Positions 1 through 64,000 of a DNA stretch of 64,000 bases are shown here, one piece after another. The stretch comes from Fermentimonas sp. (GTDB taxonomy: Bacteria; Bacteroidota; Bacteroidia; Bacteroidales; Dysgonomonadaceae): contig JAQVXD010000006.1 of NCBI GenBank assembly GCA_028709385.1, positions 30,083 to 94,082 of the forward strand. The letters run 5' to 3'. Position 1 is the first letter of the stretch. Each line of letters begins with the position of its first letter. The notes under the pieces were generated by a model. That model ran no database searches, had not been told where the DNA came from, and worked only from the letters and a program-made list of their open reading frames with translations. The translations under genes and the position numbers were made by a program.

Positions 1-7
1 GTCGAAT

Positions 8-451
8 ATGCTAAAGGAATTAGCTGCTGACGAGTCTTCTTACCGTTCACTTACGAGGTCATGGTTTCTGCATTCTCCACTCGTTACGCTGCTTAAGAAA
101 GTAGCTGCAGCAGGTTTTAAAGCTGTAATTACAACAGATCATGGCTCAATACGGGTTAAAAATGGTTTGAAAGTAATAGGAGACAGGGAGACAAACACCA
201 ATTTAAGATATAAACTTGGCAAAAATCTGGCGTATGACCCAAAGAGAGTATTTGATATAATTCATCCGGGTAATTATGGCTTACCAGAACCAAATATCAG
301 TACGAGATATATCTTTGCACTCAACCGCGACTTTTTTGTCTATCCGAATAATTATAATCAAATAGAGACCCATTTTGAGAATACTTTTCAACATGGTGGT
401 ATTTCAATGGAAGAGATGATGATACCAGTAATTTTATTAAAACCAAAATAG
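8..451 (+). CDS. porX: PorX-like response regulator with PglZ/alkaline-phosphatase-like domain, C-terminal portion (gene begins upstream of window)
   Basis: ORF translation AVITTDHGSIRV...STRYIFALNRDFFVYPNNYNQIETHFENTFQHGGISMEEMMIPV resembles the C-terminus of Bacteroidetes PglZ-domain PorX proteins; lies directly upstream of tsaE; 5' end truncated by window edge. Confidence 0.7.
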   Translation: MLKELAADESSYRSLTRSWFLHSPLVTLLKKVAAAGFKAVITTDHGSIRVKNGLKVIGDRETNTNLRYKLGKNLAYDPKRVFDIIHPGNYGLPEPNISTRYIFALNRDFFVYPNNYNQIETHFENTFQHGGISMEEMMIPVILLKPK

Positions 452-457
452 ACTATT

Positions 458-871
458 GTGGAAATTATAATAGAAAATATAAATGAAATAAGATCTGCAG
501 CCCGTGAGTTTCTGAAAATTATGGGTGATAGCAAAGTCTTTGCCTTTCATGGGAGTATGGGAGCAGGCAAAACGACATTCATCAAAGCATTATGTGAAGA
601 ACTCGGAGTGACAGAAACTGTCGGAAGTCCCACTTTCGCAATAATCAATGAGTATAAGGACGGAAAAGGAAATTCAATATATCATTTTGATTTCTATCGC
701 ATAAACAAGCTTGAAGAAGTTTATGATTTTGGTTATGAAGATTACTTCTATAGTGGGAATTTATGTCTGATAGAATGGCCTGAACTTGTTGAGTCGCTTT
801 TACCCGAAAACACAGTCAGAATATCAATAGAGGAGCTGGAGGACGGCAGCAGAATGATTAAAAGCATGTAG
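458..871 (+). CDS. tsaE: tRNA threonylcarbamoyladenosine biosynthesis ATPase TsaE (GTG start)
   Basis: Walker A GSMGAGKTTFIKAL, GSPTFAIINEY, LIEWPE motifs. Confidence 0.93.
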   Translation: MEIIIENINEIRSAAREFLKIMGDSKVFAFHGSMGAGKTTFIKALCEELGVTETVGSPTFAIINEYKDGKGNSIYHFDFYRINKLEEVYDFGYEDYFYSGNLCLIEWPELVESLLPENTVRISIEELEDGSRMIKSM

Positions 872-979
872 TCAATCTCATGTCTTGTTTAAACGAAAAA
901 GAGAAAAATCACTCTTATTGTTCAAAACTACAATCTAAACAGATAATATATTGTATATTAGTATTACAAAAAATTAAGA

Positions 980-3049
980 ATGAAAAAACATCTTATAGCT
1001 TTCATAATAATATTTTCCTCATTTTCTACTATTGCGCAGGTAGATACTGATCGTGTCATGATTATTGGTAAGAATGCGCTTTACTTTGAAGATTATGTTT
1101 TGGCAATTCAATATTTTAATCAGGTGATTACTGCAAAACCATATCTGGCAGAACCCTATTATTTCAGAGCAGTCTCAAAGTTTATGCTTGACGACTTCAA
1201 AGGTGCAGAACTCGATGCAACTGCCTGCTTGCAGCGCAATCCGTATTATACAGCAGCGTATCAGCTTAGGGGTGCAGCAAGGCAGAATCAGGAAAACTAT
1301 GAAGAGGCGGCAGCTGATTATCAGCGAAGTCTGGAGTTTTTTCCGGAAGACAGGATAACACTTGTCAATATGGGTATTGTAAATATTGAGATGGAGCAGT
1401 ATGATATCGCTGAAAAGTTTTTTGATGTTCTGTTGCGCCGTTTCCCCGATTATACCCCTGGATATCTTGCTCGCTCACAAATGTATCTAGAGATGAATGA
1501 TACGACAGGTGCATTGACTGATCTTAATAAAGCGATTGAAATTGATCCTTATACATCTCAATCATTCTCTTCACGGGGTCTGCTGTATTTCCACAAAGAA
1601 GAGTATAATATGGCACTTGCGGATTTAGATGAGGCGATCAGACTAGATCCCTACTTTGAAGGGAATTATATCAACAGAGGTTTGGTGAAATACTATCTGA
1701 ACGATCTGAGAGGTGCAATGGCTGATTACGACAGAGTTATTGAGCTGGACGAAAATAATCTTATTGCCCGATTCAACCGTGGCTTACTGAGAGCACAGGT
1801 AGCTGATAATAACAGGGCTATCAGAGACTTCGACAAGGTGATTGAGTTGCAGCCTGATAATACTATTGCATATCTTAACAGAGCTATTCTTAATAATGAG
1901 ATAGGTAATCTGGAAGGTTCACTAAATGATATTGATGTAGTGCTGGAAACTCACCCGGAGTTTTTCACCGGTTATTATATGCGTTCTCAGATAAAACGTG
2001 AGCTAAATGATCTTAGAGGCGCAGAGAGAGATTTCAACTTTGCGAGAAATCTGGAGGCTAATGCACATAGGGCTTCATTAAGCAAACCCGATTTGGCTGT
2101 TGCTTCAGATGCAAAAGATACTTCAGAAAAGAAAGAGACACGTGAACAAACAGATCTGGATATAGAGAAATTTAATTTACTGGTAACCTCAGGTGAGGAG
2201 AAGTCGCAGTCAACACAATATCAGCGACAAAGCAGAGGGAGGGTTCAAAACCTGAATGTGCCAGTTGAGCTGGAGCCTAAATTCGTGATTACTTACTATG
2301 AGAGAGGTTATGATGTTCGCCGACCTGTTTATTACTCCGAAACTATTGAAAGATCAAACAACAGGCTCAATCTTGACTGGATTCTTAAGGTTACTAATAA
2401 TGAAGCTCCTTTAAATGAGATGCAGATCCAGACTCATTTTCGATCTATACAGGATTATTCGGTAAAAATTGAAAACGAACCTGAAAATTACGCTCATTAC
2501 TTTGGGAGAGGTATGGATTATGTCCAGATTCAGGATTATGAAAACGCAATTAAAGATATAAGTAAGGCGATTGAGTTGAATCCCGACTTGCTTGTAGGAT
2601 ATTTTGCACGTGCTATATTGCTAACTCAGCAGCTTGAGTATGATTATCAATTGTCAGATAAGTCTGCTTTTTCTGATATTGCAAGCAATAATCAGTTAAG
2701 GATTCTGAATGATGTTTCGGGAAAGCCAAGGCTGCCCGAAATCTCAGTAAAGTCGGTGAAATATGACGAAATCCTTAGGGAATATGAGGAGATTATCCGA
2801 ATAGATCCTAATTTTATTTATGCATATTATAATCGTGCAGAGATATTTACAATTGAAAAAGATTTTCGTGCAGCAATTGCAGATTATACTAAAGCAATTG
2901 AAATTGAGCCACAGTTCGCTGAAGCCTTTTTTAACCGGGGTATTTCAAGACTGGCAATCGGAGAAACAACTGAAGGACTTGATGATCTTCGAAAAGCCGG
3001 TGAATTAGGTATCGTGCAATCATATAGCATAATAAAGCGTATGCAATAG
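980..3049 (+). CDS. Tetratricopeptide repeat protein with signal peptide
   Basis: Signal-like N-terminus MKKHLIAFIIIFSSFSTIAQ; many TPR units (AIEIDPYTSQSFSSRGLLYF...). Confidence 0.85.
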   Translation: MKKHLIAFIIIFSSFSTIAQVDTDRVMIIGKNALYFEDYVLAIQYFNQVITAKPYLAEPYYFRAVSKFMLDDFKGAELDATACLQRNPYYTAAYQLRGAARQNQENYEEAAADYQRSLEFFPEDRITLVNMGIVNIEMEQYDIAEKFFDVLLRRFPDYTPGYLARSQMYLEMNDTTGALTDLNKAIEIDPYTSQSFSSRGLLYFHKEEYNMALADLDEAIRLDPYFEGNYINRGLVKYYLNDLRGAMADYDRVIELDENNLIARFNRGLLRAQVADNNRAIRDFDKVIELQPDNTIAYLNRAILNNEIGNLEGSLNDIDVVLETHPEFFTGYYMRSQIKRELNDLRGAERDFNFARNLEANAHRASLSKPDLAVASDAKDTSEKKETREQTDLDIEKFNLLVTSGEEKSQSTQYQRQSRGRVQNLNVPVELEPKFVITYYERGYDVRRPVYYSETIERSNNRLNLDWILKVTNNEAPLNEMQIQTHFRSIQDYSVKIENEPENYAHYFGRGMDYVQIQDYENAIKDISKAIELNPDLLVGYFARAILLTQQLEYDYQLSDKSAFSDIASNNQLRILNDVSGKPRLPEISVKSVKYDEILREYEEIIRIDPNFIYAYYNRAEIFTIEKDFRAAIADYTKAIEIEPQFAEAFFNRGISRLAIGETTEGLDDLRKAGELGIVQSYSIIKRMQ

Positions 3050-3070
3050 AATTATTTTCCACAAAATAAC

Positions 3071-3078
3071 TACATTTG
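3071..3078 (+). promoter_or_regulatory. Candidate Bacteroidetes -7 promoter element (TAnnTTTG) upstream of thrS
   Basis: TACATTTG 30 nt upstream of thrS ATG; matches TAnnTTTG consensus; no clear -33 element. Confidence 0.45.
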
Positions 3079-3107
3079 CATATTAAAAAGATTAAGAATT
3101 AAATAGA

Positions 3108-5063
3108 ATGATAAAAATTACATTTCCTGATGCTTCGGTAAGGGAATATGAAAAAGGTGTTACAGGATTAGAAATTGCTCAGGACATTAGTCGACGCCTG
3201 GCTCAGGATGCACTTGCAATAAGTGTTAACGGTGAAACATGGGATTTAACACGTCCTATTGAAAGCGACTCTGAAGTAAATATTCTCAAATGGGAAGACG
3301 AAGAGGGCAGGCATGCCTATTGGCACTCTTCGGCTCACCTTATGGCTGAAGCCTTGCAGGAGTTATACCCCGGAATAAAATTTGGTATAGGGCCTGCTAT
3401 TGAAAATGGTTTTTACTATGATGTGGATCCGGGTGAAGGTGTCTCAATTAAGGAATCCGATTTTCCTGTCATAGAAAAAAAGATGATGGAACTTATAGCT
3501 GCTAAAGAGGATATAATAAGAAAAAGTATTACAAAAACTGAAGCAGTTAAAATGTTCTCTGAACGTAATGAGAATTATAAAGTTGAGTTGATAAATGAGC
3601 TGGAAGACGGTACAATAACTACATACACACAGGGTGATTTTACCGACCTTTGCAGAGGGCCGCATCTTCCCAATACTTCATATATCAAGGCTGTAAAAGT
3701 TTTGTCTGCAGCAGGTGCATATTGGCGTGGTGATGAAAAACGTCCGCAATTAACACGACTTTATGGCATCACTTTCCCGAAAAAGAAGTTACTTGATGAA
3801 TATCTCGAACTGCTTGAAGAGGCAAAAAAGCGAGATCACAGGAAGATTGGAAAAGAACTTCAATTGTTCACATTCTCTCAGACAGTTGGGTCGGGACTTC
3901 CACTATGGCTCCCAAAAGGAACACAGCTTAGATTGCGCCTTGAAGATTTCCTGAAAAAGATTCAGCGAGAGTTTGATTATCAGCAGGTGATTACGCCGCA
4001 TATCGGTCATAAGCAGCTTTATGTAACTTCTGGTCACTATGCAAAATATGGAGAGGATTCTTTTAAACCGATTAAAACACCGGAAGAGGGTGAAGAATTT
4101 TTACTTAAGCCGATGAATTGTCCTCATCACTGCGAAATATACAAAGCCTTCCCTCATTCGTATAAGGATTTACCACTGCGACTTGCTGAATTCGGCACAG
4201 TTTACCGTTATGAGAAAAGCGGAGAGCTGCACGGACTCACACGTGTAAGGGGTTTTACACAGGATGATGCTCATATATTTTGTACACCCGATCAGGTAAA
4301 AGATGAGTTTCTTAAGGTAGTTGATATTATTTTTATTATCTTTAATGTACTAAACTTCAAAGATTTTGAAGCACAGATATCGCTTCGCGATCCTAATGAC
4401 AGGGACAAATATATAGGAACTGACGAGAATTGGGAAAAAGCTGAGCGTGCAATTGTTGAAGCATGTGAAGAAAAGGGACTGAAGACAAAGATTGAGCTTG
4501 GTGAAGCTGCTTTCTACGGACCGAAGCTGGATTTTATGGTAAAGGATGCCCTCGGAAGGCGCTGGCAATTAGGCACAATTCAGGTAGACTATAATCTTCC
4601 TGAACGTTTCGAACTTGAATATACAGGAGCCGACAATCAGAAGCACCGTCCTGTAATGATTCACAGAGCTCCGTTTGGATCTATGGAAAGGTTCGTAGCA
4701 CTGCTTATAGAGCATACTGCGGGTAGATTTCCTCTTTGGCTTGCACCTACTCAGGCAGTAGTATTGCCGGTGAGTGAAAAATTCAACGACTATGCCTATG
4801 ATATAGTCAAAAAGCTTAAGAAGTATGACATCCGCGCGGAAGTAGATGATCGTAATGAGAAAGTAGGACGTAAAATCCGTGATAATGAACTCAAAAGAAT
4901 CCCTTATCTACTTATAGTGGGTGAGAAAGAATCAGAAAATGAGGAAGTTTCAGTAAGAAAACAGGGCGGTGAAGTTAAAGGTACAGTAAAATTAAGTACA
5001 TTTGCAGAAGATATACAAGCAGAAGTAGAAGAGATGATGAATGCCGGCAGACCCGTCGAGTAA
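3108..5063 (+). CDS. thrS: Threonine--tRNA ligase
   Basis: TGS domain, [13 protein letters not shown]-like editing domain motif, class II aaRS core ([39 protein letters not shown]). Confidence 0.97.
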
Positions 5064-5134
5064 AGTTTTATTTTACAACAGATTAATAAATTAATTAAAG
5101 AAAATTTTAGTAACAGAAAAATTAAAAGTACTGA

Positions 5135-5692
5135 ATGAGAAATAACTCAAAAGACCAACATCGTATTAATGAACGAATAAGAGTACCTGAAGTCAGGTTA
5201 GTAGGAGAAAATGTAACTGAAGGCGTTTATCCTACAAGAGAAGCAATGAATATAGCAGATGATCTGGGATTAGATCTGGTTGAAATTGCTCCAATGGCCA
5301 AACCTCCGGTATGCAGGATTACCGATTATCAGAAGTTTGTATATCAGCAAAAGAAGAAACTGAAAGAACAGAAAGCAAAAGCTGTTAAGGTAACAGTAAA
5401 AGAGATAAGATTTGGACCACAAACAGATGATCACGACTTTAACTTTAAATTAAAACATGCAAAAAACTTCCTGAGTGAAGGGTCAAAAGTAAAGGCTTTT
5501 GTGTTTTTCAGGGGACGTTCAATCCTTTTCAAAGAGCAGGGTGAAGTATTACTTCTTCGATTCGCCAATGAACTTGAAGATTATGCAAAAGTAGAGCATA
5601 TGCCAATTATGGAAGGTAAAAGAATGTCTATAATGTTAACTCCAAAAAAGGGAGCTTCAGGCGCTAAAAAAGAAAATACCGGGAAGGAGTAA
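5135..5692 (+). CDS. infC: Translation initiation factor IF-3
   Basis: [17 protein letters not shown]...[30 protein letters not shown]-3 C-domain. Confidence 0.96.
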
Positions 5693-5709
5693 CCTCCCCG
5701 GTTTTTTTT
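5679..5709 (+). terminator. Rho-independent terminator after infC
   Basis: CCGGGAAGG-agtaa-CCTCCCCGG (one mismatch) followed by eight T. Confidence 0.85.
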
Positions 5710-6982
5710 ATTTTGAGGTAAATTGTTTTAAATTCAAACCATGATCTATCTCCTGTGCTGAATACATCAGCTCATCCCATGTTATTTTTTCCTGTCTTGA
5801 TGCAGCTTCTCTTCCGAGTATGGCTGTTAATGTAGAATTACTGCCTGATTCAAGCTGATTAATATATTTACCGCTCACAATGCTGTCAATAAAGGCCTTG
5901 CCTTTGTTAGGGTCTGCAGTGTCCAGTGATGATGAGCTTGCACCTCTGGCGATTGATTCAGGTGTCAGATCACCTGCTGATCTTGCAATACCTGAGTCCC
6001 AGCTGTTTTTACCGTTAATGAAAACTCCACCGCTGTAATGTGCTTCTGCGTATCCTTCTGTTCCAATAAATTTGGCACATACATCACCAAAATAATCTCC
6101 GAATTTAGATGACTGCACATTTACATTTATATCGTCAGGATATTTATATATTACCTGGTAGTTAGTCCATGCATTCCCAAAGTCCGGTCCACCTTTTCTT
6201 CCACCTAAACCTATTGCATATAAAGGATTTGTACCCAGAACCCAATTACATACATCTATCATATGTATAGCCTGATCCAGGTAACATCCTCCCGATATTT
6301 CATGAAAATGGTAGTGGTTCCGAATACGCATTTCGTCGTATGACATACCATCATGAGGTATTATTCTGGCGCCGGATGAGAAATAGTATAATTGAACAGA
6401 AACAATATCTCCAATGTCTCCTCTCTTAATTCTATTTGCCATTTCAACATAAGGGGTGGCATATCGTATTTGAAATCCATCAAAAGCAGAAATTCTGCCA
6501 TTTACATTTTTACCTGCGCGTATGGCTAGTTTACATCCTCCTGCGTCTATAGCAGTTGGCTTTTCACAATAAACATGTTTGCCTGCAGATACAGTAGCCT
6601 CAAGTATTCCTGGATGTGTATATGCAGGGGAAGCGATAATCACTGCGTCAATATTTTGATTGTCAAGAAGACGAAGGTATGAGTCATAACCAGTGTAGCA
6701 ATTTCTTCTGTCAACTGCTGTGTGTCCATTTTTACCGTTCAACTCATTTGCATATTTCAGCCACTCAGATAGTTTGTCTTCAAATATATCAGCCAAAGCA
6801 GTTATCTGAATGTTTGAATTAGCTGCCATACTTCCAAGAATTCCTCGAGCTCGCGATCCACAGCCCACAAGCCCTATTCTGACTGCAGTATTGTTGTTGG
6901 AGGCAAAAACGACGTTTGGTTTAAGAATGGTTAGTGTTGAAAGTGCAGATGCATTTCTGATAAAATTTCTTCTGTTCATCAT
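5708..6982 (-). CDS. Gfo/Idh/MocA family oxidoreductase with Tat-like signal
   Basis: MMNRRNFIRNASALSTLTIL signal; Rossmann IGLVGCGSRARGILG; EKPTAIDAGG motif. Confidence 0.9.
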   Translation of the reverse strand: MMNRRNFIRNASALSTLTILKPNVVFASNNNTAVRIGLVGCGSRARGILGSMAANSNIQITALADIFEDKLSEWLKYANELNGKNGHTAVDRRNCYTGYDSYLRLLDNQNIDAVIIASPAYTHPGILEATVSAGKHVYCEKPTAIDAGGCKLAIRAGKNVNGRISAFDGFQIRYATPYVEMANRIKRGDIGDIVSVQLYYFSSGARIIPHDGMSYDEMRIRNHYHFHEISGGCYLDQAIHMIDVCNWVLGTNPLYAIGLGGRKGGPDFGNAWTNYQVIYKYPDDINVNVQSSKFGDYFGDVCAKFIGTEGYAEAHYSGGVFINGKNSWDSGIARSAGDLTPESIARGASSSSLDTADPNKGKAFIDSIVSGKYINQLESGSNSTLTAILGREAASRQEKITWDELMYSAQEIDHGLNLKQFTSK

Positions 6983-7140
6983 AAGTATTCTTTAAAGAAT
7001 TAGATAATTAATTATGAAGTATTAATCTATTATGAAGCAAATGTAACTGATTTTCATTGATTTCCCGTAGCTGATTATGTTTATTTTCTTGTTAGAATTT
7101 AAAGATGAATTGACTGTTAGGATAAAAAAGTTGCTTTTAC

Positions 7141-7171
7141 TTGTGTAGCGTAAATAAAATCATTACTTTTG
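7141..7171 (+). promoter_or_regulatory. Candidate Bacteroidetes promoter for rpmI-rplT
   Basis: TTG at 7141-7143 and TACTTTTG at 7164-7171, 20-nt spacing, fits TTG-N19-21-TAnnTTTG. Confidence 0.65.
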
Positions 7172-7232
7172 CAAACTTTTTCGTACACAAAAAATCGAAA
7201 ATTAGTTATAAATTCAAATTCAAAACAGCAAA

Positions 7233-7430
7233 ATGCCAAAAATGAAGACTAACTCCGGTGCCAAAAAGAGGTTCGCCCTTACCGGAACAGGAAAAATCAA
7301 AAGGAAGCATGCTTATAAAAGTCATATTCTGACTAAAAAGAGCAAGAAGCGTAAGAGAAATCTTACTAAAACAGGCCTTGTTCACAAAGCTGACGTAAAT
7401 AGTATTAAAACACTGTTAGCTTTGAAATAA
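7233..7430 (+). CDS. rpmI: 50S ribosomal protein L35
   Basis: [44 protein letters not shown]. Confidence 0.97.
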
Positions 7431-7533
7431 ACGTCGTTTCCGACGCTTCCCAAAAAGAGATTTATTAACAGGATGTATATGCTCAAAGAGTCCCGGTAAT
7501 TAGGGAACGCTATCATTCAAAACAAGTAACATT

Positions 7534-7878
7534 ATGCCAAGATCAGTAAATCATGTTGCTTCGCGCAACAGAAGGAAAAAAATCCTAAAATTAACAAGAG
7601 GCTATATAGGTGCCCGCAAGAATGTGTGGACAGTAGCCAAAAACACGTGGGAAAAAGGTCTTACTTACGCCTACCGTGACCGCAAAAACAAAAAACGCAG
7701 CTTCAGAGCACTATGGATACAGCGTATTAACGCTGCAGCCCGTGAAAACGGTATGTCTTATTCACGCCTGATGGGTGCGCTGCATAAAAATGAAATCGAT
7801 ATCAACCGTAAAGTTCTTGCTGATTTAGCAATGAACCACCCCGAAGCTTTTAAAGCAATCGTTGATAAGGTAAAATAA
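7534..7878 (+). CDS. rplT: 50S ribosomal protein L20
   Basis: [43 protein letters not shown]. Confidence 0.98.
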
Positions 7879-7972
7879 AATCAACTTATTGTTGATCAAG
7901 AATAGAAAGGAGGAATCATCAAATGGTTTTTCCTTTTTTGTTTTTATATGCAAAAATTGTAAATATCAATAT

Positions 7973-7980
7973 TATCTTTG
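7973..7980 (+). promoter_or_regulatory. Candidate -7 promoter element (TATCTTTG) upstream of GH43-like gene
   Basis: TATCTTTG 28 nt upstream of ATG 8008; matches TAnnTTTG. Confidence 0.45.
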
Positions 7981-8007
7981 TACAAACATTGATAATACTA
8001 ACTCGCT

Positions 8008-9132
8008 ATGTTAACAATAAATTTATTCAGCAGATTAAGTAGTGCTCTTGTTTTTTCCTTTTTATTTATCGGATGTAATTCCTCTTCAGAAAAGAAATCA
8101 TCGGAAGCAGTTGTTTATAAGAACCCGTTACCGGTAGAGTTTGGGGATCCATTTATTTTATCAGCATCTGATGGTAAGTATTATATGTATGGTACAGGTG
8201 GAACTGAAAGTGGTTTTGTAGCATATAGTTCGGACAATTTGGCCGACTGGTCTCCGGAAGGTGAGGTATATAATGGGAATCAAGCTGACTCCTGGACTCT
8301 GAAAAACTATTGGGCGCCTGAAGTTTATGAGATAGATAATAAGTATTACATGTTTTTCAGTGCAGACTGGAAAGTTAATCCTACTAACGAGCTTGAGAAC
8401 TTTCGTATAGGGGTTGCCGTGTCAGAAAGTCCAACCGGTCCTTTCATGGAGGTATCAGACAAACCTTTATTAGATCCCGGCTATCCAATTATTGATGCAA
8501 ATATTCTTCAGCATGGGGGTAAAACATATCTCTATTATTCACGATGCTGCTATAAACATCCTGTGGAAAGTGAAGTGGCAGACTGGGCACGCACAGTTGG
8601 GCTATTCAATGAAATAGAAGAGAGTTGGGTTTATGGAGTTGAGATTTCTAATGATTTCACTACCGTTATCGGAGAGCCGGTCTTGCTGTTACAGCCTCCA
8701 TTCGAAATGAGCAATCCTCAAACAGAGTGGGAGAGCCGATCCGTAACCAATGGAGAGGTAAACCGAAGATGGACTGAAGGTTCTTTTGCTTTTGAACATG
8801 GCGGAAAAATTTATATGATGTACTCAGCCAATTACTTTGGAGGAGAGTACTATGCTGTTGGTTATGCAGTATCTGACAATCCTTTAGGTCCCTTTGTTAA
8901 AGCTGCAGAAAATCCTGTTCTTGAGAAAAACACTGCAACAGGCGGCGAGGTTACAGGCACAGGTCATAATATGGTCTTCTGGTCAAAAGACAATAATAAA
9001 ATGTATTGCGTGTATCATGGACGTACCGAAAAAACAGGTGGCGAAAGGGTAGTATTTATAGATGAAATGAGGATAGATGACCAGGGGCGCTTAATTGTTG
9101 ACGGACCCTCAACTCACGAAAAAGAATTTTAA
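8008..9132 (+). CDS. Glycoside hydrolase family 43-like lipoprotein
   Basis: Lipobox-like LFIGCNS; FGDPFILSASDGKYYMYGTG and YWAPEVYEIDNKYYMFFSA five-bladed propeller motifs. Confidence 0.88.
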   Translation: MLTINLFSRLSSALVFSFLFIGCNSSSEKKSSEAVVYKNPLPVEFGDPFILSASDGKYYMYGTGGTESGFVAYSSDNLADWSPEGEVYNGNQADSWTLKNYWAPEVYEIDNKYYMFFSADWKVNPTNELENFRIGVAVSESPTGPFMEVSDKPLLDPGYPIIDANILQHGGKTYLYYSRCCYKHPVESEVADWARTVGLFNEIEESWVYGVEISNDFTTVIGEPVLLLQPPFEMSNPQTEWESRSVTNGEVNRRWTEGSFAFEHGGKIYMMYSANYFGGEYYAVGYAVSDNPLGPFVKAAENPVLEKNTATGGEVTGTGHNMVFWSKDNNKMYCVYHGRTEKTGGERVVFIDEMRIDDQGRLIVDGPSTHEKEF

Positions 9133-9141
9133 TTTAACGAA

Positions 9142-9642
9142 ATGAGAACTATTACACTTGAAGAACAAGAGCAGATTAAAAGTATAATACAAAAATGCAA
9201 AGTGTGTTACGTTGGCATGTCTGATGAAAAAGGAGTGCCATACGTGCTGCCGATGAATTTCGGTTTTCTAGGCAATATTATATATCTCCATTCAGCACAA
9301 GAAGGAAAATCAATCAGTATTCTCGATAAAAACCCTAAAGTATGTATTACTTTCTGTACCGAGCCGGAACTAGTGTGGCAAAACGAAGAGGTTGCCTGCA
9401 GTTACCGCGTACGCTCTGAGAGTATAATATGTAATGGTGAGGTTGTTTTTGAAGAAGATTATGACGAGAAGGTAAAAGCCCTTGACATCATTATGCGTCA
9501 ATATTCCGACAGGGATTTTAATTATTCTGAACCATCGGTTAAGAATGTAAAGATATGGAAAGTCGATATACAGGAGATTTCAGCAAGAGAGTATGGAGTC
9601 CCCGGGGTAAAAGCGATAAAGTACAAGGATAGGTTTATTTAA
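9142..9642 (+). CDS. Pyridoxamine 5'-phosphate oxidase family protein (NimA-like)
   Basis: CKVCYVGMSDEKGVPYVLPMNFGFLGNIIYLHSAQEGKSI typical PNPOx-like fold. Confidence 0.85.
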   Translation: MRTITLEEQEQIKSIIQKCKVCYVGMSDEKGVPYVLPMNFGFLGNIIYLHSAQEGKSISILDKNPKVCITFCTEPELVWQNEEVACSYRVRSESIICNGEVVFEEDYDEKVKALDIIMRQYSDRDFNYSEPSVKNVKIWKVDIQEISAREYGVPGVKAIKYKDRFI

Positions 9643-9699
9643 ACATTTATTCTACTCTGACTGTTTATCAAAAACATCTGTTATCAAAAACTTAAAATA

Positions 9700-10140
9700 A
9701 TGAATAGAATTACTACCGTACTTATATCACTTATTATAATGGTGTCTGCTTTTGCGGCAGAGCCAGTAAGTAAAGAAACCGCAAAGCCGATTGAACTTAC
9801 TAAAGCGACTTTCCTTGAGAAGGTTTTTAATTATGAAAACAACCCTGAGGAGTGGAAATACAACGGGGATAAACCTGCCATAGTAGATTTTTATGCTACA
9901 TGGTGCGGTCCATGTCGCGTTACATCACCAATACTTAAAGATCTGGCCGCAGAGTATGGCGGAGAAATATATATATACAAGGTTGATGTTGATAAAGAGC
10001 CGGAACTGGCGCGTATGTTTGGCGTTCAAAGTATACCCACGTTTCTCTTTATACCTATGGACGAACAGCCACAGATGGGAATGGGTGCCCTGCCCAAAAA
10101 GTCTTTCAAGGAGGTAATTGATACATTCCTGCTTAAATAG
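9700..10140 (+). CDS. Secreted thioredoxin-fold protein
   Basis: Signal peptide; WCGPCR active site; VQSIPTFLFIP. Confidence 0.93.
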   Translation: MNRITTVLISLIIMVSAFAAEPVSKETAKPIELTKATFLEKVFNYENNPEEWKYNGDKPAIVDFYATWCGPCRVTSPILKDLAAEYGGEIYIYKVDVDKEPELARMFGVQSIPTFLFIPMDEQPQMGMGALPKKSFKEVIDTFLLK

Positions 10141-10192
10141 AGCCTAAGCACTGATCAGTGATGCAAAACCTTTTATTGATGCTTTTAGAACA

Positions 10193-10981
10193 ATGATAAC
10201 CAGTCTGCAAAATCCAGCTATAAAAAATATAGTAAAACTTTCTAAAAGCAAAGAGAGGCGGGATCAGCAACTTTTCGTAATAGAAGGAGCACGTGAACTT
10301 TCACTTGCAATTCAAAGCAGCTACAAGATTGAAACTGTCTATGTCTGTCGCGAAAAATTCCACGACACAAAATACCCGCATGTTCTCGACTCGATAGCTG
10401 AAAATAGTCTGTTTGATATCTCGCCTGCCGTATTTGAAAAAATAGCATACAGAGAAAACTCTGATGGATTGGTTGCTCTTGCACGTCCAAAATCTCATAA
10501 ACTGCATGATATTCAACTTTCCGAAAATCCCTTCATAATACTATTGGAGTCAGTTGAGAAGCCCGGTAATCTTGGAGCTGTTCTACGTACCGCAGATGCT
10601 GCAGCAGTGGATGCAGTAATTATTTGTGATCCTCTGACCGATCTTTATAATCCAAACGTTATTCGTTCAGGAGTTGGAGGACTGTTCACTGTACAAACAG
10701 CTGTCTGCTCTTCAGAAGAAGCACTTGAGTGGCTCAAGAGTAATTACATTAGTATATATGCAGCTGAACTCGAAGCGTCAGTATTTTATGATAAAATCGA
10801 TTTCAGAAAACCTTCAGCGATAGTTATGGGTACTGAGGCTGACGGGCTCACTGACTTCTGGATTAATAATGCAAATGAGCGAATCAAAATTCCCATGCTT
10901 GGGAAGATTGACTCGCTCAATGTTTCTGTATCTACTGGCGTGATTACCTTTGAAGCGATGCGTCAGAGAGGTGACAGATAA
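10193..10981 (+). CDS. TrmH/SpoU family rRNA/tRNA 2'-O-methyltransferase
   Basis: LESVEKPGNLGAVLRTADAAAVDAVI, IVMGTEADGLTDFW, KIPMLGKIDSLNVSVSTGVITFEAMRQR. Confidence 0.93.
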   Translation: MITSLQNPAIKNIVKLSKSKERRDQQLFVIEGARELSLAIQSSYKIETVYVCREKFHDTKYPHVLDSIAENSLFDISPAVFEKIAYRENSDGLVALARPKSHKLHDIQLSENPFIILLESVEKPGNLGAVLRTADAAAVDAVIICDPLTDLYNPNVIRSGVGGLFTVQTAVCSSEEALEWLKSNYISIYAAELEASVFYDKIDFRKPSAIVMGTEADGLTDFWINNANERIKIPMLGKIDSLNVSVSTGVITFEAMRQRGDR

Positions 10982-10986
10982 TCCTA

Positions 10987-13758
10987 CTATTCGATATCAT
11001 ACCCCCAGGTTTTACCTTTCTCAGTTGCCGGCAATCCTCTCGTCATCCAAACAGGTGCAGGTTCTCCTTTAAGATAATGATCAAAGAATTGTTGTAAACG
11101 AATAGAAAGGTCTTTTGTATTCCGGCGATGTATGAGATTGTGGGCTTCATTGTTATACTGAAGCATCCATACGGGTTTGCCAAGTCGTCGCATCGACATA
11201 AATAGTTCTATACCCTGATACCACGGAACAGCTCCATCCTCATCATTATGCATAATCAGTAAAGGGGTTTTTATATTTTCTGTATAGAAAAGAGGCGAAT
11301 TTTCAATGTACAGATGTAGCGAGTCGTTCATTGGTGCACCAATACGCGACTGTGTTTGTTCATACTGATACTGCCTGCTTCTTCCTGATTCCCATCGGAT
11401 ACCGCCATAAGCGCTTGTCATATTCGACACGGGTGCACCTGCTCCTGCGGCTTTAAACATATCAGTCTGTGTAACTATATAAGCTACCTGATAACCACCC
11501 CAGCTTTGTCCCTGAATAGCCATGTTTTCTGCATCCACCCAGCTGTTTTTGGCAATAGCTTCTGCTCCCGAAACAACCGCATTGTATGAGTCCATGCCGG
11601 GTTGTCCCACAGTATAGTGAATGTCAGGCGTGAAAACTATGTATCCACGACTAACAAAGAATGGAATGTTAACGGTTGAGCGACTCGGCGCAGGAGTAAA
11701 ATATGAGTAAAGATTATCTGAATGCTTTTCATAAAAATAAATCATTACGGGATACTTCTTAGCCGGATCAAAATCTTCAGGTTTATAAACTATACCCTGA
11801 AGAGGAATGCCGGCGTAAGATGTCCATGAAAACAACTCGGCAGTTCCCCAGTTGTAATCATTCATTTGTGGATTGATGTCGGTAAGTTTTTCATTCCTGT
11901 TCCAATAGTCACGCGTAATATACAGGTCAGGAGATGTGTTGAAGTTACTTTTTTGATACACAAATATGTCTTCATCTTTTGCTTTAATCTCCCTTGAGAA
12001 CGTGAAGCCATCCATAACCCTCTTCTTTAGAGGATTGCGACCTTTCTGCTTAAGTGTGTAATATCCTGTCTCTTTACTTACATTGTCAAAAGCAGAAAGA
12101 AGCAGTTCGTCGTCAACCCCAACAAAACGCTTATCAGGATCGGTATTTATATATCTGAATGTAAGAGAGTCGTTGCGACCGGTATTCTGTGTGATGTTTA
12201 CCGGCTTTTTATCCCCGTCAGGGTCAATTTTCCAGATGTCAAACATGTCATACACAAAAACATACTCATCATTTTCTCCCCACGCTGCTATACCGTAAGA
12301 GCCCGGATCATGCGGAACATCATTTCTCTCATCCCAGAAATTAACAGGTATCCTCTCTGTCAGGTTTACAAGTGAATTACTTGTGTTGTCATAAGAAAAC
12401 CAGTCTCTTATAGTTGCATCCCACCAATATATATAGTTTCCCTGTGGAGACAATATGGGCCGACCGTTAAGTTCTTTTGTAACTTCATGCAAACTGTTAT
12501 CTGTCAAATCCATCATCCAAACGTCATACTTGGGCGAAAGATCCCACTGACTCTCAATCAAATATGGAAGGTTTGAAGTTATCAGGGCATACCTGCCATT
12601 ACCTTCATCAGATACAGTTACGGAAGGCATCTTTTCGTTTGCCAGAGGGATAAATTGATTTAGGTTGTCTGTATAAATTATTCCTGTGTAGGTCTCTCTT
12701 TCTCTCCTTCTCTTTTCAACAAGCTGCTGAGGCTGTATAATCGGGTCTTGCCAGTGCCAGATATCCAACTCAGCCATTTCAAAATCAACTATGGTAGTAT
12801 CCTTTGGTTCCTGCTTTGGTAAAGCGCCAATCAGAATTCGTCTTCCATCCTTACTGAAGCCCGGTGATGCATATTCATTGAATATCCACCCTTCAGGCAT
12901 ACCGGAGATAGTTTTTTCTGATATTACAATTGAGGAATCCTGTCCCGATTTATAATACCTCAGGTCATATGTTTTTTGATCTGTTTTAGAAGTGTCACCG
13001 GTGGCAATATATACAAGCTGCCGGCCCGGTTCATCGAATGTAAATGATTTATACTCCACCTCTTCGTTCGAGATTACCTTACGTATGTTATTATCAAGAT
13101 CAATAAACTCTACACGAGGGGAATCAGTAGAGTCATTCTTATCAGGCTTGATAGATACCACGAAACTATTGTCGTACCTGTTAAAGGTATGCTCTTTAGC
13201 ATTTCTGAAAGTGTCTTCCTGCTGAGTCAGCAAGTTTCTGACAATCAATATCTCCTTTTCTTTGGCATCCTTTTTGTCGGTTGTGTCTTTAGGAAGGTCA
13301 ATTGTATAAGCAACATGAACAGCCATATCAGCGGCTGTTTTGTAAGACTTAATACCAGGTATCTTTTCAGACCTGAAAGTGAGGTTATCAATTATCAGAA
13401 GTGAATCTTGAGGCATATCTCCCTTTTTCTTTTTGTCGATACGTGCCTGGCGACGTTCAGCAAACGGAGCTTTAAGAAGTCCTACGGTCCATCTGCCGTC
13501 AGTTGAAAGTTTATAGCTTCTGACTCTGTCAAATGTACGAGTTAGATTGTTATTTGTGTTTTTTAAAAAAAGTGCAGTATCACCTTCTTGAGGTGAAATT
13601 AGTACACTGACAATTTTCCCGTCATTACTGATATTGATATCAGAGAGACTTTTCCATCCGTCATAAACTGAGTGATCGAGTGGTTTTTTCTGAGAGAAAA
13701 TGACAGTTGTTATAAACAGAAAAAAGATTGTTGAAAATATAGACTTATGCATAATCAA
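10987..13758 (-). CDS. S9 family (prolyl oligopeptidase) secreted peptidase
   Basis: Signal peptide; catalytic GQSWGGYQ, propeller N-domain, C-terminal alpha/beta hydrolase with NNEAHNL His region. Confidence 0.9.
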   Translation of the reverse strand: MIMHKSIFSTIFFLFITTVIFSQKKPLDHSVYDGWKSLSDINISNDGKIVSVLISPQEGDTALFLKNTNNNLTRTFDRVRSYKLSTDGRWTVGLLKAPFAERRQARIDKKKKGDMPQDSLLIIDNLTFRSEKIPGIKSYKTAADMAVHVAYTIDLPKDTTDKKDAKEKEILIVRNLLTQQEDTFRNAKEHTFNRYDNSFVVSIKPDKNDSTDSPRVEFIDLDNNIRKVISNEEVEYKSFTFDEPGRQLVYIATGDTSKTDQKTYDLRYYKSGQDSSIVISEKTISGMPEGWIFNEYASPGFSKDGRRILIGALPKQEPKDTTIVDFEMAELDIWHWQDPIIQPQQLVEKRRRERETYTGIIYTDNLNQFIPLANEKMPSVTVSDEGNGRYALITSNLPYLIESQWDLSPKYDVWMMDLTDNSLHEVTKELNGRPILSPQGNYIYWWDATIRDWFSYDNTSNSLVNLTERIPVNFWDERNDVPHDPGSYGIAAWGENDEYVFVYDMFDIWKIDPDGDKKPVNITQNTGRNDSLTFRYINTDPDKRFVGVDDELLLSAFDNVSKETGYYTLKQKGRNPLKKRVMDGFTFSREIKAKDEDIFVYQKSNFNTSPDLYITRDYWNRNEKLTDINPQMNDYNWGTAELFSWTSYAGIPLQGIVYKPEDFDPAKKYPVMIYFYEKHSDNLYSYFTPAPSRSTVNIPFFVSRGYIVFTPDIHYTVGQPGMDSYNAVVSGAEAIAKNSWVDAENMAIQGQSWGGYQVAYIVTQTDMFKAAGAGAPVSNMTSAYGGIRWESGRSRQYQYEQTQSRIGAPMNDSLHLYIENSPLFYTENIKTPLLIMHNDEDGAVPWYQGIELFMSMRRLGKPVWMLQYNNEAHNLIHRRNTKDLSIRLQQFFDHYLKGEPAPVWMTRGLPATEKGKTWGYDIE

Positions 13759-13977
13759 ATAGTTTACTAATTTCTACCCCCTCTATTATTTAATTATAAA
13801 TAATGCTATCAGGGTTCAGAAATGTTAATAGACACAATTTAACGTTGAATTAACAAAAATACAAATTTTTCTTTTGGAAGCATCTTCTAAAATTGAATTT
13901 TTAAACATAACGCATTGAATAACTGTTTTAATCAAAATATCAGCGAAAAGTTTGATGCTGAAATAATAATTGGAATA

Positions 13978-16395
13978 ATGGCAATTAATAATAAATACAA
14001 TATAGAGTTAAAGGGTAAAGTTTTACCGAATGAAGGTATAATCGAGAAAATAAAAGGGGTCAGTTCAGTAAAATATAATAAAAGTGATAACACTATTGCT
14101 GTAACTATTGATGAGAAGTATGAAGTCGATGCTGCTGAGATTCTGCAGGATGTAGTTTCGGGTATACGCAGTTCAGGTGGCGATGTTGTAACAGAAAAAA
14201 TCACACAACCCGTTCTGAATATGACTTGTGCTGCCTGTGCTTCAAGTACGCAGAATATCTTGTCATACGTACCCGGAGTAATTACTGCCTCCGTAAATTA
14301 CGGGAACGGTAAAGGCAATATTGAGTTCCTGCCGGCTATTGTAGCACCCGCAGATATGAGATCTTCATTACAAGAGATTGGATATGATATGCTGATAGAC
14401 GAAGAAGAATCGTCGTTTGAGAATGTAGAGCATATTAAAGAAGAAAACTATAAAAAGCTTCGCCGGCACACTATCTTGGCAATAGTACTGGCCATACCTC
14501 TTGTAGTAGTAGGTATGTTTTTTATGGATATGCCTTATGCGAATGAGATAATGCTGCTGCTGTCAACACCTATTCTTTTTATTTTTGGGAAAAGGTTTTT
14601 TGTAGGTGCATGGAAACAGGCTAAACATGGTACAGCAAACATGGATACGCTGGTGGCACTGAGTACCGGAATAGCATATCTGTTCAGTTTATTTAATATG
14701 ATTTATCCCGAATACTGGAAAAAAAGAGGGCTTGAAGCTCATGTATATTTTGAAGCGGCAGGTGTGATAATTGCATTTATACTGCTTGGAAAACTTATGG
14801 AAGCCAGAGCAACGGGCAGTACCTCTGATGCCATTAAAAAATTGATGGGACTGCAACCTTCCTCTGTGGTCGTTTTCCGCAATGGAGAACCTGTGGAAAT
14901 TGCCATAGCAGATGTAGTAATAGATGATATAGTTCTTGTTAAACCGGGTGAGAAAATTGCTGTTGACGGTGAGGTACTTGAAGGGAGCTCATTTGTAGAT
15001 GAAAGCATGATTTCGGGGGAACCTATTCATGTTGAAAAAAAACCCGGTGAAAAAGTGTATGCGGGTACAATTAACCAAAAAGGCAGTTTCCGCTTTAAAG
15101 CAAAAAAAGTAGGGAAGGATACACTTCTTGCACAAATTATTAAAACTGTTGATGAGGCGCAAGGGAGCAAAGCACCTGTGCAGGGGCTGGTTGACAAGAT
15201 AGCCGGAATATTCGTGCCCGTGGTTATCGGAATTGCTTTGCTCAGTTTCGTGATATGGCTGATATTTGGAGGCGAAACAGGGTTTGTTTACGGACTCATG
15301 GCAATGGTGACAGTGCTTGTTATTGCCTGTCCTTGTGCACTGGGATTGGCAACCCCGACAGCCATAATGGTTGCAATAGGCAAAGGTGCCGAAGAGGGAA
15401 TTCTGATTAAAGATGCCGAAAGTCTGGAGATGGCAAAGGAGATTAATGTAGTGGTCCTTGATAAAACAGGAACCATTACTGAAGGTAAACCACAGGTAAC
15501 TTCTGTTACATGGAGCAAAAAATCACTGCCGATACACCGTGATATTCTGTATAGCATTGAACATCAGTCGGAGCACCCCCTGGCAGACGCCATCACAAAT
15601 GAGCTCAGGGAGAGCAGCACTCTTTTAGAGAATGTTTCGGTGGAGCAGGTCAGTGGTAAAGGGATAGAAGGCATTTATAATAATATCACCTATTATATAG
15701 GCAATGAGCAGTATATTACATCTAAAAATATTACTATACCCGCAGAATTGCAGGACAAAATTAATGAAGAGCTAAACGCTGCACATACAATCTCAATAAT
15801 TGCCGATGATAATGAAGCTTATGGAGTTGTCGGAATTACAGATAAACTCAAATCAACTTCAAAAGAAGCAATCAGTACTCTGAAGAAAATGGGTATTGAG
15901 GTAGCAATTTATACCGGAGATAATGAAAAGGTGGCTGCTGCACTTGCAGGAGAGTTAGGAATCACCAATTTTAAGGGTGGAGTGTTACCGGAAGAAAAGG
16001 CCAATCTTGTGAAAGAATTACAGCAACAGGGAAAAAAAGTTGCGATGGTTGGTGACGGTATAAATGACAGCGGCGCACTTGCACAGGCCGATGTAAGCAT
16101 TGCCATGGGTGCCGGAAGTGATATTGCAATGGATGTGGCAAAAATGACGATTATCTCTTCTGACTTGAATAAGATTCCCAAAGCTATTCATCTTTCTCAG
16201 GCAACTGTGAGGACGATTCGCCAAAACTTATTCTGGGCATTTATCTACAACGTTATCGGAATCCCGATTGCGGCTGGTGTACTTTATCCCTTTACCGGAT
16301 TTATGCTAAATCCTATGATAGCAGGAGCAGCAATGGCACTCAGTTCCGTGAGTGTTGTGACCAATAGTCTCAGACTAAAAACCAAAAAGATTTAG
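13978..16395 (+). CDS. copA: Heavy-metal (copper) translocating P1B-type ATPase; ORF open from 13915, ATG at 13978 more likely start
   Basis: HMA domain MTCAACAS; CPC motif VIACPCALGLATP; DKTGTITEGKP; MVGDGINDSGAL. Confidence 0.93.
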   Translation: MAINNKYNIELKGKVLPNEGIIEKIKGVSSVKYNKSDNTIAVTIDEKYEVDAAEILQDVVSGIRSSGGDVVTEKITQPVLNMTCAACASSTQNILSYVPGVITASVNYGNGKGNIEFLPAIVAPADMRSSLQEIGYDMLIDEEESSFENVEHIKEENYKKLRRHTILAIVLAIPLVVVGMFFMDMPYANEIMLLLSTPILFIFGKRFFVGAWKQAKHGTANMDTLVALSTGIAYLFSLFNMIYPEYWKKRGLEAHVYFEAAGVIIAFILLGKLMEARATGSTSDAIKKLMGLQPSSVVVFRNGEPVEIAIADVVIDDIVLVKPGEKIAVDGEVLEGSSFVDESMISGEPIHVEKKPGEKVYAGTINQKGSFRFKAKKVGKDTLLAQIIKTVDEAQGSKAPVQGLVDKIAGIFVPVVIGIALLSFVIWLIFGGETGFVYGLMAMVTVLVIACPCALGLATPTAIMVAIGKGAEEGILIKDAESLEMAKEINVVVLDKTGTITEGKPQVTSVTWSKKSLPIHRDILYSIEHQSEHPLADAITNELRESSTLLENVSVEQVSGKGIEGIYNNITYYIGNEQYITSKNITIPAELQDKINEELNAAHTISIIADDNEAYGVVGITDKLKSTSKEAISTLKKMGIEVAIYTGDNEKVAAALAGELGITNFKGGVLPEEKANLVKELQQQGKKVAMVGDGINDSGALAQADVSIAMGAGSDIAMDVAKMTIISSDLNKIPKAIHLSQATVRTIRQNLFWAFIYNVIGIPIAAGVLYPFTGFMLNPMIAGAAMALSSVSVVTNSLRLKTKKI

Positions 16396-16411
16396 AATAC
16401 TTATAGACAAA

Positions 16412-16852
16412 CTAGAATATCACATTTGAGGGACCGTTGCCCAGAATTGGGATCCCTAACTTATGCTCTACATATTGGAAATAGTAGAACAGCTTGTGAT
16501 TCAGTTCAAAACCATAATCAATATTCGGTTCGTAGCCAATTATTGTCTGGAAGAACGACCTTCTGCCAGGAGTCATAGCCAGTGAGTTCCAGGCAGAAAC
16601 ATATTGACGGTTCCAACTTTCGTAATATTGCTGAGAGCGGTATCTTGCAGGAGAATCCTGTAAAATATACCACGTGTCGAATTCCTGATCCATGACAATC
16701 AGTTCATATTTAACAGAGTCTTCTTCATTCATAGATTCTGTCTGCGTTATTTCATTACCGTTAGATTCAATCTTTACCACTCCTTTTGGTCCTGAGCAGG
16801 AAATCATTAATAAAACAACTGCCGATAGGATTAAAATCTTTTTCATAATCAT
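16412..16852 (-). CDS. DUF6146-like small lipoprotein
   Basis: Lipobox LMISCSG; YIVMDQEFDTWYILQDSPARYRSQQYYESWNRQYVSAWN as in Bacteroidetes DUF6146 proteins. Confidence 0.7.
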   Translation of the reverse strand: MIMKKILILSAVVLLMISCSGPKGVVKIESNGNEITQTESMNEEDSVKYELIVMDQEFDTWYILQDSPARYRSQQYYESWNRQYVSAWNSLAMTPGRRSFFQTIIGYEPNIDYGFELNHKLFYYFQYVEHKLGIPILGNGPSNVIF

Positions 16853-16927
16853 ATTATTTTATTTGTGACGTATCATAGTAAATGTCATGCATTATAACAA
16901 TTAAATCGAACATTAGTATGACATCGT

Positions 16928-16996
16928 TCGGATCAACTATGTAGTTTTACATTGTTGATATATGGATGGTATGAGGTTAATACGTAGTTGATCCGA
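16928..16996. repeat. Long inverted repeat: 16-nt arms with one mismatch, 37-nt spacer
   Basis: TCGGATCAACTATGTA (16928-16943) / TACGTAGTTGATCCGA (16981-16996). Confidence 0.8.
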
Positions 16997-17179
16997 CTCA
17001 TGTATGACCAAAGTAAAAAACAAAATAGGATCAAAATCAAACTTTCTTACTCCTGATTCTGTAACAAGCCAAAGTATTTATAGAGAAACAAGAATATGAA
17101 GATGCACGTATCAGCTCACTAAAAAGTGCAGAGTCTGAGAATATTCCAATCCGTGCTGAATCATTCCTTTGCCTTAATT

Positions 17180-18310
17180 TTATAGAGACTCGTCTCCAAA
17201 ATTGGGATTTGGCGCTTGTTTATCTTTTTTGTAAATATCGTAACTCGAAATAAGAAGTCCTACAACCTCTGAGTAATTTTCTCTGCCTGAGCCTATCCTG
17301 TTGGTTTTAAGGTATGCATCATATGCCTGGTCCTGTATATCTGAAAGTGCGTCATTTCTTACAGACAACCAGTGCTCACGGTTGCGTTGCAGGTCGGCTA
17401 TAATTTCGGGACGGATAGAGTTGATAATCGATTCATACTCATCAGGCAGCAGAGAATGTACATCATTCAGCAGGTAACCTATAATTGATACGTAGGCACT
17501 GTATCTTATTCTTTCGTCATTACTGTTGGTGCAAACTAAAAAAGCATAAAGGTTTGCCTCAGATTCTTTGGCAATACCAAACTGATGAGACATTTCATGC
17601 GCGAGTGTAAAGGGGTATGTGAAGTTAAGACTATAATTGTTGACATGGATTTCATTAAAGAAAGGACCAAAATATCCTGATACTCCCATCTTAGTATAGA
17701 GTGATTCAAAGATCATCTTTTTTGGTCTTCTCTTTCCATTGGGATAGTTGATTGATAATGTTTCATGAAGCGAGTTATAGGATCTTTCGAGTTCCTGCCT
17801 GACACCCTCTTTTTCCATAACATCAAAATCAACATATGAGTTGTTGGCATCAGCAATGAAGCGGGTTGTGAAATTCATTAGATTTTTAGCGTTGAACATG
17901 GCTTCCTTATTATCAGTGCGTTGGTAATAATCCTCTCTGAAATAAGAAATACCCCAGCCAAAGTAGAACCAAACAACCAGAATTACAGTGAAGCGTATAA
18001 GAGAGTTAAGAAATCTCTGAAAATTTGTTCGCCTGATAACTACAAAGAGTATTAATTTCAACAGATAAAGTGAAGCTGCAATTATAAAAAGATCATAAAG
18101 TGAAAAGGGGAAAAGACCCGAGAATGTAGATAGGGCTGTGGATATCAATGTATAAACATTCTGAATGTACCATTCAGAAAGGGAGGGGATGCGACTGAAA
18201 ACTAATATTACTAAAAACGCTATCACAGCAGTAATCAGAGTTAACAGTAGTTTTTTATTCTCTCTCCTGTTCTTTAGATTTCGGCGTTTCTTACCTGCTC
18301 TTCTTGCCAT
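17180..18310 (-). CDS. DUF3810 domain-containing membrane protein (metallopeptidase-like)
   Basis: Multiple TM segments then zinc-peptidase-like FTLAHEMSHQFGIAKESEAN. Confidence 0.85.
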   Translation of the reverse strand: MARRAGKKRRNLKNRRENKKLLLTLITAVIAFLVILVFSRIPSLSEWYIQNVYTLISTALSTFSGLFPFSLYDLFIIAASLYLLKLILFVVIRRTNFQRFLNSLIRFTVILVVWFYFGWGISYFREDYYQRTDNKEAMFNAKNLMNFTTRFIADANNSYVDFDVMEKEGVRQELERSYNSLHETLSINYPNGKRRPKKMIFESLYTKMGVSGYFGPFFNEIHVNNYSLNFTYPFTLAHEMSHQFGIAKESEANLYAFLVCTNSNDERIRYSAYVSIIGYLLNDVHSLLPDEYESIINSIRPEIIADLQRNREHWLSVRNDALSDIQDQAYDAYLKTNRIGSGRENYSEVVGLLISSYDIYKKDKQAPNPNFGDESL

Positions 18311-18521
18311 TTTTACTATTACTATCTATAACTATATTTAATACTAACATCAAAATTAATCGGAATATTCAGAATTTGCTACTCCACCAGATAAATCTTC
18401 GCATCAATTTCAAGCCAATTATATCTTTTGAAGTGAAATTGATCACAAATCAATTAGCTCATTTGCAAGTCCATTTATGAATATTATCAATAATGATTGG
18501 GCTAAATCGTATAGATAATGC

Positions 18522-18529
18522 TATATTTG
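18522..18529 (+). promoter_or_regulatory. Candidate -7 promoter element (TATATTTG) upstream of HMA gene
   Basis: TATATTTG with TTG about 22 nt upstream (18497-18499). Confidence 0.4.
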
Positions 18530-18594
18530 TCATGACTTGATCTCTCCTTATAAGGGATGAGGTTAAACTTACCAAATTAAAAAAATAAAATATT

Positions 18595-18804
18595 ATGAGT
18601 ACAATAAAATTTAAAACTAATATAAACTGTTCAAACTGCGTAGCAAAAGTAACTCCCTTTCTTGATAAGAAGGTTGGGAAGGAATCATGGAGTGTTGATA
18701 TAGAGAGCCCTGATAAAATACTGACTGTTGAAACAGAGGATTTAACTGCAGAGGATATCGTTAAGACTGTTAAGAGAACAGGTTTTGAAGCTGAAGCAAT
18801 TTAA
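18595..18804 (+). CDS. Heavy-metal-associated (HMA) domain copper-chaperone-like protein
   Basis: KFKTNINCSNCVAKVTPFLDK; 69 aa ferredoxin-like HMA pattern. Confidence 0.88.
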   Translation: MSTIKFKTNINCSNCVAKVTPFLDKKVGKESWSVDIESPDKILTVETEDLTAEDIVKTVKRTGFEAEAI

Positions 18805-18816
18805 TTATCAAGAATT

Positions 18817-19740
18817 ATGACTTCAAGTAAAAGAAAAGGATTCAAGGGATTATTTCTGGCTGCAATTGCTTCAGCTGTACTGTTTTCATTTGCAGGTTGC
18901 GGATCAAAAGAAGGTGAGGAAAATTATCTGAAGTTTAAAAAACTCAGTGACACACAGGAGTATTTTGCTTATAAAGCTGACAGCACGTTGCTGATAAGCG
19001 GCCACAGAGGCACAAAAGAAGAGGGGTATCCTGAGAACAGTATAGAGGGATTCCAACAGGCCTTGAGTCGTGTACCCCTGTTTTTTGAGGTTGACCCGCG
19101 ACTTACCAAAGACAGCATAATTGTTTTAATGCATGATGAGACAATAGACAGGACAACAAACGCTTCGGGTAAATTACCAGACTACACTTATGATGAATTA
19201 CTGGCATTCAGACTCAAAGATCATGAGGGGAATATTACTGCTGCAATGATACCCAAGCTTGAGGAAGTTTTTGATTGGGCTAAAGGAAAGACTGTTGTAA
19301 ATCTTGACCGTAAAGATGTACCGCACGAGATGATTGTGGATCTAATAAAGAAGCATAAAGCTGAGAAATATGTTATGCTTACTGTTCACACGGGTGCACA
19401 GGCAAGGTACTACCACGACAGGCTACCGGGGATAATGCTCTCTGTATTTGCAAGAAATGATGCTGAATATGAAGATATTGCAATTTCCGGAGTGCCATGG
19501 GAAAATATGATTGCTTATGTAGGTCAAAGTATTAATGAATCAAACAGGCATATTGTAGAAAAACTGCATGCAAATGGTGTCAGGTGCATGGTTTCGTTTG
19601 CTACTACGCACGACAGGCAAAGAACCACCGAGCAACGTATGGCTGCATATATAAGAGAAGTGGAGAACTCGGTTTATAAACCGGATATTATCGAAACTGA
19701 CTACCCTGTTGAAGTTTGGGGTGTTTTAGGAACTATGTAG
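18817..19740 (+). CDS. Glycerophosphodiester phosphodiesterase-like lipoprotein
   Basis: Lipobox FAGCGS; GHRGTKEEGYPENSIEGFQQAL, HDETIDRTTNASG motifs. Confidence 0.9.
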   Translation: MTSSKRKGFKGLFLAAIASAVLFSFAGCGSKEGEENYLKFKKLSDTQEYFAYKADSTLLISGHRGTKEEGYPENSIEGFQQALSRVPLFFEVDPRLTKDSIIVLMHDETIDRTTNASGKLPDYTYDELLAFRLKDHEGNITAAMIPKLEEVFDWAKGKTVVNLDRKDVPHEMIVDLIKKHKAEKYVMLTVHTGAQARYYHDRLPGIMLSVFARNDAEYEDIAISGVPWENMIAYVGQSINESNRHIVEKLHANGVRCMVSFATTHDRQRTTEQRMAAYIREVENSVYKPDIIETDYPVEVWGVLGTM

Positions 19741-19816
19741 GTTATTGAAAGGTCTGTAAATAGGTACTATTTATTTCTCAAGAGCTTATTCAGGTAGGTT
19801 AAAATATGTAAATGTG

Positions 19817-19847
19817 TTGCATTTTGTTTTTTGATAGTATACATTTG
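19817..19847 (+). promoter_or_regulatory. Candidate Bacteroidetes promoter driving trp leader
   Basis: TTG 19817-19819, 20-nt spacer, TACATTTG 19840-19847; predicted start lies just upstream of the leader ORF. Confidence 0.7.
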
Positions 19848-19868
19848 CAACGAAATATTAGAAAATAT

Positions 19869-19925
19869 ATGAATATACTTTTAAACGGATATTGGTGGCG
19901 TTTCTTACAACTCAAAAAGTCGTAA
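19869..19925 (+). CDS. trpL: Putative trp leader peptide MNILLNGYWWRFLQLKKS with tandem Trp codons
   Basis: ATG AAT ATA CTT TTA AAC GGA TAT TGG TGG CGT TTC TTA CAA CTC AAA AAG TCG TAA; between promoter and intrinsic terminator upstream of trpB. Confidence 0.75.
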   Translation: MNILLNGYWWRFLQLKKS

Positions 19926-19971
19926 GGAAGAGCAGCTATGTCTTGAATTAAATATATACACAAAATAATTT

Positions 19972-20013
19972 AAAGAGCCTGTCGCAATCCTGCGACAGGC
20001 TCTTTGAGTTTTT
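19972..20013 (+). terminator. Intrinsic terminator/attenuator upstream of trpB
   Basis: Perfect 15-bp stem AAAGAGCCTGTCGCA-ATCC-TGCGACAGGCTCTTT followed by gagTTTTT. Confidence 0.85.
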
Positions 20014-20138
20014 AGGGTGGTTTGTAAACTTCAATTGAGATAATAAACTATCATCTTAAAAAACAGAACATCAGTTAGGATTATAGAAAACAGGGTAATA
20101 AAAATTATAACCAGAGAGCAAATAAAAAATATAGCAGT

Positions 20139-21326
20139 ATGAAACAGTATTCAGTAGACGAAAGTGGTTATTACGGTGAATTTGGAGGAGCATATATTCC
20201 GGAAATTCTCCATAAATGCGTTAATGACCTCGAGAAAGCATATCTTCCAATAATTGAAAGCAGACAGTTTCAGCGTGACTTTAGCCAACTTCTTCATGAT
20301 TATGTTGGGCGACCGTCACCTTTATACCTTTCGAGACAACTGTCAGAACGTTTCGGGGCAAAGATATATCTTAAAAGAGAGGATCTGAACCATACAGGTG
20401 CTCATAAAATAAATAATACAGTTGGTCAGATACTGATTGCCAGAGAGATGGGTAAGACTCGTATTATTGCAGAGACCGGTGCCGGTCAGCATGGTGTGGC
20501 AACAGCGACTGTATGTGCTCTTATGCAGATGCCCTGTACTGTTTATATGGGTGAAACGGATGTTAAGCGTCAGCAGGTAAACGTGAAAAAAATGGAGATG
20601 CTGGGGGCAAAAGTTGTCCCGGTTACTTCAGGAAATATGACTCTTAAAGATGCTACAAACGAGGCAATTAGAGACTGGTGCAGTCATCCCACAGACACTC
20701 ATTATATAATTGGATCTGTTGTTGGGCCTCACCCTTATCCTGATATGGTGGCTCGTTTGCAGTCGGTCATCAGTAAAGAAATCAAAGTACAGCTAACCGA
20801 AAAAGAGGGTAGGGATTATCCCGATTATCTTATTGCATGTGTGGGCGGAGGCAGTAATGCAGCCGGAACAATTTACGAGTATCTTGATAATGATAAGGTT
20901 AATATTGTTCTTGCTGAAGCCGGCGGTAAAGGTGTTGATAGCGGTGAAACGGCAGCTACAATACATCTTGGTAGTCAAGGTGTTTTGCATGGATGCAGGA
21001 CTCTTCTGATGCAGACTGAGGATGGACAGATTACTGAACCATACTCTATTTCAGCGGGATTGGACTATCCGGGGATTGGACCGATGCATGCTAATCTGGC
21101 TGTGCAAAATCGTGCTCAGGTAATTGATATTAACGACGATGAAGCACTGAAGGCTGCCTTCGAACTGACACGTAACGAAGGGATTATACCTGCACTAGAG
21201 TCGGCGCATGCTTTGGCGGCTTTAGAGAAGATAAAATTTAAACCTGAGGATATTGTAGTACTTACTCTTTCCGGTAGAGGTGATAAAGATCTTGACACCT
21301 ATTTTAAATATGAGGGACAATATTAA
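20139..21326 (+). CDS. trpB: Tryptophan synthase beta chain
   Basis: GEFGGAYIPEIL, LKREDLNHTGAHKINN, ACVGGGSNAAGTIY, GRGDKD. Confidence 0.98.
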   Translation: MKQYSVDESGYYGEFGGAYIPEILHKCVNDLEKAYLPIIESRQFQRDFSQLLHDYVGRPSPLYLSRQLSERFGAKIYLKREDLNHTGAHKINNTVGQILIAREMGKTRIIAETGAGQHGVATATVCALMQMPCTVYMGETDVKRQQVNVKKMEMLGAKVVPVTSGNMTLKDATNEAIRDWCSHPTDTHYIIGSVVGPHPYPDMVARLQSVISKEIKVQLTEKEGRDYPDYLIACVGGGSNAAGTIYEYLDNDKVNIVLAEAGGKGVDSGETAATIHLGSQGVLHGCRTLLMQTEDGQITEPYSISAGLDYPGIGPMHANLAVQNRAQVIDINDDEALKAAFELTRNEGIIPALESAHALAALEKIKFKPEDIVVLTLSGRGDKDLDTYFKYEGQY

Positions 21327-21366
21327 TTCGTCCCCGTTATTGATACACAAAAAAATAATTACAGGT

Positions 21367-22773
21367 ATGCAATATAAATATCAAACAAACAGCAAGAAAA
21401 TAATGGGAGATCTTCACACTCCGGTAAGTATCTACCTTAAAGTAAGGGATTCATTTCCACAGTCGGCCCTACTTGAAAGTTCCGATTTTCATGTCAATGA
21501 AAACAGTATCTCTTATCTTGCTCTTAAGCCGATGGCTCGTGTAGAGATAAACAGAGGTGTCTGCACTATGCAGTTTCCCGATGAAGCTGAAGATAGCAAA
21601 CCGCTTACTGAGAACTTTACTATTTCTGATACTTTAAGTGGATTTATTAGAAGATTTGAAGTGACTGGCAACGAAAATGGCAATATTGGTCTGTTTGGAT
21701 ACACTACCTTCAAGTGTGTGAAGTACACCGAAAACATTAATATCAAAGAGAGCAAAGAAGAGCGTAATGATGCTCCTGACTTGTTGTATATTCTTTACAA
21801 ATATATATTGGTTTTCAATCATTTTACAGATGAGATCACTTTGATAGAATTACAGGGTGAAGACGAAATGAGCAGTCTGCATAAGGTAGAGTCGCTTATA
21901 AACCAGCGTAATTTTGCCAACTATAACTTTTTTACAGAGGGTGATGAGTACAGCACCATTTCAGACGACGAATATAAAAAGTTTGTGAAAGCCGGTGTTG
22001 AGCATTGCAAGAAAGGTGACCTGTTTCAGATTGTACTTTCACGGAGATTTGTTCAGCCTTTCTCAGGCGATGACTTTAAAGTTTATCGTGCACTACGTTC
22101 CATTAACCCGTCTCCTTATCTTTTTTACTTTGATTTTGGAGGGTACCGTATTTTTGGGTCATCTCCTGAAACGCATTGTAAAATAGACGGAAAGCGAATA
22201 AGCATAGATCCGATAGCAGGGACTACTAAACGAACGGGTAATTATCATCAGGATATGGAGGGTGTGAAATTTCTTCTAAATGACCCGAAAGAGAATGCTG
22301 AGCATGTAATGCTGGTTGATCTGGCACGAAATGATTTGAGCCGAAATGCTCATAATGTAGAGGTTGAATTTTTCAGGGAACCCCAGTTTTATTCTCATGT
22401 AATTCACCTTGTATCACGTGTAAGCGGAATACTTAATGATGATGCTTATCCTATTAAAGCCTTTTTCGACACATTTCCAGCAGGTACTTTGTCGGGTGCT
22501 CCAAAAGTGCGTGCCATGCAGCTTATCTCGGAAATAGAAACACATAACCGGGGTGCTTATGGCGGGTGTATCGGTTTTATAGGAATGAACGGGAGTCTGA
22601 ATCAGGCTATTACTATACGTACTTTTGTCAGCCGTAACAACGAATTATGGTATCAGGCGGGAGCGGGAATTGTCTCTCAAAGTAATGAGGAGTATGAGCT
22701 GAACGAGGTGAACAGTAAGCTTGATGCACTTAAGCTGGCTATAGATAAAGCTTCTGCACTCTATAATTCTTAA
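21367..22773 (+). CDS. trpE: Anthranilate synthase component I; ORF open from 21280, ATG at 21367 likely start
   Basis: ILGDLHTPVSIYLKVRD-like N-term (IMGDLHTPVSIYLKVRD); FGSSPETHCKI; PAGTLSGAPKVRAMQ; YGGCIGFIGMNG. Confidence 0.96.
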   Translation: MQYKYQTNSKKIMGDLHTPVSIYLKVRDSFPQSALLESSDFHVNENSISYLALKPMARVEINRGVCTMQFPDEAEDSKPLTENFTISDTLSGFIRRFEVTGNENGNIGLFGYTTFKCVKYTENINIKESKEERNDAPDLLYILYKYILVFNHFTDEITLIELQGEDEMSSLHKVESLINQRNFANYNFFTEGDEYSTISDDEYKKFVKAGVEHCKKGDLFQIVLSRRFVQPFSGDDFKVYRALRSINPSPYLFYFDFGGYRIFGSSPETHCKIDGKRISIDPIAGTTKRTGNYHQDMEGVKFLLNDPKENAEHVMLVDLARNDLSRNAHNVEVEFFREPQFYSHVIHLVSRVSGILNDDAYPIKAFFDTFPAGTLSGAPKVRAMQLISEIETHNRGAYGGCIGFIGMNGSLNQAITIRTFVSRNNELWYQAGAGIVSQSNEEYELNEVNSKLDALKLAIDKASALYNS

Positions 22774-22804
22774 CAGAGGTTCTCAACTATATAACATTAT
22801 AAAG

Positions 22805-23377
22805 ATGAAGACAAAAAAAATACTTCTTTTCGATAATTACGACTCATTCACATATAACTTGGTTCATGCTATTAAATCGCTGGGATATAGCGAGGTGGAC
22901 GTAATACGTAATGACAAAATAGATCTGCCCGGTATCAATCAGTATGACAAAATTATTCTTTCACCCGGACCCGGTCTCCCTGAGGAAGCAGGTATAATGC
23001 TTGAGCTTATAAAAGAGTTTAAGGAAAGAAAGAGTATACTTGGTGTTTGCCTCGGGCATCAGGCTATAGCTGAGGTGTTTGGTGCAAAACTGGTTAATAT
23101 ACCTAACGTATTTCACGGGGTACAAACACCAATAAAAATAGTAGGGAGTGATTATATATTTAAGGGATTGCAGGAAAAGATCCTTGCAGGTCGTTATCAT
23201 TCATGGATAGTATCAAAAGAGAATTTTCCGGGAGATCTTGTTATAACTGCTGAAGATGATGCCGGAGACATAATGGCGCTTAAACATAGGGAGTTTGATC
23301 TTCACGGGGTGCAGTTTCATCCGGAATCAATTCTCACTCCCGAGGGAATAAAAATTATTAATAACTTCTTAGAATAA
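22805..23377 (+). CDS. trpG: Anthranilate synthase component II (glutamine amidotransferase)
   Basis: LLFDNYDSFTYNLVHAI; SPGPGLPEEAG; GVCLGHQAIAE; HGVQFHPESILTPEG. Confidence 0.97.
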   Translation: MKTKKILLFDNYDSFTYNLVHAIKSLGYSEVDVIRNDKIDLPGINQYDKIILSPGPGLPEEAGIMLELIKEFKERKSILGVCLGHQAIAEVFGAKLVNIPNVFHGVQTPIKIVGSDYIFKGLQEKILAGRYHSWIVSKENFPGDLVITAEDDAGDIMALKHREFDLHGVQFHPESILTPEGIKIINNFLE

Positions 23378-23389
23378 AGGTTTCACAAA

Positions 23390-24385
23390 ATGAAAGAAAT
23401 ACTTTATAAGCTCTTCGATTATAACTATCTCACCCGCGAAGAGGCCAAACAGGTACTTATTGATATTGTAAACGGTGGTATACCCGAAACGCAGATAGCT
23501 TCACTTATAACCTCTTTTTTAATGCGCAGTATTTCTGTTGATGAAATACTCGGATTCAGGGATGCTCTTCTTGAAATGCGTGTAACGGTAGATTTATCTG
23601 ATTATTCTCCTTTGGATATTGTTGGAACCGGTGGAGATGGGAAGAATACATTCAATATATCTACTACAGCATGTTTTGTGGTTGCAGGTGCCGGTTATAA
23701 CGTGGTTAAACATGGTAATTACGGAGCCACATCAATTAGTGGTGCCAGTAATGTAATTGAACAACAAGGTGTGAAATTCAGTGCAGATAATGATCTGTTA
23801 CGCAAAAGTCTGGATGCATGTCATATTGCTTATCTGCATGCTCCGCTGTTTAGTCCTGCACTTAAAGCTGTTGCTCCGGTGAGAAAAAGTCTGGGTGTAC
23901 GAAACTTTTTCAATGTACTGGGGCCGCTTGTGAATCCTGTACAGCCCGAATATCAGATGCTCGGGGTGTATGATCTGGCAATGTCACGACTTTACAGCTA
24001 TATCTATCAGGAAGAAAACAAGAAGTTCTCGATAGTACATAGTATGGATGGTTATGATGAGGTATCTCTGACCAGTCAGTTTAAAGTAGTATCAAACCGC
24101 GGGGAACAACTTTTTATACCTGCCGATCTTGGGTTTAGAAGAGTTAATCAGGAAGAACTGTATGGAGGTGATACTCCTGAAGATGCTGCAAAGATATTCA
24201 GGAATGTGATAAGTGCAAATGCAGAAGATGCTCAGATGAATGTAGTGCTTGTAAATGCTGCTTTTGGAATACAGACCATCGATCAGGATAAAACAATAGA
24301 CGATTGTCTTGAGATTGCACGTGATTCACTTTATGGAAAGAAGGCTCTTAAAGTGTTGGATAAATTTGTAGAAATCAATAGTTGA
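23390..24385 (+). CDS. trpD: Anthranilate phosphoribosyltransferase
   Basis: DIVGTGGDGKNTFNISTT; KHGNYGATSISGASNVIE. Confidence 0.97.
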   Translation: MKEILYKLFDYNYLTREEAKQVLIDIVNGGIPETQIASLITSFLMRSISVDEILGFRDALLEMRVTVDLSDYSPLDIVGTGGDGKNTFNISTTACFVVAGAGYNVVKHGNYGATSISGASNVIEQQGVKFSADNDLLRKSLDACHIAYLHAPLFSPALKAVAPVRKSLGVRNFFNVLGPLVNPVQPEYQMLGVYDLAMSRLYSYIYQEENKKFSIVHSMDGYDEVSLTSQFKVVSNRGEQLFIPADLGFRRVNQEELYGGDTPEDAAKIFRNVISANAEDAQMNVVLVNAAFGIQTIDQDKTIDDCLEIARDSLYGKKALKVLDKFVEINS

Positions 24386-24435
24386 ATTAGTTTAAGTTTG
24401 AGATGCTGACAGGATAAACTTGAATATGAAAAATT

Positions 24436-25230
24436 ATGAAAGATATTTTAAGCGAGATAATAGCACATAAAAGAATAGAAGTTGAACGACAAAAAAGAGT
24501 GGTGCCTTTTACAGAACTGGAGAGGCAGCTCTCGCAAAATGAGGGAATTGCATTCCATTCTTTAAAGGAATCACTCGAGAGATCAAAAACAGGTATAATT
24601 TCGGAGTTCAAACGACGCTCACCGAGTAAGGGTTGGTTGCATCAGGATGCTGATATAGATTTTGTTACAAAAGAGTATGAGTTGGCAGGCGCCTCTGCAC
24701 TGTCTGTACTAACAGATGAGAAATACTTTGGAGGTACTCTTAATGATTTAAAAACTGCAACTAAAAACGTTCAGATACCTGTTATGAGGAAAGAGTTTAT
24801 AGTTGATGAGTATCAGATTTATGAAGCAAAACTGGCAGGTGCAAGTGCAATTTTATTAATTGCAGCTGCAATAACAACCGAGGAGTCGAAACGATTTACT
24901 GAACTTGCCAGTCAGCTGCAGCTGGATGTCCTCCTGGAGCTGCATGATCAGAAGGAAACAGATTATATAACACCGCTTAATAGTGTGATAGGTGTCAACA
25001 ACAGGAATCTGGGCAGTTTTGTAACCGATTTGCAGAAGTCTTTTCGTATGGCGGAACTCCTTCCGAAAGATGCAGTATGGGTTTCAGAGAGTGGTATCTC
25101 TGACGCAGGTGTTGTAAAAGAGTTGAGGGATGCAGGTTATAAAGGTTTTCTTATCGGTGAATACTTTATGAAGTCTGGAAGACCTGGAGAAAGATTGCGA
25201 GATTTTATTCAACAGATAGAAACTGTTTGA
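24436..25230 (+). CDS. trpC: Indole-3-glycerol phosphate synthase
   Basis: ISEFKRRSPSKGWL; ALSVLTDEKYFGG; RKEFIVDEYQI; IGVNNRNLGSF; SESGI. Confidence 0.97.
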   Translation: MKDILSEIIAHKRIEVERQKRVVPFTELERQLSQNEGIAFHSLKESLERSKTGIISEFKRRSPSKGWLHQDADIDFVTKEYELAGASALSVLTDEKYFGGTLNDLKTATKNVQIPVMRKEFIVDEYQIYEAKLAGASAILLIAAAITTEESKRFTELASQLQLDVLLELHDQKETDYITPLNSVIGVNNRNLGSFVTDLQKSFRMAELLPKDAVWVSESGISDAGVVKELRDAGYKGFLIGEYFMKSGRPGERLRDFIQQIETV

Positions 25231-25289
25231 TGTTTATAGATTATAAGCCTGATTATAAGGTTAATTGAAACATTATAAACCGTTAAATT

Positions 25290-25901
25290 ATGATTATCAA
25301 AGTATGTGGAATGCGTGACGAAGAGAATATTCTGCAACTTGAGCAGCTGGATATCGATTGGATGGGATTCATATTCTACCCTGATTCGCCACGTTATGCG
25401 GGGAATAAGGTGAAATACCTGCCAAGAAAGATTAAAAAGATTGGTGTGTTTGTAGACCAGAATCCTCAGATTATTCGTGACCGTGCAAAAGATAATCACC
25501 TCTTTGCAATTCAGTTGCATGGCAGTGAGCCGCCGTGGTATTGTATTAATTTACGCGAAGAGGGTTATAAGGTGATTAAATCATTCGGGATTGAGAAAGA
25601 TGGTTTCATACCAAAAGCACAACTCAATGCTTACGAAGGCAAATGCGACTATTATCTTTTTGATACAAAAACAGACCTTTATGGCGGTTCAGGTAAGAAA
25701 TTCAATTGGAGCAGACTGGCTGATTATGATGGCGAAACGCCTTTTATTTTAAGTGGCGGTATTTCTCCTGAAGATGCTGAGGAGATAAAATCCTTTAGTC
25801 ACCCTAAGTTTGTGGGAATAGATATTAACAGTCGTTTTGAAGTTTCTCCTGCAATCAAGGATAATGAAGCAATAGAATCTTTTATAAAACAATTAAGATA
25901 A
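25290..25901 (+). CDS. trpF: Phosphoribosylanthranilate isomerase
   Basis: IIKVCGMRDEENI; DWMGFIFYPDSPRY; QLHGSEPPWYC; GGSGKKFNWS; LSGGISPEDA. Confidence 0.95.
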   Translation: MIIKVCGMRDEENILQLEQLDIDWMGFIFYPDSPRYAGNKVKYLPRKIKKIGVFVDQNPQIIRDRAKDNHLFAIQLHGSEPPWYCINLREEGYKVIKSFGIEKDGFIPKAQLNAYEGKCDYYLFDTKTDLYGGSGKKFNWSRLADYDGETPFILSGGISPEDAEEIKSFSHPKFVGIDINSRFEVSPAIKDNEAIESFIKQLR

Positions 25902-25973
25902 AAAAAGTACGTAGCAATCGGTTGATTGTAACAATAAATGAAGAATATAAATATTAGAATACTAAATATAAAA

Positions 25974-26750
25974 ATGAACAGAATTGATAAACTATTTCAG
26001 GAAAAGGAAAACAATATTTTGTCTGTATATTTTACAGCAGGTTACCCTAAACTTGATGATACCGTTAAAGTGATTCAGTCACTTGAAAAGAATGGAGTAG
26101 ATATGCTTGAAATAGGTGTACCTTTCAGCGACCCGATGGCAGATGGTCCGGTAATACAGTCATCAGGTTCACAGGCACTAAAGAATGGTATGAGTCTGAA
26201 AGTTCTCTTTGACCAGTTGTCTGATATCAGACGAACAGTATCTATCCCCCTGGTCCTGATGAGTTATCTTAACCCGATTATTCAGTTCGGATTTGAAAAC
26301 TATTGCCAGAAAGCAGTGAAATGCGGAATAGACGGATTAATAATACCTGATCTTCCATTTGCTGAGTATAAGGAGGACTATAAACCGATTGCAGAAAAAT
26401 ATGGTTTGCACGTCATTATGCTGATTACTCCTGAAACTTCAGAAGAGCGAATCAAGCTAATCGACCAAAACACATCAGGGTTTTTATATATGGTTTCATC
26501 TGCTTCAGTAACCGGTGCCAGGAACAGTTTCAGTGAAGATAATCTGGCTTATTTCCGCAGGGTGAATGAAATGCAGCTAAATAATCACAGGTTAATTGGC
26601 TTTGGCATATCTAATAAAGAGACATTTAAAGCCGCTTGTCGTGAAGCATCAGGTGCTATCATTGGCAGTAAGTTTATCTCATTACTTGGCAGTGAAGAAT
26701 CGATTGATGAAGCCGTAAAACAATTAATTATTTCTATAGATCCAAAGTGA
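25974..26750 (+). CDS. trpA: Tryptophan synthase alpha chain; ORF open from 25938, ATG at 25974 likely start
   Basis: YFTAGYPKLDDT; LEIGVPFSDPMADGPVIQ; IPDLPFAEY; GFGISNKE. Confidence 0.97.
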   Translation: MNRIDKLFQEKENNILSVYFTAGYPKLDDTVKVIQSLEKNGVDMLEIGVPFSDPMADGPVIQSSGSQALKNGMSLKVLFDQLSDIRRTVSIPLVLMSYLNPIIQFGFENYCQKAVKCGIDGLIIPDLPFAEYKEDYKPIAEKYGLHVIMLITPETSEERIKLIDQNTSGFLYMVSSASVTGARNSFSEDNLAYFRRVNEMQLNNHRLIGFGISNKETFKAACREASGAIIGSKFISLLGSEESIDEAVKQLIISIDPK

Positions 26751-26781
26751 CATAAATCATTATTTATCGGGCAACAAATAT

Positions 26782-26789
26782 TACATTTG
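26782..26789 (+). promoter_or_regulatory. Candidate -7 promoter element (TACATTTG) upstream of EamA gene
   Basis: Matches TAnnTTTG; supports ATG at 26831 rather than the TTG at 26798 as start. Confidence 0.4.
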
Positions 26790-26830
26790 CAGATTATTTG
26801 TTATTGAATCCGAAAAACGAACTACATTTT

Positions 26831-27715
26831 ATGCCACTCCAATCGCATGTTGGTGAAATTGCATCACTATTGACGGCTGTTTGCTGGACCTTTAGTGCCA
26901 TTTACTTTGAGAAAGCAGGCAGAAGAGTTGGATCTTTGTCTGTAAATATTATTCGTATATTTCTTGGAGTTATTTTCTTGGGCATCACAACTTTATTCAC
27001 CCGCGGAATGTTTTTTCCGATGGATGCCACCCCTTATAACTGGTTATGGTTAGGGCTTTCGGGCATTGTTGGTTTTTTTCTTGGTGACCTCTTCCTGTTC
27101 AAATCTTATACTATAATCGGTTCCCGTACTTCGCAGCTTATCATGAGTCTTGCTCCAATGATTACTGCAATTATTGGATGGTTTTTTCTTCATGAGATAC
27201 TTTCTATCAAGAGTATAATAGGAATAATTGTGAGCGTAGCAGGAATAATGATAGCTGTTGCAGGGAAAAAACTTAAACTGAATATGCCTGTCAAAGGATT
27301 TATGTACGCTTTGGGTGGTGCGTTGGGACAGGCTGTCGGACTTATTCTCAGTAAAAAAGGTATGGGCGATTATGATGCAATTGCATCCACTCAGATTCGT
27401 GCAATATTTGGATTTGCAGCATTCGCGATACTTGTGACATTTGCGAAAAGATGGAGGCGGGTGATCCTCACCACAGGAGATAGAAAAAGTATGAGTATTA
27501 TCACTATTGGAACAATATTTGGACCTTTTATCGGGGTTTCTCTTTCTCTTTATGCTGTTCAGCACACTGAAACAGGAATAGCTTCTGCACTTATGGCGCT
27601 TACTCCTATCTTTATTATTGTACCGTCTGCAATTATGTTTAAAGAAAAAATCACTGCCCCCCAGGTAATTGGGGCAGTGATTAGTATAGTAGGTGCTTCG
27701 ATTTTCTTTATTTAA
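26831..27715 (+). CDS. EamA/DMT family transporter; ORF open from 26798
   Basis: About ten TM helices in two repeats; ATG at 26831 (MPLQSHVGEIASLLTAVCWTFSAIYFEKAG). Confidence 0.9.
   Translation: MPLQSHVGEIASLLTAVCWTFSAIYFEKAGRRVGSLSVNIIRIFLGVIFLGITTLFTRGMFFPMDATPYNWLWLGLSGIVGFFLGDLFLFKSYTIIGSRTSQLIMSLAPMITAIIGWFFLHEILSIKSIIGIIVSVAGIMIAVAGKKLKLNMPVKGFMYALGGALGQAVGLILSKKGMGDYDAIASTQIRAIFGFAAFAILVTFAKRWRRVILTTGDRKSMSIITIGTIFGPFIGVSLSLYAVQHTETGIASALMALTPIFIIVPSAIMFKEKITAPQVIGAVISIVGASIFFI
27649..27682. repeat. Perfect 12-bp inverted repeat near 3' end of EamA coding sequence
   Basis: AATCACTGCCCC (27649-27660) - 10 nt - GGGGCAGTGATT (27671-27682). Confidence 0.85.
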
Positions 27716-27807
27716 AAAAACAGATCAGTTTTTATCTGAAATTAAATTGTAATTATAATTACAATTAACAACTAAAATAAAACTCTTCAAATTTTATAAT
27801 ACAGTAA

Positions 27808-28872
27808 TTAATGAATTTCAATAGTCCTTTTCTCTTTACTGCTTTGGAAAGCCAGCTCTATGATCTTCATAACATTACGTGCCTCTTCGGGTTTCACTGC
27901 AATCTCACATCTTCCGTTAATTGCATCTCTTAAGTTGATGAAATAATCTTTGTAATCACCTTGTTCGCTTTCAAGTTTTCCCTGAATCTTAACTCCCTTG
28001 TATTCAGTATTTATAGTTCCCCAAATCTCTTCCGGCTCTTTACCCCAGTCTTTACCTGTCGGTTTAGCACCGCCATCAAGTGTTGCCTCTTGAATATCAA
28101 GACCATACTTAACAAAAGAACCCTTCGTTCCATGTAGAAGGTAAGTAGGTCCCGGAATTCGGCAAATCATTCCAGATTTCAATGTTGCAGTCAGCCCGGG
28201 ATAGTGAAGACGTACATCAAAATGATCGTCAGCTTTTGCCCACTCTCTTTGGCTATCAATAACTGCTGTCACGGCTTCCGGCATACCAAAGAACCACAAT
28301 GCCTGATCTATCAGGTGTGAACCTAAATCGTAGAATATACCTGAACCGGGCAGGGGCTCTTCACGCCATGCACCTCCGGGTCTTGGATTTATGCGATACC
28401 TGTCGAAGTGAGACTCATACTCAACTATATCTCCCAAAAGCCCGCTTTCAAGTAATTTCTTTACTGTTTTTGTATCACTTGTGAAGCGACGATTATGATA
28501 GACTGTGAGAATTTTATTTTGCTTATCTGCTATTTCAATCAGTTCATCCGCTTCGGCCACATTCACGGTGAAAGGCTTCTCAACAACTACATGCTTTCCC
28601 GCAAGTAAAGCTTCTTTAGACCAACGGAAATGATCGGTATTTGGAGAAGTTACTATAACAAGATCAATATTCGGATCGTTTATAATACTATTTGCATCGG
28701 GAACTATTTCTGCTGACGGATACCGTTCCTTTGCAGTTTTCTGCCTTTCAGGATTGGCAGTACTAATTTTAGAAAGTTCAAATCCCTCTACAACATCTAT
28801 AAATGGGGCATGAAATACTCGGCCGGAGAGACCGTATCCAATAATACCAGTGCGAATGTTAGTTGTTGACAT
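27808..28872 (-). CDS. Gfo/Idh/MocA family oxidoreductase
   Basis: RTGIIGYGLSGRVFHAPFI; VVVEKPFTVNVAEADELI. Confidence 0.93.
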   Translation of the reverse strand: MSTTNIRTGIIGYGLSGRVFHAPFIDVVEGFELSKISTANPERQKTAKERYPSAEIVPDANSIINDPNIDLVIVTSPNTDHFRWSKEALLAGKHVVVEKPFTVNVAEADELIEIADKQNKILTVYHNRRFTSDTKTVKKLLESGLLGDIVEYESHFDRYRINPRPGGAWREEPLPGSGIFYDLGSHLIDQALWFFGMPEAVTAVIDSQREWAKADDHFDVRLHYPGLTATLKSGMICRIPGPTYLLHGTKGSFVKYGLDIQEATLDGGAKPTGKDWGKEPEEIWGTINTEYKGVKIQGKLESEQGDYKDYFINLRDAINGRCEIAVKPEEARNVMKIIELAFQSSKEKRTIEIH

Positions 28873-28931
28873 AGATTAATTTTTTGTGTTTCATTAATGA
28901 TGAGACTCAAAGATAACCATTTTTTCATAAT

Positions 28932-29510
28932 TTAATCCTTCAATAAAAACTTCATTAATTTTTGAGTTGCCAGCGCACGGTGACTAATACTGTTTTTGAC
29001 GTCATCACCAAGCTCAGCAAATGTTTGATTGTAACCATCGGGTTTAAATATTGGATCGTATCCAAAACCTGCATTACCTTTTTGATCTAAAGTGATTTCA
29101 CCATTTATGATACCTTCGAAATAATGCTCTTTGCTGTTTGAAATAAGAGCAATTACAGTTCTGAATCGCGCTTTTCTATTATCAGTATGTTTTAAAACAT
29201 TTAGAAGTTTATTCATATTATCTGCAGGTCTGCAAGCTTCCCCTGCATAACGAGAAGAATAAACACCAGGTAAACCAGCAAGTGCTTCCACTTCCAAACC
29301 GGTATCATCAGCAAAACAGTCATAACCATAATTATCTTTCACATATTTTGCTTTTATAAGAGCGTTTGCTTCTAAAGTTGTGCCGGTCTCTTCTATATCT
29401 TCGTGGCAGTTTATGTCAGAGAGGCTCAGAATCTGCAGTCTGCCATCAGCAATTTTACGAACCTCCTCAAGTTTATGTTTATTGTTTGTTGCAAAAACGA
29501 TCTCTTTCAT
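28932..29510 (-). CDS. rdgB: Non-canonical purine NTP pyrophosphatase (RdgB/HAM1)
   Basis: [56 protein letters not shown]. Confidence 0.96.
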
Positions 29511-29541
29511 TATTATTTTTTTGCGGATAATTACACATCAA

Positions 29542-31410
29542 TTATTTAATATCTCTTTTCTGTGATCTCAACTTAAGTTCACGCTCTTTTTCTCTTTGTT
29601 TGATTTCTATTTCTCTCTTTCTCTCTCTTTCTTTAAGTTCCTTTTCCCGTTGCCTTATTCTCTCATTTCTCAGCTGTTCCCTTTTCTTAAGTTGATCAGA
29701 TCTGTCGATAACATTAACAGACTCTTTTGTCCTTTGCATCATTTCAGCTGCTTTTTGTTCGAGCGTCGACTTTAATTCCCTAATCACTTCCGCCGTTGCC
29801 TTTTCATCTGAAACCTTTAAAGAATCACCACCCGACACAGAGATTGAATCCGGTTTCAAAGATAATGATTCCTCAACATAATTTTTATCTTCTTTAGTTT
29901 CTGCCTTCAATAATCCTTCTTCCTGATGCAAAATTTCTGCTGCAGTTATATCCTCTGGGATTTTATCAATATTTGATAAATAGAATAATTTGTAATCTTC
30001 CAAAGAGTTGTTTTGAAGGATTTTATAATTCTCCACTGAAATTATTACCGGTGTGATGCTACCGGCTAAAGTTGATCTGTAAATTGTATCCGACCGGAGT
30101 AACTGAAGATAATTAGAAGCATCTTCGAAAGAGTTGAAGGATTCGAGTTTAAGAGCATCATGCATATTTAATCTTATAGGTGTGATATTATAGGTACGGA
30201 GTTTAAATTTAGAGAAATTAAAATTTGCCGTGGTATAAAGCAGTTCATTTATTCTGACAGATTGATCTGAAGGTAAAAGTATAAGTAAATGCGGAGACAG
30301 TTTATCTGTTGTAAACTCTTTATTAACTTCAGTGTTTGAATCTTTTTTCAGTACAGGATTAGTTATATCTCTTTTTAAATTAGCCTCCCAATAAAGGTGA
30401 AAAGTATCTTTATAATTGAGTTGAGAATTTTCATCGGAGGCAGAAACTACCTTATCAGAAACAGTTTTTATTTCTTCTTTAATCAGGTTTTGCTTAAGTA
30501 ATAAAGCAATAGAGTCAGCCTGCTGTTTTCCTGAAGATAATGCAAGCTGATAGTCAGTTGCATTTAGATATAGATCTTTTGGAGTATTTATCCTCTTCAA
30601 ATCTTTAAAAGAATTCAAAGCTCTCCCGTAATCCCCTGTCAATACATAAAGCTGACCAAGCAGAAACTGCAATCGTTTTTTTCTTATTGAGTTTTTCTCA
30701 CCTTCAATTTCTTTTCTTATCAAAGGTGCAGCTTCTGTAAACTGTCCACTCTCTAATAAATAGTGAGCCTGAAACTCAGTAAATAGTCTGTTCAGTTTAT
30801 CTGGCAATTTGCGACTATTAAGGATGTAAATCAGGTTCTGAGCATCATAATACCTTTTCATTTCGGTATACGCTCTCAACATCCATATTTGTACTTCTGA
30901 CCTCTTGTTCAGATCATCAGGGAATATTTTTACTGTTACAGAAAACACAGACAGTGCCTGATCATAATCGCCATTCTGAAGATGAGCCTTTCCCAACAGA
31001 AGCCATACGTTGTAAATAAAAGGGTTAAATTCTTCCTGTCTCAGCCAGTTCCTGTACTCTTCAGAATATGCTTTAGCAGGATCTCTTCTTGGCTTTGCAG
31101 ATATTGAGTGATCGCTGATTGCCTTTTCAGTCTTATCAATAACAATGTCGAAAGGTCCCCCCGCCTGCAATTTATCTTTATCTGAATAGTAAGGAAACAT
31201 CGATAGTAATTCAAAACTGTTTTCCGGAAAGATTGTCAGTGGGTCATCCAGTAAATTATCGTAAGTTTCCTGAGTACTATGGAAGATGTTGTAGCGTGTT
31301 CTAAGTTCATGGTACGCACGAGAAGAGGGAGTGTTTCTCCCGGTTGAACAACTTAGACCGAGAATAACACACAACGACGACAAGAAAATATTTCCTGATT
31401 TTCTCTTCAA
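29542..31410 (-). CDS. porW: TPR lipoprotein, PorW/SprE-like (type IX secretion associated)
   Basis: Lipobox LGLSCST; N-term YHELRTRYNIFHSTQETYDNLL with TPRs; strongly charged C-terminal tail; family assignment by recall of PorW/SprE architecture. Confidence 0.6.
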   Translation of the reverse strand: MKRKSGNIFLSSLCVILGLSCSTGRNTPSSRAYHELRTRYNIFHSTQETYDNLLDDPLTIFPENSFELLSMFPYYSDKDKLQAGGPFDIVIDKTEKAISDHSISAKPRRDPAKAYSEEYRNWLRQEEFNPFIYNVWLLLGKAHLQNGDYDQALSVFSVTVKIFPDDLNKRSEVQIWMLRAYTEMKRYYDAQNLIYILNSRKLPDKLNRLFTEFQAHYLLESGQFTEAAPLIRKEIEGEKNSIRKKRLQFLLGQLYVLTGDYGRALNSFKDLKRINTPKDLYLNATDYQLALSSGKQQADSIALLLKQNLIKEEIKTVSDKVVSASDENSQLNYKDTFHLYWEANLKRDITNPVLKKDSNTEVNKEFTTDKLSPHLLILLPSDQSVRINELLYTTANFNFSKFKLRTYNITPIRLNMHDALKLESFNSFEDASNYLQLLRSDTIYRSTLAGSITPVIISVENYKILQNNSLEDYKLFYLSNIDKIPEDITAAEILHQEEGLLKAETKEDKNYVEESLSLKPDSISVSGGDSLKVSDEKATAEVIRELKSTLEQKAAEMMQRTKESVNVIDRSDQLKKREQLRNERIRQREKELKERERKREIEIKQREKERELKLRSQKRDIK

Positions 31411-31458
31411 TTCAGCATACTGTTGTTTTCTAGTATTATTAACTCTAAAAGTGAGACT

Positions 31459-32307
31459 TTATTGTTTTACAGTATCACTAACAGGTCTGTTTGCAGTATG
31501 CAATATTATATTATTTACGACTTTAGCTATAAAGTACATCAGAATAAGTACAAAAATAATAAATGCACCGGAAGGTACATTAAGGTAGTAAGACAGGAAT
31601 AACCCCAAAACACATCCGATAAAACTGAAGATAATAGAAAGTGATATTATTTTGGAGTAATTGACAGTAAACAGGTTAGCTGTCATTTGAGGAACCGTTA
31701 TAAGTGACATAAGAAGTACAATCCCTACAAGCCTTATACTTAGCACGATTGTAACAGCTATGAATAACATCATCGTATATTCTATGAACTGGGTAGGTAT
31801 TCGTCTTGTCCTGGCAAATTCAGAGTCAAATGAAACAGAGATAATATCGTGGTAAAACAGTACAAAAAACAGCACGAGGATTATTGATAGAATTATTAAA
31901 GACAATATATCCGTACGCGTAATGGTAAGTATATTTCCAAAAAGATATTCTGAAAGATTAGGGGCATAGCCCGGAGTAAGAAATGTGAGAACAATACCGA
32001 TAGCCATACCCAGCGACCAGAACACAGCTATTGCAGAATCCTCTCTAACGCCCTGTTTTCGTGATAACCATTGAATACCGAACGCGGAGAAAATAGAAAA
32101 AATCATTGCTGAAAGAATCGGCGGCAGCGAAAAATAAAAGCCAATGCCCAATCCCCCGAAAGAAGCGTGTGTAATACCGCCGCTAATGAATACAAGTCGC
32201 CTTGAGACTACATATGTGCCAATGATTCCGCAGGCTATGCTTGCAAACAGACTGCCAATGATGGCATTCCTGAAAAAGGCATAATCAAAAAGTTCAACTA
32301 TATTCAT
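31459..32307 (-). CDS. Metal (Zn/Mn) ABC transporter permease, ZnuB/MntB family
   Basis: ABC-3 permease pattern: FFRNAIIGSLFASIACGIIGTYVVSRRLVFISGGITHASFGGLGIGFYF. Confidence 0.92.
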   Translation of the reverse strand: MNIVELFDYAFFRNAIIGSLFASIACGIIGTYVVSRRLVFISGGITHASFGGLGIGFYFSLPPILSAMIFSIFSAFGIQWLSRKQGVREDSAIAVFWSLGMAIGIVLTFLTPGYAPNLSEYLFGNILTITRTDILSLIILSIILVLFFVLFYHDIISVSFDSEFARTRRIPTQFIEYTMMLFIAVTIVLSIRLVGIVLLMSLITVPQMTANLFTVNYSKIISLSIIFSFIGCVLGLFLSYYLNVPSGAFIIFVLILMYFIAKVVNNIILHTANRPVSDTVKQ

Positions 32308-32321
32308 TATTGATTACAACA

Positions 32322-32753
32322 TCAAGCGTGCATTTTGTGCATTCTCAGTTCATTCACAAACATCAGAACTTCGTCTTTCATCTGATCAGGAACAGATATA
32401 CTTCTCATCTGAAGGCTTCTTACCCATCTTGGCTTCTCTTCATCCAAAATTGTATAAAACACCTCTCTGAACTCTTCAACTTCAGTTTCATTGAATCTTG
32501 AAGAATCACGATATGAGTATTTGTCAAGCTCCTCATCATCAAAATATTCGGGCTTCTCTGCAAATGCCGCAATCAGACTGTCCTTTTCACATATCTCGTG
32601 AGCTCCGCAGCAACCGCCCTGACTCAGGTCTATTGCAGGAGGTGGTAATTCGCGTTCAGTGGTATTTCCTCTTTTACGTTGTATATAATTTGTGATTGTA
32701 AGTGCTACAACAAAAAACAATACTATAGCGATAAATAATACAATAGGTTGCAT
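32322..32753 (-). CDS. Small membrane-anchored protein with CCGAHEIC motif, unknown function
   Basis: N-terminal TM MQPIVLFIAIVLFFVVALTITNYIQ then DLSQGGCCGAHEICEKDSLIAAF. Confidence 0.75.
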   Translation of the reverse strand: MQPIVLFIAIVLFFVVALTITNYIQRKRGNTTERELPPPAIDLSQGGCCGAHEICEKDSLIAAFAEKPEYFDDEELDKYSYRDSSRFNETEVEEFREVFYTILDEEKPRWVRSLQMRSISVPDQMKDEVLMFVNELRMHKMHA

Positions 32754-32757
32754 AATT

Positions 32758-33990
32758 TTATTTCCTTTCTTCGATTACAAATCCCGCATGTTTTAAATCT
32801 TCCCAGAATTTAGGATATGATTTATAAACAACATCCGGGTTGTTTATTATTATTGATTGATTAGTGATAGCACCCGGTGCAAAAGACATAGCCATACGAT
32901 GATCGTCGTAAGTGTCAATTGCCGGTTCTTTTTCAGGTGTACAGCGTTCACCATCCCATTCCAGCATGCCAATTTCATTCTCTATGAGAATATATCCCAG
33001 TTTTTTTAATTCATTTATTAATGCCTGCACCCTGTCTGTTTCCTTAATCTTTAAACTTTGAATACCTGAAAAAAGAAAGGGTACATTTTTAAAACAACAA
33101 GTTGCTGCAAAAGTTTGAGCAAGGTCGGGTTCGTTTATAAAATTGTGGAAGAACTTTTTTGTTTTCTTTTTTTGACTTCGAATAATAATTCCGTCAGAAG
33201 TATATTCTGTTGTTACGCCAAGATCATTAAACAGGTTAGCTACATTTGAGTCTCCCTGCATACTTTCTTTACTCACACCAATAAGCTTTATTTCCGAACC
33301 TGGTAGAAGAGACACAATTTCATACCAGTATGAAGCAGCAGTCCAGTCGGATTCAACAACCATATCCACAGCTTTATATCTCTGGGGTTTAACTGATATG
33401 CTATTTCCTTCCCATTTAGCATGAACACCGCATTGCGACATCATACCCATAGTCAGATCGATATATGGCTTTGAAACAACCTCCTTCTCAATATGCATGA
33501 TCAGACCCTTTTCCATTAAAGGGGCAACCATCAATAAAGCAGAAATAAATTGCGAGCTTATATTTCCTGACAAATAAACCTCTCCTCCCTTAAGCTTTTT
33601 GCCCTTTATTTTTAGAGGAGGGAATCCCTCTTTTTCAAGATATTCTATGTCAGCTCCCAAAGCGGACAGAGTTTCCACTAAAGGATGAATAGGACGTTGA
33701 TGCATTCTCTCAGTTCCCTTTATAATCCATTCACCCTCCATTCCGGCCAGGAAAGCAGTAAGAAACCGCATCGCTGTTCCTGCAGCCTTAATATCGAATA
33801 TGTTTGAGTCGGAATTAAATGCATCTATCAGAACTTTCGTGTCATCACAATCAGACAAGTTCTCTATTGGTGCAGAACTGAGACTCAGTGCGTTGAGGAT
33901 AAGAGCCCTGTTGCTGATACTTTTTGAAGCCGGAAGCTGAATAGTTGTTTTTATAGTTTCCGGCGAATATATTTTATATTGAAATTGCAT
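32758..33990 (-). CDS. aroA: 3-phosphoshikimate 1-carboxyvinyltransferase (EPSP synthase); ORF open to 34023
   Basis: PASKSISNRALILNAL; GTAMRFLTAFLAG; KETDRVQALINELKKLG; DDHRMAMSFAP. Confidence 0.95.
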   Translation of the reverse strand: MQFQYKIYSPETIKTTIQLPASKSISNRALILNALSLSSAPIENLSDCDDTKVLIDAFNSDSNIFDIKAAGTAMRFLTAFLAGMEGEWIIKGTERMHQRPIHPLVETLSALGADIEYLEKEGFPPLKIKGKKLKGGEVYLSGNISSQFISALLMVAPLMEKGLIMHIEKEVVSKPYIDLTMGMMSQCGVHAKWEGNSISVKPQRYKAVDMVVESDWTAASYWYEIVSLLPGSEIKLIGVSKESMQGDSNVANLFNDLGVTTEYTSDGIIIRSQKKKTKKFFHNFINEPDLAQTFAATCCFKNVPFLFSGIQSLKIKETDRVQALINELKKLGYILIENEIGMLEWDGERCTPEKEPAIDTYDDHRMAMSFAPGAITNQSIIINNPDVVYKSYPKFWEDLKHAGFVIEERK

Positions 33991-34074
33991 TATTAAAATG
34001 GAGTTTAAATGCAAAAATAACATTTTAAACTATAAGTTTTACAGAAGAAGTATACTTTTATATTGTTTTAGTGT

Positions 34075-35412
34075 TTAACCTGCCAATCCGTATATGAATA
34101 TTGATAATATTGCAATTGGTGCAATATAACGCAAAAGGAAAATGTAGAATTTTAAAAATCCAACGCTGAATTTAAGTTTCCCTTCATTGGTAATCTGAGC
34201 TGCAACCAATTGTTTGTTCAGATACCATCCCACGAAAATGCTGATAAACAAACCCCCGACAGGCAACATATATTTTGCTGACGCCATATCCAGGAAGTTA
34301 AAGAATGTAGAGGAGTAAGATGAAATTATTCCAAGAATTATTACTCCGGTTGTCACAAGCATAGTGCTTTTTTTACGCGAAATTTTATACTCCTCATAGA
34401 GATACAGTGTAACAACTTCCATAAGTGATATCGTTGAAGTCAGAGCTGCCAGTGCTAATAGACAGAAAAACATAGAGGACCATGCTATTGAAGCAGGCAT
34501 TTGATTAATAAGTTCGGGTATCGTTATAAAAAGCAAACCGGGACCTCCTGCAACCAGTTCATTTACAATTGTGTCCGAATTGGAGGTAAGCGCAAATGCA
34601 GCAGGAAAAATAATTATTCCGGAAAGTATTGCAACCAGGGTGTCTAATATAGATACCTGAGCAGCAGTTTTAGTCAGGTTGACTTTATTATTAAAATATG
34701 AACCATAAGTTATTAGGCATCCCATACCTATCGAAAGTGAAAAGAAGGCTTGCCCCATGGCATCAAGAAAAACTGTTTGCTTTATATGCTCCATATTGGG
34801 TTTGAATAGGAATTTCAGACCATTTGAAGCACCTTCAAGAGTCGCTGATCTGACAGCAAGTATTATTAACAGCAGGAACAATACCGGCATAAAGATTTTA
34901 GCTGACTGTTCAATCCCTTTTCTAACCCCCGATATGATAAAAAATGCTGTGAGCAATGTGAAGACAATCATCCATATTGTCTGCTGCAAGGGATTACTGA
35001 GAATATTATTAAAGTGTGAATTGAAATCTGTTACTGAGTGAAGGTTGCCCGTGATAGACTGAATAAAATAGATTAGCGTCCATCCGGCTACTACCATGTA
35101 GAAGCCCATGATAATGAAACCTGTCAGTACACCAAGGCGGCCTATCCATTTCCATGGGGTGCCAGGTGCAAGTTTGTGAAAGGCGCCTGCAGTATTTGCC
35201 CTGGATGATCTCCCTATTATAAATTCACTCATCATGACCGGAATACCAAAAAAGAGAATACAGGCAATGTAAATAAAAATAAATATAGCACCTCCTCCGT
35301 CAGCAGTCTGGCTTGGGAATCTCCATATATTGCCAAGGCCAACCGCTGAGCCGGCTGCCGCAGCAACAACACCTATTTTAGAGGCAAAAGTAACTCTTTT
35401 TATATTCTCCAT
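34075..35412 (-). CDS. Sodium-dependent (NSS/SNF family) transporter
   Basis: AAAGSAVGLGNIWRFPSQTADGGGAIFIFIYIACILFFGIPVMMSEF. Confidence 0.94.
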   Translation of the reverse strand: MENIKRVTFASKIGVVAAAAGSAVGLGNIWRFPSQTADGGGAIFIFIYIACILFFGIPVMMSEFIIGRSSRANTAGAFHKLAPGTPWKWIGRLGVLTGFIIMGFYMVVAGWTLIYFIQSITGNLHSVTDFNSHFNNILSNPLQQTIWMIVFTLLTAFFIISGVRKGIEQSAKIFMPVLFLLLIILAVRSATLEGASNGLKFLFKPNMEHIKQTVFLDAMGQAFFSLSIGMGCLITYGSYFNNKVNLTKTAAQVSILDTLVAILSGIIIFPAAFALTSNSDTIVNELVAGGPGLLFITIPELINQMPASIAWSSMFFCLLALAALTSTISLMEVVTLYLYEEYKISRKKSTMLVTTGVIILGIISSYSSTFFNFLDMASAKYMLPVGGLFISIFVGWYLNKQLVAAQITNEGKLKFSVGFLKFYIFLLRYIAPIAILSIFIYGLAG

Positions 35413-36878
35413 TCGGCACCGGTTTTGGTGTCTTTTATTTCAACACCTGCCGCTAACAGTTCATCACGTATTTTATCTGAAGTACCCCAGTCCCTGTTTT
35501 CGCGTGCTGTTTTTCTTATATCCAGAATTAAATTCATTAATCCCTCAATAATATTGCTGTCCGTGAAGCTTTTAGTTTCATCTGTAAGTCCTAGTATATC
35601 AAAGACAAAGGTATTTATTAACCCCTTAAGTTTTTCCAGGTCATCTGATGTAATTGTTTCACTGTTATCATTGCAGGAGTTTATAATACGCACTGCATCA
35701 AACAGATGAGCAATTAAAACCGGACTGCTGAAATCATCATCCATTGCAGCGTAGCAATTTTCTTCGAGTGAAGCTATATCTACAGTTGATACATCAGAGG
35801 GGACAATCTTATCAAGTGTGGAAATACTGCCCATAAGTCTTTTGTATCCCTTCTCGGCCGCCTGAAGAGCCTCATTTGAGAAGTCAAGCGTGTTACGGTA
35901 GTGCGACTGCAGCATAAAGAAACGTACAGTCATAGGAGAATATCCTCTTTCCAGTAGTGGGTGATCTCCGGTGAAAAGCTCTTTAGGTAAAAAACCGTTT
36001 CCTGCTGATTTGGACATCCTGACACCATTTACAGTGAGCATATTAGTGTGCAGCCAATACTTTACAGGCTCGCTGTGATGGCAAGCTTTAGACTGTGCTA
36101 TCTCGTTAGTGTGGTGAGTAGCCTGAAGATCCATTCCGCCACCGTGAATATCAAATGTGGTGCCAAGATATTTAGTACTCATTGCAGAGCATTCTATATG
36201 CCAGCCGGGAAACCCCATTCCCCACGGAGAAGGCCATTGCATAAGTGTTTCAGGCTTTGCCGCTATCCACAGAGCAAAGTCAAGGCGACCATGTTTCTCG
36301 TCCTGCCCGCTTAGTTCACGTGTACCCTCAAGCAAATCCTCAAGTTTTCTGTTGGTCAGAATCCCATATTCATGCTCCTTGCTATATTTCTCTACATCAA
36401 AATAAACAGATCCGTTAACCTCATAAGCAAAACCGTCATCCAGAATTTTCTTGATCATCTCAATCTGCTCGATTATGTGACCTGTTGCAGTTGGTTCGAT
36501 ACTTGGAGGGAGAGTATTAAAGAGGGAAAGCACCTCGTGAAAACCAAGCGTGTATTTCTGAACGATCTCCATCGGTTCAAGTTGTTCAATTTTGGCTCTT
36601 TTGGCAAACTTATCATCACCTTCATCTCTGTCGCCCTCGAGGTGACCTGCATCTGTAATATTACGCACATAGCGCACCTTATAGCCCAAGTGGAGGAGGT
36701 ATCTGTAAATCAGGTCAAATGAGATAAATGTACGGCAATTACCTAAATGGATATCACTATATACAGTAGGTCCGCACACATACATTCCCACAAATGGGGG
36801 GTGTAGAGGTTCAAACGGCTCTTTTTCTCTGCTTAGTGTATTGTAAACCGTTAATTCTCTGCTTTTTAATCCATCCAT
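35400..36878 (-). CDS. cysS: Cysteine--tRNA ligase; ORF open to 36914
   Basis: GMYVCGPTVYSDIHLGNCRTF; HIECSAMSTKYLG; KMSKS-like MSKSAGNG. Confidence 0.97.
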   Translation of the reverse strand: MDGLKSRELTVYNTLSREKEPFEPLHPPFVGMYVCGPTVYSDIHLGNCRTFISFDLIYRYLLHLGYKVRYVRNITDAGHLEGDRDEGDDKFAKRAKIEQLEPMEIVQKYTLGFHEVLSLFNTLPPSIEPTATGHIIEQIEMIKKILDDGFAYEVNGSVYFDVEKYSKEHEYGILTNRKLEDLLEGTRELSGQDEKHGRLDFALWIAAKPETLMQWPSPWGMGFPGWHIECSAMSTKYLGTTFDIHGGGMDLQATHHTNEIAQSKACHHSEPVKYWLHTNMLTVNGVRMSKSAGNGFLPKELFTGDHPLLERGYSPMTVRFFMLQSHYRNTLDFSNEALQAAEKGYKRLMGSISTLDKIVPSDVSTVDIASLEENCYAAMDDDFSSPVLIAHLFDAVRIINSCNDNSETITSDDLEKLKGLINTFVFDILGLTDETKSFTDSNIIEGLMNLILDIRKTARENRDWGTSDKIRDELLAAGVEIKDTKTGAEWRI

Positions 36879-36993
36879 GTCAATTTGATCTTTTATATAA
36901 ACGCAAAAATACAAATTTTAGTGGTATCATCTTCAGATTTAATAAAAAAAGAAAAAAGTAGTAATATCTCATTAAGTTTATACTTAAATTTAA

Positions 36994-37001
36994 TACTTTT
37001 G
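36994..37001 (+). promoter_or_regulatory. Candidate -7 promoter element (TACTTTTG) upstream of DUF5020 gene
   Basis: Matches TAnnTTTG, 38 nt upstream of ATG 37039. Confidence 0.45.
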
Positions 37002-37038
37002 CGCTCTTATAATAATTAACTTTTATTTAAATAATTTT

Positions 37039-37764
37039 ATGTCACGCAAAATAATTCTAACGTTCTCTCTGTTTTGTCTGCTTATGTCTACACAGGCACA
37101 GAATCTTCAGTTGCATTTTGATCCGCGAAGTTCACTCTATAGAGATGAGGTCTCCGGTGTTAATTATCTGACCGCGACATTTGAATTTTACAAACCAGAC
37201 CAGTGGGGTAACACATTCATGTTTGTGGACTTCGATTTCAGCTTTAACAAAGGTAATCCCGGATTAATATATGGCGAAATTGCGAGGGAGTTTAAAATTG
37301 GTGATTTTCCTCTTCTCCCGCACATTGAATATAACGGAGGTTTGGGTCTGGTAAGAGGTACAGGCTCAGGTTTCTCAATTCCCGGTGCATATCTTGCAGG
37401 TTTTGGATATCCGTTTCAATTGGGTAATTTTTATATGAATACATATCTTGCGTATAAACTAAACGCATTCGAACAGGCTAGTAATGATGTCCAATGGACA
37501 GTTACCTGGAATGCTTCCCTGGCGGGGAACAAGATCTCCCTGGGAGGATTTATGGACCTATGGACCGAAGACAAATCATTCACAGAAGGCAATGATGCAA
37601 GCGGTAAGAAGGTAGTCTTACTGAGCGAACCACAAATTTGGTTCAATATCACACCCAACTTTGCACTGGGAAGCGAAGTGGAATTGAGCTATAATTTTGT
37701 GAATAAATTTGCCGAGAGTAAGCTTTACGCCATACCTACCCTGGCAACTAAATGGATTTTCTAA
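37039..37764 (+). CDS. DUF5020 family outer-membrane-type beta-barrel protein
   Basis: Signal peptide; LQLHFDPRSSLYRDEVSGVNYLTATFEFYKPDQWGNTFMFVDFDF; C-terminal aromatic residue. Confidence 0.8.
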   Translation: MSRKIILTFSLFCLLMSTQAQNLQLHFDPRSSLYRDEVSGVNYLTATFEFYKPDQWGNTFMFVDFDFSFNKGNPGLIYGEIAREFKIGDFPLLPHIEYNGGLGLVRGTGSGFSIPGAYLAGFGYPFQLGNFYMNTYLAYKLNAFEQASNDVQWTVTWNASLAGNKISLGGFMDLWTEDKSFTEGNDASGKKVVLLSEPQIWFNITPNFALGSEVELSYNFVNKFAESKLYAIPTLATKWIF

Positions 37765-37784
37765 TTATTAAGTAAAGATTGATT

Positions 37785-39095
37785 ATGCTTGAAAAGATAT
37801 TTAAATTAAAGAAAAACAAGACAACAGTACGTACAGAGCTGGTAGCCGGTGTTATTACCTTTCTGACGATGTCGTATATATTAGTTGTCAATCCGAATAT
37901 TTTGAGTGCAACAGGAATGGATAAGTCTGCGTTGTTTACGGCAACTGCTCTTGCAAGTGTTTTAGGTACACTGTTTATGGCATTTATTCCAAATCTGCCT
38001 ATAGCGCAGGCACCGGGAATGGGACTAAACTCATTTTTTGCGTTCTCGGTTGTACTGGGACTTGGGTATTCATGGCAGATGGCTCTGACGGCAGTATTCA
38101 TCGAAGGTATAATATTTTTGATACTTACTTTCTTTAATGTGCGGGAATTGATTGTAAAAAGTATTCCAAGTACGATTAAAGATGCAATTCCTGTAGGTAT
38201 AGGGCTTTTCATTACTTTCCTGGGACTGCAAAACGCCGGATTAATAGTAAAAGATGAAAATACAATGTTAACCCTCGGATCAATGTCAGATCCTCATATC
38301 TGGGTTGCATCACTCGGACTTATCCTCACTGCAGTTTTGTATTATAAGAAAATTCACGGATCTTTCCTTATAGGTATAGTTGCAGCAACAGTATTTGCTC
38401 TGATATTAGGTTTGGTTCAGATGCCAACAGGCGGTCTGGTGTCACTGCCCCCGAGCATATCTCCCATATTCATGAAATTTGAATGGGGCAACATATTCAC
38501 TCTCGATATGCTGATTGTAGTATTTACTTTCCTGTTTGTGAATCTGTTCGATACAATAGGAACTTTACTGGGTGTTGCATCAAAAATTGGTTTAACTGAT
38601 AAGGATGGAAGCTTTCCGCAGATAAAGAAAGCCCTTTTTGCAGATGCACTGGGGACTACTTTCGGAGCTGTTTTAGGAACAAGTACCGTTACTTCATATG
38701 TTGAAAGTGCTTCAGGTGTTGCAGCAGGAGGCAGAACCGGACTTACTGCTTTTTCCACAGCAACAATGTTTTTCCTTGCCCTGTTTCTTGCTCCTCTGTT
38801 TCTTATGGTGCCAGCTTCGGCAACAGCTCCAGCGCTTATATTGGTTGGACTTTTTATGATTTCCTCTGTTGTGAGGATCAACTTCAATGATATGACAGAA
38901 GCACTGCCTGCTTTCCTTACTATAGTTATGATGCCTTTTGCATTCAGCATTGCCCAGGGGATTGTGTTTGGCATGCTCTCTTTTGTATTGCTAAAAGCAT
39001 TAAGTGGAAAATGGAAACACATTTCCGTAACAATGTGGGTTATATTTGTATTGTTTGTCATAAAACTTGTATTGGATGGAATGCAGGTTATGTAG
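37785..39095 (+). CDS. NCS2 family (AzgA-like) purine/xanthine permease
   Basis: RTELVAGVITFLTMSYILVVNPNIL; PIAQAPGMGLNSFFAFSVV; FVNLFDTIGTLLGVA; GTSTVTSYVESASGVAAGGRTGL. Confidence 0.95.
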   Translation: MLEKIFKLKKNKTTVRTELVAGVITFLTMSYILVVNPNILSATGMDKSALFTATALASVLGTLFMAFIPNLPIAQAPGMGLNSFFAFSVVLGLGYSWQMALTAVFIEGIIFLILTFFNVRELIVKSIPSTIKDAIPVGIGLFITFLGLQNAGLIVKDENTMLTLGSMSDPHIWVASLGLILTAVLYYKKIHGSFLIGIVAATVFALILGLVQMPTGGLVSLPPSISPIFMKFEWGNIFTLDMLIVVFTFLFVNLFDTIGTLLGVASKIGLTDKDGSFPQIKKALFADALGTTFGAVLGTSTVTSYVESASGVAAGGRTGLTAFSTATMFFLALFLAPLFLMVPASATAPALILVGLFMISSVVRINFNDMTEALPAFLTIVMMPFAFSIAQGIVFGMLSFVLLKALSGKWKHISVTMWVIFVLFVIKLVLDGMQVM

Positions 39096-39107
39096 AATAG
39101 ACTAACA

Positions 39108-40817
39108 ATGTTAAAATCAGGATTTTTAAATACTTTAAAAACCAGGCAGATATTTTTACTTTTAATATTTGCTTGGTTTTTACTTAACGTTATCCAGTCT
39201 CTTTTTACAGAAATCGGGAACGATGAATCCTATTATTGGGTCTACTCCCAACATTTGGATTGGGGATATTTTGATCATCCTCCCATGATTGCTTTAATAA
39301 TTAAAGCAGGTACTCTGATTGCCGGAGACTCACTACTCGGAGTACGTCTGATAGTAATGATAATGCAAGTTGTCTTTCTCTGCGTGCTCTACAAACTGCT
39401 TGAGATTGAAGATACAAAAGAGAATGTAATTCTGTTTTTCTTAGTCTCTTTTTCAGTGGTAATGCTGCAAGCTTACGGATTTGTTGCCACCCCTGACTCT
39501 GCACTTTTATTCTTCTCTGTTCTTTTTTTATGGAGTTACAGGTTTTATATCAATAGAGACTATTCAGTAAAAGGAGCACTTCTGATGTCTCTGTCAATGG
39601 CCGGATTAATGTACAGTAAATATCACGGAGCACTGGTTATAATTTTAGTTATATGCTCTAATCTGAAGTTGTTCAGAAAACCCACTTTTTACTACTCAGT
39701 CATAATTGCATTAATTCTCTATATTCCTCATATTTTGTGGCAGGTAAACCACGAATTCCCATCGTTAAAATATCACCTCGTAGATCGCTCCAGAGGATTT
39801 GAATGGAGCAATATTTTAGATTATTTACTTAATCAGTTGCCTGTATTTAACCCATTTACTTTAGTGGCAGGTATATATGTTCTGTTCATTAACAAAAAAG
39901 GGGATCTGTTTCAAAGAGCTCTAAAATTCCTGATGGCAGGGTTTTTAATCTTCTTCGCTTTATGGACTTTCAAAAGCAGGGTAGAACCACATTGGACAAT
40001 TGCTGCATCTGTGCCAATGGTAATTCTGATTTTACGAGAAGCTGTTGAAAACAAAAAATTAAAACGTTACCTTTATAAAGTAGTTGCACCTTCATTAATA
40101 TTAGTATTAGCAGCTCGTGTTTTTCTTATGGTAGATGTGCTTCCAATAAAAACTGAATGGCATGGAGACAAACAGAGAGTCTCAGATCTCCATGCAGTAG
40201 CAGGAGATCGTCCGGTTGTATTTACCTCGGGCTTCCAAATGCCCTCAAAATACAGGTTCTATACCGGCAGAGAGGCTCATGCAATGGGTGCACTGAATTA
40301 TCGAAACACGCAATACGATATATGGAGATTCGACGAGAAATACCTCGGAAAGCCTGTTGTTTTGGATTTCAGAAATGACACTACAGGAGTGGAACCTACA
40401 ATAAGTAGAGAGTCAATATTCAATCTGAAAGAAGTAGAGCAATACCAGCCATTTAAAAGGCTGAAAGTAATTCCGCATATAAATGACAATCCTTTATCAA
40501 CCGGGAATAAAAACGAGTTGTCAGTTACGATATTTAATCCGTACGACAATACCTACAACATAAATCACCCCTCAATGCCTTTACAGATATCGCTTGTGTT
40601 CTTAGCAGAAATTGACGGGAAAATTGTCAGAGAGAAGGTACCTGCAGTTTCCACATTTGAGACAGATGAAATACTTTCAGGTGAATCTGTTTCCTGTAAT
40701 ATTTCATTCGATTTATCTGAATATCCCTCAGGTGAATATGATGTTTATTTTGCAGCAGGAACTACCGGAGTGTATCCTGCAACATTGGAGAAACCAAGGA
40801 AAGTTGTTTTTGAATGA
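39108..40817 (+). CDS. Glycosyltransferase family 39/ArnT-like integral membrane protein
   Basis: GNDESYYWVYSQHLDWGYFDHPPMIALIIKAG characteristic GT39 N-term; many TM helices. Confidence 0.9.
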   Translation: MLKSGFLNTLKTRQIFLLLIFAWFLLNVIQSLFTEIGNDESYYWVYSQHLDWGYFDHPPMIALIIKAGTLIAGDSLLGVRLIVMIMQVVFLCVLYKLLEIEDTKENVILFFLVSFSVVMLQAYGFVATPDSALLFFSVLFLWSYRFYINRDYSVKGALLMSLSMAGLMYSKYHGALVIILVICSNLKLFRKPTFYYSVIIALILYIPHILWQVNHEFPSLKYHLVDRSRGFEWSNILDYLLNQLPVFNPFTLVAGIYVLFINKKGDLFQRALKFLMAGFLIFFALWTFKSRVEPHWTIAASVPMVILILREAVENKKLKRYLYKVVAPSLILVLAARVFLMVDVLPIKTEWHGDKQRVSDLHAVAGDRPVVFTSGFQMPSKYRFYTGREAHAMGALNYRNTQYDIWRFDEKYLGKPVVLDFRNDTTGVEPTISRESIFNLKEVEQYQPFKRLKVIPHINDNPLSTGNKNELSVTIFNPYDNTYNINHPSMPLQISLVFLAEIDGKIVREKVPAVSTFETDEILSGESVSCNISFDLSEYPSGEYDVYFAAGTTGVYPATLEKPRKVVFE

Positions 40818-41197
40818 TAATAGAGTTGCTAATTAAATTTATAAAGTTCGGTGCCGTCGGTTTATCCGGAACAGTTGTCGATTTCTTTTTCACGTGGATA
40901 TGTAAGGAAAAACTAAAATGGAATAAATTCGTTTCTAACTCTATAGGCTTTTCAATTGCAGCTACTTCAAACTATATTCTAAACCGTATATGGACATTTG
41001 AGAGTGACAGTCCTGAGGTAGGCCGAGAATATCTCTCCTTTTTCACCATCTCTTTAATTGGTCTGGCATTGAATAATCTTTTTATTTACCTGTTTCATGA
41101 AAAACTAAAGATTAACTTCTATCTGGCAAAAGCATTTGCTATTGCATTGGTGGCGATATGGAACTTTATACCTAATTATTTGTTCACTTTTAAGTAG
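40814..41197 (+). CDS. GtrA family membrane protein
   Basis: FIKFGAVGLSGTVVDFFFTW...NYILNRIWTFES; four TM; ATGA overlap with upstream gene. Confidence 0.92.
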   Translation: MIIELLIKFIKFGAVGLSGTVVDFFFTWICKEKLKWNKFVSNSIGFSIAATSNYILNRIWTFESDSPEVGREYLSFFTISLIGLALNNLFIYLFHEKLKINFYLAKAFAIALVAIWNFIPNYLFTFK

Positions 41198-41213
41198 GCC
41201 ACAGGTTTATTCA

Positions 41214-41245
41214 TTTGCATTTTACACAGTAAATAACTACTTTTG
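41214..41245 (+). promoter_or_regulatory. Candidate Bacteroidetes promoter for efp
   Basis: TTTG 41214-41217, 20-nt spacer, TACTTTTG 41238-41245. Confidence 0.65.
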
Positions 41246-41293
41246 CACTCAGATACAATTAATTAACTTATAGAATAACAATTACAAATATTT

Positions 41294-41860
41294 ATGGCAA
41301 CAACCGCTGATTTCAGGAACGGAATGTGCATCGATCTGGATGGCCAATATTACTTTATTACTGAATTTCTTCATGTAAAACCAGGTAAAGGGGCAGCATT
41401 CGTTCGTACTAAACTAAAAAATGTTACTACCGGCAGGGTATTAGAAAAAACATTCAATTCCGGCGTTAAAGTTGAAGAGGTACGTATAGAGAGAAGACCA
41501 TTTCAATATCTCTATAAAGATGATATGGGCTATAACTTTATGAATACTGAGACATTTGAGCAAATTCCTATTCCAGGTGAACAGATTGAAGGTGTGCAAT
41601 TCCTTAAAGAAGGTGACATTGTAGAAGTACAGATTCATGCCGAAAGCGGTACCATTCTTACAGCTGAGATGCCTGTACATGTAGTTCTTGAAGTGACTTA
41701 CACAGAACCGGGCATTAAAGGCGATACTGCAACTAATGCATTAAAACCTGCCACAATGGAAACCGGAGCTGAGGTAAGAGTTCCGCTATTTATTGATACA
41801 GGAGAAAAAATCAAGGTAGATACCCGTAACGGCTCTTATGTAGAGAGAGTTAGGGAGTAA
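41294..41860 (+). CDS. efp: Elongation factor P
   Basis: [39 protein letters not shown]. Confidence 0.97.
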
Positions 41861-41889
41861 TTGAGAAATTTATTATCACTTATAATAGG

Positions 41890-41920
41890 GAGCTATTCTT
41901 TCAGAACAGCTCTTTTTTTT
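41890..41920 (+). terminator. Rho-independent terminator after efp
   Basis: GAGCTATTCT-ttc-AGAACAGCTC (one mismatch) followed by eight T. Confidence 0.88.
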
Positions 41921-41946
41921 ACTTAATTCAGAGCTATTTCAGCCAA

Positions 41947-42007
41947 AGATCGCTTATACATAGCTTATATACAGATAAGCTATGTATAAGGCATCTATAA
42001 GTGATCT
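41947..42007. repeat. Perfect 15-bp palindrome with a second alternative partner arm
   Basis: CTTATACATAGCTTA (41953-41967) / TAAGCTATGTATAAG (41976-41990); AGATCGCTTATA (41947-41958) can alternatively pair with TATAAGTGATCT (41996-42007). Confidence 0.9.
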
Positions 42008-42097
42008 ATAGACGAGGTTCGCCGGAGTCACATACGATATTAAACTTCGTAAACAGGTAATTACTGTCGGACTGTTAATAAATAAATACTTTTATGT

Positions 42098-42105
42098 ATA
42101 TTTGC
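42098..42105 (+). promoter_or_regulatory. Candidate -7 promoter element (TATATTTG) upstream of radC
   Basis: Matches TAnnTTTG, 24 nt upstream of ATG 42130. Confidence 0.45.
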
Positions 42106-42129
42106 TCTGTTAAAGAGCGGTAAATCATC

Positions 42130-42819
42130 ATGAGCAAGTTAAGCATAAAGCAGTGGGCAGAGGAAGATCGGCCCCGTGAAAAGTTGTTATTGAAAGGCGT
42201 TTCAACACTATCGGACTCAGAGCTTATAGCAATACTTATCGGTTCAGGTAACAGTGAGCAAAGTGCAGTGGAACTTGGCAAAAGTATACTTAACGAAGCT
42301 GATAACGATCTGAATAAGCTTGCAAAGATGAGTGTGACTGATTTGATACAAAAATTCAAGGGAATAGGAGAGGCAAAAGCAGTGTCTATAACTGCAGCAC
42401 TTGAACTTGGACGAAGAAGAAAAGCAGTTGAGTCGGTTAAACGAAGGAAAATCACTTCTTCCAGAATAGCATACGAAGAGTTTTTTCCTAAGCTGACTGA
42501 TTTGAATCATGAAGAGACCTGGGTGCTGCTGACTGACAGATCTAACAGAGTTCTGACAGAATTACAGGTAAGCAGAGGCGGAATTTCAGGAACTGTTGTA
42601 GATATCAGATTAATTCTTCGCGAAGCCCTAAAGTATTATGCTTCAGGAATTTTTTTAGCTCATAATCACCCGTCAGAAAACTGCAGACCCAGTCCGCAGG
42701 ATACTCAGATAACAAAGAAACTTAAAGAGGCTGCACATTGGATGGATATTGTACTGCTCGACCACATCATAGTGTGTGGTGACCGATATTTTAGTTTTGC
42801 AGATGAGGGAATCATCTGA
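42130..42819 (+). CDS. radC: RadC family (JAB1/MPN metalloprotease-like) protein
   Basis: IKQWAEEDRPREKLL; helix-hairpin-helix; LAHNHPSENCRPSPQD MPN motif. Confidence 0.95.
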   Translation: MSKLSIKQWAEEDRPREKLLLKGVSTLSDSELIAILIGSGNSEQSAVELGKSILNEADNDLNKLAKMSVTDLIQKFKGIGEAKAVSITAALELGRRRKAVESVKRRKITSSRIAYEEFFPKLTDLNHEETWVLLTDRSNRVLTELQVSRGGISGTVVDIRLILREALKYYASGIFLAHNHPSENCRPSPQDTQITKKLKEAAHWMDIVLLDHIIVCGDRYFSFADEGII

Positions 42820-42870
42820 AGATTTTAAACAATTATGCCGTATTTCGGTTTAATAAAAAAACATTAGATT

Positions 42871-43188
42871 ATGAACGAAGAGTTACAAGCTTTACAAGAT
42901 AAAATAGTGGTCATGTTGCGTACATGTTATGACCCTGAGATTCCGGTTAATATATATGATTTGGGAATGATATATGATGTGGATGTTGATGAAGGTAATA
43001 ATGTTACCATCGAAATGACATTCACTTCACCCGCCTGTCCAGCCGCCGACTTTATCCTGATGGATGTTCAGATGAAGGTCGAATCGATTGAAGAAGTTAA
43101 CAACGTGAATTTAAATCTTACATTTGATCCTCCATGGGATCAGTCTATGATGAGTGAAGAGGCTTTGCTCGAATTGGGAATGATGTAG
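42871..43188 (+). CDS. MIP18/DUF59 family iron-sulfur assembly protein (SufT-like)
   Basis: LRTCYDPEIPVNIYDLGMIYDVDV; MTFTSPACPAAD; LTFDPPWDQSMMSEEA. Confidence 0.88.
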   Translation: MNEELQALQDKIVVMLRTCYDPEIPVNIYDLGMIYDVDVDEGNNVTIEMTFTSPACPAADFILMDVQMKVESIEEVNNVNLNLTFDPPWDQSMMSEEALLELGMM

Positions 43189-43220
43189 AGGTATTCTTAG
43201 TACTCTGAAAAACAGTTGTT

Positions 43221-43964
43221 GTGAGCAAAAAAGTATATTTTCTCTCTGACGCCCATCTTGGAGCAAAAACACACCGTGACTCCCTCGAAGCAGAGAGAAA
43301 ACTGTGTCGCTGGCTTGATCATGTTAAGCAAGATGCAGAATCAATTTATCTGATGGGAGATATATTTGATTACTGGTATGAATACAAATATGTGGTTCCC
43401 AAAGGTTTTACCCGACTGCTCGGCAAGATTGCTGAGGTAACAGACTCAGGTGTTGAGGTACATTTTTTTATTGGGAATCATGATATATGGCTTACGGACT
43501 ACCTGTCGAAAGAGTGTGGCATGATACTGAATTTTGAGCCTTTGGTTGTTGATATTAAGGGGAAAAAGTTTTTTCTTGCACATGGCGACGGACTTGGTGA
43601 CGATTCCAGAACATTCCACTTTATCCGAAAAATATTTCATAATAAGTTTCTGCGAAAATGTTTTTCAGCAATTCATCCAAGATGGACTATACCTCTTGCT
43701 CATGCATGGTCGAGTGACAGCCGCAAAAAAGGAGGTGTTATTGATTATTTGGGTGAAGATAATGAATACCTTATACGTTTCTCAAAGGAGAAATTGGAAG
43801 AGATAAATGATATTGATTATTTTGTCTACGGTCACCGTCATATATTGCTCAATTTGTCAATTGCTGAACATAGTTGTGTCGTTATCCTGGGCGACTGGAT
43901 AAACCTGTTTTCTTACGCTGAATTTGATGGTGAAAATCTTATGCTGAAGAGATGGGAACAATAA
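43221..43964 (+). CDS. UDP-2,3-diacylglucosamine diphosphatase-like metallophosphoesterase (GTG start)
   Basis: YFLSDAHLGA; LMGDIFDYWYEY; FIGNHDIWL; LAHGDGLG; VYGHRH. Confidence 0.9.
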   Translation: MSKKVYFLSDAHLGAKTHRDSLEAERKLCRWLDHVKQDAESIYLMGDIFDYWYEYKYVVPKGFTRLLGKIAEVTDSGVEVHFFIGNHDIWLTDYLSKECGMILNFEPLVVDIKGKKFFLAHGDGLGDDSRTFHFIRKIFHNKFLRKCFSAIHPRWTIPLAHAWSSDSRKKGGVIDYLGEDNEYLIRFSKEKLEEINDIDYFVYGHRHILLNLSIAEHSCVVILGDWINLFSYAEFDGENLMLKRWEQ

Positions 43965-44014
43965 TTTTGAAGTTTACACATTAATTTTTTATCAATTATA
44001 ACAATTTAAATTTT

Positions 44015-44752
44015 ATGAAAATGAGAAATGCATGGATGTTACTGATTACAGTTATTCTTTTTGCTTCATGCTCGGCATCAAGAGTTAAGGTTAACGAACT
44101 CACAAAATCCGAAGAAAGAGAGGGTTGGGAACTGCTGTTTAATGGCAAGGATTTTACCGGTTGGCGGCAGTATAATGGCAACAGTGTACCGGATAACTGG
44201 ACAATTGAGGATGGGGCAATGAAAGTATTTAAAGCCGAAAACGCTCGTACGGGACAGGGAGTGGGTGGTGATTTGATTTTTTTCCCGAAAAAATTCAAGA
44301 ACTTTGAATTGACTATTGACTGGAAGACTGAAAAAGAGGGCAATTCGGGTATCTTTTACAATGTACGTGAGGAAAAAGGGAGGGCAGTGTACAGCTCTTC
44401 TCCTGAAGTGCAAATCCTGGACAATGAGTATGCAAGTGATAATAAGATTGATTCACATCTTGCAGGCTCTTTATATGATATGCTTCCCGCAGATCCTAAG
44501 ACCGTTAATCCTTATGGAGAATGGAACAACATAGTGATACGTGTAGATGACGGTAAGGTAACCCATACACAAAATGGTGTCAAGGTTGTTGAGTATACAC
44601 TTTGGTCAAAAGAATGGGATGAACTGGTAGAGAACAGTAAGTTTAAAAACTTCCCCGGTTTTCAGGAGGGTATACCAAAAGAAGGATATATTGGATTGCA
44701 AGACCACGGATACTCAATCTGGTTCCGTAATGTAAAAATCAGAGAACTATAA
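44015..44752 (+). CDS. DUF1080 (3-keto-disaccharide hydrolase fold) lipoprotein
   Basis: Lipobox FASCSA; EGWELLFNGKDFTGWRQYNG; YIGLQDHGYSIWFRNVKIREL. Confidence 0.93.
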   Translation: MKMRNAWMLLITVILFASCSASRVKVNELTKSEEREGWELLFNGKDFTGWRQYNGNSVPDNWTIEDGAMKVFKAENARTGQGVGGDLIFFPKKFKNFELTIDWKTEKEGNSGIFYNVREEKGRAVYSSSPEVQILDNEYASDNKIDSHLAGSLYDMLPADPKTVNPYGEWNNIVIRVDDGKVTHTQNGVKVVEYTLWSKEWDELVENSKFKNFPGFQEGIPKEGYIGLQDHGYSIWFRNVKIREL

Positions 44753-44759
44753 ATTACAT

Positions 44760-44797
44760 CGGGTTGCTGTTATTGAAGACAGCAGCCCGTTTCTTTT
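44760..44797. terminator. Bidirectional terminator between convergent DUF1080 and TrmH-family genes
   Basis: CGGGTTGCTGT-tattgaag-ACAGCAGCCCG (one G-T pair) then T-rich tract. Confidence 0.8.
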
Positions 44798-44801
44798 TAA
44801 T

Positions 44802-45335
44802 TTATTTGAGTTTTTTGAAGAAGTCCCAAATTACAATACCTGCAGTAACAGAAACATTAAGTGAGTGTTTTGTACCGTATTGAGGTATTTCTATACACCC
44901 GTCAGAAGAGTTAACCACATTTTGATCTACTCCATGTACCTCATGACCTAATATTACAGCATACTTTTTGTTTTTATCTAATTCGATTGACTCCAGCGAC
45001 TGACTATTTTCAGCCTGCTCTATTGAATATACTGTATAACATTCTTGCTTTAATGCGTTAAGCGCAGACATTGTATCATTATAATATCTCCATTTAACAG
45101 AATCTTCAGCACCAAGAGCGGTTTTATGTATCTCAACATTTGGAGGTGTTGCTGTAATACCGCACAGCAGAATTTCCTCAACACGAAATGCATCACTGGT
45201 TCTGAATACTGAACCTATGTTATTTTGACTCCTAACATTATCAAGAACCACCACAAGTGGGATTTTTTTTGCCTCCCGAAACTCTTCTAGGTTAATTCTG
45301 TTAAGTTCCTCAAGTTTTAATTTTCTTCGTTTCAT
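44802..45335 (-). CDS. TrmH family RNA methyltransferase
   Basis: VVLDNVRSQNNIGSVFRTSDAF; AVILGHEVHGVDQNVVN; IPQYGTKHSLNVSVTAGIVIWDFF. Confidence 0.93.
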   Translation of the reverse strand: MKRRKLKLEELNRINLEEFREAKKIPLVVVLDNVRSQNNIGSVFRTSDAFRVEEILLCGITATPPNVEIHKTALGAEDSVKWRYYNDTMSALNALKQECYTVYSIEQAENSQSLESIELDKNKKYAVILGHEVHGVDQNVVNSSDGCIEIPQYGTKHSLNVSVTAGIVIWDFFKKLK

Positions 45336-45358
45336 TTTTTAAAATGCAAACAATTGAT

Positions 45359-46078
45359 TTATTTAATAACTAGCCTTACAATGAACCAGAGATGATGAAA
45401 AAAAGTTGAAAGCTGACCGTAATGTTTTACCATTATCCGATATCTCTCCTTAAGTGATTCTTTCCTGTTGGTGGTTGTCATACCCTTATTCAGGTAGTTT
45501 ATTAATATATGATTTGTATTGATAATGGTTTCTGACTTCTTCAACATGCGAATCGACCACTCAAAATCAGAAGAGAAATGATACCGGAGATCATAAGGTT
45601 CGGTAATCTCCCGTCTGACAATAAATGCCTGGTGGCAAACAAGCATACCCTGTTTAAAACTTTTCCATGTAAGTTTTTCCGGAGCTTTCAATCTCCTCAT
45701 ATGAAGAAAAGTGCCGTTGTTGTCAACGATTGCTGTCTCTCCGTAAATTATATCAGCAGAACTGTTTGATAACATAATCAATTCAACTGTATCCTCAGCA
45801 AAAAAAGTGTCGCCTGCATTTAGAAAGCAGAGATAGTTTCCAGTTGCCATTTTAATGCCTTTGTTCATAGCATCATACAACCCATTGTCAGGTTCACTTA
45901 TCCATTTTAGTTTATCATTCTCATACTTATGAACCAAATCAATGGTGCTATCTGTAGACTTCCCGTCAACTATAATATGTTCAATATCGGGATAGGACTG
46001 TGAACTGACACTTCTCAATGTACGTTCCAGCGTTTGTTCTGCATTAAAGGTTACGGTTATTATTGATAATTTCTTCAT
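45359..46078 (-). CDS. Glycosyltransferase family 2
   Basis: LSIITVTFNAEQTLERTLRSVSSQSYPDIEHIIVDGKSTDSTIDLV; NAGDTF. Confidence 0.93.
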   Translation of the reverse strand: MKKLSIITVTFNAEQTLERTLRSVSSQSYPDIEHIIVDGKSTDSTIDLVHKYENDKLKWISEPDNGLYDAMNKGIKMATGNYLCFLNAGDTFFAEDTVELIMLSNSSADIIYGETAIVDNNGTFLHMRRLKAPEKLTWKSFKQGMLVCHQAFIVRREITEPYDLRYHFSSDFEWSIRMLKKSETIINTNHILINYLNKGMTTTNRKESLKERYRIMVKHYGQLSTFFHHLWFIVRLVIK

Positions 46079-46821
46079 TTTCTGGCGTAAATGGCTATAA
46101 ACGGGGACAAAAATTTACTTTTAAAAGGGAATAGCTTGACAACGTAGCTCAGCATTTTTATCCATTTTCTTTTATTTTTATTCTCTGGTTTAGGCTCTAA
46201 CCACAACATGGGCCTGCCAATATACTCAACAGTTAAATCTCTCAGATTAAACCTGTCCATAATATTTTCAAGATATGGGATCTCCATAGATTTTAAATTA
46301 TGTGCTTCAAGATTCGGCCTGTCACACTTTCGCTGAACTACTCCGTTCAGACCAAGAAAATTGGGGATAAGGATAAGTAACTGACCGTTTTCAGAAAGAA
46401 GATCTACATGGCGACTGATAACATCAGCTGTATCTTCAAAATGTTCAATAAAACCGGATGAAAATACTATGTCATATTTCCTGTCGGATTTAAAATTAAA
46501 AAAATCGGTATGTATACATTTTATACTATTCTGAGGTAAATTATTAATCCTCTCTAAATTTCTAACGATATCTTTATTAAGATGAAAATCCAGCAAAGCT
46601 ACATCATGAATTCCATGATTATAGAAATAGGCAGATATCTGACCCGGGAATCCGCCGATTTCAATAAAGCTTTTACCCATTGTGAGTTGAGGCATAAACT
46701 TTTTGAAAACTACCTTATCAGGTATTTTATCATATTGAAAATTATTCCAATACTCTTCCCAATGTGCTTGGTCTGTTATTTTATTCTCACTCTTCATAAA
46801 TTTTCCTGTAGAATGTTGCAA
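46075..46821 (-). CDS. Class I SAM-dependent methyltransferase (glycan cluster)
   Basis: GKSFIEIGGFPGQISAYFYNHG motif I; DIVFSSGFIEHFED. Confidence 0.85.
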   Translation of the reverse strand: MQHSTGKFMKSENKITDQAHWEEYWNNFQYDKIPDKVVFKKFMPQLTMGKSFIEIGGFPGQISAYFYNHGIHDVALLDFHLNKDIVRNLERINNLPQNSIKCIHTDFFNFKSDRKYDIVFSSGFIEHFEDTADVISRHVDLLSENGQLLILIPNFLGLNGVVQRKCDRPNLEAHNLKSMEIPYLENIMDRFNLRDLTVEYIGRPMLWLEPKPENKNKRKWIKMLSYVVKLFPFKSKFLSPFIAIYARK

Positions 46822-48019
46822 TTTTACTTTGTTCGTATGAAGTTAACACTTTCTCACGGGAATTTCGTGCAAGTGCGTCTGAGTCAGCCTCTAAAAGAGT
46901 CCAGTTTATTCCATTAGCCAAATCTTCTGTGTCTTTATACCTGGCTATATAACCTGTTAATTTGTGATTTATCATTTCCGGAATACCGCCAATTTCAAAA
47001 CCCACACAGGGTGTGCCCGAAGACATCGCTTCCATAATTGTGTTTGGCAGATTTTCCTGCAAAGAGGGGGTTATATAAACATCAGCAGAGTTATATACTT
47101 CCGGCATATTATGAGAATCTACATACCCCATGCAAAGAGAGGGGACTGATAGTCTTGACGTAATTTCTGTACCTTGATTTCCAACAATCAGAAAAAGAAA
47201 TTTATCCTGATAATCTGCTGCAATCAGTTTAGATGCATTAACCAAATAATCTGTACCCTTACGTGGATCTGAAGCTTTGGCTGCAGCAAAGAGGATTAGC
47301 TTCTTATCAGTGGGCAGGTTTAGCTTTCTGCGAATACTGAATTTATCCATCGGTTTGTACAGATCTGTGTCAATAGGATTAGGGATAGAAATTACTTTGT
47401 GACCTTTAGTGAGTGGACTTTTTTCCGCCCTTCTCTTCAACCACTCACTGCATGCTACAAAAGTGATATTTCCTTTTGAATAAGCTTTCTTCTTTTTCTT
47501 AAATATATAATTAGAAAGATCTCTTTCTGAGGGGTTTGAGAGATATGGACACACTCCGCAGGCTTTTTCGTAATTATTGCAATTACCGGCATGATGACAA
47601 ATGCCCGTAAATGGCCACATGTCATGCATAGTCCATACCACCTTTTTCCCGGAATGAAGGATTTTGTCAATCTCCTTTATAGATAACATCCCTTGATTGA
47701 TCCAGTGCAAATGTATCACATCAGCATCCCTGAATTCCTCAAGTTCAGTAATTGATACGCCGCTACTTGCAATTGATACATCAAACAGGTATTCTTTTGA
47801 AAGGTGATTATGAAGGAAGATTTCGCCTCTTTCCCTATAAAAATTCCACTGGTTTTTATATCTACTTCCAATCTGTACCACATTGGGATTGTCAGATTTC
47901 TTATCACTAACCAACATCCTTACATTCAATCCTTCAGACCTCAGGGCATTCATCAGTCGGTACGAAGCAATAGCTGCTCCTCCGTTAATATCTGATTTGC
48001 TGATAATTAGGATGTTCAT
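46787..48019 (-). CDS. Glycosyltransferase family 4
   Basis: NGGAAIASYRLMNALRSEGL N-term; HLHWIN; LQENLPNTIMEAMSSGTPCVGFEIGGIPEMI. Confidence 0.93.
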   Translation of the reverse strand: MNILIISKSDINGGAAIASYRLMNALRSEGLNVRMLVSDKKSDNPNVVQIGSRYKNQWNFYRERGEIFLHNHLSKEYLFDVSIASSGVSITELEEFRDADVIHLHWINQGMLSIKEIDKILHSGKKVVWTMHDMWPFTGICHHAGNCNNYEKACGVCPYLSNPSERDLSNYIFKKKKKAYSKGNITFVACSEWLKRRAEKSPLTKGHKVISIPNPIDTDLYKPMDKFSIRRKLNLPTDKKLILFAAAKASDPRKGTDYLVNASKLIAADYQDKFLFLIVGNQGTEITSRLSVPSLCMGYVDSHNMPEVYNSADVYITPSLQENLPNTIMEAMSSGTPCVGFEIGGIPEMINHKLTGYIARYKDTEDLANGINWTLLEADSDALARNSREKVLTSYEQSKIATFYRKIYEE

Positions 48020-48022
48020 AGT

Positions 48023-48919
48023 CTATCTGCTTCTTAGAAATCTGTTTATCCTTCTTTTAACTTTAGCACTGAATGAATTTGTAAGTCCGTAATACTTCAT
48101 AAAGGCTTTTCTGGCTGCCTTGTTCTCAATAATTTCAGGGATATCAATATTCAATTCTCCTTTATACAAATCAGTGTTGTATATTTCATCACTACCGCTG
48201 TGAACACCGCTTCCGTCAAAGCCAATGTTTTGCACGAGAGATTTGCCTGAATTAAGAGATAACATATCATTCAGGAAAAGTGTTGCATTCCATCTGATCG
48301 CCCAGGAATCGTTTTCCCCGTTAACCTGCCTTTTTAACATCCGCGTGAACGGGTATTTTCCATTAAAATCAAACTGTTTGGAAAGTTTGCGCCGATTTAA
48401 TTCATTTAATAATTCTTGCCCGTCAGGGTTGAACTTTTGCCAAGCTCTTTTCCAGGTTGCCCAGCCCCAGCTGCCTGTCCATTTTATTAAGAAAGACTCA
48501 GGTAATCCTTTTATGGGAAAGCAAAAACCGTGAATATGTCCGATTTTCTCTTCATCTTCAAATTTATCTAAAGCCTCATTCATGAAAGTGAGAAAATGTT
48601 GTGCAGTGATCAGATCATCCTCAAGTACTATGACTCGGCCATAATCATTTATTATACCGGTAACCCCGTTGATAATATTTTTTGCAAGTCCGATATTTTC
48701 GTGGTTCTCTTTTATATGTATCTTCTTAAACCCGTCAATGGAATGAATAAGTTTACGTACTTTGAGAACCTCTTTTTTATCTGAATTGTCTTTGTATCCG
48801 TCAGAGAAGATAAAGAGTTCGGTCTCATCACAAAGTTCATTGTTCATCAAGGCTTCAAGAGTTTGCCTTGTATGTGAGGGGCGGTTATAGGTAAAAAGAA
48901 GAACTGGTGCAGGGGACAT
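48023..48919 (-). CDS. Glycosyltransferase (GT-A fold, GT2/GNT-I-like)
   Basis: PVLLFTYNRPSHTRQTLEALMNNEL; VIVLEDDLITAQHFLTFMNEAL; GSWGWATWKRAWQ. Confidence 0.88.
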   Translation of the reverse strand: MSPAPVLLFTYNRPSHTRQTLEALMNNELCDETELFIFSDGYKDNSDKKEVLKVRKLIHSIDGFKKIHIKENHENIGLAKNIINGVTGIINDYGRVIVLEDDLITAQHFLTFMNEALDKFEDEEKIGHIHGFCFPIKGLPESFLIKWTGSWGWATWKRAWQKFNPDGQELLNELNRRKLSKQFDFNGKYPFTRMLKRQVNGENDSWAIRWNATLFLNDMLSLNSGKSLVQNIGFDGSGVHSGSDEIYNTDLYKGELNIDIPEIIENKAARKAFMKYYGLTNSFSAKVKRRINRFLRSR

Positions 48920-48924
48920 TTGGC

Positions 48925-49749
48925 TCAGAATTCAATTTTTGCTGATAAAACATTTCGTTCAAGAACGTGCAAATCGACATGTTGTCCTACCTCAATACCT
49001 TTAAGTGACAACTGATCCTTTGTAGTGTCAAATGCCAGCTGAGGGTTATTATTGTCACCACTCAGATGACAGAGCCAGATATTGCGTAGTTCAGATGAAA
49101 AATTATTTGCAAGAAACTCTGCTGTCTCGCGGTTACTCAGGTGTCCGGTACCGGAGGTTATTCTTCGTTTAAGATGCCACGGGTAGCGCCCGTTATTCAG
49201 CATATCTTCGTCATAGTTACTTTCAATAACCAGATGGTTAGCCTTGCATATATATTTGGCAACCTCATCTGTTATGGCACCCACATCAGTAGCCAGAGTC
49301 ATTTTCTGACCTCCAAATTCCAGGTAATATCCTGCATTGTCATTACTGTCGTGTGGCACATCAAATGGAGTAATTCTAAAGTCCTCTATCTGAAAAGTTT
49401 TGCCTTTCTCTATATATTTAGCCGATCCGTTTAAGCTGTTTTGTATAAGCGGACTGTTTTTTATACCTCTGTGTACTTCACGTGTGGCATATACAGGGAT
49501 GTGAAGTTTTTCTCCAAGATAACCTACAGATTTAATATGGTCGTAGTGATCGTGTGTAATTAATACAGCCATTATCGATGAAATATTGACTCCATGCTCA
49601 GCGAGCCTTTTTTTGATGACACGCGGACCGATTCCGGCATCTATAAGTATACCGTAGTATGAGTTTCCCAAATAGTAACAATTGCCACAGCTGCCGCTGC
49701 TAAGGCTGAAAAAAGAAAATCGCTCCGACGGGAAAAGTTTATATTGCAT
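48925..49749 (-). CDS. MBL-fold metallohydrolase (YycJ/WalJ-like)
   Basis: SLSSGSCGNCYYLG; VLITHDHYDHIKSVG; HLSGDNNNPQLA. Confidence 0.92.
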   Translation of the reverse strand: MQYKLFPSERFSFFSLSSGSCGNCYYLGNSYYGILIDAGIGPRVIKKRLAEHGVNISSIMAVLITHDHYDHIKSVGYLGEKLHIPVYATREVHRGIKNSPLIQNSLNGSAKYIEKGKTFQIEDFRITPFDVPHDSNDNAGYYLEFGGQKMTLATDVGAITDEVAKYICKANHLVIESNYDEDMLNNGRYPWHLKRRITSGTGHLSNRETAEFLANNFSSELRNIWLCHLSGDNNNPQLAFDTTKDQLSLKGIEVGQHVDLHVLERNVLSAKIEF

Positions 49750-49754
49750 ATTAA

Positions 49755-51917
49755 TTACAAAGATAATAAGTTTTTGTCGAAGTAGAGTGTGATATGTTCA
49801 TGAAGATGAACACGATCAGGTCCTGTCATATTGTGCCCGTGACCCGGGTATACAAACAAGTCAGGATGCTTCCTTTCCTTTATACATGCTTTTATGAACT
49901 GAGAGCTGTGCTGCATAACTACTGTCGGATCCTCATCACCATGAATAATCAGTAATCTTGATTGCAGCTTGTCAGCTTTATTCAGTAAACTGGTTTCTTC
50001 GTAACCCTCAGTGTTTTCCTGTGGCTTGTCCATATATCTCTCGCCATACATAACTTCATAATAACTCCAATCAGTAACGGGTCCCCCTGCAACACCAACT
50101 TTAAAAACATCAGGGTAGCGAAGCAGCATGTTTATAGTCATAAATCCACCGTAGCTCCACCCGTGTATTCCCATTTTATCAGTATCTACATAAGGGAGTA
50201 ATCTCAGAAATTCTACACCCTTCATTTGATCTTTTGACTCTTCAACTCCTAATTGCCTGTGTGTTATATTCTCAAAGTCAAAACCTCTGTAAGCTGTTCC
50301 ACGGTTGTCCATCACAAAAACCAGATACCCTTTTTGAGCCATATACAATTCCCAACCGCCTGAACCGTATCGCCAGCGGTTGTTAACCATTTGGGAGTGA
50401 GGGCCGCCATAAACATAAACAGCAACGGGGTACTTCTTATTTTCATCGAAATCGGCAGGCTTTACAAGCCGGTAGTACAGCTCACTCTTCCCGTCTGCAG
50501 CTTTTATCTTACCAATCTCTACAGCAGGAATATTATTATAACCCTCAAATGGATTAACGGCAAATGAAAGTTGTTCTGATCTTTGATTACGGGTGTCAAT
50601 CAGACTGACTTCACCCGGATTGTCGTGTGATGAAAAGCGATCTGTCAAGTATCTTCCTGATAGACTCAGTGATGCCGAGTGCATTCCAGGTATTGAACTG
50701 TGTTGTGATATTTTTCCGTTCTTCAGGTTTACACTAAAAATGTGCCGTTCAAGAGGAGTTGGATTGGTGGATACAAAATAGAGATTGTTTCCTTTATCAT
50801 CAAAACCAATAACATCTGTAACCTCCCATTCGCCGGCTGTCAACTGCTTCATCAAATTCCCTGATGTTTCATATAGATACAGATGGTTAAATCCATTTCT
50901 TTTACTCTGCCATATAAATTGATCAGTCTTGTTTGTTACGAATAACAGAGGGTTTTGAGGTTCAACATATTTGGGATGTTTTTCTTCAAATAATGTCTTT
51001 TCGAAATCACCTGAAGATGCATTATAACAGTTGAGTTTCAAATGATTTTGTTCCCTGTTGAGTTCTGCTGCGTATATGTGTTCACCGTCAGGACTCCATG
51101 AGACATTTGTAAGATAGTGATCGTCGGGCTCTCCTGTTTTCAAATAAGTGACCCGCCCGCTGTTGATATCGAATACTCCAATTGTAACCTGGTGACTGGT
51201 CATTCCTGCCATGGGGTATTTTATCGATTTCAGTTGTGCCACTCTTGCCGACATATCAACAATGGGGTAGGAGGTGACCATTGTTTCATCCATTCTGTAG
51301 AAGGCGATTTTATCGTTCTGAGGAGACCAAAAGATTCCACTGTTAATTCCAAACTCGTTTCTGTGAACAGACTGCCCGCTGATAATATCTTTACAATTAT
51401 CACTTGTTATCTGCTTTTCATTTCCATTTTTATCAAGTAGATAGAGATTGTTTTCTTTAGTATACGCCAACAGGTTTTTATCGTGAGATAAAATGTAATT
51501 TGCACTCATTTCGGGATAACTGAAATAGGCAGTGATTGTTTTTTTCTCATAGTCAAATACACCTGTCCCATTATTTGTATTAAAAGATACTGAAGGACTT
51601 CCCTCTCTGGAAAAAGTAACTGAGTTTACTCTGTTTGAGTTTTCCTTTAATTGTACCAGAATGTCATCATAAGTAAAAAGGAGTGATTTCTCACTCAATT
51701 TAGAAGGATTACAATAAATCCATACTGAATCTTTTCCTGTTTCTATCAGCATGTTTCCGTTCCACTGGTAATTAACCGGTAATCGCGGAGAATATTTGCT
51801 GTATTCAGTTCCTCCCGGAATGAGTTGTTCCAGAGTGAATATATTATCTGATTGAGCCGAGCTGCCAAAAGAAAATGTAAAAGCGATCAGCAGAGTAATA
51901 AATGAGATTCTTTGCAT
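49755..51917 (-). CDS. S9B dipeptidyl-peptidase IV family protein
   Basis: Signal peptide; GGPHSQMVNNRW; HGWSYGGFMT; HGDEDPTVVMQHSSQF; GHGHNM. Confidence 0.94.
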   Translation of the reverse strand: MQRISFITLLIAFTFSFGSSAQSDNIFTLEQLIPGGTEYSKYSPRLPVNYQWNGNMLIETGKDSVWIYCNPSKLSEKSLLFTYDDILVQLKENSNRVNSVTFSREGSPSVSFNTNNGTGVFDYEKKTITAYFSYPEMSANYILSHDKNLLAYTKENNLYLLDKNGNEKQITSDNCKDIISGQSVHRNEFGINSGIFWSPQNDKIAFYRMDETMVTSYPIVDMSARVAQLKSIKYPMAGMTSHQVTIGVFDINSGRVTYLKTGEPDDHYLTNVSWSPDGEHIYAAELNREQNHLKLNCYNASSGDFEKTLFEEKHPKYVEPQNPLLFVTNKTDQFIWQSKRNGFNHLYLYETSGNLMKQLTAGEWEVTDVIGFDDKGNNLYFVSTNPTPLERHIFSVNLKNGKISQHSSIPGMHSASLSLSGRYLTDRFSSHDNPGEVSLIDTRNQRSEQLSFAVNPFEGYNNIPAVEIGKIKAADGKSELYYRLVKPADFDENKKYPVAVYVYGGPHSQMVNNRWRYGSGGWELYMAQKGYLVFVMDNRGTAYRGFDFENITHRQLGVEESKDQMKGVEFLRLLPYVDTDKMGIHGWSYGGFMTINMLLRYPDVFKVGVAGGPVTDWSYYEVMYGERYMDKPQENTEGYEETSLLNKADKLQSRLLIIHGDEDPTVVMQHSSQFIKACIKERKHPDLFVYPGHGHNMTGPDRVHLHEHITLYFDKNLLSL

Positions 51918-51919
51918 GA

Positions 51920-52873
51920 TTAAAATGTCTTTCCTGAAATGTTTTTCAAGGTTTTGTTATAATTCTCTATCATATCTTTTATAACCTCAGAAGCAGGTAT
52001 TATCTCTCTGATATCGGAAGCAATCTGTCCAATCTCCAATTCTCCTTCAGTAAGGTCTCCTTCAAAAACACCTTTTTTAGATCTTCCCCTCCCTAAAAAT
52101 GCACGCAATTCTTCAGCTGTAGCCCCCTTGTCTTCCATTTCCTGAACCTGTTTATAGAATTCATTTTTAACTAATCGTACAGGGGATACTTTTTTTAGTG
52201 AAACGGAAGTGTCCCCTTCATTCAGGGTAATACATTTTTGTTTAAAAGCATCACTGGCTGAGCTTTCTACAGTCAGTGCAAAACGAGTGCCTACCTGAAC
52301 ACCTTCTGCGCCAAGTGCTATAGCCGCAGCCATTGATTCTCCCGAAGAAATGCCACCTGCAGCAATCAGTGGCAGGTCTGTTGCTTTTCTCACCTGTGGG
52401 ATTAATGTAAATGTTGTGGTTTCCTCTCTTCCGTTATGACCTCCCGCTTCAAAGCCTTCAGCAACAATTGCGTCAACATCGGCTTCAGTGGCTTTAATGG
52501 CAAACTTGGAACTGGATACGACATGGGCTACTTTAATTCCATTTTCCTTAAGTTTGGATGTCCATGTTTTAGGATTCCCTGCAGATGTAAATACTATAGG
52601 TACTTTCTCTTCAATTACAATCTGCATTATTTCCTCAATTTGAGGATACATAAGAGGGATATTTACGCCAAAAGGTTTATCTGTTGCACTTTTGCATTTC
52701 TGTATATGTTCGCGTAAAGTGTCAGGATGCATTGATCCTGCGCCTATCAAACCCAATCCTCCCGAGTTGCTTACAGCTGATGCAAGTCTCCAGCCACTGC
52801 ACCATACCATACCGGCCTGAATTATAGGATATTTTATCTCGAAAAGGGAGCATACTCTGTTACTGTTCATCAT
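51920..52873 (-). CDS. Nitronate monooxygenase / FabK-like FMN enzyme
   Basis: YPIIQAGMVWCSGWRLASAVSNSGGLGLIGAGSM; EGFEAGGHNGREE; AAGGISSGESMAAAIALGAEGVQVGTRF. Confidence 0.9.
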   Translation of the reverse strand: MMNSNRVCSLFEIKYPIIQAGMVWCSGWRLASAVSNSGGLGLIGAGSMHPDTLREHIQKCKSATDKPFGVNIPLMYPQIEEIMQIVIEEKVPIVFTSAGNPKTWTSKLKENGIKVAHVVSSSKFAIKATEADVDAIVAEGFEAGGHNGREETTTFTLIPQVRKATDLPLIAAGGISSGESMAAAIALGAEGVQVGTRFALTVESSASDAFKQKCITLNEGDTSVSLKKVSPVRLVKNEFYKQVQEMEDKGATAEELRAFLGRGRSKKGVFEGDLTEGELEIGQIASDIREIIPASEVIKDMIENYNKTLKNISGKTF

Positions 52874-52900
52874 ATTTTAATTGATTTATTTCCGATAAAA

Positions 52901-52920
52901 CTGATATATATTTATATCAG
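52901..52920. repeat. Short perfect palindrome in divergent NMO/purD intergenic region
   Basis: CTGATATA-TATT-TATATCAG. Confidence 0.8.
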
Positions 52921-53000
52921 GTGAAAAAGGACATCCAATATGCAAAGATAACAATTACTCCATTTTAATGTAACTCATCTTTTAAATTGATTTTTTTTAG

Positions 53001-53008
53001 TAGCTTTG
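53001..53008 (+). promoter_or_regulatory. Candidate -7 promoter element (TAGCTTTG) upstream of purD
   Basis: Matches TAnnTTTG; 31 nt upstream of ATG 53039. Confidence 0.4.
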
Positions 53009-53038
53009 TATAAACTTCAAAATATAATTATAGATTTT

Positions 53039-54319
53039 ATGAATGTCCTTATTCTTGGATCCGGAGGCCGGGAGCACGCTTTGGCGTGGAAAATACGTAA
53101 GAGCAGTTACTTAAACAATTTGTATATTGCCCCGGGTAATGCAGGAACAGCTATGCTTGGTACCAATGTCCATTTCAGCGTAACTGATTTTGCATCGATG
53201 AAGGAATTCTCTTTAAGTCACGATATCGATATGATTGTTGTCGGACCTGAAGATCCTCTTGTTCAGGGAGTCTATGATTTTTTCCATGAAGATGAAGATA
53301 TATGCCATATTGCTGTAATAGGTCCCTCACGTGAAGGAGCACAATTAGAAGGCAGTAAGGATTTTGCCAAGAAGTTTATGCATCGTCATAACATTCCTAC
53401 AGCTCGTTATAAATCAGTTACGCTTGATAATATCACCGAAGGAAATGCTTTCCTTGATACTCTTACTGCGCCGTATGTTCTTAAAGCAGACGGATTGGCA
53501 GCGGGAAAAGGTGTACTTATAATAGATGATTTAAACTACGCAAAGCAGATGCTTTGGGAGATGTTAAACGGTAAATTCGGTAATGCTGGTAACAAGGTAG
53601 TCATTGAAGAGTTTTTATCTGGAATTGAGTGTTCTGTTTTTGTTCTGTCTGACGGAACTTCATTTAAGATTCTACCTGTTGCTAAAGACTACAAACGTAT
53701 TGGTGAAGGTGACACCGGATTAAATACCGGTGGAATGGGAGCTGTTTCTCCTGTGCCTTTTGCCAATAATGAATACATGGAGAAAGTGAGAACAAGTATA
53801 GTAGAACCAACAGTTGAAGGTCTTAAGAAAGAAAATATAGATTATAAGGGTTTTATATTTATCGGACTGATAAATGTTGACGGAGATCCTAAGGTGATTG
53901 AGTATAACGTGCGAATGGGAGATCCTGAATCAGAAGTTGTAATACCACTCATTAAATCAGATTTGCTGGACCTGTTTATTGGTGTAACCACAGAAACACT
54001 GGAGCAGAGAAAACTGGAAATTGATGATAGACATGCTGCAACCGTGATGATGGTTTCCGGAGGATATCCCGAAGATTATGAAAGAGGTAAAGTGATTGCA
54101 GGTCTTAATACGATAATAGACAGTATGGTATTTCATGCCGGAACAGCTCTACTAAACGATCAGGTAATTACTGCAGGAGGGAGAGTGTTGTCTGTAACCT
54201 CTTTCGGTAACAACATGGAAGAAGCCCTGCAGACTTCTTATAAAAATATTCAGAAGATAAATTTTGAGAAGAGTTATTACAGAAAAGATATTGGCTTCGA
54301 TCTTCAATCCGATTTTTAA
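53039..54319 (+). CDS. purD: Phosphoribosylamine--glycine ligase; ORF open from 53006
   Basis: MNVLILGSGGREHALAWKI; VLKADGLAAGKGVLI; GLNTGGMGAVSP; RMGDPE. Confidence 0.97.
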   Translation: MNVLILGSGGREHALAWKIRKSSYLNNLYIAPGNAGTAMLGTNVHFSVTDFASMKEFSLSHDIDMIVVGPEDPLVQGVYDFFHEDEDICHIAVIGPSREGAQLEGSKDFAKKFMHRHNIPTARYKSVTLDNITEGNAFLDTLTAPYVLKADGLAAGKGVLIIDDLNYAKQMLWEMLNGKFGNAGNKVVIEEFLSGIECSVFVLSDGTSFKILPVAKDYKRIGEGDTGLNTGGMGAVSPVPFANNEYMEKVRTSIVEPTVEGLKKENIDYKGFIFIGLINVDGDPKVIEYNVRMGDPESEVVIPLIKSDLLDLFIGVTTETLEQRKLEIDDRHAATVMMVSGGYPEDYERGKVIAGLNTIIDSMVFHAGTALLNDQVITAGGRVLSVTSFGNNMEEALQTSYKNIQKINFEKSYYRKDIGFDLQSDF

Positions 54320-54330
54320 TTAATCAGATA

Positions 54331-55350
54331 ATGCATCCTGTTGTAAAATCCTTTCGTGAAAATTTCGTAGAAGGGCGTTTTGTAATTGTACTTACAACCC
54401 TTTTTGTAATTGGAATGAGAGTTTTTCTATATTTAGAAAGGGGGTTGCCTGAAATTATGGTTGTCAATGATAATTTTCTTTGGCAACCTTTAGCACATCT
54501 TTTTGAAGATCCTTTAGTTTCGTTTATTGCATCCACTCTTTCTGTAATTATAATATCATGGATCCTATTCTCTATTAACAACAGATACAGCATAGTTCGT
54601 TCACGATCCAACCTGCCATACACAGCTCCTTTGTTTTTCTTGAGTCTTCACCCTTACTGTCTGGTGATGACAGGCAATTACGTTGCGATAATTTTTATTC
54701 TTTTTTCTATAATTCCTTTGCTGGAGTCGTACCAGAAACCTAATTCATACCTCTATTCATTCAGGTCATCTATCCTTATTGCCGTTGCTTCACTTTTTCA
54801 AGTTTATGCACTTGTACTGATACCCTTATGGTGGAGAGGAGAGAAGGCGATGCGGGGACCGCAGCTGCACTCTTTTATTGCTTCTCTTTTTGGAGTTTTT
54901 CTTGTATATATCACTCTGTTTTCTGTTTATTTTGTTTTAGATGATATTGATAGTTTCCTCCTACCGTTAAGTAATTTCATAAGTTTCTCTATTCCGGATA
55001 TGCCTGTATATACTTTATATGAATGGTTGGCAGTCATTCTTATTGCGATTTTCTTTACTATAATTATAGTCCTCAGTGTAAATGAGTATGCACGTGATAA
55101 GGTGCTAACTCTTAGCCTGATGCGATTTACGGTTTACCTTATAGTCATTTTATCTATTATGCAGATTGTTTACTGGAAAGAGACGCTTTTCTATATTGTA
55201 CTTTCTGTAACCCTTATGTCTGTACTATATTCTTATTTTTATTCAAGGACAGAATCCAGAAGGCATATCTATCTTGCGTATTCAATGATGCTTTTATTGA
55301 TGATTTTTTATCTTTCACACTATTTTCCTGAAACCTTTTTAATAGTCTGA
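54331..55350 (+). CDS. DUF6427-like multi-pass membrane protein
   Basis: About ten hydrophobic helices; downstream of purD as in related Bacteroidetes. Confidence 0.65.
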   Translation: MHPVVKSFRENFVEGRFVIVLTTLFVIGMRVFLYLERGLPEIMVVNDNFLWQPLAHLFEDPLVSFIASTLSVIIISWILFSINNRYSIVRSRSNLPYTAPLFFLSLHPYCLVMTGNYVAIIFILFSIIPLLESYQKPNSYLYSFRSSILIAVASLFQVYALVLIPLWWRGEKAMRGPQLHSFIASLFGVFLVYITLFSVYFVLDDIDSFLLPLSNFISFSIPDMPVYTLYEWLAVILIAIFFTIIIVLSVNEYARDKVLTLSLMRFTVYLIVILSIMQIVYWKETLFYIVLSVTLMSVLYSYFYSRTESRRHIYLAYSMMLLLMIFYLSHYFPETFLIV

Positions 55351-55462
55351 AATCTAAAAACAATATCTGCTTTTTAGTTGTTTATTTAATGAGCTCTTTT
55401 GATAATCAGGCAAGTAGGTCTTGCCGTACATCAATAGTGACGAAAAAATTAAGGAGGTTTAT

Positions 55463-55963
55463 ATGAAAAAATTTACAACTTATGGTCTGTTATCACTTTT
55501 CACCATTATTTTCCTTTCTGCTTGCGGAAGTACACAAACAGCTGCAGAAAGAGCACAGTTAGCAGCTGAAATAGAGGATGCCGTAGAGATGTCTGACTTT
55601 ACCTTTGAAGCCACTTATGCATATCCAACCGGTTTTAAATCAATTTATCTTTCTCCATACTATGAAGTTAAGGTTTCGGCTGATACTGTAAAGGCTTATT
55701 TGCCATACTATGGAAGAGCATACACAGCACCTATTGATCCACGTGAAGGCGGATATAATTTTACAAGTACAGATTTTGTGTATGAGGTTATCTCTGGGAA
55801 AAGAGCTGGCAACTGGCTAGTGAATATAATAATTAATGACCTCGATCGGCAGGTTGTGTTTAATTTTGATATTTACGAGAACGGAACCGGACGGCTGAGC
55901 GTAAATGATGTCAACCGTCAGGCAATTTCGTATCATGGAAATATTAAAACTGAAAAAGAGTAA
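55463..55963 (+). CDS. DUF4251 domain lipoprotein; ORF open from 55421
   Basis: MKKFTTYGLLSLFTIIFLSACGS lipobox; YLPYYGRAYTAPIDPREGGYNFTSTDF. Confidence 0.88.
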   Translation: MKKFTTYGLLSLFTIIFLSACGSTQTAAERAQLAAEIEDAVEMSDFTFEATYAYPTGFKSIYLSPYYEVKVSADTVKAYLPYYGRAYTAPIDPREGGYNFTSTDFVYEVISGKRAGNWLVNIIINDLDRQVVFNFDIYENGTGRLSVNDVNRQAISYHGNIKTEKE

Positions 55964-57598
55964 TTATTTTAATTTATCTTTTAGGTTTTCTGGCAGATAA
56001 AAGGTCTCATTTTTGTCAATATAAACAACAACTGAGCCAATATCGAAAGGATTGCCGTTCAAAATACCCACTGAAGAATAAGCTTTTATCTCCAGGTGGT
56101 TATTCCTGTTTCGTATGTTAAGTACAGGGAAATCAGGATCAGAATTATTTATTTCTGTTTCCATTCCATCGAATACTTCTGTATGTTTTACAAAGATCCT
56201 GTCTGACAGATCCTGCAGACTGGTTTCAAGTCCTGTCACCTTTTGCAGATACTCATTCACCTGAGTGTTGGTTAAGTGACCCGAAGGAATATCCCCTTGA
56301 GGGTGGTACGCTGCAACCAGTACCTCCTCACCTGTGTGGCCTCCTGTTGTAAATCCAAAACACATACGCGAGTTGAGAATATTCACGATATTATGTGCCA
56401 TGTTATTGCTTGTGCCAACTTTAGTGTAATCACCTTCGTGATAATTTCTGGAAGATAATAACGACTGCAGTTCTTCATCAGTAATATCGATACCTGTGTA
56501 CTCCCTGAATTCAGTTTTTATACTGTCTGGATTGGTTTTTATTAAAATTGATTCAAGTCCGTTTGCACTTAATTTAATCCCGGAAACTGTTTCAAACAAT
56601 TGGTCTATTGTAAGCTTGTCATACCCGGGACAGTTTTTTGAACCTATTGTAAATCCACTGTTACCATGGTCCGAAAGTATTATTACAGCAGTATTCCCAT
56701 CCTTTCTTGCGAACTCAAGTGCTTTTCCTGCAGCTTCATCAAATGCAAGGTATTCATCTATAATTGTTGCTGCATCGTTTGCATGAGCAGCCCAGTCAAC
56801 CTGACTCCCTTCTACCATAAGAAAGAATCCGTTTTCATTTTTAGAGAGAACTTCAAGAGCTTTAGCGGTCATCTCGGCAAGAGAAGGAATTCTGTCCGGA
56901 TTTCTGTCAATGTTGTATGGTAGTGCTCTTTCACCAAAAAGAGCCCATACCTTCCCTTTACCGTTGTAGTTTAACAATGCTTTTTTATCATCCTGAATAA
57001 GCGAAATGTTTTTGTTTTTGAAATGCTGTTTAATATCATCAGTAAGTATGCTGTTGCCGCCACCAAACATTACATCCAGATTTTGATATGCCATTTGTGG
57101 TGCTATTGCTTTATAATTGCTCCTTGAATGATAATGAGCTGAAAAATCAGCTGGGGTAGCATGAGGAAATTCACTTGTTACAACAAGTCCCACTGCCTTG
57201 TTTTTTTCTATTTTTGATGCTTCAAGAATTGTAGCAGCAGGCTGATAAGTACGTTCAGAGTTAACTTCATGAATATCATTATCCGAAGCTTCAGGGTGTA
57301 TTGCAACATTCCCTGTTTGTTGTAATACTCCTGTTGCGTAAGTCGAACCTGTAGGTGCTGAGTCACCGATTGGTGCATTGGACGAGAATGTTGTTACTGT
57401 TCCTGAGATATAGGGATCAATATTTAATCCCTCACCTAAACCGTTGTAATGCTTAAACCACCTCGCTGCTGAGTATACGCCTATTGATGTTCCGTCCGGA
57501 ATCATCACTATAACATTCTTAACCGGTCTTACCTCTTGAGATAAAACAAGTATCGGGAAAAGTAGCAGTAGCAGTATTATATTTGATATTTTCTTCAT
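55964..57598 (-). CDS. Alkaline phosphatase
   Basis: VIVMIPDGTSIGVYSAARW; GDSAPTGSTYATG; EGSQVDWAAHAND; ILSDHGNSG; TGGHTGEEVLVAAY. Confidence 0.94.
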   Translation of the reverse strand: MKKISNIILLLLLFPILVLSQEVRPVKNVIVMIPDGTSIGVYSAARWFKHYNGLGEGLNIDPYISGTVTTFSSNAPIGDSAPTGSTYATGVLQQTGNVAIHPEASDNDIHEVNSERTYQPAATILEASKIEKNKAVGLVVTSEFPHATPADFSAHYHSRSNYKAIAPQMAYQNLDVMFGGGNSILTDDIKQHFKNKNISLIQDDKKALLNYNGKGKVWALFGERALPYNIDRNPDRIPSLAEMTAKALEVLSKNENGFFLMVEGSQVDWAAHANDAATIIDEYLAFDEAAGKALEFARKDGNTAVIILSDHGNSGFTIGSKNCPGYDKLTIDQLFETVSGIKLSANGLESILIKTNPDSIKTEFREYTGIDITDEELQSLLSSRNYHEGDYTKVGTSNNMAHNIVNILNSRMCFGFTTGGHTGEEVLVAAYHPQGDIPSGHLTNTQVNEYLQKVTGLETSLQDLSDRIFVKHTEVFDGMETEINNSDPDFPVLNIRNRNNHLEIKAYSSVGILNGNPFDIGSVVVYIDKNETFYLPENLKDKLK

Positions 57599-57734
57599 TT
57601 TGATTTTTTTGTTTTATAAACTTTCAAATTGATAAACGTACAAAGTTATGAAAAAGTTGTTACGTTTTTATCAAGATTGTAATTGCGGCTGTTTATACCA
57701 TTTATTATGATATGGCAAACTGCCTTAATTTAGT

Positions 57735-57742
57735 TATATTTG
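57735..57742 (+). promoter_or_regulatory. Candidate -7 promoter element (TATATTTG) upstream of surE
   Basis: Matches TAnnTTTG; supports ATG at 57793 as start. Confidence 0.45.
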
Positions 57743-57792
57743 TAACTCAAAAAAATAAATCAAGAAATCTATTAAATAAAATTCATAATAAA

Positions 57793-58557
57793 ATGAGTGA
57801 CAAAAAACCACTGATTCTTATAACTAACGATGATGGATATCAGGCAAAAGGTATTGCCGAATTAATAAATGCAATGAAAGGTTTGGGAGATATAATTGTC
57901 TTTGCACCCGACACACACCGCTCAGGTATGTCAAGTGCTATCACAACAGCTCATGCATTGCGTGCCAGAATCTATCACAAGGAAGAAAATCTGACAGCAT
58001 ATATGTGCAACGGCACACCGGTTGACTGTGTAAAACTTGCTCTTAATGAGTTTGTTGACCGAAAGCCCGATCTATTGGTTTCAGGTGTAAATCATGGTTC
58101 CAATGCAGGTATAAGTGTTTTGTATTCAGGTACTGTAGCAGCAGCACTTGAAGGATGTGTGTCTAATATTCCTTCTATTGCATTCTCCTTGTGTGATTTT
58201 ACTCCTGATGCCGACTTTACAGCTACTGCTTCAATTGCACGTAAACTTGCTCAGAAGGTTTTAAGCGACGGGTTACCCAAAGGAATTTGTTTAAATGTGA
58301 ATGTTCCGGTAGGTGAAGTAAAAGGTATAAGAATGACAACGCAAACACAGGGTAAGTGGGTTAATGAATACCAGCGTTCAAAAGATGGTGGCGGAAGAGA
58401 TGTTTTCTGGATGACAGGCAATTTCGAGAACTGGGAGGCAGATAATGAGAATAATGATGAATGGGCTTTATCCAACGGTTATGCTGCTGTGGTGCCTGTT
58501 AAAATTGATATGACGGCACATGATTTGATTCCTGAATTGAAAGAGTGGGAACTTTAA
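57793..58557 (+). CDS. surE: 5'/3'-nucleotidase SurE; ORF open from 57712
   Basis: LILITNDDGYQAKGIAELI; APDTHRSGMSSAIT; NGTPVDCVKLAL; SGVNHGSNAGISVLYSGTVAAA. Confidence 0.97.
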   Translation: MSDKKPLILITNDDGYQAKGIAELINAMKGLGDIIVFAPDTHRSGMSSAITTAHALRARIYHKEENLTAYMCNGTPVDCVKLALNEFVDRKPDLLVSGVNHGSNAGISVLYSGTVAAALEGCVSNIPSIAFSLCDFTPDADFTATASIARKLAQKVLSDGLPKGICLNVNVPVGEVKGIRMTTQTQGKWVNEYQRSKDGGGRDVFWMTGNFENWEADNENNDEWALSNGYAAVVPVKIDMTAHDLIPELKEWEL

Positions 58558-58593
58558 TCCTTGAAAATTGTTCTCAAAGAAAAGGGTACAATT

Positions 58594-59727
58594 ATGAAGT
58601 ATTATTTAGTAGCTGGTGAAGCATCCGGAGATTTGCATGCATCTAACCTGATGCAGTCTTTAAAGGAGATAGACAAAGAAGCTGATTTTCGCTTCTTTGG
58701 AGGTGACCTGATGCAATCTGCCGGAGGTACCCTTGTAAAGCATTACAGAGAATTGGCATTCATGGGTATCATTCCTGTGATAATGAACAGTCGTACTATA
58801 CTAAAAAATCTGACTCTTTGTAAAAAGGATATCGCCGAATATCAACCTGATGCAGTGATACTGGTAGATTATCCGGGCTTCAATCTGAAAATAGCCAAGT
58901 ATGTAAAAACACAACTTAGATTGCCTGTCTATTATTATATCTCTCCAAAAGTATGGGCATGGAAAGAGTACCGCGTAAAATCCTTTAAGAAATATGTAGA
59001 TGAGATGTTGTGTATACTACCTTTTGAAGTGGACTTCTTTAAGAAACACAATTATTATGTTCATTATGTCGGTAACCCTACTGTTGATGCAATTGCCAAT
59101 AGGAGCCATAAAGATGAGTCATTCAACGATTTTATAAATTCAAATAATCTGCCTGACAAGCCCATAATTGCACTACTCGCTGGCAGCCGAAAACAGGAGA
59201 TTGAGGGAAATCTGCCTTCAATGCTGGAGTCAGTTGAAAGTTACACTGATGGATATCAGATTATTATAGCCGGTGCACCAGGTATAGATCACGAATTCTA
59301 TAAAAAATATACTGCTTCTAACCCTGAAGCTGTTGTATTGTTTGATCAGACGTACCGGATACTTTCACAGTCTGATGCAGCACTGGTTACTTCGGGTACA
59401 GCTACTCTTGAAACAGCTATTTTAAATGTCCCTCAGGTGGTTTGTTACCATATGCCTGCACCAAAACTCTCAAGCTGGGCATTCAAAAATTTACTCCACA
59501 CGCCATATATCTCACTCGTGAATCTTATTTGCGGTCATGAGGTAGTAAAAGAGTATTTTGCCAAATCATTCACTGTTGAGAATGTTCACAGAGAGCTTGG
59601 GCAGATGCTTCATGTGCAAAAATACAGACAAAATATGCTTAATAACTACAAGGAAATGCGTGATATACTTGGTGATAGTGGCGCCTCGTACAGAGCTGCT
59701 GAAATTATTTATACCAAAATAAATTAA
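58594..59727 (+). CDS. lpxB: Lipid-A-disaccharide synthase; ORF open from 58561
   Basis: YYLVAGEASGDLHASNLMQSL; VLVDYPGFNLKIAKY; YYISPKVWAWKEYRVK; LLAGSRKQEI; SGTATLETAIL. Confidence 0.97.
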   Translation: MKYYLVAGEASGDLHASNLMQSLKEIDKEADFRFFGGDLMQSAGGTLVKHYRELAFMGIIPVIMNSRTILKNLTLCKKDIAEYQPDAVILVDYPGFNLKIAKYVKTQLRLPVYYYISPKVWAWKEYRVKSFKKYVDEMLCILPFEVDFFKKHNYYVHYVGNPTVDAIANRSHKDESFNDFINSNNLPDKPIIALLAGSRKQEIEGNLPSMLESVESYTDGYQIIIAGAPGIDHEFYKKYTASNPEAVVLFDQTYRILSQSDAALVTSGTATLETAILNVPQVVCYHMPAPKLSSWAFKNLLHTPYISLVNLICGHEVVKEYFAKSFTVENVHRELGQMLHVQKYRQNMLNNYKEMRDILGDSGASYRAAEIIYTKIN

Positions 59728-59810
59728 TATCTCTCTTATAATCTTTTTTTCTCTTCCTTTTTTCTTTACTTTGTGTGAATGTGCGACTGAATATTTAAAA
59801 CAGAAATCAA

Positions 59811-60827
59811 ATGAAAATTGGAATTCTATCATCGGGTGGAGATGCACCCGGAATTAATGCTACCATTCGCGGTGTAGGCAAAACAGCTATCAATAATTAT
59901 GGTATGCAGGTAATAGGGATTCAGAACGGTTTTACCGGATTGCTTTACAAAGATATTGTAGAGCTGACTGATCCTTCGCTTTCCGGTATATTGAATTTAG
60001 GTGGTACTATATTGGGTACTGCAAGAGAGAAGGTGTTCCGTAAAATGATTACCTCACCTGATGAAAAGGACAGGGAGCAGATTAAGAATGCTTATCAGGA
60101 GCTGGGATTGGATTGTCTTGTGTGTATAGGGGGTAATGGTACTCAGCGAACAACCTACATGCTTTCGGAGCTGGGACTTAACGTTATCGGTATACCAAAA
60201 ACTATCGATAATGATGTTTATGGCACTGATGTTACTTTTGGATTTGACACAGCTGTAAATATTGCTACCGAAGCTATAGACAGGCTGCATTCAACTGCCA
60301 GTTCTCACCGCCGTGTTATGGTTATTGAACTAATGGGACATCATGCCGGATGGATCACTCTTTACGCCGGAATGGCCGGAGGTGCTGATATTATTATACT
60401 CCCCGAGCTTGGTTATAATATGAAAGTTGTAATCGATAAGATTAACAAGCGGATGGAGCTTGGTAAAGCATATTCAATAGTTGCAGTGGCTGAAGGAGTG
60501 GAACTCCCTACCAAAGAACGTCCTGCTGCTTACTTTGCCAGAGAGATTCAGGAGCAGACAGGTTATGAAACACGCGAAACGGTTTTAGGATACATCCAAA
60601 GAGGTGGATCACCTTCACCAAGTGACAAAATTCTTGGAACACTTTTAGGAGGACATGCAGCTGATCTTATTCATGAGGGCAAGTTCGGCCGTATGGTAGC
60701 TAAGCTGGGCAGTGAAATATCAGATGTGCCTTTATCGGAAGTAGAAGGTAAGCTGCGTGTAGTAACACCGGATACTGATCTGGTAGTTCAGGGTAAAAAA
60801 ATGGGAATATCTTTCGGGGTTTGGTAA
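59811..60827 (+). CDS. pfkA: 6-phosphofructokinase
   Basis: MKIGILSSGGDAPGINATIRGV; GGNGTQRTTYML; GIPKTIDNDVYGTDVTFGFDTAV; ELMGHHAGWI. Confidence 0.96.
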   Translation: MKIGILSSGGDAPGINATIRGVGKTAINNYGMQVIGIQNGFTGLLYKDIVELTDPSLSGILNLGGTILGTAREKVFRKMITSPDEKDREQIKNAYQELGLDCLVCIGGNGTQRTTYMLSELGLNVIGIPKTIDNDVYGTDVTFGFDTAVNIATEAIDRLHSTASSHRRVMVIELMGHHAGWITLYAGMAGGADIIILPELGYNMKVVIDKINKRMELGKAYSIVAVAEGVELPTKERPAAYFAREIQEQTGYETRETVLGYIQRGGSPSPSDKILGTLLGGHAADLIHEGKFGRMVAKLGSEISDVPLSEVEGKLRVVTPDTDLVVQGKKMGISFGVW

Positions 60828-60843
60828 AACCCCTTAATATTCC
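60804..60843. terminator. Candidate bidirectional terminator between convergent pfkA and rnc
   Basis: Nested stems GGAATAT/ATATTCC and GGGGTTT/AAACCCC; overlaps 3' end of pfkA; no strong U-tract. Confidence 0.5.
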
Positions 60844-61631
60844 TAATTGTCTTCTTCTGAATCGGGTTTTGTAGAGTCTATCAGAATATCTTGCAAATCA
60901 TTGCTTTCACGCAACTTCTTAATCGCTACCTTTGCAGCTTTCTGATGAGACTCTTTCTTTGAATATCCCTTTCCTGACCCTACTTCTACGTTTCCCACTT
61001 TAACACAGGATACAAAAACCGGATTATTTTGTGAGTCGTATGAGGAATCCGTCACTTCAAAAAGAACATCAACTCTGTTTTTCTGTCCCCATTCAATTAG
61101 TCTAGATTTGAAATCGACCTCACTCTTAAGCACTTTTTCAATATTGAGGTGCTGTTTGATCATTGTCTCGAATACAAACTTTTTTGCAACTCGATAACCC
61201 TGGTCAAGGTAAATAGCTCCGATTAGGGCTTCAAGTGCATCACCATATATGTTTGTATTGTGTGCAAGGTTACGTGTAGCTGAAACTATCAGTTTATCTA
61301 ATCCCAGATCCACTGCAAGTTTATTAAGTGTTTCCCTCTGCACTATACGAGAACGTGTACTGGTGAGAAAACCCTCCTTTTTGTGTTCAAACTTCTTATA
61401 GAGAATATCAGCTACAATTGCATCCAATATAGCATCACCAAGGAATTCAAGTCGCTCATTATTCACCCATTTCCCTTTCTTGGAACGGATAGAAGATGAG
61501 CGGTGAGTCATGGCCTCCTTGTACAGATCAATCCTGTCTGGATAAAATCCAAGTACGTTGTAAAATGAAAGGTAAGGCTCTTTCCCTCTGTGTGGAATAG
61601 CCTTAATCCTTTTAACGAATCTTCTTAACAC
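60843..61631 (-). CDS. rnc: Ribonuclease III
   Basis: NERLEFLGDAILDAIVADIL; GDALEALIGAIYLDQGY; C-terminal dsRBD. Confidence 0.97.
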   Translation of the reverse strand: MLRRFVKRIKAIPHRGKEPYLSFYNVLGFYPDRIDLYKEAMTHRSSSIRSKKGKWVNNERLEFLGDAILDAIVADILYKKFEHKKEGFLTSTRSRIVQRETLNKLAVDLGLDKLIVSATRNLAHNTNIYGDALEALIGAIYLDQGYRVAKKFVFETMIKQHLNIEKVLKSEVDFKSRLIEWGQKNRVDVLFEVTDSSYDSQNNPVFVSCVKVGNVEVGSGKGYSKKESHQKAAKVAIKKLRESNDLQDILIDSTKPDSEEDN

Positions 61632-61633
61632 AT

Positions 61634-62896
61634 CTACTTGTTGTATTGCTTGAGAATTACACTTGCGTTGTGTCCCCCAAAGCCAAAAGTATTAGATAAC
61701 GCAGCTCTTATCTTTCTTTTTTGAGCTTTGTTGAATGTAAAATTCAGATTGTAGTCGATATCCGGATCGTTGTCCCCTTCTTCATGGTTAATGGTTGGGG
61801 GAACTACCTGATCTCTTATCGAAAGGATGCAAAAGAGTGCTTCAAGCGCTCCTGCTCCTCCCAGAAGGTGTCCGGTCATCGATTTTGTAGAACTGATGTT
61901 CAGCTTATAGCTGTAGTCGCCAAATACATCCTTGATTGCTCTTACCTCAGATATATCACCAACAGGTGTAGATGTTCCGTGAACATTTATATAGTCTATA
62001 TCTTCCGGTGTCAGATTTGCATCATCCAGCGCATTTCGCATAACAAGCTTGGCACCCAGTCCTTCAGGATGTGAAGCGGTAATATGATAAGCATCAGCCG
62101 ACATTCCTCCTCCTGCTACTTCTGCATAAATAGTTGCTCCACGGGCAATTGCATGCTCCAGTTCTTCAAGAACCAGTACAGTACCGCCTTCGCCAATAAC
62201 AAATCCATCACGGCTCGCACTAAATGGGCGGGAAGCCGTTTCAGGAGAGTCATTCCTCGTAGAGAGCGCGTGCATTGCATTGAAACCTCCCACAGCAGCA
62301 GCGCTGATGGTGGCTTCCGATCCTCCGGTAACAATCACATTTGCTTTATTAAGCCTTATGAGATTGAACGCATCCACTATTGAGTTTGTTGATGAAGCAC
62401 AGGCTGAAACAGTTGCGTAGTTAGGACCCCTCAGTCCATAAATCATAGAGATATGCCCTGCAGCAATATCGGCTATCATTTTCGGAATGAAAAAAGGATT
62501 AAATCTAGGGCCTTTGTCTTGTTCAAGATAATAACCGCCTACCTCTTCTTCAAAAGTTCTGATTCCGCCGATTCCGGCAGAAAATATCACACCAATCCGA
62601 TCCCTGTTTTCCTTATCAAGGTCAAGTCCCGAATGCTCCATTGCCTCTTTAGCTGCCTGAATGGCAAAATGTGAGTAGCGGTCATATTTCCTTGCTTCTT
62701 TTCTCTCAAAAAGATTGTTTGGGTCAAAATTCTTAACCTCGCAAGCAAACCTTGTTTTGAAAAGTGATGAATCGAAATGAGTAATAGGCCCGGCACCACT
62801 TTTCCCGGCTAAAGCATTCTTCCACGTGGTTTCCACGTCGTTGCCAAGAGGGTTAATGGTTCCCAGGCCTGTTACTACAACTCTTTTTAATTCCAT
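61634..62896 (-). CDS. fabF: Beta-ketoacyl-ACP synthase II
   Basis: RVVVTGLGTINPLGNDVETTW; ATVSACASSTNSI; NVHGTSTPVGD; TKSMTGHLLGGAG. Confidence 0.98.
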   Translation of the reverse strand: MELKRVVVTGLGTINPLGNDVETTWKNALAGKSGAGPITHFDSSLFKTRFACEVKNFDPNNLFERKEARKYDRYSHFAIQAAKEAMEHSGLDLDKENRDRIGVIFSAGIGGIRTFEEEVGGYYLEQDKGPRFNPFFIPKMIADIAAGHISMIYGLRGPNYATVSACASSTNSIVDAFNLIRLNKANVIVTGGSEATISAAAVGGFNAMHALSTRNDSPETASRPFSASRDGFVIGEGGTVLVLEELEHAIARGATIYAEVAGGGMSADAYHITASHPEGLGAKLVMRNALDDANLTPEDIDYINVHGTSTPVGDISEVRAIKDVFGDYSYKLNISSTKSMTGHLLGGAGALEALFCILSIRDQVVPPTINHEEGDNDPDIDYNLNFTFNKAQKRKIRAALSNTFGFGGHNASVILKQYNK

Positions 62897-62908
62897 GTAT
62901 ACAATGGA

Positions 62909-63145
62909 TTATTTCGCGTGTTGTTCAACATACGAAATTGCATCGCCAACACTTGAGATCTTCTCTGCTTGATCATCAGGAATTGAGATATTGAATTCTT
63001 TTTCGAATTCCATAATCAACTCTACTGTGTCAAGTGAATCAGCTCCTAAATCATTGGTGAAGCTTGCAGTTTCTGTAACTTCAGACTCTTCAACTCCTAA
63101 TTTGTCGACAATGATCGATTTCACTCTTTGTGCTACTTCTGACAT
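62909..63145 (-). CDS. acpP: Acyl carrier protein
   Basis: [21 protein letters not shown] phosphopantetheine site. Confidence 0.98.
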
Positions 63146-63298
63146 AACTTTCGATATTAATTAATTAAATAAAAATATTATTCTTAAATTTGCGTTTGCA
63201 AAGTAACACAATTTTTCTCTAATTGTGCAAGCTTTTGTCCACTAAAAATCAAAAAAGTGCACAAATCTACTTTATTTGTGCAAAAAAACCTCTTTTCA

Positions 63299-63883
63299 AT
63301 GGTAAATGTAGCAATTTTTGCCTCAGGTAATGGAACTAATGCCGAAAATATCGCTAAATATTTTTCTGTAAACAGCGATATTAAGATCACACTTATAGTC
63401 TCAAACAGGAGTGATGCGTATGTGCACGAACGTGCAAAAAAACTTTGTATTCCTTCTATTACTTATAATAAATCAGATTTTGCTGATGGCTCAGCAATCT
63501 TAAAAACCTTGAAGGATTATGAAATAGACTTTATTGTACTGGCTGGTTTCCTTGTGAAGGTTCCCGAATCAATTCTTTTATCTTATCCCGATCGTATAGT
63601 TAACATACACCCTGCACTTTTACCAAAATATGGCGGAAAAGGCATGTATGGCGATCATGTACATCAGGCTGTAAAAGATAGCGGAGAAGCACAATCGGGT
63701 ATCACTATACATTATGTAAATGAGAACTATGATGAAGGTAATATCATTTTTCAGTCATATTGTGATGTTTTGCCAAACGATACACCAGATGATATTGCAA
63801 ATAAAGTTCACTCGCTTGAATATGAGCATTATCCTAAAATAATTGAGAAAACAATTAAAAATACTCCCCTAAAAATAAAGTAA
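63299..63883 (+). CDS. purN: Phosphoribosylglycinamide formyltransferase; ORF open from 63257
   Basis: VAIFASGNGTNAENIAKYF; VLAGFLVKVPESILLSYPDRIVNIHPALLPKYGG; GITIHYVNENYDEG. Confidence 0.96.
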   Translation: MVNVAIFASGNGTNAENIAKYFSVNSDIKITLIVSNRSDAYVHERAKKLCIPSITYNKSDFADGSAILKTLKDYEIDFIVLAGFLVKVPESILLSYPDRIVNIHPALLPKYGGKGMYGDHVHQAVKDSGEAQSGITIHYVNENYDEGNIIFQSYCDVLPNDTPDDIANKVHSLEYEHYPKIIEKTIKNTPLKIK

Positions 63884-63898
63884 ATAAAAAATATATTG

Positions 63899-63906
63899 TA
63901 TCTTTG
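63899..63906 (+). promoter_or_regulatory. Candidate -7 promoter element (TATCTTTG) for tRNA-Leu
   Basis: Matches TAnnTTTG, 11 nt upstream of the mature tRNA. Confidence 0.55.
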
Positions 63907-63916
63907 CACTCCAATT

Positions 63917-63998
63917 GCGGTCGTGGCGTAATTGGTAGCCGCGCTAGACTTAGGATCTAGTGTCGAGAGACGTGGGGGTTCGAGTCCCTTCGACCGCA
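63917..63998 (+). tRNA. tRNA-Leu (anticodon TAG)
   Basis: Acceptor GCGGTCG/CGACCGC; anticodon stem-loop CTAGA-CTTAGGA-TCTAG; long variable arm; T-arm GGTTCGAGTCC. Confidence 0.95.
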
Positions 63999-64000
63999 CA

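Follow-up and report, generated by a model that had tools for sequence, protein, structure and literature searches.

A Bacteroidota trp leader in which region 2 probably pairs with the terminator loop and 3' strand as antiterminator

Attenuation in response to Trp is the classic textbook example of an RNA switch. In Escherichia coli trpL and other leader-peptide attenuators, tandem Trp codons, a hairpin between regions 1 and 2 (1:2) and a terminator formed by regions 3 and 4 (3:4) precede the first trp gene, and in trpL the antiterminator takes the 5' strand of the terminator (2:3). A non-canonical antiterminator has been proposed for the ilv-leu leader of Staphylococcus aureus, where it binds the poly-U tail and leaves the terminator stem-loop intact (PMC5794164). 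In Bacteroidota, the Bacteroid-trp motif (Rfam RF01692) received its name from Weinberg et al. (2010; PMC2864571) and has been assumed to be a leader-peptide attenuator. Later work on Flavobacterium psychrophilum took it to be trpL-like (PMC6414381), and a Flavobacterium transcriptome gave hints of leader-peptide attenuation 5' of amino-acid operons (PMC9723704). No description of the switching pairing for Bacteroid-trp was found in the open-licence literature.

The trp leader and its operon

Here, we have analyzed the leader of a trp operon in a stretch of 64,000 nucleotides from Fermentimonas sp. (contig JAQVXD010000006.1, positions 30,083 to 94,082; hereafter the window). An original prediction had proposed that this leader attenuates the trp operon by way of a leader peptide with tandem Trp residues. 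Its features are as follows:

19817..19847, + strand: promoter, with a -33-like TTG (19817-19819), a 20-nt spacer and the -7 element TACATTTG (19840-19847); from sequence
19847..19983, + strand: match to Rfam RF01692, Bacteroid-trp (cmscan 50.5 bits, gathering threshold 49)
19869..19925, + strand: leader ORF of 18 amino acids, MNILLNGYWWRFLQLKKS, with stop codon UAA at 19923-19925; base-by-base sequence check
19893..19898, + strand: regulatory codons TGG TGG (tandem Trp); sequence
19901..19908 and 19922..19929, + strand: small hairpin, TTTCTTAC with GTAAGGAA; sequence
19904..19912, + strand: region 1, CUUACAACU, partner of region 2 in the 1:2 hairpin; pair counts and ensemble fold
19919..19928, + strand: region 2, GUCGUAAGGA, which spans the stop codon, putative antiterminator strand; complementarity tests
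19972..19986, + strand: region 3, the terminator 5' arm AAAGAGCCTGTCGCA, part of a perfect 15-bp stem; sequence
19988..19996, + strand: region 4, the loop UCC and UGCGAC of the 3' arm; complementarity and ensemble fold
19991..20013, + strand: terminator 3' arm TGCGACAGGCTCTTT (19991-20005) and T-run (20009-20013); sequence and fold
20139..21326, + strand: trpB, first gene of trpBEGDCFA (20139-26750); NCBIfam TIGR00263, 582 bits

A base-by-base check found the promoter, the tandem-Trp ORF, the small hairpin and the 15-bp terminator exactly where the original prediction had placed them, and the operon order assigned by NCBIfam (trpB, E, G, D, C, F, A) agreed that trpB comes first. TAnnTTTG is the -7 element of Bacteroides, and TACATTTG fits it. 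The terminator hairpin has the loop ATCC, and its stem is followed on the 3' side by GAG and then by five T residues; the fold of the leader region had a z-score of -6.8. Directly 3' of trpA and on the same strand lies a gene for a DMT-family transporter (26798-27715), for which the best NCBIfam match was TIGR00950, below the cut-off, and YddG, an exporter of aromatic amino acids, matched more weakly. This gene may be a member of the trp operon.

The leader element itself is already known. Comparison with the Rfam trp leader models, a check proposed with the prediction, returned RF01692 above its gathering threshold, and the window has the trpBEGDCFA genes downstream, the consecutive-Trp ORF MNILLNGYWWRFLQLKKS and relatives within Bacteroidota that go with this family. 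No T-box was found among the Rfam matches of the window up to E=10. The trp genes downstream, the Trp-codon leader ORF and the 1:2 hairpin are shared between RF01692 and the window. However, the RF01692 model stops inside the terminator 5' arm and hence lacks both the terminator hairpin and a pairing of region 2 with region 4 (2:4), both of which are described here for the window. As far as the open-licence literature shows, the 2:4 switch architecture is apparently an undescribed variant. A second, weak match to a model of the leader plus terminator was located elsewhere in the same genome (contig C58, 3470-3580; 38.1 bits, E 6.8e-4), and may be an unrelated terminator.

Three mutually exclusive pairings in homologous leaders

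Within the window's family, 56 out of 101 genomes had an RF01692 match, as did 39 out of 394 sampled from its order and 42 out of 398 sampled from its phylum; all of these counts are lower bounds because the search was sampled and filtered. From these matches, and from trpB loci retrieved solely on protein similarity, 134 distinct leaders were collected. Each has two or three consecutive TGG codons and a terminator, and the next trp gene was trpB in 97 and trpE in 37; inspection removed chance WW ORFs, two of them within coding sequence (L129 and L152) and a further four from the later set. The alignment of relatives that had been suggested as a check thus yielded a WW mini-ORF and terminator conserved 5' of trp genes. 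In addition, 100 of the 134 homologues carried TAnnTTTG no more than 60 nt 5' of the leader ATG, against 9.8 expected from shuffled sequence. Comparative evidence and RF01692 membership together support the reading of the locus as a tandem-Trp attenuator.

Across the 134 leaders, the region 2 consensus GUCGURAG is complementary to the terminator loop and the top of the 3' strand. Duplex z-scores, measured against dinucleotide shuffles, had a mean of -2.64 for the post-Trp segment with the loop and 3' arm (73% of leaders below -2), but of 0.05 for the same segment with the 5' arm (1% below -2) and of 0.16 for the whole leader with the 5' arm. It had been suspected, from the lack of a canonical antiterminator for the 5' arm, that the switch might be non-canonical, and these values support that suspicion. 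When partners were permuted among 69 distinct terminators, the native mean was reached in none of 2000 permutations, and the leaders fetched after the 2:4 idea had been formed gave a z-score of -2.29 (n=49). The helix of the window joins 19988-19996 to 19919-19924 and 19926-19928, with A19925 bulged out. The original prediction had also offered a specific pairing, that of AAGAGC...GTC (19928-19942) with the 3' arm. It is present only in close sisters (for example, L019) and is lost where terminators lack GAGCC, and was rejected as the switch pairing; the conserved alternative begins about 10 nt 5' of this segment.

The window therefore resembles trpL in its tandem-codon ORF, its 1:2 hairpin and its intrinsic terminator before the first gene, whereas its antiterminator would take the loop and 3' strand. 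Since the test for 2:3 pairing was negative, the window leader is a variant rather than a textbook trpL attenuator. For the S. aureus ilv-leu leader, likewise a leader-peptide attenuator, the proposed antiterminator also acts 3' of the terminator 5' strand (PMC5794164), but there the poly-U tail is sequestered, whereas in the window the target would be the loop and the 3' strand of the stem.

The 1:2, 2:4 and 3:4 helices are mutually exclusive. In an alignment of 69 leaders, 84.6% of the cells were paired for 1:2 (covariation 0.316 versus 0.191 when shuffled), 89.1% for 2:4, with two-sided changes at seven of eight pairs, and 97.0% for 3:4, in which all 10 pairs showed changes on both sides. 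The covariation scores of all three helices exceeded all 500 shuffles. Sliding the 2:4 partner by one to three columns reduced pairing to 52% or less. The loop bases are unpaired in 3:4, yet they match region 2.

Considering the relatedness of these leaders, we examined how many changes underlie the 2:4 pattern. On the TrpB and TrpE trees, the principal contrast within 2:4, A:U versus G:C, amounted to about three changes. Under a tree-based null with independent columns, 58 doubly changed 2:4 cells were observed against a mean of 9.7, which is above all 400 simulations, while the total of paired 2:4 cells (929 versus 877 +/- 40) did not clearly exceed this null, being above 367 of the 400 simulations, with 33 as high. 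Because cells are not events, divergent leaders were added and one leader was drawn per family-level group. These leaders came from a covariance-model search in which the structure held only 1:2 and 3:4, although its sequence profile still favours the consensus. With 40 groups and 20 draws, native pairing with the loop and 3' arm had a mean of -9.88 kcal/mol versus -7.43 (sd 0.34) after swapping, and none of 6000 permutations was as good as the native arrangement. Several divergent leaders carried re-matched 2:4 sequences, such as CGCUGUGA:UCACAGCG in L376, AACGUGA:UCACGUU in L368, GGGAUG:CAUCCC in L372 and CGUGAU:AUUACG in L364; a divergent match, UCGUGAAC:GUUCGCGA, was seen in L089.

Judged by mean z-score, 25 of the 40 groups favoured 2:4, six favoured the 5' arm with or without the loop, and nine favoured neither clearly. 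The window's own family (f1, 51 leaders) was clearly of the 2:4 type (z -2.7, versus 0.4 for the 5' arm). In another family (f122), WW or WWW trp leaders pair region 2 with the 5' arm (z about -4 in L382, L387 and L388, and -2.8 in L369), which suggests evolutionary switching between 2:3 and 2:4. His leaders served as a control. When hisG loci sampled across the phylum were screened in the same way, 29 leaders were found that combine a run of His codons with a terminator. Their mean z-score was -2.58 for 2:3 (72% below -2) and -0.18 for 2:4, so the test detects the textbook design where it exists. One of them, L212, lies in the window's own genome (contig C43; leader MKVKGFHHHHFQTCSQAR at locus position ~1327, 5' of hisG at 37421). 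It resembles the trp leader in having a leader peptide, here with a His run, and a terminator before the first gene, here hisG, but it uses canonical 2:3 pairing; thus, the two designs differ inside one genome. At ilvD, leuA and homoserine-dehydrogenase loci, where the fetched flanks were short, no similar leaders passed the filters.

Folding of the emerging RNA and a candidate mechanism

The emerging RNA of the window and of 67 leaders was folded as an ensemble with assumed ribosome footprints, which took the place of single forced-state free energies because the latter were confounded by other pairings. With a ribosome on the Trp codons of the window, the probability of 2:4 was 0.99-1.00 as long as 1-3 nt were exposed 3' of G19994, the shared base, and 0.92 once a fourth was exposed. 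If the ribosome instead covered the stop codon, or was absent, the probability of 2:4 was 0.00 and the terminator formed; in the absence of a ribosome the probability of 1:2 was 0.93. For the stalled state, the mean over the 67 leaders was 0.85-0.90 at 1-4 nt exposed. Masking ribosome-covered segments, as had been recommended with the prediction, hence gave 2:4 only when the ribosome was stalled on the Trp codons. Once more than about 6 nt were exposed, the terminator won in every state, as it also did for the full-length RNA at equilibrium, so 2:4 must act kinetically if it acts at all. RNA polymerase encloses the last 8-14 nt of its transcript. When it reaches the T-run, no more than roughly the decisive length would then be exposed, and 2:4 could decide the outcome. 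In these folds, termination would be decided kinetically, while the 3' strand emerges.

The three exclusive pairings, their conservation and the state-dependent fold were shown computationally, and on this basis the leader is probably a ribosome-mediated trp attenuator in which region 2 makes the antiterminator by pairing with the terminator loop and 3' strand (2:4) rather than through 2:3. The sign of regulation would be the same as that of E. coli trpL. When charged tRNA-Trp is low, a ribosome would stall on TGG TGG, leaving region 1 mostly covered and region 2 free. The latter could then pair with the emerging loop, and subsequently with the top of the 3' strand, before 3:4 closes, and would have to hold until the termination decision to give read-through. 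When Trp is ample, the ribosome would reach the stop codon and occupy region 2, so that 3:4 could close and transcription stop. If the leader is not translated, region 2 would be held in the 1:2 hairpin and the terminator would again form.

We lean slightly toward a broader reading, in which the trp attenuators of Bacteroidota work as a kinetic switch with a loop toehold, the stop-codon segment using the loop and 3' strand to invade the terminator during the few nucleotides of transcription that precede hairpin closure, and in which homologous leaders have switched between 2:4 and 2:3 during evolution. If this is true, a phylum-wide antiterminator acts on the other strand of the terminator and the 5' strand need not decide attenuators; moreover, an antiterminator that wins only briefly during transcription would be a natural test of kinetic strand competition. 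The 2:4 pairing would supply Bacteroid-trp, known for 16 years, with a concrete mechanism that is testable in laboratory organisms such as Bacteroides and Flavobacterium.

Alternative explanations

Canonical attenuation of the E. coli type, with region 2 on the terminator 5' arm, is the textbook design and occurs in his leaders of the same phylum and in a few trp families, such as the f122 leaders L382, L387 and L388. For the window, however, neither its own family nor the 134 leaders as a whole offer an upstream complement of the 5' arm (the mean z-score of 0.05 given above), and we regard this reading as very improbable; as judged from sequence, 2:3 in the window is already refuted unless a tertiary or protein-assisted interaction is involved. 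It is a different matter if regions 2 and 4 have been kept only for 1:2 and 3:4, the complementarity between them being an ancestral accident and termination being controlled, by the ribosome or some other factor, without 2:4. Both 1:2 and 3:4 are conserved with covariation, and many of the compensatory 2:4 cells stem from few events, as this explanation would have it. On the other hand, loop bases without a partner in 3:4 match region 2, the family-level swaps never equalled the native pairing, and the pairing was re-matched in the divergent leaders L376, L368, L372 and L364. Taken together, we consider an accident of ancestry unlikely. Still less credit can be given to an ordinary terminator of the upstream gene combined with a chance WW ORF, which appears barely conceivable: a perfect hairpin and T-run between two same-strand genes would fit it, but a conserved promoter separates the upstream gene from the ORF, and RF01692 membership and phylum-wide conservation with trp genes also argue against it.

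Finally, the leader might encode a TnaC-like arrest peptide that senses free Trp, which would account for its QLxKS tail. This tail, followed by the stop codon, is indeed widely conserved among the aligned peptides, but its x residue varies freely, and it is the nucleotides that appear to be retained. The AGUCGURAG segment at the stop codon is conserved and fixed in position: for 92 of 122 leaders, the region 2 core begins at +28 relative to the first TGG. In 25 of these 122 leaders the stop codon is displaced to the 5' or 3' side of its usual site and the region 2 nucleotides are retained, for example in shifted frames ending QLKQVVRS (L041) or QLSKVVS (L065), or with a UAG before UCGUAAGG (L073), and likewise in L055 and L043. 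Because AGUCGURAG persists when frame or stop changes, region 2 appears to be selected as RNA and not as peptide. A peptide conserved independently of the RNA, as in a TnaC-like leader, was sought among these leaders and rejected, since the RNA sequence is kept despite variation in frame and stop; arrest by the peptide is accordingly a highly improbable explanation. The stretch AAGUCGUAA, found at 19918-19925 in the window and in its relatives, resembles the decoding region of 16S rRNA, presumably its universally conserved decoding-site stretch, and the resemblance was judged to be within chance.
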